A stretch of 39,287 nt of DNA from a virus: the IMG/VR virus record IMGVR_UViG_3300005511_000033, positions 1-39,287 of that record. One strand, given 5' to 3'. The translations under genes and the position numbers were made by a program. The notes under the pieces are model-generated. The model searched no databases. It saw only the letters and a list, made by a program, of their open reading frames with translations, and had not been told where the DNA came from. Below, in pieces: positions 1 to 39,287 of the stretch (position 1 is its first letter; each line of letters starts with the position of its first letter).

Positions 1-14
1 TCGCGGTAGTAGCA
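1..14. repeat. attL core (direct repeat, left copy)
   Basis: The 14-bp sequence TCGCGGTAGTAGCA is repeated exactly at the right end (39274-39287). Directly repeated ends that bracket an integrase gene and an excisionase-like gene are what site-specific integration leaves. The repeat may extend beyond the window, so 14 bp is a minimum. The host target gene cannot be identified from this short sequence. Confidence 0.85.
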
Positions 15-25
15 TTTTTATTGTC

Positions 26-42
26 CCGGACGGTTCCGGACG
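26..42. repeat. Two CCGGACG repeats phased at 10 bp near attL
   Basis: CCGGACG occurs at 26-32 and again at 36-42, one helical turn apart, just inside the attL core. Same-face spacing next to an attachment site suits a recombination accessory protein such as the AlpA-like factor, or a second class of integrase contact. This is inference from position and spacing only. Confidence 0.4.
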
Positions 43-127
43 ATTTCATGCTGTCGGGCAAGTTCCTGTTATAAAAGCGTTTTCGTCCGCTTCGGTCCCG
101 GCATGTTCCATGCAATCGCCGGCCGAT

Positions 128-148
128 TTGTACCCTGACTTGTACCCT
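128..148. repeat. Integrase arm-type sites, left arm (2 x TTGTACCCT)
   Basis: TTGTACCCT occurs at 128-136 and 140-148, 12 bp apart. The same 9-mer occurs three times at the other end of the prophage (39182-39220). Matching short direct repeats on both sides of the attachment core are the usual form of integrase arm-type binding sites. The pair lies immediately upstream of the integrase gene and may overlap its promoter. Confidence 0.7.
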
Positions 149-171
149 CACCTGCCGATCCCGCCTATAAC
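140..171 (+). promoter_or_regulatory. Possible int promoter overlapping an arm site
   Basis: A good -10-like hexamer TATAAC lies at 166-171, only 5 bp before the int ATG at 177. A poor -35 (TTGTAC, 140-145) sits 20 bp upstream and is itself part of the second arm-type repeat. If it is real, the int transcript would have almost no leader, and integrase bound to its arm site would block its own promoter. No Shine-Dalgarno sequence precedes the ATG. Confidence 0.35.
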
Positions 172-176
172 ATCCC

Positions 177-1463
177 ATGGCCGCAAACCTGCTCACAGAC
201 CGCAAGGTCGCCACTGCCAAGCCCAAGCCGAAGGAATACCTGCTGTCCGATGGCGAGGGCCTGGCCCTGCGCATTCGCCCGGACGGCAGCCGCCTCTGGA
301 TCTACCGCTACACGTCGCCAGCCGGCAAGGCCGCGAAGAAGTCGCTGGGTCCCTACCCTGCCATCAGCTTGGGAGACGCCCGCAAAGCTGCCGCCGGGCT
401 GCGCGAGAAGCGCGCCAAGGGGATCGACCCGAACTCCACGCCGGAGGACAGGCCTACCACCCTGCGCAAGTTATTCGAGGTATGGGTGCGCGACTCGCTC
501 AAGACGCGGCGCAATGAGAAGGGGGTGTATGCCGCGACCAGGCGCATGGAGGCCAACATCCTGGCGCACGCGCAGAACGACCGCATCGAGACGATGACGA
601 AGGCGCGCGCCATGGGCCTGCTGGACAAACTGGTGAGCGAAGGCAAAGGGCCGCAAGCCAACTGCGTGCTGGTCGACCTCAAGCAGATGTTGGACTTTGC
701 CGTGGCACGCGATTGGCTGGAGGTGAACCCCACCCGGGCCATCAAGAAGACCGAGGTCGGCGGCAAAGACGTGGTGCGCGACCGCGTGCTGCGCACCAAG
801 GAAATCGTGCTGCTGCGCCAGAAGCTGGCCCAGCCGCTGCTCATGACCGTCCAAGCTATCGCCGGCGTCTGGATCGCCCTATCGACCCTGACCCGCGTCA
901 GCGAAATAACGACGGTGGAAGAGTCCGATATCGATTGGGACGCGCGCGAGTGGCATTTGCCCGCGACCAAGAACAAAAGCAGCCGCGACCACATAATCCA
1001 CCTTTCCCCGTTCGCTTTCTACTGGCTCAGCCTGCTACGGCAGCAGGATCGACCAGGGCCATACCTCATGCCTGGCGGCTCAGGAAAGAACCACCTGAAA
1101 TACAGCTCCCTGTCTCACCAGCTATGCGCGCGCCAGGAAAGCGCGGCGGCCACGCAGGGGCACACCATCCGCGGCACGCTATCGCTGCCCGGAGGCCGGT
1201 GGACCATGCACGACCTGCGCCGCACGGGCGCCACCATGATGGGAGAAATGGGCATCGCCGAGAACGTGGTGGAGAAATGCCTAAACCACGCCGAGTCGTC
1301 CAAGCTGGTGAAGGTATACCAGCGGCAGCAGTTGCTGGAGCAACGGCGCGCGGCGTTCGACATGCTGGGCGCCAGGCTTACCGAATTGCTGGGCGATCCT
1401 AACGACTGGGGACCGGGCAAGCTGCGGCTGGACAATGTTGTGGAATTACGACGAAAAGCCTGA
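177..1463 (+). CDS. int: Phage integrase, tyrosine recombinase
   Basis: A 428-aa site-specific recombinase that should integrate and, with an excisionase, excise the prophage at the terminal 14-bp repeats. Residues 1-90 match the N-terminal DUF4102-type arm-binding region found in P4-like integrases. A core-binding region follows (about 95-190), then the catalytic domain. The full catalytic set is visible: R240 (in LTRVSEI), K265, H345 and R348 (in MHDLRRT), H371 (in LNHAES) and the nucleophile Y381 (in KVYQRQ). The length is normal for the family and the gene looks intact. There is no Shine-Dalgarno before the ATG; a TATAAC box lies very close to it. In the circular phage this gene follows the AlpA-like gene across attP. 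Confidence 0.95.
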   Translation: MAANLLTDRKVATAKPKPKEYLLSDGEGLALRIRPDGSRLWIYRYTSPAGKAAKKSLGPYPAISLGDARKAAAGLREKRAKGIDPNSTPEDRPTTLRKLFEVWVRDSLKTRRNEKGVYAATRRMEANILAHAQNDRIETMTKARAMGLLDKLVSEGKGPQANCVLVDLKQMLDFAVARDWLEVNPTRAIKKTEVGGKDVVRDRVLRTKEIVLLRQKLAQPLLMTVQAIAGVWIALSTLTRVSEITTVEESDIDWDAREWHLPATKNKSSRDHIIHLSPFAFYWLSLLRQQDRPGPYLMPGGSGKNHLKYSSLSHQLCARQESAAATQGHTIRGTLSLPGGRWTMHDLRRTGATMMGEMGIAENVVEKCLNHAESSKLVKVYQRQQLLEQRRAAFDMLGARLTELLGDPNDWGPGKLRLDNVVELRRKA

Positions 1464-1508
1464 TTCACCGGCCGGCCTATACTGGATAAACCACTGTATA
1501 AGCCTGCT

Positions 1509-1742
1509 ATGTCCCACGACTACTTCGACCCCTACCTCGACGACCTGCACCCTGGCGGCTGCTGGGTGTGCGTGCATTGGCACGGGCGGCGAAACGGGGA
1601 TTGGCGGGCGCTGATCTGCGACAGGGAGCCGGGCCGGCCGCTGTGCCCTGGCGGTGTGGATTACGGGTGTGCCTACTGGGAGCGCGAGGTGGGCGCCGAC
1701 GACGAGATACCGCCAGCGTGCTCCATCCCGCCTACTTTGTGA
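1509..1742 (+). CDS. Small Cys/Trp-rich protein of unknown function
   Basis: A 77-aa acidic protein with five cysteines (a CWVC pair near residues 18-21, then single Cys near 37, 46 and 54) and one more near the C-terminus. The pattern suggests metal binding. I do not recognise a family. It lies 45 bp after int on the same strand, and its last 11 bp overlap convergently with the end of the holin-like gene. An imperfect inverted repeat (1478-1500) lies just upstream. It could be expressed from the lysogen together with int, or could be a chance ORF; the Cys/Trp-rich composition and clean ATG favour a gene. Confidence 0.55.
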   Translation: MSHDYFDPYLDDLHPGGCWVCVHWHGRRNGDWRALICDREPGRPLCPGGVDYGCAYWEREVGADDEIPPACSIPPTL

Positions 1743-2265
1743 TCGTGGCCTTGGCCAGCAGGTCGGACTTCTTCTGCCCGCCGGCCGTGCTGCCGAAGTA
1801 GTAATTCATTATCGCGGTCCAAGCAGTGCCAAGCGACCCCAGCAGGATCAGCAGCGGATCCTTCACGCCGTCCGGCAAAGGTGCCCAGATCATAGCGGCC
1901 AATATGCCGAAGAAGCCGCCCGTGACCACGAAGGCCAATGCCCGCGGCGTCCAGTCGTGCGTTTCCACCTCGCGCTGTCTGGCGCTGGCCCGGTCGTCGG
2001 CCGCGATCTTGGCCAGGTCAGCCTCGTTTTTGAAGCCCAGCTCCGTCATGCGAGTCTGGAAATCCAGTTCCGCCATTTTCAGCTTGGCGATGGTGTCAGG
2101 ATTGGCCGTCACCAGCGCGCCGGCTATTTGGTCGTCCGTCGGTTTATCGCCCAGGCCGAGGGCATTGCCGATGGTCGCCACCGCCGCACCGGCCAGCGGG
2201 CCACCCAGCGCCGTCGCAAGCATGGGCGCGGCCGTGCCGATCATCTTCTTCCAGTCGAAATCCAT
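1732..2265 (-). CDS. Holin-like protein (GTA_holin_3TM type)
   Basis: A 177-aa protein and the last gene of the late leftward operon. It has a Gly/Ala-rich hydrophobic N-terminal segment (about 8-35), a charged helical middle with the pattern DDRASARQRE (about 105-115), then two hydrophobic segments (about 125-165) and a basic tail. This architecture matches the 'holin of 3 TMs' family of gene-transfer agents and phages. The likely role is inner-membrane permeabilisation to release the neighbouring endolysin. The ATG at 2265 was chosen because AAGGGGTG precedes it at good spacing; an upstream in-frame ATG at 2307 would run into the endolysin gene. Confidence 0.65.
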   Translation of the reverse strand: MDFDWKKMIGTAAPMLATALGGPLAGAAVATIGNALGLGDKPTDDQIAGALVTANPDTIAKLKMAELDFQTRMTELGFKNEADLAKIAADDRASARQREVETHDWTPRALAFVVTGGFFGILAAMIWAPLPDGVKDPLLILLGSLGTAWTAIMNYYFGSTAGGQKKSDLLAKATITK

Positions 2266-2267
2266 GT

Positions 2268-2804
2268 TCACCCCTTGATGCCGAATACGGCCTTGGCGAC
2301 GTTCCACCGCGCTTGCCTGTCGGCCAGGCCATTGGTACCGCCGTTGATGCGCTTGGTCAGCGCCACGAAGTCGCCGGCGTCGGCCAGCTCATTGCATCCG
2401 TGGTTCGCCCACCACCAGGCAGCAGAGCGCGCGGCGGCGATGGGTTCCTCCAGCAGCTCGGGATGTTCGACCAGGTCCATGGACAGGCCGGCGGCCGCCT
2501 TCTCGTAGTTGGCACGGCCCGTGATCTGGATAAGGCCACGACCCATGAAGCGCTTGCCGTCGCCCGGCTGCTTGTTGCCCAGGTCCGCCCTGCCCTCGTA
2601 TCGCTTCTGCGCCTCGGTCGGCCCCCACAGCTCGCGCGTGTAGATGAAGCCCCCCGACTCGTGCCCGACCTGAGCCAGGAACGCGGCGGCGCGCGCCGGC
2701 GACACGATGGCAAACTCCATCATTGCCCGTTCAACCGGGTCATACCACTTGTCGGCCAGCTTGTTCGACAGCTGCGTGGCCGCGGTGAAATCTTCCTTGA
2801 GCAT
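2268..2804 (-). CDS. Endolysin, GH19 chitinase-like muramidase
   Basis: A 178-aa peptidoglycan hydrolase. Family landmarks are the helix AQVGHESGGF with the general-acid candidate E49, a second acidic residue E58 (in TRELWG), the segment MGRGLIQITGR (about 87-97), and the later AAWWWANHGCN and INGGTNGLADR motifs, all typical of phage GH19 lysins. There is no signal peptide, so export needs a holin; membrane proteins flank it on both sides. The ATG at 2804 follows a strong GGAGG and overlaps the preceding gene's stop as ATGA. The protein is a single catalytic domain with no separate cell-wall binding module. Confidence 0.9.
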   Translation of the reverse strand: MLKEDFTAATQLSNKLADKWYDPVERAMMEFAIVSPARAAAFLAQVGHESGGFIYTRELWGPTEAQKRYEGRADLGNKQPGDGKRFMGRGLIQITGRANYEKAAAGLSMDLVEHPELLEEPIAAARSAAWWWANHGCNELADAGDFVALTKRINGGTNGLADRQARWNVAKAVFGIKG

Positions 2805-3247
2805 CACTTCCCTCCGGTTTTGAAGCCTTTCCACGCTGCGGCGCCAGCGTCTGCGCCAGCCTCGACGCGCGACGAGAACCATTGCAGCCACCGCCGATTG
2901 TTGTAGGCACAGACGCTGATCACGCCGCCTTGCAGGCCGTCCAGCATGGGGAATCCCCAAGCCCTGGCCATCTCGCAGAAGTAGAAGCCGATGAAGGCGG
3001 CGAACGCGCCCAACACGAGGGTGGACAGGTAGCCGTGCCAGCCCATGCGCGGGCGTGTGGGCGCCGACTCAATCAGCACCCGCCACACAATGCCGGCCAG
3101 CGCGAAGCACCCGACGAAGAACCACGTCTGCCGCGACACGGCTATCAGTTCGTCACCGAATGAGGGTTTGGATACATACTGGGCGTAAGCTGTCGCGCAC
3201 CAGAAAAGCAGCACGACGATGAGGCATGCATTGTTCCCTCTCTTCAC
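2804..3247 (-). CDS. Membrane protein in lysis cassette, possible holin
   Basis: A 147-aa protein with a signal-like or signal-anchor N-terminus (KRGNN, then a hydrophobic stretch ending at ATAYAQ, about residue 23). A hydrophobic helix follows at about 42-58 and another at about 72-92. The C-terminal third is soluble and basic. It is translationally coupled to its neighbours on both sides by ATGA overlaps and lies directly before the endolysin, so a role in lysis (holin or lysis timing) is likely. The sequence does not identify a specific family. Confidence 0.6.
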   Translation of the reverse strand: MKRGNNACLIVVLLFWCATAYAQYVSKPSFGDELIAVSRQTWFFVGCFALAGIVWRVLIESAPTRPRMGWHGYLSTLVLGAFAAFIGFYFCEMARAWGFPMLDGLQGGVISVCAYNNRRWLQWFSSRVEAGADAGAAAWKGFKTGGK

Positions 3248-3639
3248 CGCGTTCCCCTTTTTGCGCGTGCATCGGCCCAGGTCAAACCCATGGCGCCGAA
3301 GAAAATGATGGAATAGAAATAGGCGCCGTCCAGGGGAAGCGCGCCGGCCTTCGACAAGCTGAAAGGGGTCAGGATCGACAGGAAGGCCACGGCCAGGTAG
3401 AGCGCGTCGCGTCGCTCAGCGATCCAGGGGAACAGGCGGCGGCGCATCGTTTCGTTGAGCAGGATGTCCAGCGCCATGAGCAGCGCGGCCACGGCCAGCG
3501 CCAGCAGGAACGGCAGCGCGCCGTACCCCTCCAGACCGCGCCATGCCGCCGGCGACGACGTCTCTCGCACGAATGCCGCGAACGGGATCCACAGGGCCAG
3601 CGCGGCGAGCACTCCCCTTGCAACCAGGTCCGTCGTCAT
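3244..3639 (-). CDS. Multi-spanning membrane protein in lysis cassette
   Basis: A 131-aa protein that is hydrophobic for most of its length, with about four predicted membrane helices (about 5-22, 40-60, 80-97 and 106-122) separated by short loops, including a basic one (RRRLFPW). It opens the lysis cassette: the ATG at 3639 follows GGAG and lies just after a terminator-like hairpin at 3654-3674. Holin or accessory holin is the best guess from position. I recognise no conserved motif. Confidence 0.6.
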   Translation of the reverse strand: MTTDLVARGVLAALALWIPFAAFVRETSSPAAWRGLEGYGALPFLLALAVAALLMALDILLNETMRRRLFPWIAERRDALYLAVAFLSILTPFSLSKAGALPLDGAYFYSIIFFGAMGLTWADARAKRGTR

Positions 3640-3653
3640 AGGGATGCTCCAAT

Positions 3654-3674
3654 AAAAAACCGCCCGAGGGCGGT
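3654..3674 (-). terminator. Intrinsic terminator between ejection genes and lysis genes
   Basis: Read on the minus strand, a GC-rich hairpin (CCGCC paired with GGCGG) is followed by six T residues. It lies after the stop of the 959-aa ejection gene and just before the first lysis gene, so it should reduce or regulate readthrough into lysis. Confidence 0.75.
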
Positions 3675-3687
3675 GTATGATCCGGGC

Positions 3688-3768
3688 ATGAACATTGACC
3701 CGACTGTTTTAGGCTGGCTCTGCGCCATGGTCGTCCTAGCGGCCTGGGACCGTTGGCGCGGCAAGTAG
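3688..3768 (+). CDS. Possible 27-aa membrane peptide
   Basis: A short forward ORF starting ATGAACATTGACCC. It encodes a polar start, one hydrophobic helix (VLGWLCAMVVLAAW) and a basic end (DRWRGK). It lies antisense in the gap between the lysis genes and the 959-aa gene and overlaps the end of the latter. A membrane segment followed by a positive tail is typical of real phage micropeptides, but no clear ribosome site is present and chance cannot be excluded. Confidence 0.3.
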   Translation: MNIDPTVLGWLCAMVVLAAWDRWRGK

Positions 3769-6615
3769 GCCCAGCGCCGCCGCACCTGGCAGCAGATACT
3801 GGCTGCCCACCACGGGCCGCTGCGCCCGCATCCCTTCAGCAAGCAGCCCCGGCAAGATGTTCTGCGCGTTGCGTTGCCGGATGGACACCTCGATGTTCCG
3901 CAGTGGCGACAGCAGCGCCGCATCCCCGAAAGGAATCTTCCCAGCCACCGAGCGCAGCAGGTCGTAGCCGCGGCCCGCGAGAAGCGCACCGCTGTTGCTG
4001 TTGTTCACTGCCGAGCCGACCGGTTGCGCCTGCATGTATTCCGCGACGCGGCCCGCTGACCGCAGACCGGTGATTTCCTCAGGACTGAAGAACTGTGCCA
4101 GCTTGCGTTCACCGATGGAGTCCAGCGCCTTGCGATAGGCCGACGAGCTGAACTTGCCGACCTCGTCCGAGGCCCCGTTCAGTGCCCTGCCCTTGAGCCA
4201 GTCCACGATATGGCCACGCACCGCGTTGACAGCGGCCTGGTCGGCTCCCAGGCCCTCTCGCAGCTTCGCCACGTCCTGGATCGTCGCGCCCTTCCCGATC
4301 ACGAACTTATTCATGAACTGGTCCGGCGTCGCCGTGCCCTCGTATACCGCCTTCAGCGCGGGACTGGCTTCGACTCCCTGCATCATCGATCGGTTTGCGG
4401 CGCGCGCCTGGTTGAATGCGGCGATTGCGTCCTCGCCCAATGCGGGGGCGTTGGGAATGGCCGGCAGGTTGCCAGGGTTCACGGCCCGCGCGCCCTGCGC
4501 CGCCGTCTGCTCGCCCAAGCCAAGGACCGGCGTATCGTCCAGCGCGCTCCGTACGGCACCGATAGCCATCCGAGTTTGGCCGTCAGCCGTGGCGCGCTGG
4601 AGCTTACCCATCACCGTCTTGAGCTGTTCCGCGTAATCGACGGTAAACGGCACCTTGCCCAGCGCGATATCGTTGAGCTTCGTGCGGATGCTGTCGGGTA
4701 GCGCGTGCCCCAGCAGGTTATCGTCCAGCGCCTGCGCGGCGCGGCTGGTGAACGATGCGCCATCCAGCGGGAAACTGCGGCCGGCACTGTCGCGCGCACC
4801 GGCATATAGGCTGTCGATCTTGTCCTTCTGTGCCCCCAGGGTCCGGCCCAGCGAACCCATGACCGTTTCACCCGTAGCCACCGCATCCGGCGCAGTCCCG
4901 GCGCCTGCGTTGTTCAGGTATCGAATCAGTGTGGCGTTATTCTGGTTCTGGATCTGCGGCAGCCCGGAAAGCGTGCTGTCCGAGCTATTGGCCGCGATCT
5001 TCGCCAGGTTCTGCTCGCGCGTGATCTGGATCGGGTCCTGAGTGATTGTTCCGCGCGTCGGCGTCGCGCCCACCGTGCGAAATTCTGCCAAGCGCCGCAC
5101 CGCATCAGGCCGCATTTCCCGGCCAGCGCGCAGCGACGATTCCATCTCAGCGCGCAGCGACCGCGCCACGCCATCGGGCAGCGTCGACGGATTCACGCCA
5201 GCATCCTGCAGTAGGTTGTTGAAGCGCACCTCAAGGCTGGCCGGGCCGATGGTGGCACGGTTCCAGGCATTGCGCGCGGCGTCCACCAGGCTGCCGGCGG
5301 CGTTCGTGCCGACGCCCCCCAGGATGCCGCCGCCAAGCGCCGCCAGGAACTGGCCCGCGCCGTTCGCACCGTTCTCCTTCGCCAGGCCGCCGGCGGTGCC
5401 CGAGCCGATGGCAGCACCGATCTGGCCGGCAGGATTCGCTGCCAGGTTGCCCGCCACCGTTCCGGCAGTGATCGGGGCGCTGGCCGTGGCGATAGGCGCG
5501 GCAGCCTGGGAAAGCAGCTGCACGCCCTTGGCAGCGCCGGCCAGGCCGCCCGTGCCCGCCATCAGGCGCGTGACATCGCCCACGATGCGCTCTTGCTTCG
5601 TTTCCGGCGACGGCAGGCCCAGCGTGTCGGCCAAGGTAGTCATGGTCTGCCCGCTGGCCTGCGCGTCCGGTCCACCGAACGCGCGCGAGATTGGATTGAC
5701 CAAGAAGCGACGCACGGGTTCGGTGAAGATCTGGGCGGTGTTGCCCAGGCCCTCCAGGCCGTAGCGCGCGGTGAGGCCAACCTGCCGGCCTGCCTCGTCC
5801 AGGAACGACCGTTCCGGCGGGGGCGCCGGGGGTTCGCCGGTACCTTGCGGCACGGGCGCGGCCCGCTGGTCGCCGACTGGTCCGGGGGTGACGGCCGGCG
5901 CAGGAACATCCGTCGCATATTGCCCGGTACCCTCGGGCGCACCATTGGGCTGCTGCCGGTTGAAGATGTTGCCGCCAGAAAGCGGCTGATCGGGACGCGC
6001 AACAGGCGCGGCCATGCCCAGCATCGACTTTGGATCCTGCTGGACAGGCTTCGCCGCGGTGAGCGCACCGCCGAAGATATCGTCCGCTTTTGCGCCGCGG
6101 TTGCTGCGCGAGGTACCGGTGATGGCACCGCCGAAAATGTCGTCCGTTGTGGCCGCCGATGCGGACGGGAAGATAGCACCGGCGAACCGATTCAGCACTC
6201 CTCGAGCACCGGTCATGCCGCGTACCGTGTCGGCCGCCGCCACCAGCTTGGCAGCGTAGTCCGGATCTTCGGCGTAGCCGCCGGCCTTCAACGCTGTCGC
6301 GTACTTCTGGGCGTCCTGGCCAGCGTTCAACGCGCCGACATACCTGCGCCCCAGCAGGCCCGCAAAATCCTGCCCAAACTCGTCTGGCGAAGCGTAGGCG
6401 CGGTATTGGTCATTGCTGCCGGTGGCGTTGTCGATGGCGGCCACGCCCGGACCCTTGATGTTGCCCAGGTTGTTGGTACCCGGAATGACTGACTTACCCC
6501 AGCCTGTTTCCAGGCCCCACTGCCCGAGCAGGATGGACGGATCGACGCCGATCTGCCCGCCCACGGTATCGGCCAGGCCACCGTACTGATCGATGAAACT
6601 CTGCGGATTCGCCAT
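3736..6615 (-). CDS. Internal virion/ejection protein with glucosaminidase (GH73-like) domain
   Basis: A 959-aa protein. Residues about 5-135 form a FlgJ-like glucosaminidase domain with the catalytic glutamate in WGLETGWGKS (E36) and the motif TNNLGNIKG. Two near-identical DDIFGGA(I/L)T motifs follow (about 150-190), then a Pro/Gly-rich linker, a long Ala/Gly-rich amphipathic region and a helical C-terminus. Position (last of the three ejection-protein genes) and size parallel P22 gp16, but with a muralytic domain added. It is probably packaged in the capsid and ejected to open the cell wall locally for DNA entry. The gene is intact. Confidence 0.85.
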   Translation of the reverse strand: MANPQSFIDQYGGLADTVGGQIGVDPSILLGQWGLETGWGKSVIPGTNNLGNIKGPGVAAIDNATGSNDQYRAYASPDEFGQDFAGLLGRRYVGALNAGQDAQKYATALKAGGYAEDPDYAAKLVAAADTVRGMTGARGVLNRFAGAIFPSASAATTDDIFGGAITGTSRSNRGAKADDIFGGALTAAKPVQQDPKSMLGMAAPVARPDQPLSGGNIFNRQQPNGAPEGTGQYATDVPAPAVTPGPVGDQRAAPVPQGTGEPPAPPPERSFLDEAGRQVGLTARYGLEGLGNTAQIFTEPVRRFLVNPISRAFGGPDAQASGQTMTTLADTLGLPSPETKQERIVGDVTRLMAGTGGLAGAAKGVQLLSQAAAPIATASAPITAGTVAGNLAANPAGQIGAAIGSGTAGGLAKENGANGAGQFLAALGGGILGGVGTNAAGSLVDAARNAWNRATIGPASLEVRFNNLLQDAGVNPSTLPDGVARSLRAEMESSLRAGREMRPDAVRRLAEFRTVGATPTRGTITQDPIQITREQNLAKIAANSSDSTLSGLPQIQNQNNATLIRYLNNAGAGTAPDAVATGETVMGSLGRTLGAQKDKIDSLYAGARDSAGRSFPLDGASFTSRAAQALDDNLLGHALPDSIRTKLNDIALGKVPFTVDYAEQLKTVMGKLQRATADGQTRMAIGAVRSALDDTPVLGLGEQTAAQGARAVNPGNLPAIPNAPALGEDAIAAFNQARAANRSMMQGVEASPALKAVYEGTATPDQFMNKFVIGKGATIQDVAKLREGLGADQAAVNAVRGHIVDWLKGRALNGASDEVGKFSSSAYRKALDSIGERKLAQFFSPEEITGLRSAGRVAEYMQAQPVGSAVNNSNSGALLAGRGYDLLRSVAGKIPFGDAALLSPLRNIEVSIRQRNAQNILPGLLAEGMRAQRPVVGSQYLLPGAAALGLLAAPTVPGR

Positions 6616-8025
6616 TTATTGCTCCTGCTGGGGGAACAGCGGATTCTGTGCGCTCCAGTCGGAAAGCGCGGTCTGGAAGTCGCTGCCGTTCTGGTCCAGG
6701 GAGTCCAGCCGACCATACCGCTGGCGCCACTTGCGCGCGAACATCGCAACATCTTTGGAGCGTTGCAGCACCTTCACCCGCGTATCGATCAGTTGTTTGC
6801 GACCTTCCGCGCTGTTTGCCATGCCAGGATTCAGGCTCACCAGGAACTGACGATCCGCGTCCGACATAGCGCCCGGCATACCGCCGCCGTCCGCCGTGCT
6901 GCGCGCCGATAGGGCCAACTCGTTGCTTAGGGCCTGCGCCGCCTCCTTGTTGCCGACGTTGCTGCCAATGTCGATGCCGAGCGACTTACCGAACTTGGCC
7001 AGCTCCAGACCGGCGGGCGAGTACTTGTTGCCGTCGAAATCGCCCAATAGGCTGCCGATCTTCTGCAACTTGGATATCTGACCATCGGCCGCGCCGGCCG
7101 CCTTCTGGAGGCCGTTGTAGGTGTCGGCAGATGCCTTCGCCACGTCGGTGTCGAACGTCTGATCGGTGGCGCTGGGCGTGCGTCCCAACCTGCCAGCACC
7201 TCCGCCGCCCAACGCCGAAGCGGCGATCGAGCGGGGCATCATGGTAGTTCCGCCATTACCGTCCGGCACCGGCACCAGATCGAGACTAGCCGCCGTCTGC
7301 TGCTGGTCCCTGTTCTGCCCGATCTGGTACGGGTATTGGGCCGCGGCCACGGCGCCCGCCTGCGATCCCTGCACAGCTGCATTGCCCTGGGCATAACCGG
7401 GAATGAGCGACAGCGTTACCTGCCCGTTAGGGCCAACTGTCGGCGTCATGCCATCCGGGATCTTGGGGATGTATTCGCGCTTACCGCTCACCGGGTTGTC
7501 GTAGAAGGCGCCGGCGTCGCGCTTGACTCCGTCGTTGGCGTACTTGTATTGGTCGAAGACGTCGACCCCTGCCAGCTTCAACGCCGTCACGTCGTTGAGG
7601 CTGAGCGGGAAGCCTTGCGCGCCACCACCGCCGCCGGCGCCAGGCATCACGGACGGGCTACCGGCCGGCACGGCTCCAGCCAGCGGCGCACCAGCACCAG
7701 AGCCGCCGCCAGCCGGCGCGCCGCCGTTCAAGCGGCCCAGCAGGCCGAGCACCATCCTCTGCTTCTCCGCGTCCTGCGTGAGTTTCGCTGCCTGTGCCTT
7801 TCGATAGTCGCCGAGATAGGCGTTCTGCTGCGCCGCCTGCATCGCCTGCACCCCAGCCAGGCCGCCCGCGCCGATGGCGCCGCGCGAGTTCGGGCCGTTG
7901 GCTTGCGAAAGTATGGCCAGGCCGGCGGCGAGCAACCCCTGGTTGGTTGGGCTGTTCAGATTGGAAAAGAATCCGCCTTGATCGGCGGCGCCGGGCAGCA
8001 GGCCGGCTTGATCGTCGTATGCCAT
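6616..8025 (-). CDS. DNA ejection/internal virion protein (gp20-like)
   Basis: A 469-aa protein with no catalytic motif. Its N-terminus has the phage ejection-protein pattern of a short Gly/Asn-rich start and then an Ala/Gln helix (residues about 25-90). The middle is Gly/Pro-rich. The C-terminal 150 residues are helical, with the ending DTRVKVLQRS ... MFARKWRQRYG seen in podoviral DNA-transfer proteins. The length is close to P22 gp20 (471 aa) and it sits between gp7/gp14-like and gp16-like genes. The ATG at 8025 was chosen because AGGGG precedes it; an open frame continues upstream to 8397 only as overlap with the next gene. Confidence 0.75.
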   Translation of the reverse strand: MAYDDQAGLLPGAADQGGFFSNLNSPTNQGLLAAGLAILSQANGPNSRGAIGAGGLAGVQAMQAAQQNAYLGDYRKAQAAKLTQDAEKQRMVLGLLGRLNGGAPAGGGSGAGAPLAGAVPAGSPSVMPGAGGGGGAQGFPLSLNDVTALKLAGVDVFDQYKYANDGVKRDAGAFYDNPVSGKREYIPKIPDGMTPTVGPNGQVTLSLIPGYAQGNAAVQGSQAGAVAAAQYPYQIGQNRDQQQTAASLDLVPVPDGNGGTTMMPRSIAASALGGGGAGRLGRTPSATDQTFDTDVAKASADTYNGLQKAAGAADGQISKLQKIGSLLGDFDGNKYSPAGLELAKFGKSLGIDIGSNVGNKEAAQALSNELALSARSTADGGGMPGAMSDADRQFLVSLNPGMANSAEGRKQLIDTRVKVLQRSKDVAMFARKWRQRYGRLDSLDQNGSDFQTALSDWSAQNPLFPQQEQ

Positions 8026-8033
8026 GTCTGCCC

Positions 8034-8618
8034 CTATTTGAACAACCCGAACAGGTTGGTAATGTTGTGGTCCTTGTTGCCCAGCGAGGCCAACGCCAAG
8101 CCGCCCAGCAGCCAGGGTGCGACGGGTGCAGCCGCAGCAGCACCACCACCCTCCGCAAAGGCGCCAAGCGTGCCGCCGGCGCCGATTCCGCTGGTTGCCG
8201 CGCCAGTGGCGACGCCGGGTGCGGCCGCAAGCGTTCCGCCCAGGCCACCTAGCCCGCCGGCAGCGCCGCCTGCGCCTGCCCAGAAACCGGACGTAGGCGC
8301 TGTAAGTCCAACCGACGGCGCGGCAGAAATGCCCAGCTGCGTGCCTCCCCCAGCACCGAATCCAAGATTTCCGACCGGTGCAGAGGCACCGTTCCAAAAT
8401 TGAGAGGCTTCGGGAAGCATGCTGGGCGCCTTCGGTGCACCACCACCGAGCAAGCTCATTGCGAGGCCGTTAGTACCGGAGCGCTGCTGCGCCTGCTGCT
8501 GTTGCCGTCCTGCCGCCTGCTGCTGAAGCATCGCTACGCGCTGCGCGGTGCTTGCGGCGCCCTGCTGGCCCGCAGCCTGAAGGGCTTGGAGGGTGTTGGG
8601 GTTAAGTGTGGTCAGCAT
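8034..8618 (-). CDS. Small Gln/Ala/Gly-rich ejection protein
   Basis: A 194-aa low-complexity protein. Residues 1-45 are a Gln/Ala-rich helix, the middle is Gly/Pro-rich with hydrophobic stretches, and the end is short and conserved-looking (GNKDHNITNLFGLFK). No enzyme motif is present. It lies between two probable ejection proteins and is read on the same transcript, with GAGGG before the ATG. Membrane-active pilot proteins commonly look like this. Confidence 0.65.
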   Translation of the reverse strand: MLTTLNPNTLQALQAAGQQGAASTAQRVAMLQQQAAGRQQQQAQQRSGTNGLAMSLLGGGAPKAPSMLPEASQFWNGASAPVGNLGFGAGGGTQLGISAAPSVGLTAPTSGFWAGAGGAAGGLGGLGGTLAAAPGVATGAATSGIGAGGTLGAFAEGGGAAAAAPVAPWLLGGLALASLGNKDHNITNLFGLFK

Positions 8619-8625
8619 GGCACCC

Positions 8626-9747
8626 TCACAGTTTTGCGCTCAGGAGTCCGAGCGCGCCGCCAGCGGCCGCCCCATACCCGCCATACCCGAGGCTGTTTCC
8701 GATTGCACCGCCAGCCAAGGCGCCCCCGAGGCCTGCGGCCAAGGGATTCGAGCCGCCGCCGCTGGTCGTGCTGCTCCCGCCAATCCCGGCTCCAGGCGAC
8801 ACGATCGACGCGTAGTTGCCCAGGTTGCTCCAGTTGTAGCTATCCCCAGCACCCAGCAATGCCAGCATCTGCTGGTAGCGCTGGTCTGCTGCGGCGTCGT
8901 TCTGCTGCTGCATCGTGCCGCCGGCACCGATCAACGACGATCCCACCTGCGCGGCGTTCAAGCGGTTGTTGATGTTGTTCTGCGCCACGGTGCCGGCTTG
9001 GTCATTCAGCGCCTGCGCGGTGGTTTGCATGCGGTTCTGAGCGTTCTCGTAGGCAGTCGAACGAAGGTTGGCTGCCTGCGTGGAAAGAGCGTCCGTAACG
9101 CCGTTCGCACCTAGTGCCTCGACAATCCCCTGCCGCGATCCGCCGAAGCCGCCGGCAGCGGTGGCGCCAGAACGCAACCCCGGCGCGACGTTCTCCATGA
9201 AGTTACTGGACAGGTCTTTCCCGAGCGCGGAAATTTGGTCGTTCAGGTAGGGGTTGTCGACGTTTCCAGACAGGATCTGCTGAAGCGCCGCGGTGGGATC
9301 GAGCGCACCTTGTGAGGCGCGCGCGGCCGCGAGGTCCACCTGCGAACCTTGGCCGGACAACAGGTTATTGCCGGTGTTCATCAAACTCTGGGCATAGGAA
9401 GGATCAATGCCACTGCGCTGTCCGAGGGAAGAAGTCCACTGATCCACCACGCTCTGCATCTCCGGCGACCACCCACCATTCTGGTAGAGATTCGCCGCCT
9501 CGCCATAGATACCCGGCGTACCGCCCGTGGTGCTGGTGATGTAGTCGCTGGGATCATAAATTGGTGCCCCCTGCGACACGTAATCTGAATCACCTCCGGA
9601 GCGGATCTGGTCGTACCCAATCGGTACCGCGCCAGGCTTGAGCGTGGTCGTGGTTTTGCCGCCGCTGCCAGTCAGATATTGTTGAACGCCCTTCCAGGGT
9701 TCAGATGTGGTCGTTTGGCTACCACCGCCGCTGCTTCCTTTTCCCAT
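8626..9747 (-). CDS. Virion ejection/pilot protein (gp7-like position)
   Basis: A 373-aa protein beginning MGKGSSGGGS, with a Ser/Gly/Thr-rich start, a largely helical Ala/Asn/Gln-rich centre (about 90-300) and a Gly-rich hydrophobic C-terminus (GLGGALAGGAIGNS). Podoviral ejection proteins often carry a start of the form MGKGS followed by TTTTEPW. The ATG at 9747 overlaps the upstream stop (TAATG) and follows AAGGAA. It is the first of three to four ejection-type genes. Confidence 0.7.
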   Translation of the reverse strand: MGKGSSGGGSQTTTSEPWKGVQQYLTGSGGKTTTTLKPGAVPIGYDQIRSGGDSDYVSQGAPIYDPSDYITSTTGGTPGIYGEAANLYQNGGWSPEMQSVVDQWTSSLGQRSGIDPSYAQSLMNTGNNLLSGQGSQVDLAAARASQGALDPTAALQQILSGNVDNPYLNDQISALGKDLSSNFMENVAPGLRSGATAAGGFGGSRQGIVEALGANGVTDALSTQAANLRSTAYENAQNRMQTTAQALNDQAGTVAQNNINNRLNAAQVGSSLIGAGGTMQQQNDAAADQRYQQMLALLGAGDSYNWSNLGNYASIVSPGAGIGGSSTTSGGGSNPLAAGLGGALAGGAIGNSLGYGGYGAAAGGALGLLSAKL

Positions 9748-10157
9748 TACAGTTCCTTCATAACGTTGACGGTGTCTTCCTTCCATCCGAATTGCTGGAG
9801 TTGCTTCGCCCAGCCTCGCCGGCCGCTCAGATAAATGCGGGTACATCCTTTGTCGCGCGCGAACCGCGCAATCACGTCCTCGACGGCCGGTAGCCAGTGC
9901 TCCATGCCCCTACCGCCAAGCGCCACGGTCACCAGCGCTGAACCCAGCGAGCCGCTGGCGATACGCGTCACGAATGCCGCTACCGGGCCGCCCTGATCGA
10001 CTGCCCAGAGCTGGTACTCCTGAGCCTGAATCTTCGCCAGCACGTCGTCCGTGCTTTCCAGCGAATGCCCGCGCTCCAACGCCGCGCCAATCCACGCGCG
10101 CACGATGGGCCACACCTCTGCGGCGCGAGCAGAGGGGACGCCTTGAATTTGAATCAT
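9747..10157 (-). CDS. GNAT-like acetyltransferase-fold protein in the tail cluster
   Basis: A 136-aa protein whose layout fits the GNAT fold: an N-terminal helix pair, a strand with AAFVTRI, a helix over MEHWLPAVEDVIARFARDKG, then strand IYLSGRRGW and helix KQLQQFGW near the end. The usual acetyl-CoA P-loop (Q/RxxGxG/A) is not clear; GGRGMEHW at about 81-88 is the nearest match. It is coupled by ATGA to the DUF4376 fibre gene upstream. It could modify a host or virion protein, or be a structural relic of the fold. Confidence 0.55.
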   Translation of the reverse strand: MIQIQGVPSARAAEVWPIVRAWIGAALERGHSLESTDDVLAKIQAQEYQLWAVDQGGPVAAFVTRIASGSLGSALVTVALGGRGMEHWLPAVEDVIARFARDKGCTRIYLSGRRGWAKQLQQFGWKEDTVNVMKEL

Positions 10158-11176
10158 GGCTGCGGGACGACCAGGAAAGAAACGGAGATTGCCGCCGTGG
10201 TGGTCTGGAATGGGCCGGCCGACAGCAGCAGCGTGCCGCGCGATACCTTGGCGCGTACCGTGATCTGAGTTGCGCTGACGCTCACGATTTCCGGCAGGTA
10301 TTCCGTGTCACCGTTCCAGGTGGCGATGGGCACAATGGCCGGCGGCTTCGTGTAGCCAGTCAGGTTGGCCGTGCCCAGGCCGGCCGCGGTGACGGTGATT
10401 GACATGGGTACGGCCTGGCCCGGGATCGTCGGCTTGCCGGTGAGGTCCGCATATTTCCCCGACGTGGCGACCGCCGCGAGCGTAGGCAGTGTGGGAATGA
10501 CCGGCGTACCAGACAGATCAGAGTATTTGCCCGACATGGCGACGGCGGCCAGTTGCGGTTGTGCCGGCACGTCGCCCGGTTGCAATGCCGTCACGGCCAG
10601 CTTCGCCGCCTTCGGCACATTGGTCTGCACGGAACCAAGCAGCGGCTCATCCGCCGGCGTCGACATGTTCGACGGCCAGGCGATCGATTCCGGGTTATCC
10701 GATACCGCGATCTGGTCCTTCAGCTTACGCGAGATGGCCAGGACGCTGGCGACGTGGTTCTGCAACGCGGCCGAAAGCGCCACCATGTCGGTTTCGCTCA
10801 TGGGAACGTCCACGTTGCCCATCGTGCGCCATGTGAAATTGGCCGGCAGGCCCGCGCTGCCTGTCACGCTCGCCGCCGAGTTAGCAATGCGCGCCTGGCT
10901 GTTGATATCGGACTGGTAGATGTAGCCGTTGAACTGGAAACCGCCGAAGATCAAGCCATCACGCGCGGTGTTTATGATGCCGATTTGCTTTAGCCGCCGA
11001 TACAGAAGGCTCCCGCGCGGGTCATGGGCCGCATATACCTGCTGGGCCTTGGCTATGTCGGCCGCCGACAGGTCAGGAGCAAACGTCAGATCACCGTTTT
11101 CATCCCATGTGACGCCGTCGCGCACGCCCGCGGCGATCAACTCATCACCGAAGGTGGGGCCAAGGATTTTTCCCAT
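10154..11176 (-). CDS. Tail fibre-like protein with DUF4376 domain
   Basis: A 340-aa protein. An N-terminal region is followed by a DUF4376-like segment (about 70-170; landmarks GYIYQSDINSQARI, FTWRTMGNVDVPM and ISRKLKDQIA), a domain common in phage tail-fibre-associated proteins. Residues about 205-245 hold a tandem repeat, (Q/T)LAAVA(M/T)SGKY(S/A)DL(S/T)G, typical of fibre shafts. The last 90 residues are beta-rich and may be the tip. The likely role is host attachment or fibre assembly. Confidence 0.7.
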   Translation of the reverse strand: MGKILGPTFGDELIAAGVRDGVTWDENGDLTFAPDLSAADIAKAQQVYAAHDPRGSLLYRRLKQIGIINTARDGLIFGGFQFNGYIYQSDINSQARIANSAASVTGSAGLPANFTWRTMGNVDVPMSETDMVALSAALQNHVASVLAISRKLKDQIAVSDNPESIAWPSNMSTPADEPLLGSVQTNVPKAAKLAVTALQPGDVPAQPQLAAVAMSGKYSDLSGTPVIPTLPTLAAVATSGKYADLTGKPTIPGQAVPMSITVTAAGLGTANLTGYTKPPAIVPIATWNGDTEYLPEIVSVSATQITVRAKVSRGTLLLSAGPFQTTTAAISVSFLVVPQP

Positions 11177-11181
11177 ATCTG

Positions 11182-12156
11182 TCAGCCCGGCAGAGTCATT
11201 GCGTGATTGAGTTCAAAGGTGCCGGTACCGCCGCCGTTGACTCGCGCGAAGATCTGGAATGTGTAGAGGCCATCAGCGGGCACTGCATACGGTGCGACAG
11301 TGCCGGCGGGATATTGGAAATTGGCTGTCGTCATCGTGTAGCCGATGGCCGTATTGATGGACGCGCCATTGACGTAGATTCCTAGGTAATTGCCGGTCGA
11401 CGCGACTGTGTTTTTGGTTTCGCCTTCAGCCACATCCAGTACGTCCTTTCCAGCCCACATAAAAGCGGTGTAGGCGGCACCGATACCCACCATCGTTGCC
11501 GAAGCGGTGGCGGTATTGATGTATTCGTACATTGCCCGCGGGCGTTCGTTGAACCAGCTCGCCACACGGCGCTGTGTGGTGGAATCAAGGAAGATCGGGC
11601 CTGCTCCCGGGACGAAGGCGCCCACCAGCGTGCGCGAAGGGTCCCCCGTCTTTATCTCCACGCCATTCGTGTACGTGGTGTGCCCGCTTGATGCCACGGC
11701 GGCCGCTTCAAGCGCCAGCGCGCCGCTGCCGTTGTCTTTTGCGAAGGCGTAATAGGGAGTGCCCGCGGTCAGGCCGGTGGCAGCCAAGGGAACGCCAGCC
11801 AGAGGAATGCGGAATTGCTTGTCGCCTACGATGATGCCGTTGCCATTCTTCGGATAGAGCCGCAGCTCGGTGGAGGAACTCAGCCGGAGCACGCATTGAC
11901 CGTGATCGCGCTTCCCGCTCAGCGGCACCCATACGCCGCCCTGATAGCCGTAATATCCAGCACCCGAGCCAGGATCCCAGTGCGTTCCATCGGCCAGCAC
12001 GATCATTCCTTCGCGCGGCTTAGGGTTGGCGACGGCCTGCGGCTCCAGATAGGCGAAAGGCACTTGCCCAGTCATCGCCTCGCGGATCTTGTTCAACTCC
12101 TGTTGAAAGAACAGCGGATCGAACCCCGCCGGCACGTTCCCGGGCTGGTAGGCCAT
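11182..12156 (-). CDS. Tail/receptor-binding protein, unassigned
   Basis: A 324-aa beta-rich protein starting MAYQPGNVPAGFD, with an N-terminal helix (LFFQQELNKIREAM) that could anchor it to the tail. A short domain contains GTHWDPGSGAGYYGYQGGVWVPL. Later segments look like beta-sandwich modules, ending NGGGTGTFELNHAM. It lies between the gp10-like nozzle gene and the DUF4376 fibre gene, so a fibre or tip role is likely. The start at 12156 overlaps the upstream stop as ATGA; the longer open frame to 12264 is not needed. Confidence 0.6.
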   Translation of the reverse strand: MAYQPGNVPAGFDPLFFQQELNKIREAMTGQVPFAYLEPQAVANPKPREGMIVLADGTHWDPGSGAGYYGYQGGVWVPLSGKRDHGQCVLRLSSSTELRLYPKNGNGIIVGDKQFRIPLAGVPLAATGLTAGTPYYAFAKDNGSGALALEAAAVASSGHTTYTNGVEIKTGDPSRTLVGAFVPGAGPIFLDSTTQRRVASWFNERPRAMYEYINTATASATMVGIGAAYTAFMWAGKDVLDVAEGETKNTVASTGNYLGIYVNGASINTAIGYTMTTANFQYPAGTVAPYAVPADGLYTFQIFARVNGGGTGTFELNHAMTLPG

Positions 12157-13697
12157 CAGTAGCCACCCATCACTGTCACGTCCATGTCGAACTGCTTCAT
12201 GCGCCAGGACACCACGCCTGTGCTCTCGAAACGCACCGCCAGATACCTGCCCGACACCTCGCAATCGGCTTTCAGGTCTTCACCCACGGTGAAGGGGATT
12301 GCATCGGACCACTCGATGGCGTCCTCTAGGTCGGCCTGGGCGCCCACGTACACGTTGATGACGGTGCCGGACTGCGCTTCGATGCGGGGGCGAACGCCCG
12401 AGCAGTATTTGATTTGCTCCGGAGCGTCAAAAGACATGCCCGTCTTCTCGACGTAGCACGGCATCGGCGTGCCGCTGAAGGTCTTGCCCGAGTCCATCAG
12501 CGTCAGCTTCGAATTGACGGCCGAGGCCAGAATGACGCGAGGCGTGGCCTGCGTGTATTCGTACTGGTTCCATGAAGTGTCGTCAGAATCCCAGGGGTCG
12601 TTATCCGCGTCCCAGGAATCGCCCAAGTCGTAGACGATGGTCCCTGATGCACCCGCCGACGCTTGGGCGATGTCGCGGATGCCCCAGGTGTTTTCTTTCC
12701 AATTCCAGATGATGGCTGTATTGGGCCACGCCGATCCGGTGCTGGGGATGCAGAACCAGGCCTCATTGCGGCGCAGGTTGGCCACAGCGAAGCAGCGCTG
12801 ATAAGTCTCGGCATCCAGATTGTCGAACAGCCAGCGGCGCACGCGCCCGTCGGCGATAGACGCCACGCTGGAGCCGTCAAAATTAACGATATCGCCCTGG
12901 GTAAGGATGGCGTGGCCGGTTGGGTGCGCCACGACGCAGCCCTGCCCGAGCGCGCCCACAGTCTTGTCGACCGGCTTCTGACTCCAGATGTACGGCGAAC
13001 CCACGTAATCCAGCTGCCAGATGCTGTTTTCCTTATAGACGATCAGGCTTTGCCCAAGCGGCACGCCGTCGACGATGACGTCGCTGGTGTCTGCCAGGTC
13101 GAACTGGCCCGCGTCCTTCGTGGCGTCTGCAATGTCGTAGGAGGACGGAATGGTGCCGGGGTCGGCGGGGTGCGACCAGCGCACGCCGTACGGCATCGGG
13201 CTTCCGTTGTCCGTGTTGTTCAGGGCAAACACGAAATTGCGGAACGGAACCAGGATTTTCGTGCGAAGCGTCGAAGGCCACGCCGTCAGGTTCGCGGCTT
13301 TGGTCGCAGGATTGCCTCCCCAGAACTGGGGAATGTCCTTGCCGTTGTTCACGATCAGGACGCCGGAGAGGACGCCTCCATTCCAACGATCCGCCGCGGT
13401 GCCCGTATATGGCCCTGCGGTGCGCGTGATATCGGTGTGCGTGGTGTTCTGCACAGCCACGAGCTTTGCTAGGCCCGCATACACCCAATATCGCCCGCTG
13501 GTGCCCTGCGTAGGAAAAAGGCCATACGGCGCGGCAAGCAACGTTCCATTGACCTGGGCGTCGCCCTGGGACTTTTCGGTATATCCGTCACGAAAGCGGA
13601 CGTTCTCACCACCAGACCATTCCTGCGGACTCAGCTCATGCGGGAAGCCGTCCAAATTCAGGCCGGCGCCCATGTTCTGGAATGGGACTTTGCTCAT
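12156..13697 (-). CDS. Tail nozzle/DNA-stabilisation protein (gp10-like)
   Basis: A 513-aa protein with repeated beta-strand blocks and motifs such as NVRFRDGYTEK, VDGVPLGQSLIVYKENSIWQ (about 215-235) and HAILTQGDIVNFDG. This fits the beta-propeller tail-nozzle proteins that close the portal channel in P22-like podoviruses (gp10, 472 aa). Synteny supports it: it follows the gp4-like adaptor, with one fibre gene inserted between. The ATG at 13697 was chosen because it overlaps the preceding stop as ATGA. Confidence 0.7.
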   Translation of the reverse strand: MSKVPFQNMGAGLNLDGFPHELSPQEWSGGENVRFRDGYTEKSQGDAQVNGTLLAAPYGLFPTQGTSGRYWVYAGLAKLVAVQNTTHTDITRTAGPYTGTAADRWNGGVLSGVLIVNNGKDIPQFWGGNPATKAANLTAWPSTLRTKILVPFRNFVFALNNTDNGSPMPYGVRWSHPADPGTIPSSYDIADATKDAGQFDLADTSDVIVDGVPLGQSLIVYKENSIWQLDYVGSPYIWSQKPVDKTVGALGQGCVVAHPTGHAILTQGDIVNFDGSSVASIADGRVRRWLFDNLDAETYQRCFAVANLRRNEAWFCIPSTGSAWPNTAIIWNWKENTWGIRDIAQASAGASGTIVYDLGDSWDADNDPWDSDDTSWNQYEYTQATPRVILASAVNSKLTLMDSGKTFSGTPMPCYVEKTGMSFDAPEQIKYCSGVRPRIEAQSGTVINVYVGAQADLEDAIEWSDAIPFTVGEDLKADCEVSGRYLAVRFESTGVVSWRMKQFDMDVTVMGGY

Positions 13698-14872
13698 CAC
13701 ACGACGCTCATTTCGCCGACTTTGGTGCCGTTGATATAGACGCCGAGGGACTTGGACGTGCCCGGCTGCCACACCAGTGAAATCACATTGCCGTCCCTGG
13801 AACTGACGTAGTTCCCGGCAGCCTGCTTGGTGTTGGGATCGAAATTCGCCGTAGTCCACAGCACCCCAACCCCGACGCCGTCAACGTTTCCCGTTAGCGA
13901 TAACCCGTTCCAACCAAAGCTCAACGTCCCGTTGTAGCTACGGCCGGCGTAGCTGCCTGCGGGCTGTTTGGTGTTCAACTGGGCGGACAGATAATTCGCC
14001 AAACTGCCACCCCAAACCGGGCCGCCGATGTCGCCATTCGCGCCAAGCCCGGCGGCACCGCCACCTGCTTGCACCACACCTGCGGAAGCCACTATGGTCG
14101 CCGTAATCGCGCCTGAGAAGTTCGCACCGGAGAGGTTCGCTTTGGTATTCAGCGCCGTCTGCGTAGCCGTGCTGATGGGTTTATTTGCGTCGCTGGTGTT
14201 ATCGACGCTCCCCAGGCCGATACTGCTCTTGCTGTAGACCTGCGCATAGGCGCTGCCGTTCCATTCGAAGGCGCCGCTCCCCGCAAGGTAGATCGGTCCT
14301 TGGTTGGACGCCGGCGCCACCGTGACCTGTTGTAGCGCCGCCTGCCAGGTTGCGTTTGTGCCGTCCGTCTTTAGGAATTTGCCGGCGTTCGAAGCCTGGG
14401 ATGGCAGAGCGCTCTGGAATTGGGCCTGATCCACATAGTCGTAGATCGCCTGGCTGTTGCCGCCGGCCAGCAAGCGGAAGTTGGTGCCGTCGAACGCTGC
14501 GGCGATCCAGCAGCCGCTGGTTATGGCGTTCGCACGCAACGCCGTTCCCTCGGGGTTTAGCAGCGATACGGCGGCCAGCGCCCCTATCTTGATCGTCGCC
14601 GCGCCACTATTCGCGTGTGTGGCCGAGAAGATAGCGATGGTGCTCCGCGCGTAAGCGGTCGGCGCCGGCGAAACGGTCAGCACGAAGTCATTGGCGGTCG
14701 CTCCCTGCGCTTCGGTGGCGGCCAGCATGACCTCGCCACCAAACCCGCCGAAACAGTGCTGCAATACGTTTTTCAGTAGGCGCAGGTGATCGTCGCCCTC
14801 GGCCTTCTTCGCCGCGCCGCTGGGATTCGTGGCATCCAGGCCGGCGATGGACGTGGTGGTTTCGACGGTCAT
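13697..14872 (-). CDS. Tail fibre protein
   Basis: A 391-aa protein whose N-terminus (TTTSIAGLDATNPSGAAK, then a helix with GDDHLRLLKNVLQ) is the virion-anchoring module seen in many podoviral and siphoviral fibres. Next come a beta-rich region, a linker containing TKANLSGANFSGAI, and a C-terminal region with two TKQ(P/A)AG(S/N)Y repeats before the last 70 residues, which probably form the receptor-binding tip. It is placed between adaptor and nozzle genes, unlike P22. It probably contributes to host range. Confidence 0.75.
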   Translation of the reverse strand: MTVETTTSIAGLDATNPSGAAKKAEGDDHLRLLKNVLQHCFGGFGGEVMLAATEAQGATANDFVLTVSPAPTAYARSTIAIFSATHANSGAATIKIGALAAVSLLNPEGTALRANAITSGCWIAAAFDGTNFRLLAGGNSQAIYDYVDQAQFQSALPSQASNAGKFLKTDGTNATWQAALQQVTVAPASNQGPIYLAGSGAFEWNGSAYAQVYSKSSIGLGSVDNTSDANKPISTATQTALNTKANLSGANFSGAITATIVASAGVVQAGGGAAGLGANGDIGGPVWGGSLANYLSAQLNTKQPAGSYAGRSYNGTLSFGWNGLSLTGNVDGVGVGVLWTTANFDPNTKQAAGNYVSSRDGNVISLVWQPGTSKSLGVYINGTKVGEMSVV

Positions 14873-14874
14873 GG

Positions 14875-15453
14875 TTACCTCGGGGCGCGGAGTTGGAGCG
14901 TGTCACCCGAGAAACGGGCTTGATCGTCAGCGAGCTGGATGGCCTGCACAGCGGTGTCACCGCGGTCCTTCCACATCGCCATGCGGGCGTCGTTGAGCAG
15001 GTACGGCTCGGCCTCGGTCAGCGCGCCGAACAGGTAGGCGTCGGGGTGATCGGCCAGTAGCCAGTTGGTAGGGTTGTCGGTGCCCAACGGCGGGATCTTG
15101 GCGTAATACCGCACGTTGATCGTGCCGGTGTCGCCAGAGATGCGCAGGGTCCTGCCCTCGATGGCGTAGCGGCCGTCCCAGTCCTGGCTCACGCCGTATT
15201 GCCCGCTGGTTAGGAACCGCAGGCCCTTGGTGCCGTCGTCGCTGGTAACCAGTTCAAGGTAGTCGTCGGGCAACTGCACGGCGCCACCGTAAACTCCGAT
15301 GGACGCGGTCTGCCGCTGATATCCGGTGCGCAGCACGCGGTTCACACGCGCCTCAAACAGGCGGATGAAGTCGGGGATACGCGCTTGCTGGTCCTTGCGC
15401 TTCATCCAGCCGGCAAGCGCAGCGGTCAGGTCGGTGTAGGTCTCGAAGCTCAT
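14875..15453 (-). CDS. Head-tail adaptor (gp4-like)
   Basis: A 192-aa protein. Helical N-terminus (MSFETYTDLTAALAGWM), then a helix with RIPDFIRLFEARVNRVLR, a beta-rich middle (LPDDYLELVTSDD, LRISGDTGTINVRYYAKIPPL), then a helix with DAYLFGALTEAEPYL. This pattern is typical of P22 gp4-like connector proteins that bind below the portal. The gene is downstream of the coat gene and upstream of tail genes. The ATG at 15453 overlaps the preceding stop as ATGA; an in-frame ATG at 15477 has less support. Confidence 0.75.
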   Translation of the reverse strand: MSFETYTDLTAALAGWMKRKDQQARIPDFIRLFEARVNRVLRTGYQRQTASIGVYGGAVQLPDDYLELVTSDDGTKGLRFLTSGQYGVSQDWDGRYAIEGRTLRISGDTGTINVRYYAKIPPLGTDNPTNWLLADHPDAYLFGALTEAEPYLLNDARMAMWKDRGDTAVQAIQLADDQARFSGDTLQLRAPR

Positions 15454-15764
15454 ACGGGCCTCTTGTCGATCCGCCAATCGCTGTGAGCGGGGTCGTTCAG
15501 GAATTCGCGCAGCAGCCGGTTATCCCGCATCACGGCATCGAAGGTGACGCCGCGGCTGATCGCCCAGGCATTCAGCACCACCACGGGGATGCGCGCTACA
15601 TGGCGGCCGCCGTCATTGGTGCGGTGGTAGCCCTCGTTGTGCAGCGCTTTCGCCAGTTCCAGGTCATGTTCAACGTCCGCCACGGTCTGAATGTGGAAAC
15701 GGTCGCCGTCGGCGTGGAACTTGGTCACCTTGCCAGGTTCAGCAGTCAGGATTCGTCCGGCCAT
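15450..15764 (-). CDS. Small protein between coat and adaptor genes
   Basis: A 104-aa protein of unknown function (start MAGRILTAEPGKVTKFHADG). It has a helix-rich middle (VADVEHDLELAKALHN) and a charged end. By position it may be a head-completion or minor capsid component. Its ATG directly abuts the T-tract of a strong terminator hairpin (15765-15792) and has no Shine-Dalgarno, so little translation is expected from transcripts that end there; readthrough transcripts would carry the hairpin just upstream of the start. Confidence 0.6.
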   Translation of the reverse strand: MAGRILTAEPGKVTKFHADGDRFHIQTVADVEHDLELAKALHNEGYHRTNDGGRHVARIPVVVLNAWAISRGVTFDAVMRDNRLLREFLNDPAHSDWRIDKRPV

Positions 15765-15792
15765 AAAAAAGCCCGGGGTTTTATCCCCGGGC
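15765..15792 (-). terminator. Strong intrinsic terminator after the coat gene
   Basis: On the minus strand, GCCCGGGG and CCCCGGGC (8-bp perfect stem, 6-nt loop) are followed by six T residues. It lies 23 bp after the coat stop and ends exactly at the next gene's ATG. It should cap the abundant coat message and reduce downstream tail-gene expression. Confidence 0.9.
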
Positions 15793-15815
15793 GTCTCCGT
15801 CGTGGTGGTTGGCGA

Positions 15816-16754
15816 TCAGGTCAGGTCGCGGACAGCGAAGTTACCGAGCGGCGCATCGCACTTCAGCGTCCATTCGGTGTTCACCAGGCGCTTGCGGTTG
15901 TCGCCGGTCTTCGCCAGATCCTGGCCCTTCATCGGGCGCAGGGTCAGGATCGACCACTTGGCAGTGTCGATGCCGAATACCTCGCGCTGGCGCTGGTAGC
16001 GGCTGTTCACCACCTTGTAGGTGCCGAAGTCGCCAACGTACACATCGATGCTGGCGTTCAGCTCCTTGCTTTCGGTGCGCTGAAACTTCGTGCTGTTGGC
16101 GTCGAAGCTGGAGAACACCGGGCGCTGCGAGGACGGCACGTAGAGCGACAGGCTATCCGAGGCGCCGGCGTCCCATGCCTTGGTGGCGGCCTCGTTCAGC
16201 AGGGCTTCGGTGAAAGCGCGCTGCGTGCCGTCGGTCTGGGCTGTGTTGGTGTTCGGATTGGGATCCGCGCCGCCGGTACCCATGCTGGTGTTGCCGTAGA
16301 TGAAGCCCAGCGCGCCACGCGCTTGCGGCGCCGTGGTGGCGTCGCCGGCTATGGCGGTGGAGTTCTGGAGCGCGGCGAACTCGATATCGCGCTTCAGCTC
16401 CACCATCTTCTTGGCATCCTGATACGCCACTTCGGACTTGCGGCCGGCCTTGTTCACCGCTTCCTGCGTCTCGGTGATGGCGTAGGTCTTTTCCGAAATC
16501 TGCGTGCGGTTGCCCAAGCGGGTGGTGGGGGTCAGAGCGGCCGGGGTGGACTCGTTACCCTGCACAACCTTGTTGTTGGCCGGCGTGGCCAGGGCGTCGG
16601 TCTGCCATTCCTCATAGGTGGCTTGGGCCTTGCCCTTGCCGATGGCGGACACAAAGGGGGTTTCCTCGGGGCTGATCCGATAGATCTGATCCGAGAGGGA
16701 TTCACGGTCACCGACGGCGGCGTACGTGTCGAACGAATTGGCGAGCTTTGCCAT
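15816..16754 (-). CDS. Major capsid protein (SU10/DUF5309-like)
   Basis: A 312-aa coat protein. The N-terminus has the conserved capsid pattern ESLSDQIYRISPEETPF, then TYEEWQTDAL (about 47-56), a long spine-like helix rich in Lys/Glu (KTYAITETQEAVNKAGR), a beta-rich domain with SSFDANSTKF, and the C-terminal motif KWSILTLRPMKGQDLAKTGD. These match the SU10-type major capsid family with an HK97 fold. It directly follows the acidic scaffold gene. A strong terminator downstream fits high expression. Confidence 0.85.
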   Translation of the reverse strand: MAKLANSFDTYAAVGDRESLSDQIYRISPEETPFVSAIGKGKAQATYEEWQTDALATPANNKVVQGNESTPAALTPTTRLGNRTQISEKTYAITETQEAVNKAGRKSEVAYQDAKKMVELKRDIEFAALQNSTAIAGDATTAPQARGALGFIYGNTSMGTGGADPNPNTNTAQTDGTQRAFTEALLNEAATKAWDAGASDSLSLYVPSSQRPVFSSFDANSTKFQRTESKELNASIDVYVGDFGTYKVVNSRYQRQREVFGIDTAKWSILTLRPMKGQDLAKTGDNRKRLVNTEWTLKCDAPLGNFAVRDLT

Positions 16755-16757
16755 GAT

Positions 16758-17726
16758 TTATACCTTTCCGGTTGCCATAAGCATCGCGGCCAGGCCGTCT
16801 ACAGTGGGCCTGGCGTTGAAGTTCTTACGGACGGTTTCGACAGTGGAAGGCGGTGTCGATCGGGTCTGCTTGGCGGGCTTCTGGGGAGCCGCCGCAGCCT
16901 TTTTCACCGCCTCGGGCTTGCGGTTTTGCAGCTCTCGGAACTTCGTCGCGTCATCCAGCATGCGGAAGACGCGGGGGTCGGTCACCTGCGATAGCTCCTG
17001 CGGCGAAAAACCGTAGGTCTCGGTCGCGTGGCGATTCCAGACCGGCAATCGGTCCTTGAAGTCCGGCATCTCAGCAGCCAACGTCTTGGCCGCCTCGCGC
17101 TGGCCCTTCACGATCCGCTCCGTTTGCTGCTGTTGAATCAGCTGGGTCGCATTGCCGAGCATTCCGGCCAGCTCTTTCTCCTGGCTGCGGGCGTTCAGGA
17201 TGTCGGCTTGCAGGGACGCATAGCGTGCCGGGTCGTCTTCTCGGTTGGTCTGCCTCAACGCAGACTCCAGACTGGCCACGACAGCACGCGTCATATGCAA
17301 TTCACCAACCCGTTCGCCATACATGTTCAGGGCTTGGAGCTGCTGGGTTGCTCGGTTCTGGATTTCGCTTTCCGCCTGCTCACGCTCCTTGCTCAAGGCC
17401 TGGGTCTTCTGCGTGTAATCCTGCGCACGCATGTAGCCCGCGCGGAGGTCGCTCTCCGGCACCTCGTACTCGGTTCCATCGGCAGTCTTCCACTTATGCA
17501 CGCGGTCCTGCGACGATTCCTTCTCAGGTTGATCGTCTTCGCCATCGCCATCCTCGGCGTCGGCGCCCTCGTCTTCGGCGGATTCTTGCTCCTGGCCGCC
17601 GTCCTCGTGCTCGTCCGCGCCGGATTCCCCTTCGGGTTGATCGTCTTCGGGTTCGCGCGCCTCATCGGGTGAATCGGCGGTTTCCAAGGCTTGGGCCAGG
17701 CTGTCCAGGGTGAAATCTTCAGGCAT
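16758..17726 (-). CDS. Acidic scaffolding-like protein
   Basis: A 322-aa protein. Residues about 10-75 are very acidic (runs of Asp/Glu), then comes a long helical coiled-coil-like region (about 90-210; QALSKEREQAESEIQN, EKELAGMLGNATQLIQQQQ), and a short C-terminus that is more basic. Length, composition and position immediately upstream of the coat gene identify a podoviral scaffold that would direct procapsid assembly and be lost or cleaved before maturation. No protease motif is seen. Confidence 0.8.
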   Translation of the reverse strand: MPEDFTLDSLAQALETADSPDEAREPEDDQPEGESGADEHEDGGQEQESAEDEGADAEDGDGEDDQPEKESSQDRVHKWKTADGTEYEVPESDLRAGYMRAQDYTQKTQALSKEREQAESEIQNRATQQLQALNMYGERVGELHMTRAVVASLESALRQTNREDDPARYASLQADILNARSQEKELAGMLGNATQLIQQQQTERIVKGQREAAKTLAAEMPDFKDRLPVWNRHATETYGFSPQELSQVTDPRVFRMLDDATKFRELQNRKPEAVKKAAAAPQKPAKQTRSTPPSTVETVRKNFNARPTVDGLAAMLMATGKV

Positions 17727-17757
17727 CGCTCATATCCCTATAAGGTTTGACTCCAAC

Positions 17758-17781
17758 AAAAAGGCCGCTCATCTGGCGGCC
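17758..17781 (-). terminator. Intrinsic terminator upstream of the scaffold gene
   Basis: On the minus strand, GGCCGC and GCGGCC flank a short loop and a five-T run follows (the arms are 17776-17781 and 17763-17768). It lies between the 153-aa gene and the scaffold gene. Within the late operon it would attenuate rather than end transcription. Confidence 0.75.
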
Positions 17782-17839
17782 GGTCGGTTGGTCTTTCTTA
17801 CGGCTGCCATCAAGGGCTGGCAGCAGGCCCATACAGAAA

Positions 17840-18301
17840 TCAGTGCTTGGAACCGTCGCTGTACTGCGCGGACGCAGCGCCGCGGCCAACGCGGATGCCG
17901 GCGTCGCGGCCCTCATAGATGCCGTTGGTTTCCGGCGCCTGCGGGTGGCTGATGCCGGTCACCACCAGGCCCAGAGCCTGAGCCTTGTCTTCATGCTCGC
18001 GCACGAAGGCTTCGAACGTCGAAACGCTGCTCGGATCAAAGGGCTTGGGAACTTCCAACTCGGCCTTGGGCGCGTAATCCACGGGTTGATTACCGTGCTG
18101 CGCCTTGCCCACGACGGGCGGTTGTTCTTCCAGGGCGCCGGCCGGCTGCACCGGTTCCACCTGGACCGTGGTTTCGGTCACCGCGTCATTGGTGCCGCCG
18201 GTTTGTTGGTCGGGGACCATCTTGTCATTGACCGGCTGCTTGGCGGCCTCGCGTTCGGCGTCGATGTCCTTCGCCTTGGTATCAGTCTTTTTGGTGGTCA
18301 T
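17840..18301 (-). CDS. Disordered-N-terminus protein near portal/scaffold
   Basis: A 153-aa hydrophilic protein. Residues 1-75 are charged and Gln/Thr/Pro-rich and probably disordered; a short structured part follows (about 80-135; FEAFVREHEDKAQALGLV). It is upstream of the scaffold gene and overlaps its neighbour by 20 bp. It could be a minor capsid or decoration protein. I do not recognise a family. Confidence 0.6.
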   Translation of the reverse strand: MTTKKTDTKAKDIDAEREAAKQPVNDKMVPDQQTGGTNDAVTETTVQVEPVQPAGALEEQPPVVGKAQHGNQPVDYAPKAELEVPKPFDPSSVSTFEAFVREHEDKAQALGLVVTGISHPQAPETNGIYEGRDAGIRVGRGAASAQYSDGSKH

Positions 18302-18617
18302 GGAAATACTCCTTGATGCGTTGGATGAAGGTCTTGGTGGGCGGCTCCATCTCCAGCATGCTGCGCGCTGCCGCCCCGTTCTGGAGGTATCCCTCGAAGA
18401 TGGAGATGAATCGATTTTTCGCTTGGAGCATGCGATACAGCTCTTCGCGCTCGGCCGGGCCGATGACTACGCCGTCTTGGCGGCGGTCGCCGGCCCACAG
18501 AGCGTGAATCTCCTGGTCGATAAGGCCTAGGGCCTCCAGAACCAGGGGATCGCTCATGATCCGCTCAGCGTTCTGTGAGCGGGCCAGGTCGGCCATGTCT
18601 TGATCAGAGGGCTGCAT
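18282..18617 (-). CDS. Helical packaging-region protein
   Basis: A 111-aa, mostly helical protein (start MQPSDQDMADLARSQNAERI; charged end HDHQKD). It overlaps the portal stop by 14 bp and the next gene by 20 bp, so it is strongly coupled to the portal. The role is unknown; a small portal-associated or head-assembly protein is plausible from position. Confidence 0.6.
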   Translation of the reverse strand: MQPSDQDMADLARSQNAERIMSDPLVLEALGLIDQEIHALWAGDRRQDGVVIGPAEREELYRMLQAKNRFISIFEGYLQNGAAARSMLEMEPPTKTFIQRIKEYFHDHQKD

Positions 18618-20778
18618 TCGGGGCTACCTGCGGGCGGGTGATGTTGGCGGCGGTTTCCAGGTCCTTGCGATCTTGCTCACGGGACTTGAGCGCCACATTG
18701 GCGCCGGCTTCGGCCTGCTTGAGGGAAAGCTCGGCCTGCTTGATCTGCAATTCCACACGCTTCAGGTCCAGATCTGCATTTTTCTGCTGAAGCTTGACCT
18801 TCTCGATTTCGAGGTTGGCCGCGGCCTGCTGCTGGTCGGCGACCATCTGCTGTCGCTTCGTCTCGGCTTCGATCTGAGCGGCCTGCACCTGAGCCTGCGC
18901 CAGCGCCGCGCTCGGGTCGCCCTGCTGGTCACCCTGTGGCGGCTGCTGCGCGCTTTGCGGCATGCGGTCGGGGTCGTTGAAGTACTTGTCGATGCCCTTG
19001 ATGCCGGAGGCCTTCAGGATCGCTTCCATGGTGTTGTACAGGTTCTTCCAGGTCACCAACGGAGACTTGGCCGCCATGGCCTCCTTCTGGGCTTCCAGCA
19101 CGCCCTGGAGCGTCTGGACGGTCGCGGACTTGTCCCCCGTGCCCTGGCCCGGCTCGATGGTCACATCCATCTCGGGATTCCAGGGCGACGGATCCACCTG
19201 GACCCACTCATTTCTGAGGCGGTAAGTCGCAGCCTTGTCCTGGTTCTCCGTGACGATGCGCAGCAGCAGGCGGAAAAGATCCTTGATGCCCGTCTCGGCC
19301 AGGATGCGCGCCATCATCTTCTTGCGCGCGTCGCCGGCGGTCATGATCTTGGTGACGCCCGTGGCCGTCTTGTTCAGGCTGTCGGCGTCCAGGCCCTGGT
19401 TGTAGCGGGTGATGCCGGTGCGCGACTCCCGCTTGCTGTCGTTGAATTCGATGCCCTGGAGCGCGGAGTCGGCGACGTTTGTGGTTTGCAGCGGCGCGAT
19501 AGCGTTGGCCATGGGCTGGTTGCCCCGCACAATGCCGCCGATGCGGTTGTTCAGCAGGTCGTCCAGGTTCACGCCGGCGCCCGTGTTGACGTAGGTGCGC
19601 GGGTTGTTGGCCAGCACCAGGCTGTCGGTGTACTGGCGCAGCATCGTGGTGCTGGACTGCTGGAGCGACAGCACCGGATCTGCCAAGGCCATGCCGATCA
19701 GCCGATGCGGGATCAGGATGGGCGACATGACCGCGAAGTCGTGGCCCTCGGCCTCGTCGTTCACCAGCGTCTCATTGCCGCCGCGCACGACCCGGCGCCA
19801 TTCAGCTATGCCGTCGCCGTCGTAGTCCAGGCGGATAAAGCCGTCGAACACCATCACCTGCTCAGTGGCGTCGTCCGGGGAATCCTCGCCGATGGTCTGG
19901 TCCGCCGTCTCGTCGCTGGCCGTCTGGGCGATGCCCTGGGTCTGGTCCACAATCACATCGAACGATTGGACGTTCTTGACCTTGGACTTGTCGTAGCCCA
20001 GCTCGCGCATATCCGAGCGCGTCAGGGCCTTCATCTCGCCCACGATATCCGCGGCGGCCAAGGTCTTGGCGCGTGCGCTGACGATGAAATTCTCAGGCTG
20101 CACGTTGTCGATGTAGACGCGTCCCTTCTTGCGCGTGGTCTTGATTGTGACGTCGTAGAGCTGCTTGACCGGCGACTGTAGGTAGACGGCGGCCGCCAAG
20201 CGCTGATCGGGCGCCATGGCGTTCAGGGCCTGCTCAATCTGCTGGCGTTGCTCAACGTCCTGCGGGTCGTCCTCGCTGGACTGTGCGACCACCTCGGCGT
20301 CGGGATCCTGTAGCAACTGGGTCAGCTGCATTTCATCGATGCCGGTGTAATCGCGCTTGACGACCTTCTCCGACTTCGCCCAATACGCGCGCACGATGCC
20401 GATCTTCGACAGCAGCGCGTCCTTGATCCAGGTGTTGAAGATCAGGAAGCCGGGATTCTGCTTCAGGACGATGTAGTTGATGTAATCGGTGGCCTGCTCG
20501 GCGAAGGCCTCGTCCTCTTCGCCCACAGGTTCGAAGGCCGCCACGGTGTCGCCGCCAACCAGGATCTCGATCAGGTCAGGCAATGCGGACTCAATGGTCT
20601 CGAACACGTCCCAGGAAACGGCCTGCGAGCGCCCCTCAGGCGCCGGCGGCGCTTCGCCAAGGTATGCGCGATAGGTGCGCTCGCGATCACCGCTGAAATG
20701 CTCCTCCTGCCAGCTTGCGGCGTCGTTGATCTGGCTATCCAGGATCTTGTGGAATTCGTCGTCGCTAAGCTGAGCCAT
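18604..20778 (-). CDS. Portal protein (P22 gp1-like)
   Basis: A 724-aa portal, nearly the same length as P22 gp1 (725 aa). The first 600 residues hold the mixed alpha/beta portal core, with landmarks FETIESALPDLIEILVG (about 49-65), LSKIGIVRAYWAKS (about 119-132) and DSKRESRTGITRYNQGLD (about 445-460). After about 600 the sequence becomes a Gln/Ala/Lys-rich coiled coil (QAQVQAAQIEAETKRQQM), suggesting a long barrel or tail-proximal helix. It follows terL with a 1-bp overlap, the standard packaging gene order. Confidence 0.9.
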   Translation of the reverse strand: MAQLSDDEFHKILDSQINDAASWQEEHFSGDRERTYRAYLGEAPPAPEGRSQAVSWDVFETIESALPDLIEILVGGDTVAAFEPVGEEDEAFAEQATDYINYIVLKQNPGFLIFNTWIKDALLSKIGIVRAYWAKSEKVVKRDYTGIDEMQLTQLLQDPDAEVVAQSSEDDPQDVEQRQQIEQALNAMAPDQRLAAAVYLQSPVKQLYDVTIKTTRKKGRVYIDNVQPENFIVSARAKTLAAADIVGEMKALTRSDMRELGYDKSKVKNVQSFDVIVDQTQGIAQTASDETADQTIGEDSPDDATEQVMVFDGFIRLDYDGDGIAEWRRVVRGGNETLVNDEAEGHDFAVMSPILIPHRLIGMALADPVLSLQQSSTTMLRQYTDSLVLANNPRTYVNTGAGVNLDDLLNNRIGGIVRGNQPMANAIAPLQTTNVADSALQGIEFNDSKRESRTGITRYNQGLDADSLNKTATGVTKIMTAGDARKKMMARILAETGIKDLFRLLLRIVTENQDKAATYRLRNEWVQVDPSPWNPEMDVTIEPGQGTGDKSATVQTLQGVLEAQKEAMAAKSPLVTWKNLYNTMEAILKASGIKGIDKYFNDPDRMPQSAQQPPQGDQQGDPSAALAQAQVQAAQIEAETKRQQMVADQQQAAANLEIEKVKLQQKNADLDLKRVELQIKQAELSLKQAEAGANVALKSREQDRKDLETAANITRPQVAPNAAL

Positions 20779-22289
20779 CAGAAGGCACCGAGGGAGGGAT
20801 AGTTGAGCGGCCGGCTAGTGGCCTGGGTGCCTGGGCGGGCGAAAGTGAGCGCAAGGGAGTCGGCGCGGTCAGGCGACTTGATGCCGCGCTTCTTGGCGTC
20901 GTCCTTGGATTCGATCAGCAGTTCGCCGCCACGGTAGGAGTAGCGCAGGGCCGTGAGTTCTGCCTTCAGGTCGCCATCGTTGGGGAGCGCTGCGCCGGCC
21001 TTGATCCATTCCTTCATCTCACGCCACATGTAGGCCCGCAGGTTGTAGTTCTGGCCGTCGGACATGCGCAGGGAGCTGTTCACGTCCACGACCAGGTCGC
21101 CATACTTCAGACGCAGTTTGTCGGCGACGCCGGCGCCGATGCCGATGGTGTCCACCGCGATCTGCTCCGGAGCCTTGCCATAAGCGTCGATTTCTGTGGT
21201 GGCGAAGGCGGCCACCTGCTCGGTGTCCAGGCCGGTGCGCACTTCCTGCTTGATCAGGACGCGCCCGCGGCGCACGGATAGGACCGTCTTGTCATCGCCG
21301 AAGCGCGCCACGTCCAGGCCGAAGCGCAGCCCGCCCACGGCTTCGACGTCGGCCGGCCCCTTGCCCATGGCCACCGTCACCTCGGCGCCGGGAATCCAGC
21401 TGTTCGTCACCGACGCGTCGTAATCGATGTCGATTTCCTGGGCCACGATGACCGGATCATTCTTGCGCTTCTGGTCTTCGTACCAGGCAGCATCTTTGCG
21501 CGGGTCGTCGCGCCAATGGAACGTGAACACCTCGATCTTGCCGCCGAAGCGCTTGCGGTAGAACGGGCCGCCGTTGCCGTTGGGCGTGGACACGTCGATT
21601 TTGCAGTTGGAGGTCTGCGACAGTGCGGCGTCGATGGCCTCGGCGCGCTCGTAGAACGCGGACTCGTCCTTGAAGTAGATGGAGGTGCGGTTGCCGCGCC
21701 CGATGTTGTCGCCGGCCTCGCCCACGATCACCGCGCCATTCTCCGGGTTGGTAATGCGCATGTGCAGGGCGTCGCGCTGCTCCTGGTAGCCAACCGGGCG
21801 GAATTCAAATGGCAGCAGGGCCACGAACTGGCGCACCTTCCAGAATAGGGATTTCGGATCGCCCAGCTTGTCGACGTACTCTTCCTTGCGGCTGCCGAAG
21901 CCTACGACCGTGCCCTTCAGGAACACCCACATCCAGACGGCAAAGCCGACGCACAGCCAAGACACACCCATATCGCGCGACTTCTCGGCCAGGCCGTCCT
22001 CGCGCCCCATCCATTTCCGGCGGCAGTAGTTGATGAAGTCCGTCTGCTTGTCGAACAGGATGAAGGGAATGATGGTGGGCAGACCGATTTCCGCGTTGCG
22101 CGGGTCGAACGTCATACCCCAGTCATTGATGAATTCGGCCGGATGCGTCCGGTAGAAGTCCTTGACGCCGGCCAGCATGGAGGGATCAGCGCGCAGGCGC
22201 TCCAGCCGCTCAGCCCGCTCTCGGTAGACCCGGTCATAGTCCGGGTTCCGGAAATCGAACCAGTCAGGCGCCAGACTTGCCATTGCCAT
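20778..22289 (-). CDS. terL: Terminase large subunit
   Basis: A 503-aa packaging motor and nuclease. The ATPase domain shows a Walker A-like K103-S110 (KSRDMGVS) and a Walker B ending IYFKDES with D208/E209. The nuclease domain has the RNase H-like acidic triad candidates D325 (in GLDVARFGDD), D380 (in AVDTIGIGAG) and D474/D477 (in PDRADSLAL). It cuts concatemers and pumps DNA through the portal, which is encoded next. The first ATG (22289) overlaps terS by 26 bp; a second ATG two codons later is equally possible. Confidence 0.95.
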   Translation of the reverse strand: MAMASLAPDWFDFRNPDYDRVYRERAERLERLRADPSMLAGVKDFYRTHPAEFINDWGMTFDPRNAEIGLPTIIPFILFDKQTDFINYCRRKWMGREDGLAEKSRDMGVSWLCVGFAVWMWVFLKGTVVGFGSRKEEYVDKLGDPKSLFWKVRQFVALLPFEFRPVGYQEQRDALHMRITNPENGAVIVGEAGDNIGRGNRTSIYFKDESAFYERAEAIDAALSQTSNCKIDVSTPNGNGGPFYRKRFGGKIEVFTFHWRDDPRKDAAWYEDQKRKNDPVIVAQEIDIDYDASVTNSWIPGAEVTVAMGKGPADVEAVGGLRFGLDVARFGDDKTVLSVRRGRVLIKQEVRTGLDTEQVAAFATTEIDAYGKAPEQIAVDTIGIGAGVADKLRLKYGDLVVDVNSSLRMSDGQNYNLRAYMWREMKEWIKAGAALPNDGDLKAELTALRYSYRGGELLIESKDDAKKRGIKSPDRADSLALTFARPGTQATSRPLNYPSLGAF

Positions 22290-22686
22290 TGAGCATCCGG
22301 AGATATGCCTCTCCGGCCTCGACTGTCACGATAGCCTCGACTTGAACCGCGCCGCCCTCTGGCCCTTGCACGGTCTGTTCCACTTTGTCCGTGTATCCGT
22401 GCTTGGTCAAAAGCATCTTGGTGATGACCGGGTTCATGTCACCTTTGAGGCCGCCATTGACCAGTCCACGCTCCTGCATCAGGTCAATTTGCATGAGAAG
22501 GGCCGAAAATTGAGCCTTCTTGGGGTCTTTCGCCCATTCCTGGACGGTGGACTTCACCACGCCGATATGCAGCGCAAGGCCTGCTTGCGACGGCACCACG
22601 TCACCGAGTTCTGAGAATCGCTCGATGTAATCCCGGCATCGAGCCAGGATCTTCGGTCCGTACTTCGTAGGCCTGCCGGCGGGCAT
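22264..22686 (-). CDS. terS: Terminase small subunit
   Basis: A 140-aa protein. The N-terminus (AGRPTKYGPKILARCRDYIE) and the following helices (SQAGLALHIGVVKSTVQEWAKDP, about 33-55) form a helix-turn-helix typical of phage small terminases. Downstream are GGLKGDMNPVITKMLLTKHGY (about 78-98) and an acidic C-terminus. It should recognise the packaging start site and recruit TerL. The start was set at the ATG at 22686, not the open frame extending to 23043, because that stretch crosses two terminators. Confidence 0.85.
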   Translation of the reverse strand: MPAGRPTKYGPKILARCRDYIERFSELGDVVPSQAGLALHIGVVKSTVQEWAKDPKKAQFSALLMQIDLMQERGLVNGGLKGDMNPVITKMLLTKHGYTDKVEQTVQGPEGGAVQVEAIVTVEAGEAYLRMLNGNGKSGA

Positions 22687-22700
22687 TTGACGCTCCAATG

Positions 22701-22740
22701 AAAAAGCCCCCGCCTCTGGGACCAACCAGAGCACGAGGGC
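22701..22740 (-). terminator. Terminator T1 upstream of terS
   Basis: Minus-strand hairpin with inner stem CTCTGG/CCAGAG (22714-22719 with 22726-22731) and outer GCCC/GGGC pairing, followed by five T residues. It is the second of two terminators met by leftward transcripts before the late genes. Confidence 0.75.
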
Positions 22741-22746
22741 CAAAGC

Positions 22747-22771
22747 AAAAGCCCCGGCTTTTGGCCAGGGC
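22747..22771 (-). terminator. Terminator T2 upstream of terS
   Basis: Minus-strand hairpin (GCCC with GGGC and GGC with GCC around a CAAAA loop) followed by a four-T run. In tandem with T1 it separates early from late genes. The remaining sequence from 22772 to 22816 shows no gene. Confidence 0.65.
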
Positions 22772-22816
22772 TTCGAATTCTGGGCGTACTTCGCCCACGG
22801 GGTGGAATGTAACGCC

Positions 22817-23062
22817 TCATTCGGGCGTTTGCAAGTTCTCAGGTTTTTGCTCCCAGTACCGCCCACGCTTACCGCAGGCCCAGAATGGAGGAATCGGCAC
22901 CGGGACAAAAGGAATAAAAAGCCACCGGGCGGTGCGCTCTTCGTAGGCATCCAGTACGCCACGCACCCGCTCGCGGCCGTCGACAGGTTCAACATGTGTC
23001 CGCACCTTGCGCAAACATTCGCCTGGGTATTGGTAATGCACACAGTCCTTGCATATCTTCAT
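22817..23062 (-). CDS. Small CxxC protein
   Basis: An 81-aa protein starting MKICKDCVHYQYPGEC, with a CxxC pair, a further Cys at about 16 and a late Cys in FWACGKRG. This resembles short phage zinc-ribbon-like proteins of unknown role. The ATG at 23062 overlaps the upstream stop (ATGA) and has GGAGG in front. It is the last early gene before the tandem terminators. Confidence 0.65.
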   Translation of the reverse strand: MKICKDCVHYQYPGECLRKVRTHVEPVDGRERVRGVLDAYEERTARWLFIPFVPVPIPPFWACGKRGRYWEQKPENLQTPE

Positions 23063-23460
23063 GCCGCCTCCCTCTGCTCCATCAACCCCTTGGCGATAAA
23101 CGCCTCCAGCAGCATCGCCCTGCCCTCCTGCCACAGCTCCGCCAGTTCCTCGGGCGTCAGCCGGGCATTACGCCACACCGCGGCGCCGGCATGGTTCGCC
23201 GCCCGTGTCTCCACCGCAACACGCAGTTGCCAGGTGGGCAGCGCCTCCCAGCAATACCCGATGGCGCGCGCACGTAGCCGCAAGATCCGCTCATCCGCCT
23301 CGCTGGCGTCGTCGTGCACGTTGCCGCTGCTGGCTTTGGCATCGCGGAACATAGGGGAGTACTGCGGCAGCCCCAGCGGCGGCATGCCCACGGTGGTCGG
23401 ATACCAGACGCGGGCCAGCAGCTCCAGCACCTCGTCGTGTTCCTCGAATGGGTTGCGCAT
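23059..23460 (-). CDS. Candidate late regulator (Q position)
   Basis: A 133-aa protein with no motif I can name with certainty. It is mostly helical, with an Arg/Ala-rich centre (ERILRLRARAIGYCWEALPTWQLRV, split across about 70-95) and a C-terminus with LTPEELAELWQEG. It sits at the end of the leftward early operon just before two terminators and terS, the place occupied by antiterminator Q in lambdoid phages, so a late-regulator role is inferred from context alone. The ATG at 23460 has AGGGAG before it; an in-frame ATG at 23517 would overlap the previous gene. Confidence 0.5.
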   Translation of the reverse strand: MRNPFEEHDEVLELLARVWYPTTVGMPPLGLPQYSPMFRDAKASSGNVHDDASEADERILRLRARAIGYCWEALPTWQLRVAVETRAANHAGAAVWRNARLTPEELAELWQEGRAMLLEAFIAKGLMEQREAA

Positions 23461-23498
23461 AGGGTTCTCCCTGAATTTCGCGTAGGTGTGCGGAATCG

Positions 23499-23990
23499 TC
23501 ACAGCTCGGTAACCCATATCCCGTGAACCGTGCTCGCCATGGATTTCATCGGCGGCTGCACCGCTGCTGCGCGATCGTGCTGGCGTTTAACGAACACCGG
23601 AATGACAAGGTCGCGCCAGGGTTGCGCGGTGCGAGGCGGGGCAATGCGTGTCTTGGCGGCGGCCTCGGCGCGACGCTTAGCCTCGGCTGCTGCCACCTTG
23701 ATGGCGTGGCGCTCCTTCGCCGCATCAGCTTGCTTGCGCGCCACTTCCCAGCGCGTGAACGCATGCTCCTTGGTTCGGCCGGTGGCTGTGCTGCCCTGGC
23801 CTTCACACACCCAGCGCCCATCGGCCGGATACAGGCGCGGCGGTTTCCCATCGGAACTCGGCATGGCGACGGAGCAGATCTTGCGAATGGTCGATGTCTG
23901 ATGCTGGGTCAGCTCCGCGATGGATTCGATGGTCTTGCCCTGCTTGCGCATGGCGATGATTTCTTCGCGTTCAGCTTTAGCAATGGTCAT
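23499..23990 (-). CDS. Protein with N-terminal helix-turn-helix
   Basis: A 163-aa protein. Residues 1-42 resemble a resolvase/transposase-type HTH (AKAEREEIIAMRKQGKTI, then SIAELTQHQTSTIRKI). A Trp-containing turn follows, then a long basic, Ala/Lys-rich helix (about 85-125) that could bind nucleic acid. The ATG at 23990 has AGGAG in front and overlaps the RuvC-like stop. Function unknown; regulation or DNA binding in replication is plausible. Confidence 0.6.
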   Translation of the reverse strand: MTIAKAEREEIIAMRKQGKTIESIAELTQHQTSTIRKICSVAMPSSDGKPPRLYPADGRWVCEGQGSTATGRTKEHAFTRWEVARKQADAAKERHAIKVAAAEAKRRAEAAAKTRIAPPRTAQPWRDLVIPVFVKRQHDRAAAVQPPMKSMASTVHGIWVTEL

Positions 23991-24577
23991 GATTTGCGCT
24001 CCTGTGCGACGGCCCAGTCCAGGATGGCCAAGGCATCGGCGTCGTTATCTGTCTCGGGACGGAAGCCGCGAATGCGGGCCTGTTCGATCATGGCGGCCTT
24101 GTCGGCGCCGCCTTTGCCGGTCCAGTGGCGTTTGATGGTCTGGACGTTCGTGCCCACCAACTCGATGCGGCGGGTGTCGGCGGCCATTTCCACCAGCGCG
24201 CGGAAGGCGCCGTAGCAGTGGGCATCACGCACCCCAGCGTGAAAGCTGACATGCTCTACGACGATCTTGTGCACCTGGTGCAGGTCCAGCACTTCGCCGA
24301 GCCAGGACCGGAAGCGCAGCCAGCGCTGGCCGGCGCTCCAGCTCGCACGCGGGGCGAAGGACATGGTGCCGTGCACCACCTTGCCGTCGCGCTTGCGCAC
24401 CGCGTAACCGGTCTTGGTACCCAGGTCCAGGGCCAGAATGCAGACGTTCACGCCCGCGGTGGGCTCCGGCGCGAACAGGCCGGACTGGGCGGCTTCAAGG
24501 CCCAAGTGCTTGGCGATGACTGGAAACGGGTCCATGACGGCGGCCATCGGATCCAGTGCGATATCGGCTTGGTTCAT
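23987..24577 (-). CDS. RuvC-like Holliday junction resolvase
   Basis: A 196-aa RNase H-fold nuclease. The acidic active-site set is visible: D51 (in LALDLGTKTG), E109 (in KIVVEHVSF), and D177/D179/D181 near the end (TDNDADAL). The motif around NVQTIKRHWTGKGGADK is also typical of this family. It would resolve recombination or replication intermediates before packaging. The ATG at 24577 follows GGGAG and overlaps the helicase stop. Confidence 0.8.
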   Translation of the reverse strand: MNQADIALDPMAAVMDPFPVIAKHLGLEAAQSGLFAPEPTAGVNVCILALDLGTKTGYAVRKRDGKVVHGTMSFAPRASWSAGQRWLRFRSWLGEVLDLHQVHKIVVEHVSFHAGVRDAHCYGAFRALVEMAADTRRIELVGTNVQTIKRHWTGKGGADKAAMIEQARIRGFRPETDNDADALAILDWAVAQERKS

Positions 24578-25515
24578 ACCAGGCTCCCAAGGAAATTGAC
24601 CGGCACGCGGCGGGAGCTTCCTGTGAACTGCATGCTCTCGCGGTGGAACCACAGCGGCACCCGCGTTTCCTCGCCGGTGACGCGGTTTTTGATGAAGATG
24701 ACGAAGGCGTCAGGCATCGCATGCACGTCGTCCGGGATGGGATCGCCGGCCGAAAGGGCGCGCTCCACGCGCTGCTCCTTGAACTTGTTGCGCCAGACGA
24801 TCACGCCCTGGTCCACGTTGTCGGTGATCGAGTTGCTGCCCTTGACGTCCGACTTGCCGGGCGCCTTTTCCTCGGTTTCGCCTTTGCGCATGTGGTGCAC
24901 GATGTGGATGTGCATGTTCAGTTCCTTCGCCAGCGCAGTCATGGCAATGACGAAGTCCTTCTGGCCGTTGTAGTCGTCCTCACCACGCACGCAGCGCATG
25001 AGCGAATCGACCACGAAATGCTGGATGCCAAGCTTGCGGCCGCAGTAGCGGATGACGGCGTACAGCGTGCGCAGGTCGGCATGGCCGATGTGGTTGTAGA
25101 TCCACAGCTTGTCACGCAACCAGGCCATGAACCCGGGCGTGAATTCGTCCGCAGGCGTGGCCACCATGGCGGCCTGCCGCTCCATGCGTTCGAGCGTGGC
25201 CAGCGGCGCCATCTCGAACGAGGCGATGCAGGATTTCTCGCCCTGAGCCGTGAAACCCAGGACGGCATTGCCGAGCGCCAGACTCTTTCCATGGCCGCTG
25301 TATCCGGCCCACAGCGTGGTTTCGCCTGGGCGAAATCGCATGATTTCCTGGGTGGATTTCCAGGGCAGTTTGGCGCCGGACAGCCGCGTCGGATTGCTGT
25401 GCAGCTTGACCAGCTCTTCGCCCCAGGCCTCGGCCGGAATGACCTTGGCAATGGGTTCGGCCTCGTCGTAGTACTCGGCGAAGTCGATGTCGTCGTTGGA
25501 GAAAACGGAGTTCAT
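24574..25515 (-). CDS. DnaB-like replicative helicase/ATPase
   Basis: A 313-aa RecA-fold ATPase with Walker A GYSGHGKS (71-78), an acidic residue after the next strand (SFEMAPL), Walker B HFVVD with D170, and the DnaB/Twinkle motifs IHIVHHMRKG and DVKGSNSITDNVD. It lacks the DnaB N-terminal primase-binding domain, as is common for phage versions. With the O-like initiator upstream it would open and load the fork at the candidate origin. Coupled by ATGA on both sides. Confidence 0.85.
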   Translation of the reverse strand: MNSVFSNDDIDFAEYYDEAEPIAKVIPAEAWGEELVKLHSNPTRLSGAKLPWKSTQEIMRFRPGETTLWAGYSGHGKSLALGNAVLGFTAQGEKSCIASFEMAPLATLERMERQAAMVATPADEFTPGFMAWLRDKLWIYNHIGHADLRTLYAVIRYCGRKLGIQHFVVDSLMRCVRGEDDYNGQKDFVIAMTALAKELNMHIHIVHHMRKGETEEKAPGKSDVKGSNSITDNVDQGVIVWRNKFKEQRVERALSAGDPIPDDVHAMPDAFVIFIKNRVTGEETRVPLWFHRESMQFTGSSRRVPVNFLGSLV

Positions 25516-25847
25516 GATTCCTTGGGCGCCCAGCGCAGGATGGATCCGAAGCCGGACCCGATGATTTCGGAGGGGGAGAAGTCGCGGATGCGGCGCATCA
25601 GGGCACGCACGCGGGATTCGTCAAGGCCGCACACCAGCACACGGCAGCCTTCGGCAAAGCGGAAGTCGAGGATGGCCGGCATGTCGCTCGGGCCGGTGTT
25701 GACCTCGGCGAACGGTCCCCACATGAGGGACTTTTCGGGATCCAGGAAGGTGCGCGTCGGCGCATCAAACGGCAGGTCGATCACGAACACGGCGGGGATA
25801 TCCCAGCCGGCTTTTCGGGCCTTCGTGAGCGTGACCTGGCCTCTCAT
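25512..25847 (-). CDS. Unknown protein between initiator and helicase
   Basis: A 111-aa mixed alpha/beta protein (start MRGQVTLTKARKAGWDIPAV; later CRVLVCGLDESRVRALM). It is coupled by overlaps to both the O-like initiator and the DnaB-like helicase, so it may help replication, for example as a helicase loader. This is inferred from position. The start at 25847 was chosen because it overlaps the initiator stop. Confidence 0.55.
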   Translation of the reverse strand: MRGQVTLTKARKAGWDIPAVFVIDLPFDAPTRTFLDPEKSLMWGPFAEVNTGPSDMPAILDFRFAEGCRVLVCGLDESRVRALMRRIRDFSPSEIIGSGFGSILRWAPKES

Positions 25848-26704
25848 CGCGGGATTCCCCACTGGTCGACTTCGCCGGTGCTGTAGCCACGGCCACGGCT
25901 GCGCGAGTTCGCCTCGGCCTTCGCTTCCTTGCGCACCCAGTTGCGCCAAGTGGCTGACCAGTCGAGCTTGCAGCCCTTCTGCCCTGCCACGGCGACCCAG
26001 TAGTCGCGGAATTCGGCGGCGATGGAGCGGATGCGATCACGGGAGAACGTCGGGCAGATCGCCATGGCCTCGTCGCCCCAGGTCTTGGGCAACACCCAGT
26101 CGTTCGGCAGCCTCGAACCGCGATTCGCTGGCGTTTTCGCTGTGCGCACCACGGTATTACTCTTTAAGACGGTATTACCTATATCTTTTAAATACTGTTC
26201 TGTAGGGAAAACTGGTACTGCTTCCCCTTCCGAAGGTGTCCCAAATTTGGTACTGCTTTCGACCGAAGCAGTCCCTAAACTGGTACTGCTTCCCTCAATT
26301 TCGGGTGAAGCGGTACCAAAACTGGTACTGCTTAGCAGTCCCAAATCTGGTACTGCTTCGTCATTGGAAGGTGTCCCAAAACTGGTACCGCTTGAAGCCT
26401 CGGAAGCAGTCCCAATTTCGGTACTGCTTCCGGGCTGCGCGAGTTCGAAAACCACGACCGATTTAGTGACGCCAGCACGCTCGCCGGTGTCCACCAAGAA
26501 GCCGCCATCGGTGAGCCGTTTGATGTTGGCGATGACCGTCTTGCGGTCCTGCCCGGTTTGTTTTGAGAGCGCGGTGATCGAAGCGAAGGCGACAAACGGG
26601 CGTTGACGAGCCGCGACGTGATGCGCCATAACGGTCAAGATGAACTTGGCCGGAGAATGATTGACGGGCTGCTCAAGCGCCCATGCGACAGCCTGATGGC
26701 TCAT
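25844..26704 (-). CDS. O-like replication initiator (winged helix) with internal origin
   Basis: A 286-aa protein. Residues 1-85 form a winged helix-turn-helix (NHSPAKFILTVMAHH, then ITALSKQTGQDRKTVIANIKRL). Residues about 92-170 are a Ser/Gly/Thr-rich linker made of repeated blocks such as SSTSFGTAS. The C-terminus (about 195-286) has TFSRDRIRSIAAEFRDYWVAV, as in phage O-type proteins. The linker is encoded by an array of seven DNA repeats (26214-26429), so the gene carries its own binding sites, as lambda O does. The ATG at 26704 overlaps the previous stop. Confidence 0.8.
   Translation of the reverse strand: MSHQAVAWALEQPVNHSPAKFILTVMAHHVAARQRPFVAFASITALSKQTGQDRKTVIANIKRLTDGGFLVDTGERAGVTKSVVVFELAQPGSSTEIGTASEASSGTSFGTPSNDEAVPDLGLLSSTSFGTASPEIEGSSTSLGTASVESSTKFGTPSEGEAVPVFPTEQYLKDIGNTVLKSNTVVRTAKTPANRGSRLPNDWVLPKTWGDEAMAICPTFSRDRIRSIAAEFRDYWVAVAGQKGCKLDWSATWRNWVRKEAKAEANSRSRGRGYSTGEVDQWGIPR
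26214..26429. repeat. Iteron array, candidate replication origin
   Basis: The core GGTACTGCTT occurs at 26214, 26249, 26282, 26324, 26349 and 26420, and once as GGTACCGCTT at 26384. Spacing is 25-42 bp, and all seven are in the same orientation. Most copies are preceded by CCCAAA(A/T). Inverted partial copies (GAAGCAGT at 26265 and 26403; GAAGCGGTACC at 26307) sit between them. Together they lie within the initiator gene. AT-rich sequence (26150-26200), a plausible unwinding region, lies beside the array. Confidence 0.75.
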
Positions 26705-26925
26705 GCATTCGATCCATAGGCAAACGGGCGCCGCACGCGCTCATGGAACAGCCGGGCCGCGTTCGGGTCCGTGTCCAGTTCCTTGCGCGACGCGACGCCG
26801 CAGGTATTCAAGATGAAGGCTTTCGCCTCGTCGGACGTGCGCGCATGGGCGAACCGCCGGAAGGCTTCCTGCTCGCAAAAGCCGATGGCGAGCCAGCAGA
26901 GGGGGCCGGGGCGCGCGCTGGGCAT
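26701..26925 (-). CDS. Small unknown early protein
   Basis: A 74-aa protein (start MPSARPGPLCWLAIGFCEQEAF) with a short helix-rich centre (FRRFAHARTSDEAKAFILNT) and a basic end. It lies between the CII-like gene and the initiator. A TTG start at 26943 would give six more residues; the ATG at 26925 was chosen as the normal start codon, although neither has a strong Shine-Dalgarno. Function unknown. Confidence 0.5.
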   Translation of the reverse strand: MPSARPGPLCWLAIGFCEQEAFRRFAHARTSDEAKAFILNTCGVASRKELDTDPNAARLFHERVRRPFAYGSNA

Positions 26926-26927
26926 GG

Positions 26928-27236
26928 TCAGTGCGATCCGCAATCCCCGAAGCCTTCGCGAGCGCAGAAACAGTTCATGCCTGTCTTGCCAATCTCGCAG
27001 ACCGCATCGAGGTAGGTGCGCGTGACGACGCGCAGGTCGAGCGCGGTGACAGCAGCATCGATCTTTTCGATATTCAGGCCCATCTGGCCCGACAGGAAGC
27101 GGGACACCTGGGAATCATCCCAGCCAATGGCGTCCCGTACCGGCGCCCTCGTCCGGGGATCGGTCAAAGCTTCACGGAAGCGCCGTTCAAACGACGGTTT
27201 CCGGAGGCTGGGGAATTGCACAACTTGCGCGTTCAT
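26928..27236 (-). CDS. CII-like transcriptional activator
   Basis: A 102-aa protein with an N-terminal helix-turn-helix of the CII family: helices over RRFREALTDPRTRAPVRDAIG and DSQVSRFLSGQMGLNIEKIDAAV (about 18-65), followed by a short variable C-terminus with several Cys. CII-like proteins activate lysogeny promoters. It lies downstream of the Cro-like gene on the leftward transcript, as expected. The target promoters were not located. Confidence 0.75.
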   Translation of the reverse strand: MNAQVVQFPSLRKPSFERRFREALTDPRTRAPVRDAIGWDDSQVSRFLSGQMGLNIEKIDAAVTALDLRVVTRTYLDAVCEIGKTGMNCFCAREGFGDCGSH

Positions 27237-27416
27237 CGCGATTCAACCTTGCGAAAAAATGCTTGCGTGCGGCTGCACGCGGGGCCGCGCAGACTGGCGG
27301 CATGGAAAAGAAACGTGATTGGCGAGACCCCCTCGCTGCGGATACGATCAGCGCTGCCCGGATTCCCCGGGCGTGGCGACCAACCACTACCGAAACGACC
27401 CACAGGAGGGGTTCTC
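27237..27416. other. Gene-free 180 bp with possible promoter region
   Basis: No supported ORF is present on either strand. It contains a GC-rich inverted stretch (about 27275-27295) and leads into the forward zinc-ribbon gene, so it may hold that gene's promoter, but I cannot define -35 and -10 elements with confidence. Confidence 0.4.
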
Positions 27417-27614
27417 ATGGACGGGATTTGCCCGCATTGCAAGAAAGCGGTCCAACGGCTGCACTTCGGTGCCGTCGAGGGCGGCGTGCCCTTAGGCGAT
27501 TCCTTCAGGTGCATCACCCTATGCTGCCCGCACTGCAAAACAGTGCTTTCAGCGCAGGTGGATCCGGTGGCTATACGGACAGACATATTGCGAGCCATCA
27601 AAGGCGGTCGTTAG
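27417..27614 (+). CDS. Zinc-ribbon-like protein on the opposite strand of the early operon
   Basis: A 65-aa protein with two CPHC(K) knuckles (MDGICPHCKK and CCPHCKT, about 4-9 and 36-41), the four cysteines expected for a small zinc ribbon. AGGAGGGG precedes the ATG at good spacing. It runs against the leftward early genes and its end overlaps the next minus-strand gene by 17 bp. It could be a transcription-associated or DNA-binding protein made in the lysogen. The strong ribosome site and paired CPHC motifs make it more credible than the antisense ORF. Confidence 0.65.
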   Translation: MDGICPHCKKAVQRLHFGAVEGGVPLGDSFRCITLCCPHCKTVLSAQVDPVAIRTDILRAIKGGR

Positions 27615-27864
27615 CGTCGACGGCGCTGCCACCGGGCCGGACATTCACTTGCCCGGTGGCAGTCTCAACAACGTCGAAGCCGGCCTCTTTGCCATTGGCG
27701 ATTTGCCAGGCAGCCACGCCAGCGCGGGCTACGCGTTCGGCGTCGGCTGCCGCTTCGGTAGAAGCCCCCATTTGGCAGGCGGAGAACGCCGCATCCAGTG
27801 CACGGGCGACTATTTGCGCCTGCACGGATTGCGGGATTTCCCCGTATTTCACGGTCTTTTCCAT
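27598..27864 (-). CDS. Early protein of unknown function; longer form possible
   Basis: An 88-aa helical protein (start MEKTVKYGEIPQSVQAQIVA) with an AAGGAAAACCC leader at the ATG at 27864. An in-frame ATG at 27984, with GGAG before it and overlapping the Cro-like stop by 8 bp, would add 40 residues that include an arginine-rich stretch (KVRRSRQRRDN). That stretch resembles the RNA-binding peptides of N-type antiterminators, but this is only compositional. Which start is used is unsettled. Confidence 0.55.
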   Translation of the reverse strand: MEKTVKYGEIPQSVQAQIVARALDAAFSACQMGASTEAAADAERVARAGVAAWQIANGKEAGFDVVETATGQVNVRPGGSAVDANDRL

Positions 27865-27976
27865 TGGGTTTTCCTTTGGCCCGAGGGCCTTCATCAAGGC
27901 ACGTTTGAGCAGGGGAATATGGTTGTCTCTCCGCTGCCGAGACCTGCGCACTTTCCACGGCATTGGTGTTTTGACC

Positions 27977-28186
27977 CTACGCATTGGCCGGCTCCTGGGC
28001 GGGAGGGGCAACGGGCTTGCCGAAAACATCTGGGCGGAGAAGCTCCAGGTACTGACGCCGCGCGCGCGGTATGCCAGTAGTTCGCCACTTCGTCACCGAA
28101 GGCTGTTTGCATTCACACAGGCGCGCAACGGCGGCAGTGCCGCCCAAGGCGTCGATGGTCGCGGAGTCGGGGTGCAAGGTATCCAT
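27977..28186 (-). CDS. Cro-like/YdaS-like repressor
   Basis: A 69-aa DNA-binding protein with a helix-turn-helix around residues 12-45 (IDALGGTAAVARLCECKQPSVTKWRT) of the Cro or YdaS type. It is divergent from the CI-like gene, which is the normal immunity arrangement. There is no Shine-Dalgarno, and a possible promoter would start the RNA close to the ATG. It should bind the palindromic operators next to it and turn off early or repressor transcription. Confidence 0.75.
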   Translation of the reverse strand: MDTLHPDSATIDALGGTAAVARLCECKQPSVTKWRTTGIPRARRQYLELLRPDVFGKPVAPPAQEPANA

Positions 28187-28192
28187 GGCGTC

Positions 28193-28221
28193 ATCTTAGC
28201 TATAGCTAACCTAAACCGCAA
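28193..28221 (-). promoter_or_regulatory. Leftward early promoter (predicted)
   Basis: On the minus strand a -35-like TTGCGG (28216-28221) and a -10-like TAAGAT (28193-28198) are 17 bp apart. The operator at 28196-28209 overlaps the -10 and spacer, so repressor bound there would block it. The predicted start lies near the cro ATG, which suggests a short or absent leader. Confidence 0.5.
28196..28209. promoter_or_regulatory. Operator O1 (TTAGCTATAGCTAA)
   Basis: A perfect 14-bp palindrome in the cro-cI intergenic region. Variants occur at 28228, 29201 and 29226. A repeated palindrome beside a divergent repressor pair is the expected form of phage immunity operators. Confidence 0.8.
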
Positions 28222-28227
28222 GCGGAA

Positions 28228-28241
28228 TAAGCCATCGCTAA
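28228..28241. promoter_or_regulatory. Operator O2 (TAAGCCATCGCTAA)
   Basis: Near-palindromic variant of O1, matching 11 of 14 positions, with centre 32 bp from that of O1. It lies near the expected CI-like promoter and could mediate autoregulation. Confidence 0.65.
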
Positions 28242-28265
28242 CAGCTCGGCAAATAGGATGACGCG

Positions 28266-28643
28266 ATGAATACGTTGTCTGAGCGCATTAAACTTGCGAT
28301 GTCCGCGGCAAATTTGTCGCAGGCCGATTTGGTGCGCGCCACAGGCGCCAGCGGCCCGTCCGTTTTCAATTGGATTAACGGGCGCACGAAGAACCTCAAG
28401 GGTAGAAACCTTGTCCTCGCGGCGAGAGCGCTCGGAGTCAGCGACTCTTGGCTGGCAGATGGCAGAGGCCAAATGGAGCGGGCAGAGGAAAGCTTTTGGC
28501 CCTTCGATAGCGTCCCTTGGGAGCGATTCCAGCAACTCACGGAAGCGCAACAGAAAGGTATCGAAGATGCTCTTAGACGACAGGTAGACGCCTTTTTGGG
28601 TGAAGCGCCTGTGAAAAGCGAAGGGGACGAGAAAGCCGCCTAA
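28266..28643 (+). CDS. CI-like repressor without peptidase domain
   Basis: A 125-aa protein with an XRE-type helix-turn-helix in the first half (about 4-65: SERIKLAMSAANLSQADL, TGASGPSVFNWINGRT, then LAARALGVSDSWL). The second half is short, acidic and helical, with no S24 LexA-like protease motif. It is therefore likely to be the lysogeny repressor but not one inactivated by RecA-stimulated self-cleavage. Divergent to the Cro-like gene, with operators between. AGGATGAC precedes the ATG. Confidence 0.8.
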   Translation: MNTLSERIKLAMSAANLSQADLVRATGASGPSVFNWINGRTKNLKGRNLVLAARALGVSDSWLADGRGQMERAEESFWPFDSVPWERFQQLTEAQQKGIEDALRRQVDAFLGEAPVKSEGDEKAA

Positions 28644-28708
28644 GACGCAGGCGGTGCGGTTAGCGTTGGTCCCCGATACCGGAAAATTTTTGCCCACTGA
28701 GTGACAAA

Positions 28709-29137
28709 ATGCGGCGAAACCTTCGATATGTTCCCGTTGCGTTCATCTTTCACGCTTTCGTGGCGTCGGCGTCACAATTGCCGACCGACACCGAGATACG
28801 CGCGGCGTACTGCCTAGCCCCCATGCAGACGGTTGTTATGCAATCCAATCTCAACGCCGCGATCGCAGAGAAGACTCCATCTATGAGCGCAGCGAAAAAA
28901 GCGGAAGCCGCTCGCGACGTGCGGGCAGCGACAACTGACCTCGAAAAATTGAATGCATACCTGCGCCCTCGGTTTATTTACATGGTCGACAGCGAGGATC
29001 TTGCGTATACGGTGGCGATGAACGACGCCGTGCAACGCGGGCGCAATGCTGTTCAGGAACTCTCAACACCAGGCGATCACAGCGGCACCCGCTCGAAAAT
29101 GAACGTCTGCTTCAGGCTTGACTGGCTGCCGTTTTAG
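28709..29137 (+). CDS. Exported protein, possible lysogenic-conversion factor
   Basis: A 142-aa protein with a typical Sec signal: basic n-region (MRRNLR), hydrophobic core (VPVAFIFHAFV) and an AxA-type cleavage site in ASASQ (about residues 20-23). The mature part has a helical centre (KKAEAARDVRAATTDLEKL) and two cysteines (about 35 and 134) that could pair in the periplasm. It lies just behind the repressor, before a terminator, on a strand likely to be active in the lysogen. Superinfection exclusion or host surface change are possible roles; no family is recognised. Confidence 0.6.
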   Translation: MRRNLRYVPVAFIFHAFVASASQLPTDTEIRAAYCLAPMQTVVMQSNLNAAIAEKTPSMSAAKKAEAARDVRAATTDLEKLNAYLRPRFIYMVDSEDLAYTVAMNDAVQRGRNAVQELSTPGDHSGTRSKMNVCFRLDWLPF

Positions 29138-29159
29138 CCGAGCCACCGCCCGCCACTAC

Positions 29160-29180
29160 GCCGCCTACGGGCGGCTTTTT
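29160..29180 (+). terminator. Intrinsic terminator after the repressor/export gene unit
   Basis: GCCGCC and GGCGGC (6-bp stem, TACG loop) followed by five T residues. It isolates the immunity transcript from the rightward operon that starts after the next operators. Confidence 0.85.
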
Positions 29181-29200
29181 CATGCGCGTTACAAAAAAAC

Positions 29201-29214
29201 TTAGCTATAGCTAT
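29201..29214. promoter_or_regulatory. Operator O3 (TTAGCTATAGCTAT)
   Basis: Matches O1 at 13 of 14 positions, about 1 kb away, just upstream of the rightward small-gene operon. Confidence 0.75.
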
Positions 29215-29242
29215 TGCTTGTTGCCTTAGCTATGGCTAATAT
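29214..29242 (+). promoter_or_regulatory. Predicted rightward promoter
   Basis: TTGCTT (29214-29219) and TAATAT (29237-29242) are separated by 17 bp. Operators O3 and O4 lie just before the -35 and across the spacer, so repressor would block polymerase. It would drive the operon starting at 29279. The hexamers are only fair matches to the consensus. Confidence 0.5.
29226..29239. promoter_or_regulatory. Operator O4 (TTAGCTATGGCTAA)
   Basis: Matches O1 at 13 of 14 positions; centre 25 bp from O3. It overlaps the predicted promoter spacer and -10. Confidence 0.75.
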
Positions 29243-29278
29243 TCATCCCATCACACCTGCACACCGATGGGAGAAATG

Positions 29279-29599
29279 ATGATCAAGCTTTCCTTCATGC
29301 CCAAAGACGGCGCCCGCTCCAACTACTACGACTGCGTGGCGAAATCACCTGACGGTTCGATCTGGAAATCCAGCGGCAACCGCTGGTCACTGTTGCAGCA
29401 AGCAGCCCCCAGCACGCATCGCAAGCAAGAGTTGGAACGGTCCGGGTCTTTCGTTCACGGCTGCCTCGGGTTTGCGCTTTCCATGGTGCTGTTTGCGCGG
29501 CCTGTCGCGATGACTTTCCCTTCGTTCGGCGTTGGTTTCCCGATTCTGCTGGTGATCAGCTTCATCAGCGCTGCCATTTTCATCCGCGCCTGGCGCTGA
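29279..29599 (+). CDS. Small membrane protein, first gene of rightward operon
   Basis: A 106-aa protein with a soluble N-terminal half (MIKLSFMPKDGARSNYYDC, polar) and two hydrophobic helices in the second half (about 58-75 and 83-101). It is first in the operator-controlled operon, so it should be made early after induction. The ATG at 29279 was chosen for its spacing to GGGAGA; ATGs at 29267 and 29276 are in frame. Function unknown. Confidence 0.6.
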   Translation: MIKLSFMPKDGARSNYYDCVAKSPDGSIWKSSGNRWSLLQQAAPSTHRKQELERSGSFVHGCLGFALSMVLFARPVAMTFPSFGVGFPILLVISFISAAIFIRAWR

Positions 29600-29600
29600 C

Positions 29601-29758
29601 ATGCCCGCCACCGCCCGCCTAGCCGCCGAGGTTGGCTCGCTGGAGCCGCTTTCTGTGGAAGCGGTTCGCGCGATCCGAGCCGGCGCCAAGCGCATCAACG
29701 ATTACCCCCTACTCGCCCTGCCGATGCGGCGCTGCGCGAGTTTCTGGAGCCGAAATGA
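29601..29758 (+). pseudogene. Frameshifted small gene
   Basis: An ORF starts at 29601 (MPATARLAAEVGSLEPLSVEA ... GAKRINDYPLLALP) and is open through the next gene, but the natural-looking end (DAALREFLEPK then stop, overlapping the next ATG as ATGA) is in another frame. One extra base near 29720 would join them into a 52-aa protein whose stop overlaps the next start exactly as its neighbours do. This suggests a one-base deletion, an assembly error, or less likely programmed slippage at the C-run before it. Confidence 0.4.
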
Positions 29759-29934
29759 CCATCGCCCAGGCCTATGCCGCCTTGATTGCCGAACTCCCTG
29801 TCATCCGCATGGCGTGCGAGGTCATAGTCTATTCGCTGCTGATGTCCTGGGCCCTGGGCATGACCATCGCCGTTATCCACGTCTACCGCAGCGAGACGCG
29901 CCGGCACCACCGCAAAGAACAAGAGGACATTTGA
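29755..29934 (+). CDS. 59-aa single-helix membrane protein
   Basis: Short N-terminus, one membrane helix (ACEVIVYSLLMSWALGMTIAV, about 20-40) and a highly basic tail (RRHHRKEQED). Overlaps the upstream frameshifted gene as ATGA. Many small phage membrane proteins have this plan; no function is assigned. Confidence 0.55.
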   Translation: MTIAQAYAALIAELPVIRMACEVIVYSLLMSWALGMTIAVIHVYRSETRRHHRKEQEDI

Positions 29935-29935
29935 A

Positions 29936-30316
29936 ATGAACCTCCCCTCCCTCCCCCCGATCAAGCTTTTGGACGGCACGGCACTGGTGGGCAGCCAGTC
30001 TGCCGAGGTCGTGCGTGCGGCGCTGGTGGCTGATATGGCCGCTGATCTGCGCGAAGCCGTTGCAAACCAATGGTGGGTGTGCGGCCACGCGCCGCGCCGC
30101 GAATTATCCACAGCGCTTGTTGACGCCTTCGCTGTCGGTGTTGAGGCCCTGGATTTCAAGCGTTGGGCTGCGATGACGATCACCTTGGCCGGCCACATGG
30201 AAACGGGCGCCACTGCGTGGAAGATGTTCCTCGACGCCGCTATACAACACGCCGCCGAATCCTTGGTCGACATGGCCGAGGAAGGCGCCGTCATCACCTT
30301 CGGGCCGCTGCAATGA
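29936..30316 (+). CDS. Unknown 126-aa early protein
   Basis: Helical protein (start MNLPSLPPIKLLDGTALVGS; helices over EVVRAALVADMAADLREAVA and AAIQHAAESLVDMAEEG). GAGGACA precedes the ATG. It is in the operator-controlled rightward operon and overlaps the next start as ATGA. No recognised family or active site. Confidence 0.55.
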   Translation: MNLPSLPPIKLLDGTALVGSQSAEVVRAALVADMAADLREAVANQWWVCGHAPRRELSTALVDAFAVGVEALDFKRWAAMTITLAGHMETGATAWKMFLDAAIQHAAESLVDMAEEGAVITFGPLQ

Positions 30317-30417
30317 CCACCGCCGCCCTGATCCTAATCACCCTCGCAGCCCTGGCCAAAGCCGGCGACCGCGCCGCGCGCTGGCATCGGGAGCGGGATA
30401 CGTGGAGCAGCCAATGA
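30313..30417 (+). CDS. 34-aa membrane peptide
   Basis: Hydrophobic segment (TTAALILITLAALAKAGD) followed by a basic tail (RAARWHRERDTW). Both ends overlap their neighbours as ATGA, which argues for real translation by coupling. It is short enough to be missed by routine gene calling. Confidence 0.5.
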   Translation: MTTAALILITLAALAKAGDRAARWHRERDTWSSQ

Positions 30418-30713
30418 CCGAAAAGCACACCCCCGGCCCGTGGGAAATCGACGGCGAGTACGTGCAACAAGCCGACCAAACAGACATCGCCATATGCGAC
30501 GTCATGAACATGGACAAAGGCGGCGACACGGGCTGGTATCGCGGCCCGATTACACAAGCGAACGCCCGCCTCATCGCCGCCGCGCCGGAGCTGCTCGAAG
30601 CTGCCAAGGCTGCATTGAACTGCTTCTGCGAAATGCCTGTGACCCAGGCTCGCGCGGAACTGCTCCACCTGCTGGGTGATGCCATCGAGAAGGCTTTAGG
30701 GGAAGAGCTATGA
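30414..30713 (+). CDS. Conserved-type phage accessory protein (KHTPGPW start)
   Basis: A 99-aa soluble protein starting MTEKHTPGPWEIDG, an opening seen in many proteobacterial phage proteins of unknown function. It has ARLIAAAPELLEAAKAAL in the middle, a phage-typical helix. GGAG precedes the ATG; the stop overlaps the next start. The role is unknown; the family is common in accessory early regions. Confidence 0.65.
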   Translation: MTEKHTPGPWEIDGEYVQQADQTDIAICDVMNMDKGGDTGWYRGPITQANARLIAAAPELLEAAKAALNCFCEMPVTQARAELLHLLGDAIEKALGEEL

Positions 30714-30949
30714 CCATGCACTACGTCGACTTCGAGCTCAACGGCGACCACTACCCGGTCAACACGCCGGCAACGCTGGTGGCGGAGACGGACGTGCAGC
30801 CCGCAAGCAACCGGCCGGATGCCGAGGACGAGCGCGTCCTGGTGCGCCACTGGTTCCTGATCAACAACACCCCCGTGTTCATTCCCATGACGCCCGCCGC
30901 TGTGCTGGCCATGGTGAAGCAATACGAAAACGCACTGGTGACCCTATGA
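30710..30949 (+). CDS. Unknown 79-aa protein
   Basis: Soluble protein (start MTMHYVDFELNGDHYPVN) with an early strand-rich part and a hydrophobic C-terminal helix (PMTPAAVLAMVKQYENALV). Coupled to both neighbours by ATGA. No family recognised. Confidence 0.55.
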   Translation: MTMHYVDFELNGDHYPVNTPATLVAETDVQPASNRPDAEDERVLVRHWFLINNTPVFIPMTPAAVLAMVKQYENALVTL

Positions 30950-31065
30950 AAGACACCGCCGTCGCCATCCTTTCCGTCGCTTGCGCCGTGCTGGGCCTGG
31001 CCATCGCCCTCGGCGTGGTCGGCCCCACCCTGGACGCGCGCGCTGAAGTGCACGCCAGCCGATAA
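30946..31065 (+). CDS. 39-aa membrane peptide
   Basis: Single hydrophobic helix (VAILSVACAVLGLAIALGVV) with a short polar N-terminus and a charged tail (LDARAEVHASR). Starts in an ATGA overlap with the preceding gene. Probably a membrane micropeptide like those at 29755 and 30313. Confidence 0.5.
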   Translation: MKDTAVAILSVACAVLGLAIALGVVGPTLDARAEVHASR

Positions 31066-31078
31066 CCATGGAACAGCC

Positions 31079-31516
31079 ATGAACGAAATCACCATCGACA
31101 TCGACAACTACCTGACCGAAGTAGAAAAGCGGCAGATCGCACGTGAAGAGTTTCGATCCGCGTGCGCACGTCGCACACAAGAGGACTTCGAACGCATCCT
31201 GAGCAACGCGGCCTACAGCCTGGTGCAAAAGGAAGTCGACGCCGCCTTCGACGGAAACATGGTCGACACGGTGCGCGATAAGGCAATCAAGGTCATCAAC
31301 GAACTCAACAATTTCAACGTGTTCAGGGCGCCGAATTCCTGGGACACCGAACCCAGCAAGGGCTGGACGTATCTGCAAGAAGCCATCGAGTCCGCGAAGC
31401 CAGCGATTTCTCAGCGCGTGCTGGCCATCGTCGCCGCGCTCGAATCAGGCGAGCTGCGCGAACGCATCAATGACCTGATCGGCGATGTGATCGTCAACAA
31501 ACTGACGAGCCAGTAA
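31079..31516 (+). CDS. Unknown 145-aa helical protein
   Basis: Charged helical protein (start MNEITIDIDNYLTEVEKRQI), with a central helix over VDAAFDGNMVDTVRDKAIKV and a C-terminus with RERINDLIGDVIVNK. It directly precedes the RecE-like gene with a TAATG overlap, so it may belong to the recombination module, but nothing in the sequence proves this. Confidence 0.55.
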   Translation: MNEITIDIDNYLTEVEKRQIAREEFRSACARRTQEDFERILSNAAYSLVQKEVDAAFDGNMVDTVRDKAIKVINELNNFNVFRAPNSWDTEPSKGWTYLQEAIESAKPAISQRVLAIVAALESGELRERINDLIGDVIVNKLTSQ

Positions 31517-32415
31517 TGAACGCCGCCACCGACCACCAGCACCTGATCGAGCCGCCCTGCGTGCTGGCCGGCCAGGACATCGACGCGTACCACCGCGGCC
31601 CCGGCATCAGCAAGACCGGCCTGGACCAGGTGGCGCGCTCGCCAGCGATTTTCCATGCGCTGTACTTGAACCCGAACCGTCCGCCGGAGAAGCAGCGCGC
31701 CGGCCAACTGGAAGGCCAGCTTGCCCACTGCGCCATCCTGGAACCGGACGAGTTCGACAAACGCTACTGCGTGCTGCCCGAAGACGCGCCGCGCCGGCCA
31801 ACGGATGCCCAATGGAACGCCAAGAAATCCAGTCCAGAAAGCATCGCCGCAAAGGAATGGTGGACGGAGTGGAACAAGCGCAGCGCCGGCCGCATCATCG
31901 TGACGCACGAGCAGCGCGAAACGGCCTTGCGCCAGGGTGACGCCGTTCGCTTGCTGCCCGACGTGGCCGAGGCCCTGGCCAGCGGTATGCCCGAGCAGTC
32001 CGCCTACTGGGTCGACCCGGAAACTGGCGTCCTGTGCCGCTGCCGGCCGGACTGGACGCACCCGTCCGGTGACAACGGCGTCATCCTGCTGGACGTCAAG
32101 ACCTGCGGTGACGCCAGTCCGGACGAGTTCGCGCGCCAGGTCGCCCGCAAGCGCTACCACGTGCAGGACGCGTTCTACAGCGACGGCTACGCCCTGGCCG
32201 CCGCCCGCGATGTGTTGGCCTTCATCTTCATCGCTGTCGAGTCGGAATACCCCTACGCCGCGTCGGCCGTGATGCTGGACGACAAGAGCCGCGACGCCGG
32301 CCGGTATGCCTACCGCCGCGACCTCGACACCTACGCCCGCGCCACCGCCGCCAACGACTGGCCCGGTTTCGGCACGGGCATCCACCAAGTTTCCCTGCCC
32401 GCCTGGGCGCTTTGA
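31516..32415 (+). CDS. RecE/exonuclease VIII-like PD-(D/E)XK nuclease
   Basis: A 299-aa protein. The start region (YHRGPGISKTGLDQVARSP, then GQLAHCAILEPDEFD with H71) is typical of RecE-type and DUF3799 nucleases. Catalytic candidates are D179 (in CRPDW), D193 and K195 (in LLDVKTC), and the QxxxY motif Q217-Y221. It would digest one strand from double-strand ends to make tails for annealing. The next gene is the likely annealing partner. Confidence 0.85.
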   Translation: MNAATDHQHLIEPPCVLAGQDIDAYHRGPGISKTGLDQVARSPAIFHALYLNPNRPPEKQRAGQLEGQLAHCAILEPDEFDKRYCVLPEDAPRRPTDAQWNAKKSSPESIAAKEWWTEWNKRSAGRIIVTHEQRETALRQGDAVRLLPDVAEALASGMPEQSAYWVDPETGVLCRCRPDWTHPSGDNGVILLDVKTCGDASPDEFARQVARKRYHVQDAFYSDGYALAAARDVLAFIFIAVESEYPYAASAVMLDDKSRDAGRYAYRRDLDTYARATAANDWPGFGTGIHQVSLPAWAL

Positions 32416-32430
32416 TCCCCTGAGGACCAC

Positions 32431-33453
32431 ATGAACGACCACGTACAGAATCCCTTTGCCGTCGCCACTCGCGGCAGCGCCGATGGCGCCTTGGCGGTCA
32501 GCGACCAGGCGCGCGGTATTGCCGAGGTGCAGGCCAAGTTGCTGATGGCCCAACAGTTCCCCCGCGACCCCGTGCAGGCCATGGACAACATCCTGAACGC
32601 ATTCACCCGGCCGCGCCTGGCTGAGGTCGCCGTCTACCAGTACAGCCGCGGCGGCACCGACGTGAGCGGCCCCAGTATCCGGTCGGCGGAAACCATCGCC
32701 CAGAATTGGGGCAACATCGAATTCGGCTTTCGCGAGGTGTCGCGCGGCCGCGGCTCCGATGGCGTGACGTACAGCGAAGTCGAGGCATTCGCCTTTGACC
32801 TGCAATCCCGTACGCGCCGCGCGCTGCAATTCCAGGTCCGTCACTGGCGCGACACGCGCAAGGGTGGCTACAAGGTCACCGACGAGCGCGACATCTATGA
32901 ACTGATGTCCAACATGGCCCAGCGCCGCGTGCGCGCCTGCATCCTGGCAATCGTGCCTGGCGACGTGGTCGATGCAGCCATGGAGCAGGCGGAACTAACG
33001 CTGAAATCCAAGGCGGACACCAGCCCCGAGGCCATGCAGAAGATGGTCGGCGCATTCGAACCGTTCGGTGTCAGCAAGGATCTGCTGGAGAAGCGTATCG
33101 GCCGCCGTCTGGAAGCTATCCAGCCCGCCCAGGTGGTCAGCCTGAAGAAGATCTACGCCAGCCTGCGCGACGGCGTCAGCGCTCCGTCTGATTGGTTCGA
33201 GGTCGACGAATCGGCCGGCGACGATGGCGGCGCCACCAGCCTGAAGGACATCAAGCAGCGCGGCAAGAAGGCCAGCGCGCCGCCGACTGATCCGCCCGCC
33301 TACGATCCCGCGCCCTTCTTCCAGCAGATCGCCCAGGCCAACAGCATCGAGACGCTGGACCTCGTCGCCGACTCGTTCAACGACGCACCGGACGAGCACT
33401 ACGACGCCCTGAGAAAGGCCTACGACAACCGCCGCGCCGAGCTGGCCGGCTGA
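32431..33453 (+). CDS. Putative ssDNA-annealing/recombination protein
   Basis: A 340-aa protein that does not clearly match RecT, Bet or Erf by motif, but its first 200 residues form an alpha/beta core (AIAEVQAKLLM-like helix near 30-45; AMDNILNAFTRPRLAEVAVYQYSRGG; GPSIRSAETIAQNWG) and the C-terminus has helical blocks (LKKIYASLRDGVSAP). A gene directly behind a RecE-like nuclease usually encodes the annealing partner, so this role is inferred from context. Proteins of this sort are common in proteobacterial phages and often left unassigned. Confidence 0.5.
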   Translation: MNDHVQNPFAVATRGSADGALAVSDQARGIAEVQAKLLMAQQFPRDPVQAMDNILNAFTRPRLAEVAVYQYSRGGTDVSGPSIRSAETIAQNWGNIEFGFREVSRGRGSDGVTYSEVEAFAFDLQSRTRRALQFQVRHWRDTRKGGYKVTDERDIYELMSNMAQRRVRACILAIVPGDVVDAAMEQAELTLKSKADTSPEAMQKMVGAFEPFGVSKDLLEKRIGRRLEAIQPAQVVSLKKIYASLRDGVSAPSDWFEVDESAGDDGGATSLKDIKQRGKKASAPPTDPPAYDPAPFFQQIAQANSIETLDLVADSFNDAPDEHYDALRKAYDNRRAELAG

Positions 33454-33461
33454 CGTTCACC

Positions 33462-33521
33462 GGGCGCCGCGCCATCTCCAATCGTCCCATCACGCAGGGT
33501 GTGACCTTCGGCGCGGCGCCC
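33462..33521. repeat. Inverted repeat IR-A upstream of 33551 gene
   Basis: GGGCGCCGCGCC (33462-33473) and its perfect complement GGCGCGGCGCCC (33510-33521) enclose 36 nt. A structured RNA leader or attenuator is possible. It lacks a clean T-tract, so it is not a standard terminator. Confidence 0.6.
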
Positions 33522-33550
33522 TCCTTCTTACCCACCCACAGGAGCACTAC

Positions 33551-33898
33551 ATGACCAAGGAAGAATTACAGGCCGCCGTCACTCAAGCCGAAGCCGCGCT
33601 CATCGCTGCCAAGGCCGAATTGGAGGCGTTCGACGGGCTTCCCGAGAACAACGTGTTTGCCACGCTGGAAGATGCCGAGGGCGAACTGACAGAGCGTTTG
33701 CGCGACCAGGCGCATGCTGACTGCGAAGGCTCCTACAACTGCGGCGCCGACGAATACACGCAGGAATTTATTGTGGACGGCAAGCACTACATGGGCACGC
33801 TGTCCGTCGAATACGGCCGGCACGACAAGACCTACTACTACATCGACCGCGCCCGCTTCACTTTCACCCCCATCGAGGCCGACAAACACGCCGAGTAA
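33551..33898 (+). CDS. Acidic unknown protein flanked by structured repeats
   Basis: A 115-aa protein with an N-terminal coiled-coil-like helix (KEELQAAVTQAEAALIAAKAELE), an acidic middle (EDAEGELTERLRDQAHADC) and a beta-rich end (KHYMGTLSVEYGRHDKTY). AGGAG precedes the ATG. Inverted repeats with a shared GCGCCGC core lie on both sides (33462-33521, 33939-34028), so its message may be separately controlled. Function unknown. Confidence 0.6.
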   Translation: MTKEELQAAVTQAEAALIAAKAELEAFDGLPENNVFATLEDAEGELTERLRDQAHADCEGSYNCGADEYTQEFIVDGKHYMGTLSVEYGRHDKTYYYIDRARFTFTPIEADKHAE

Positions 33899-33938
33899 TC
33901 GGCCGCGACCTGGGCCGCGCTGTGCCCAGGACCATGAC

Positions 33939-34028
33939 GTAGGCGGCGCACCTGGAGCAATGCGCGATGAAGGGAAACGCCGGCCGGAGTTCGTGCTTTA
34001 ACGCCAGACGTCCGGCAGCGCCGCCTAC
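33939..34028. repeat. Inverted repeat IR-B, possible structured RNA
   Basis: GTAGGCGGCGC (33939-33949) and its perfect complement GCGCCGCCTAC (34018-34028) enclose 68 nt, inside which GCCGGA and TCCGGC can also pair. A short leader sequence, ACCTGGAGCAA, is present inside its left part and again in front of the next gene (about 34049-34059). The layout fits a folded leader, a small RNA or a short inserted element. No protein is supported in this 168-bp gap, although a 21-codon ORF exists (33967). Confidence 0.55.
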
Positions 34029-34066
34029 CTGATGGCCACCACCCCAACCACCTGGAGCAAACCAGC

Positions 34067-34591
34067 ATGTTCAGCATCGAAAACCAGCCCGTCAGAATGA
34101 TCTGGTCCCCTAGCGTCGAGAAGAAGGGCAAGAAGGAGCAGGTGGCTGCGAGCACCTGGCATATCGAGTTCGACGCCCCCAACACCTTCCTGGACAAAAT
34201 CGACAGGGAGCTGCGTCCGGCGTGGTTTCGCCGGCCGACTTCCTCCGAGGTGGATCTGGCCGACCAAGCCGACCCGCGCATGGACGATCCCGACTACTTG
34301 CCCGAGTTGCGCACGCAAACCATCGACAACGAATTCATCGACCTCAAGGGATCCATGCATGGCGCTACGTTCAAGGTGCATCAGGGTCTGAGCGGTCCCA
34401 GCGATATCGAGGTCGAAGACGTGCGCGTGGACGAGTACAAGGTTGGCCCACGCGCTGGTGGGACCGTGCGGGTGAAGCTGCGTGTCTACGGCAAGCCCGA
34501 CAGTGTCCAGTACTTCTACGAGAACAATCATGGCGAGGCGGTCGTTTCGATTATTGAACCGACGTCGGACCAGGGTTCGCTGGACGTATGA
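34067..34591 (+). CDS. Unknown 174-aa protein
   Basis: Soluble, mostly beta-rich protein (start MFSIENQPVRMIWSPSVEKK) with acidic central segments (EVDLADQADPRMDDPDYL) and a strand-rich end (GTVRVKLRVYGKPDSVQYF). It is just downstream of the recombination genes. A GGAG site precedes the ATG and its end overlaps the next gene as ATGA. No enzyme motif seen. Confidence 0.55.
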   Translation: MFSIENQPVRMIWSPSVEKKGKKEQVAASTWHIEFDAPNTFLDKIDRELRPAWFRRPTSSEVDLADQADPRMDDPDYLPELRTQTIDNEFIDLKGSMHGATFKVHQGLSGPSDIEVEDVRVDEYKVGPRAGGTVRVKLRVYGKPDSVQYFYENNHGEAVVSIIEPTSDQGSLDV

Positions 34592-35187
34592 CCATGCAAA
34601 CCGTGGCCGTCCTCTTCGCGCGCGCCGACAGTATCTACAAGACGCTGCCGGGCTGCGACGTTTGGGATATCGAGCGCGACGCGCTGCGGTGGCCAGGTGG
34701 CGCGCCCGTGGTGGCGCACCCGCCCTGCCGCGCGTGGGGAAGGCTACGCCATTTCGCGCGTCCGCGGCCTGGTGAGCGCGAGCTGGCTCTCTGGACGGTC
34801 AACCAAGTGCGGCTGCATGGTGGCGTTCTGGAGCATCCCGTCGGCTCGCAGTTGTGGCCCTTGGCCGGACTCCCGTCGCTAGGTGAACGCGACGCGTGGG
34901 GCGGCTGGACTTTACCGATCTACCAACACTGCTTTGGCCACCGCGCGGAGAAGGCGACGCTCCTCTACATCGTAGGCTGTGATCCCGCAGGCATCCCGAC
35001 CATGCCAATCATCATGGGCGAACCTCAGTTCGTTGTCGGCACTTCTGGTCGTCGGCGCGACGGCACCAGATCAAAACTCAAGGGCGAAATAACCAAGGCC
35101 GAGCGCGAGGCGACACCCCCGCTGTTGGCCGAATGGCTCGTAGAACTCGCGCGCCGCTGCGCGCCACCACATAGGAAAGCAGCATGA
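34588..35187 (+). CDS. Methyltransferase-like protein with PPC motif
   Basis: A 199-aa protein. Residues 1-35 resemble a Rossmann-like start (VAVLFARADSIYKTLPG) and a strand ends in VVAHPPCRAWG (about 41-51), resembling the catalytic PC motif of cytosine-5 methyltransferases. Later motifs (GVLEHPVGSQLW; TLPIYQHCFGHRAEK) have ENP-like and partner-like patterns. It is far shorter than normal enzymes and lacks a clear target-recognition domain. It could be a degenerate methyltransferase, a base-modifying enzyme or a nucleotide-binding protein. The family is found in many phages, with no firm role known to me. Confidence 0.5.
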   Translation: MTMQTVAVLFARADSIYKTLPGCDVWDIERDALRWPGGAPVVAHPPCRAWGRLRHFARPRPGERELALWTVNQVRLHGGVLEHPVGSQLWPLAGLPSLGERDAWGGWTLPIYQHCFGHRAEKATLLYIVGCDPAGIPTMPIIMGEPQFVVGTSGRRRDGTRSKLKGEITKAEREATPPLLAEWLVELARRCAPPHRKAA

Positions 35188-35792
35188 CCAATCCCCCCAC
35201 CCCTACGGCAGCCCTGCGTTGGGCGGCAGCCGCGTTGCAATGCGTAGCCCGCAGCAAGTATCCGACGCGCGAACAGGACACCATCAAGAGCGGAGAAGAG
35301 TCCAAGACAGTGCGCCAGATTCTGGACGAGGCTGATGCCGCTCTCGCCCAACCCAATCCCACCGGATGGCGCGACATTGCGTCGGCGCCGAAGGATGGGA
35401 CGGAGATTATCGTGTTCCACCCCGTGGCCGGCGTGTGCGCTGCATTCTGCCCGGGCGACGGCTTCGCGTGGCATTGCATGGATGGCATGAATACGGTCGT
35501 GGGCAAGAAGAGCGGGCAATCGATCCCGGTCATGACCAGCTTTATGCAACCGCCCACGCACTGGCAGCCGCTGCCCACACCTCTCAGCGCCCACCCCGCC
35601 GAGCAGCAGGAAGGCGATGCGGCGGGGGAGAAGGATGCGGCGCGGGTCAAGTTGCCGGAGAAGATGCCCAAGCATGAATCGATGGGCGGTGAATACCCCA
35701 GCAACGATTCCTACCAGGAAGGCTATGCCGAAGGCTGGAACGACTGCATCGACGCCGCCATGCAGGCCATGAAGGAAGATGGGAATGGCTGA
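35184..35792 (+). CDS. DUF551-like accessory protein
   Basis: A 202-aa protein. A phage helix (ALRWAAAALQCVARSKYP) opens it, followed by a DUF551-type core (about 68-135) with GWRDIASAPKDGTEIIVF and the end PPTHWQPLPTP, then a Glu/Lys-rich linker and a final helix (GYAEGWNDCIDAAMQAM). Such proteins are common in accessory regions and of unknown role. ATGA overlap with the previous gene. Confidence 0.65.
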   Translation: MTNPPTPTAALRWAAAALQCVARSKYPTREQDTIKSGEESKTVRQILDEADAALAQPNPTGWRDIASAPKDGTEIIVFHPVAGVCAAFCPGDGFAWHCMDGMNTVVGKKSGQSIPVMTSFMQPPTHWQPLPTPLSAHPAEQQEGDAAGEKDAARVKLPEKMPKHESMGGEYPSNDSYQEGYAEGWNDCIDAAMQAMKEDGNG

Positions 35793-36018
35793 TCTGCTGA
35801 ACATGGAATTCATCAACAGTCTGCCGCATCCCCTCTGGGTCCAATCGCTGGGCAGCTGGTGGCCAGTGCACGATATCGAAGTTGAAACAGGGCTGTTTCG
35901 CATTGACGCGTGTGGAATGCTCGACGTTCTGCATATCAGCGGCGTGTCTACCTTCCGTGATTCCGCCGGGAATATGCACGACTCCGACAGCTTCTATCTG
36001 GAGGATGACCATGCCTAA
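35785..36018 (+). CDS. Unknown 77-aa protein
   Basis: Soluble, beta-rich protein (start MADLLNMEFINSLPHPLWVQ, later LFRIDACGMLDVLHISG). It overlaps the preceding gene by 8 bp. The ATG at 35785 has AAGGAAG at better spacing than the in-frame ATG at 35779. No family recognised. Confidence 0.55.
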   Translation: MADLLNMEFINSLPHPLWVQSLGSWWPVHDIEVETGLFRIDACGMLDVLHISGVSTFRDSAGNMHDSDSFYLEDDHA

Positions 36019-36268
36019 CACCCCCGCCCGGCCGGAGTTGCCGGCGCCAGATTGCGAGTGCGGCCAAAGCTTTAACCCGATGTACCACGCCGATACGGTT
36101 CGCCGCCTACTCGCCGACGAGCGGCGCAAGGCGCTGCCAGCAGAACCGAGTGCCGCGATGCTGGACGCGTTGCGCACCGGTAGTCGTAAAGACTGGCCCA
36201 GCGATGAGTTGTGCCGGGTCCGCTATGCAGCGTTGCTTGCGGCGATCGACAAGGAGCCGACGACGTGA
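36011..36268 (+). CDS. Unknown 85-aa protein with CxC
   Basis: Proline-rich start (MPNTPARPELPAPDCECGQS) with a CxC pair, then a helix-rich part (ADTVRRLLADERRKALPAEP and VRYAALLAAIDKEP). It overlaps its neighbours at both ends, the last as GTGA with the next gene's GTG start. Function unknown. Confidence 0.55.
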   Translation: MPNTPARPELPAPDCECGQSFNPMYHADTVRRLLADERRKALPAEPSAAMLDALRTGSRKDWPSDELCRVRYAALLAAIDKEPTT

Positions 36269-36540
36269 CTGACCAAGAGATTCTCCACCTGGCCGTCGAC
36301 CATTTCCACATCGACTGCGACCGCATGCCGCACGGCGTGTTCCCCTTCGCCCGCGCCATCATCGCCCAGGCCCGCGCCGAACTGATCGGGGAGATGAAGG
36401 TCATCGGCTGGATGCGAGTGCACACGACCCCGGGCACGCCCTATGGCCCCGCCGAGCACGATATCGATATCCACATCGGCGACGACATGCCTGAGGACGG
36501 GCGCCCTTGGACACCGCTATCTGCGACTCCAGATGCCTGA
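36265..36540 (+). CDS. Unknown 91-aa protein (GTG start)
   Basis: Begins with GTG in a GTGA overlap with the preceding stop. Residues TDQEILHLAVDHFHIDCD are followed by a helix (PFARAIIAQARAELIGEM) and an acidic end (GDDMPEDGRPW). No other start fits the frame without losing the conserved-looking beginning. Function unknown; a small accessory protein. Confidence 0.6.
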   Translation: MTDQEILHLAVDHFHIDCDRMPHGVFPFARAIIAQARAELIGEMKVIGWMRVHTTPGTPYGPAEHDIDIHIGDDMPEDGRPWTPLSATPDA

Positions 36541-36688
36541 CATGCCAACCGACAACGCATACGTGCCCGGCTTCGGCAGGTGGATCTGCGCCGGCATCGC
36601 CCTGGCCATCGCCATCAGCATCTACCTCCCCGGCACTGACCTGCCGGGCAACGGACTCCAATGGAGCACTGAATACCATGAGCAATGA
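36533..36688 (+). CDS. 51-aa membrane peptide
   Basis: Polar start, one hydrophobic helix (WICAGIALAIAISIYL, about 17-32) and a polar end. Overlaps the previous stop by 8 bp (ATGCCTGA). A second in-frame ATG at 36542 is possible. It belongs to the set of small membrane proteins in this operon. Confidence 0.45.
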   Translation: MPDMPTDNAYVPGFGRWICAGIALAIAISIYLPGTDLPGNGLQWSTEYHEQ

Positions 36689-38252
36689 AGAACAGGCAGT
36701 ATCGAGTGACGATCTGGTCGCGGTCCCGCGCGGGCTGCTTGGCGCGGCATTACACGCCATCAGAATGCAGGTAGAGGCGCCGGGCACTTTCGCGGAACTG
36801 CGCCGCTACACCACGGGAGATCTGGCGCGCTCCGGTATCGTGCATGCCGTCAGCGAGGCCGAGCCGAAATGCCACAAGTGTGGCACGCCGATGGTCCGCA
36901 ACCCCCACCCTGACGCGGGCAAGATGCATCGCATGCTTGAAGTCGGCTGCCCGCTGGAATGCTTGCCATGCACGGTACTGAGTCGGCATCAATGGTCGAC
37001 GCGAGCGTATGCCGCAGAAAAGGCGCTGCGCGACTCCGCCGCCAATTCTCGAACAGCTGGCGACGGCGAGGCCGGGGCGGCTCCTGAGATTGGCCCGCAT
37101 GATCTGCACACCAGCGCAGGCGGCCGCGGATACGTCGCCGAATACTTCGTGAAGCGGTTGAAGCGGAACGACTTCACCTACTACATCAGAAATACGCTGG
37201 CCGCCGACTTTGCATGCGCGCTGGCGCAACATCTTGCCGCCCCGCCTGAGAAGCAAACTTCACATTCCGAGGGGGATGCGGCTCAGATCGCACGCTGGAA
37301 GCGCGACAGTGAACTGCTGGGCGCGATTCAAGACTCGTGCTGGGACGTGCGCTTCAAAGGCTATTCCAATGGTGACGCCGGGGACTACGACATTGGAATT
37401 GAGATCGTCGGCCAATACATGGGTGCGCCGCATGAGCGCGTCCTAGGCGAGAACTACAACGAGAATCTGCGCGCCGCCTTGGAGCAGGCCATGACCGCCG
37501 ATGCCTACCCGCCGGCGAGGCCTGAATACGACGAGCATGGGCGCCCGGTCAAGGGTAGTGCCCCAACCGTCCCGCAAGCGGACGGGGATGCGGGCGCAGG
37601 TGCCGTTACGGTAGAAATGTGCGCGGAAATCATTCGAGATGCCACGCGCTGGCGTGCGGCCCGCGCCGCCCTTGCCGCAGCCAAGCCGGAAAGATGCCAA
37701 TGTCCGGCCTGCGCGAATGGCACTAGCCATGCCAGCGACTGCGCGGTACACAATGCCCCTGCGTATCCTCCAGGCCCGTGCGATTGCGAGGCTTCCGACG
37801 ATGCAGCCACCATCCAGCGTATGGGCGGCATGCTGGCCGAGATAGCCATCGCGCTCAAAGGGCCGGAGAAGGCGCTGCACCGTCACGGCTACGCCGACCT
37901 GCCCGAGTTGGCGCACAAGATGGCCATCGAACTGGCGGTATATCGGCAGCAGAGCGGGGGCGATGCGGAGGACAAGCCATCATTGCTCGGAGAGTTGACC
38001 GATGATCTCATCGAGATTCTGGGGCGCCCAAATTTCACCTGCATCCGCATCGCCCAGTTGTTCCGGCTCAGCGGGCAGACTATCCCTCAGAAGGCAGAGG
38101 CAGAACAGGCAGCCGTCATCTACTTCTTATTGCGGGCCTATCTACGCCATGGCAAGGATTGGTCGACGCATGCGGATGCCGAGCTGAACGCGATGGCCAA
38201 AGCCGCCCGCGCCCAGCGCGCTGGAAAGGGGGCGAACGATGGCAACGATTGA
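36678..38252 (+). CDS. Large mosaic accessory protein with Cys clusters
   Basis: A 524-aa protein with no catalytic motif recognised. Near residues 64-100 it has a zinc-knuckle-like set (PKCHKCGTP ... VGCPLECLPC). Segments typical of short phage proteins follow (YYIRNTLAADFACALAQHL; ENLRAALEQAM), and a second Cys-rich patch lies at about 336-375 (CQCPAC ... CAVH ... CDCEA). The C-terminal 100 residues are helical (AAVIYFLLRAYLRH). It looks assembled from several small modules. The start at 36678 has a distant GGAG; the open frame begins earlier inside the neighbouring genes. Confidence 0.55.
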   Translation: MSNEEQAVSSDDLVAVPRGLLGAALHAIRMQVEAPGTFAELRRYTTGDLARSGIVHAVSEAEPKCHKCGTPMVRNPHPDAGKMHRMLEVGCPLECLPCTVLSRHQWSTRAYAAEKALRDSAANSRTAGDGEAGAAPEIGPHDLHTSAGGRGYVAEYFVKRLKRNDFTYYIRNTLAADFACALAQHLAAPPEKQTSHSEGDAAQIARWKRDSELLGAIQDSCWDVRFKGYSNGDAGDYDIGIEIVGQYMGAPHERVLGENYNENLRAALEQAMTADAYPPARPEYDEHGRPVKGSAPTVPQADGDAGAGAVTVEMCAEIIRDATRWRAARAALAAAKPERCQCPACANGTSHASDCAVHNAPAYPPGPCDCEASDDAATIQRMGGMLAEIAIALKGPEKALHRHGYADLPELAHKMAIELAVYRQQSGGDAEDKPSLLGELTDDLIEILGRPNFTCIRIAQLFRLSGQTIPQKAEAEQAAVIYFLLRAYLRHGKDWSTHADAELNAMAKAARAQRAGKGANDGND

Positions 38253-38478
38253 ATTCCCGCCGGCCAGCACGGTCTGCACCGCCACGATGACGCTGCCAAT
38301 GGAGAACGTAGACGAACACTATGGTGCTCCAGTGGCTATCGGGTACTACCGTGGCAGCCGCGAAATCTGGATCGAGAACGGTGGCAACCCCATCAATGTC
38401 CCTGTGTGCCACATCAAGGACTTCATCAAACAACTGCGGCGGGCGGCAACGCTCGCGGAGGAACAGCCCGATGAATGA
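38239..38478 (+). CDS. Unknown 79-aa protein
   Basis: Strand-rich protein (start MATIEFPPASTVCTATMTL) ending in a helix (CHIKDFIKQLRRAATLAEEQ). A good AAAGGGGG site precedes the ATG; it overlaps the previous gene by 14 bp and the next by 8 bp. No family recognised. Confidence 0.55.
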   Translation: MATIEFPPASTVCTATMTLPMENVDEHYGAPVAIGYYRGSREIWIENGGNPINVPVCHIKDFIKQLRRAATLAEEQPDE

Positions 38479-38947
38479 AGATAAGCAACTGCTGGAGGCC
38501 GCAGCGCGGGCGGCGGGGTATGCCAATTTCGAGCATGGCGAACTGACGCCGGGGGAGCCGATGCTTTATGTCTGGGACGATGATGTGAGTTTCTGGGCGC
38601 CACTCCAAGACGATGGCGACGCGCTGCGGCTGGCTGTGAAGCTGCGCATCGATATCCGCCAGTTCCTTCAATATCGCGGTGCCGTGGACTGTCTAGTTGA
38701 CAGGCTGGGGAAGTGCTGCGCAGAACAGATCGGTAACGATCCCTATGCCGCCACCCGCCGCGCCATCGTCCGCGCCGCCGCCCTGTGTGCCCCCACCCCC
38801 GCCGCATCGGTACCCGCTTCTGCTCCATCGGTTCCATCCGACGAAGCGCGCCGCGCCGCCGACATCATCGCCGCTGCATCCTGCGGCGACGGCAACGAAA
38901 CCATGCGCCGATACACGGACGGCGACGACTGGAATACCAAGCGTTGA
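38471..38947 (+). CDS. Unknown 158-aa accessory protein
   Basis: Acidic helical start (MNEDKQLLEAAARAAGYANF, a common phage opening), then LYVWDDDVSFWAPLQDDGDALRL as in many short accessory proteins, and a long Ala/Pro-rich tail. GGAGG precedes the ATG. It is the last gene of the small-gene cluster; the AlpA-like gene starts 47 bp later. Function unknown. Confidence 0.6.
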   Translation: MNEDKQLLEAAARAAGYANFEHGELTPGEPMLYVWDDDVSFWAPLQDDGDALRLAVKLRIDIRQFLQYRGAVDCLVDRLGKCCAEQIGNDPYAATRRAIVRAAALCAPTPAASVPASAPSVPSDEARRAADIIAAASCGDGNETMRRYTDGDDWNTKR

Positions 38948-38994
38948 ACCTGGCAATACATAGACTGATTGAAACGACGAGAGAGGATTGGGCC

Positions 38995-39192
38995 ATGACC
39001 GCCACCGCGACCGCACCGGAAAAACTGCTGTACCGCATGAAGGACCTGCCGGCCGTGGTCGGTATCTCCCGGTCCGAAATCTATCGGCAGCTCGCCGAGG
39101 GCAAGTTTCCCAAGGGAATCAACCTGACGCCGAAGGTCGTCGTATGGAAAGCGGAGGACGTGAAGCGCTGGGTCGACGCACTTGTACCCTGA
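38995..39192 (+). CDS. AlpA-like excisionase/regulator
   Basis: A 65-aa protein with the AlpA helix-turn-helix: YRMKDLPAVVGISRSEIYR (about 13-31), RQLAEGKFPKGINL and a final KAEDVKRWVDAL. These small proteins act as excisionases or as activators of integrase genes. It lies at the right end beside attR, and in the circular phage just before int. GAGAGAGGA precedes the ATG. Its last codons and stop (CTTGTACCCTGA) coincide with the first right-hand arm-type repeat. Confidence 0.85.
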   Translation: MTATATAPEKLLYRMKDLPAVVGISRSEIYRQLAEGKFPKGINLTPKVVVWKAEDVKRWVDALVP

Positions 39193-39220
39193 TTTGTACC
39201 CTAAGCCAGATTTGTACCCT
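39182..39220. repeat. Integrase arm-type sites, right arm (3 x TTGTACCCT)
   Basis: TTGTACCCT occurs at 39182-39190, 39194-39202 and 39212-39220 (starts 12 and 18 bp apart). The first spacing equals that of the left pair (128, 140). The first copy overlaps the 3' end of the AlpA-like gene. Together with the left pair they form the expected P and P' arms. Confidence 0.75.
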
Positions 39221-39230
39221 CGAAAACCCC

Positions 39231-39263
39231 GGAGAGCCGCGCCAGTCGTGGCTCTCCTTTTTT
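39231..39263 (+). terminator. Strong intrinsic terminator near attR
   Basis: GGAGAGCC (39231-39238) and GGCTCTCC (39250-39257) form a perfect 8-bp stem followed by six T residues. It ends the rightward operon after the AlpA-like gene and, in the circular phage, would separate it from int. Confidence 0.9.
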
Positions 39264-39273
39264 CATGGGCCGT

Positions 39274-39287
39274 TCGCGGTAGTAGCA
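39274..39287. repeat. attR core (direct repeat, right copy)
   Basis: Exact copy of the first 14 bases of the window. Marks the right end of the integrated element, 11 bp after the terminator T-tract. Confidence 0.85.

Follow-up and report, generated by a model that had tools for sequence, protein, structure and literature searches.

We analyzed the complete virus record IMGVR_UViG_3300005511_000033 from IMG/VR (39,287 nucleotides; here called the window). An integrase gene near its left end marks the virus as a temperate phage or prophage. Between an AlpA-like ORF that ends at 39192 and the integrase (177-1463), TTGTACCCT repeats occur at 39180-39221 and 125-150, and an exact 14-base direct repeat, TCGCGGTAGTAGCA, is present at both ends of the record (1-14 and 39274-39287). 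These terminal repeats are possibly an att core with arm-type sites, or else an assembly overlap of a circular genome. The putative immunity region and the operons that flank it contain the following genes and predicted sites:

27977..28186, minus strand: cro, encoding a 69-aa Cro/YdaS-type repressor related to Xfaso1-type Cro; heads the leftward early (PR) operon
28193-28221, minus strand (toward cro): predicted PR promoter, placed by positional homology with relatives; -35 TTGCGG at 28221-28216, 17-nt spacer, -10 TAAGAT at 28198-28193
28196-28209, no strand: putative operator OR1, TTAGCTATAGCTAA, exact; lies between the PR -35 and -10 and overlaps the -10
28228-28241, no strand: putative second OR operator, TAAGCCATCGCTAA, 3 mismatches; spaced 32 bp from OR1, with the PR -35 beginning 6 nt downstream of it
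28266..28643, plus strand: cI, encoding a 125-aa repressor with a 434/P22 c2-type HTH (residues 1-68) and a 45-aa helical tail
28709..29137, plus strand: 142-aa ORF with an N-terminal hydrophobic, signal-like segment; rex position
29160..29175, plus strand: terminator-like hairpin and T-run that would end the cI transcript just ahead of PL
29201-29214, no strand: putative operator OL2, TTAGCTATAGCTAT, 1 mismatch; abuts the PL -35 (CTAT-TG)
29214-29242, plus strand: predicted PL promoter, with a geometry common to relatives; -35 TTGCTT at 29214-29219, 17-nt spacer, -10 TAATAT at 29237-29242
29226-29239, no strand: putative operator OL1, TTAGCTATGGCTAA, 1 mismatch; 25 bp from OL2, between the PL -35 and -10
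29267..29599, plus strand: first ORF of the PL operon; the start is more likely ATG 29276 or 29279, behind a GGGAG motif at 29269-29273
31516..32415, plus strand: exonuclease VIII of the RecE C-terminal/DUF3799 type, encoded in the PL operon
32431..33453, plus strand: 340-aa protein (phrog_3657) adjoining the exonuclease, in the RecT position

The order of these genes is the mirror image of that in lambda. Leftward past cro lie genes for a replication initiation protein and then a DnaB-like helicase; rightward of the distal operators come small genes followed by the exonuclease. The 142-aa ORF, which had no match in Pfam, PHROG, or PADLOC, is probably carried on one transcript with cI. Among the window and its relatives, the genes located between cI and PL differ from phage to phage (the window, L005, L012, L029, L038, L040-L044, and L072). 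Many of them are signal-peptide or lipoprotein-like, as in the rex slot of lambda. Named by eye, L040 has a long AlbA/Schlafen-like ORF and L072 a DprA-like ORF, while L029 and L043 carry similar ORFs of ~310-332 aa ("GVPYLSGRGLARMCGIDH...") on opposite strands. The first gene of the PL operon matched no Pfam or PHROG family and had zero relatives in IMG/VR.

To classify the two regulators, we used protein families, structure profiles, and a predicted structure. Cro gave weak Pfam matches to YdaS_toxin and P22_Cro, a PHROG assignment to phrog_8008 ("DNA binding protein"), and PDB profile matches to 3bd1 ("Cro protein," E = 4e-5) and protein XPH1. CI is of the HTH_3 type and is a "transcriptional repressor" in PHROG. 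Its HTH matches the 434 and P22 c2 repressors by PDB profile. Residues 1-67 of the predicted structure can be superposed on P22 c2 and 434 Cro/CI, at VIA Z scores of 11.5 and 11.2, respectively, and all structure-search matches are confined to residues 1-69. The sole NCBIfam match of the window CI was DicA (E = 9.5e-7). We do not claim membership in that family because the score of 28.7 bits is far under the curated cutoff of 101. Peptidase S24 (PF00717) had no match anywhere in the record, so that CI, at only 125 aa, is not a repressor of the autocleaving LexA/CI type.

Palindromes resembling TTAGCTATAGCTAA are restricted to this region. A search of all 39,287 bases at up to 3 mismatches recovered four sites and no others, against a chance expectation of 0.16, and none of 100 shuffled sequences contained four or more. 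The proximal pair occupies the gap that separates leftward cro from rightward cI, and the distal pair lies 1 kb on, at the start of the rightward operon. A sequence-only reading had described this palindrome as occurring twice between cro and cI and twice 1 kb away, at the start of a rightward small-gene operon. Both the four sites and the gene context (cro at 28186-27977, minus; cI at 28266-28643, plus; a rightward operon from ~29276) proved to be right. The weakest of the sites is the second proximal one, and the OR region is irregular in that it has two sites 32 bp apart, whereas relatives mostly have three at 22-25 bp. In most relatives the third OR site adjoins the cI start codon; in the window, cI is preceded instead by a 24-nt leader that contains a GGA motif.

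The same reading had proposed that both pairs overlap predicted promoters, a claim that the window's sequence by itself bore out only in part but that the alignment of relatives supports. A scan for the sigma-70 consensus returned zero promoters in the region, and PR and PL each agree with the consensus at just 7 of 12 positions, which is why our promoter assignment is comparative. The homologous promoter of the relatives has the form operator-CTATTGACa-N17-TAATAT, which supports an overlap at both pairs. At PL, the promoter-distal OL site continues directly into the -35 and the other OL site falls between the -35 and -10; in L006, for example, it reads TTAGGCATGCCTAT TGACATGAAAG ATAGGTATGCCTAA TATTC, that is, TTGACA-17-TAATAT. 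The PR of relatives follows the same design. We found no location for PRM in the window.

Two further observations concern the transcripts. The PR -10 stands only ~7-12 nt ahead of the cro ATG (28184-28198; also in relatives L005-L047). This proximity, with the third OR operator touching the cI ATG in most relatives, suggests that cro mRNA may be leaderless and, in relatives, cI mRNA as well. Near the PL transcript start, an inverted repeat (TCCCATC/GATGGGA at 29246-29252 and 29266-29272) overlaps the GGGAG ribosome-site motif. At the corresponding position in the PL leader, several relatives can form a comparable hairpin from different bases. It could be a 5' hairpin of the mRNA or a conserved RNA fold, although the statistics (7 of 30 individually <0.05; combined p ~1e-5) come from a shuffle control that does not separate it from the ribosome-site constraint and are suggestive only.

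We then compared the layout across related phages. A protein search with Cro yielded 54 relatives in IMG/VR, of which those with enough upstream sequence provided usable loci. For each locus, we built a matrix from the palindromes of its own cro-cI gap only and sought the best further pair of sites beyond the gap. The first set comprised the window and 38 relatives; prophages from bacterial genomes (Achromobacter, Stenotrophomonas, Lysobacteraceae, Nitrosovibrio, and others) served as a hold-out under the same rule. A second operator group, with a pair that outscored all 100 Markov shuffles, was present in 49 of 50 loci (the window plus 49 Cro relatives), L045 being the only exception. All 11 hold-out prophages with recognizable OR sites had a distal pair. 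The second group lies 0.5 to 5.4 kb from the OR region. Of the 50 loci, 45 have the paired sites 24-26 bp apart (45 bp in L038, L039, and L040; 33 bp in L072), and the junction of OL2 with the -35 is CTATTG, again in 45 of 50. Many of these loci are near-identical, and clustering of the PL leaders reduces them to ~30 distinct lineages.

The operator word itself varies by phage (TTAGGCATGCCTAA, TTAGGACTAGCTAA, TTAGCTTAAGCTAA, TTAGCCATGGCTAA), and the OR and OL words agree inside each phage. This agreement within phages, against the differences between them, is the strongest evidence for recognition of both places by a single protein or a single protein pair. The identity of position 5 (C versus G) tracks differences in the CI recognition helix. 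Phages with C have a CI helix of the GASG/GAKA/GAKS/GTKA or RPTV kind and those with G mostly a GIKP/GVKP-like one, while Cro varies little.

The CI proteins of the relatives are of two kinds, as judged by length and by eye: those of 115-186 aa have no peptidase, and those of 221-238 aa carry an S24-like region at the C terminus. Short and S24-type CIs share the same operator layout, which shows that the predicted OR/OL arrangement is independent of the CI peptidase domain. The tail of the window CI (WPF..V...RF..L...Q..GIE......DAF; helical residues 85-111) recurs in other short CIs. It is also found, 74% identical over 43 aa, on a different and unrelated HTH in L004 (5178-5306) and L078 (3001-3129). 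This sharing suggests that the C-terminal tail may be a swappable module.

Gene content ties the second promoter to recombination. The exonuclease at 31516-32415 matched Pfam DUF3799 (E = 4e-21) and phrog_412 (E = 4.5e-81) and is 60% identical to an exodeoxyribonuclease VIII of a Bordetella phage. We do not call its neighbor (32431-33453) RecT because it matched no Pfam or NCBIfam family and is unlike the N-terminal part of the RecT-annotated neighbor in Bordetella phage IFTN2. Of the records of 31 relatives, 7 contain DUF3799, YqaJ, or RecT genes (L006, L013, L015, L027, L028, L030, and L036); several of the records without them are short fragments. In all seven, as determined from contig ranges and PL positions, these genes lie downstream of PL and on its strand.

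From these data, we conclude that the immunity region of the window is very probably of the lambdoid type and that its operators are bipartite, with OR at cro/cI and OL at PL; their binding and the resulting repression are predicted from sequence. Cro and cI diverge with tandem operators between them, the same operator recurs past cI at another early promoter, and the early operon of that promoter carries recombination genes by content; we do not treat the three operators per locus of lambda as essential, the window having two. The sequence-only reading had labeled the rightward genes a recombination operon and had proposed a two-site immunity region over cro/cI and that operon, though it did not name this as the standard OR/OL layout of lambda. 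The first label agrees with the RecE-C/DUF3799 exonuclease in the PL operon and the seven relatives, and the second is supported by the 49 of 50 loci in which the predicted distal motif follows each phage's own operators. In the lysogen, dimers of CI, with its 434/P22-type HTH, would occupy both OR and OL. Each pair covers the -35/-10 face of its own promoter, and CI would shut off PR (cro and the replication genes) and PL (the small early genes and the RecE-type exonuclease) simultaneously. After derepression, Cro, which is expected to read the same sites, would exclude CI. Because CI lacks an S24 self-cleavage domain, induction probably proceeds by an antirepressor or another non-proteolytic route.

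This is a known type of system, lambda OR/OL, here with a minimal repressor; the immunity region of this phage group had no DNA relatives in the annotated phage collection searched, and we found no open-access paper on this operator family. With lambda, the window shares an operator-bearing gap between divergent cro and cI, a second operator group at PL, recombination genes in the PL operon, a gene between cI and PL (as rexAB), and a Cro operon that leads to replication genes. It differs in having two 14-bp operators per locus rather than three, an OR-OL distance of ~1 kb rather than ~2.3 kb, and a CI without the peptidase/oligomerization domain. The operators of 434 are 14-bp palindromes, like those of the window, and the HTH fold of the window CI is closest to P22 c2 and 434 Cro/CI; however, the full-length 434 and P22 c2 repressors have a cleavable C-terminal domain, which the window CI does not. 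The CI of TP901-1, in the CI/Mor system, likewise lacks an S24 peptidase, has a similar HTH (Z 10.4), and acts in a system with multiple palindromic operators, but it belongs to a Gram-positive phage and has another C-terminal domain that forms hexamers (PMC4941734). A further parallel is with the repressors of Gifsy-1, -2, and -3 (GfoR/GtgR/GfhR, of the DicA/RacR group). There, the recE operon is silenced by a short, non-cleaved repressor until small antirepressors relieve the repression, and DicA has been placed in the same group (PMC3121763). Sequence similarity to the window CI is limited to the HTH; the lack of a self-cleavage domain in the window CI points to induction of the antirepressor type, as in Gifsy. 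Within the window, LexA boxes were at chance level (7 versus 10 expected), and a search for an ANT-domain antirepressor found none.

We also considered whether CI at OR and OL bridges the ~1 kb between them in a looped complex needed for repression and for autoregulation of cI. Such a loop would add to the bipartite reading, and we regard it as possible but somewhat unlikely. Looping in lambda depends on the large C-terminal domain of CI, which the window CI lacks, although its helical tail, common to other short repressors, could oligomerize. Lambda CI loops across ~2.3 kb (PMC5880393), and the two-locus layout is kept here at variable distance; yet that distance ranges from 0.5 to 5.4 kb, and plain double-site repression would account for the layout without a loop.

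It is much less probable that the distal pair is read only by Cro or another regulator, leaving the recombination operon outside CI control in the lysogen and making PL a target of lytic turn-off by Cro. The specificities of CI and Cro are not separated by these comparisons, and the operators show loose covariation with each of the two HTH proteins, but the position-5 class follows the CI recognition helix rather than the low-variation Cro, and the best OL matches share their consensus with OR1. In the Gifsy phages, moreover, a recE-lacZ fusion is silent in the lysogen and is induced by the antirepressor (PMC3121763). That the repeats arose by chance, or are a mobile-repeat feature with no regulatory role, can be virtually dismissed: one proximal site is poor, but four sites never arose in the 100 shuffles, and position, spacing, and promoter register are kept over ~30 lineages with diverged motifs.

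The bipartite OR/OL reading has consequences beyond the window. With considerable doubt, we suggest that temperate phages of proteobacteria (Achromobacter, Stenotrophomonas, Lysobacteraceae, and others) include a widespread branch that uses lambda-style OR/OL with a CI that is minimal and non-cleavable. The 45-aa helical tail of this CI would provide both cooperativity between the loci and docking for an antirepressor. In this phage group, the OR/OL layout persists through divergence of the operators. Sequence alone suffices to predict the operators of both loci, which provides testable immunity specificities for Achromobacter and Stenotrophomonas prophages. Finally, phages with short CIs and those with S24-type CIs form natural pairs in which to ask whether two-locus repression works without an oligomerization domain of the lambda type.
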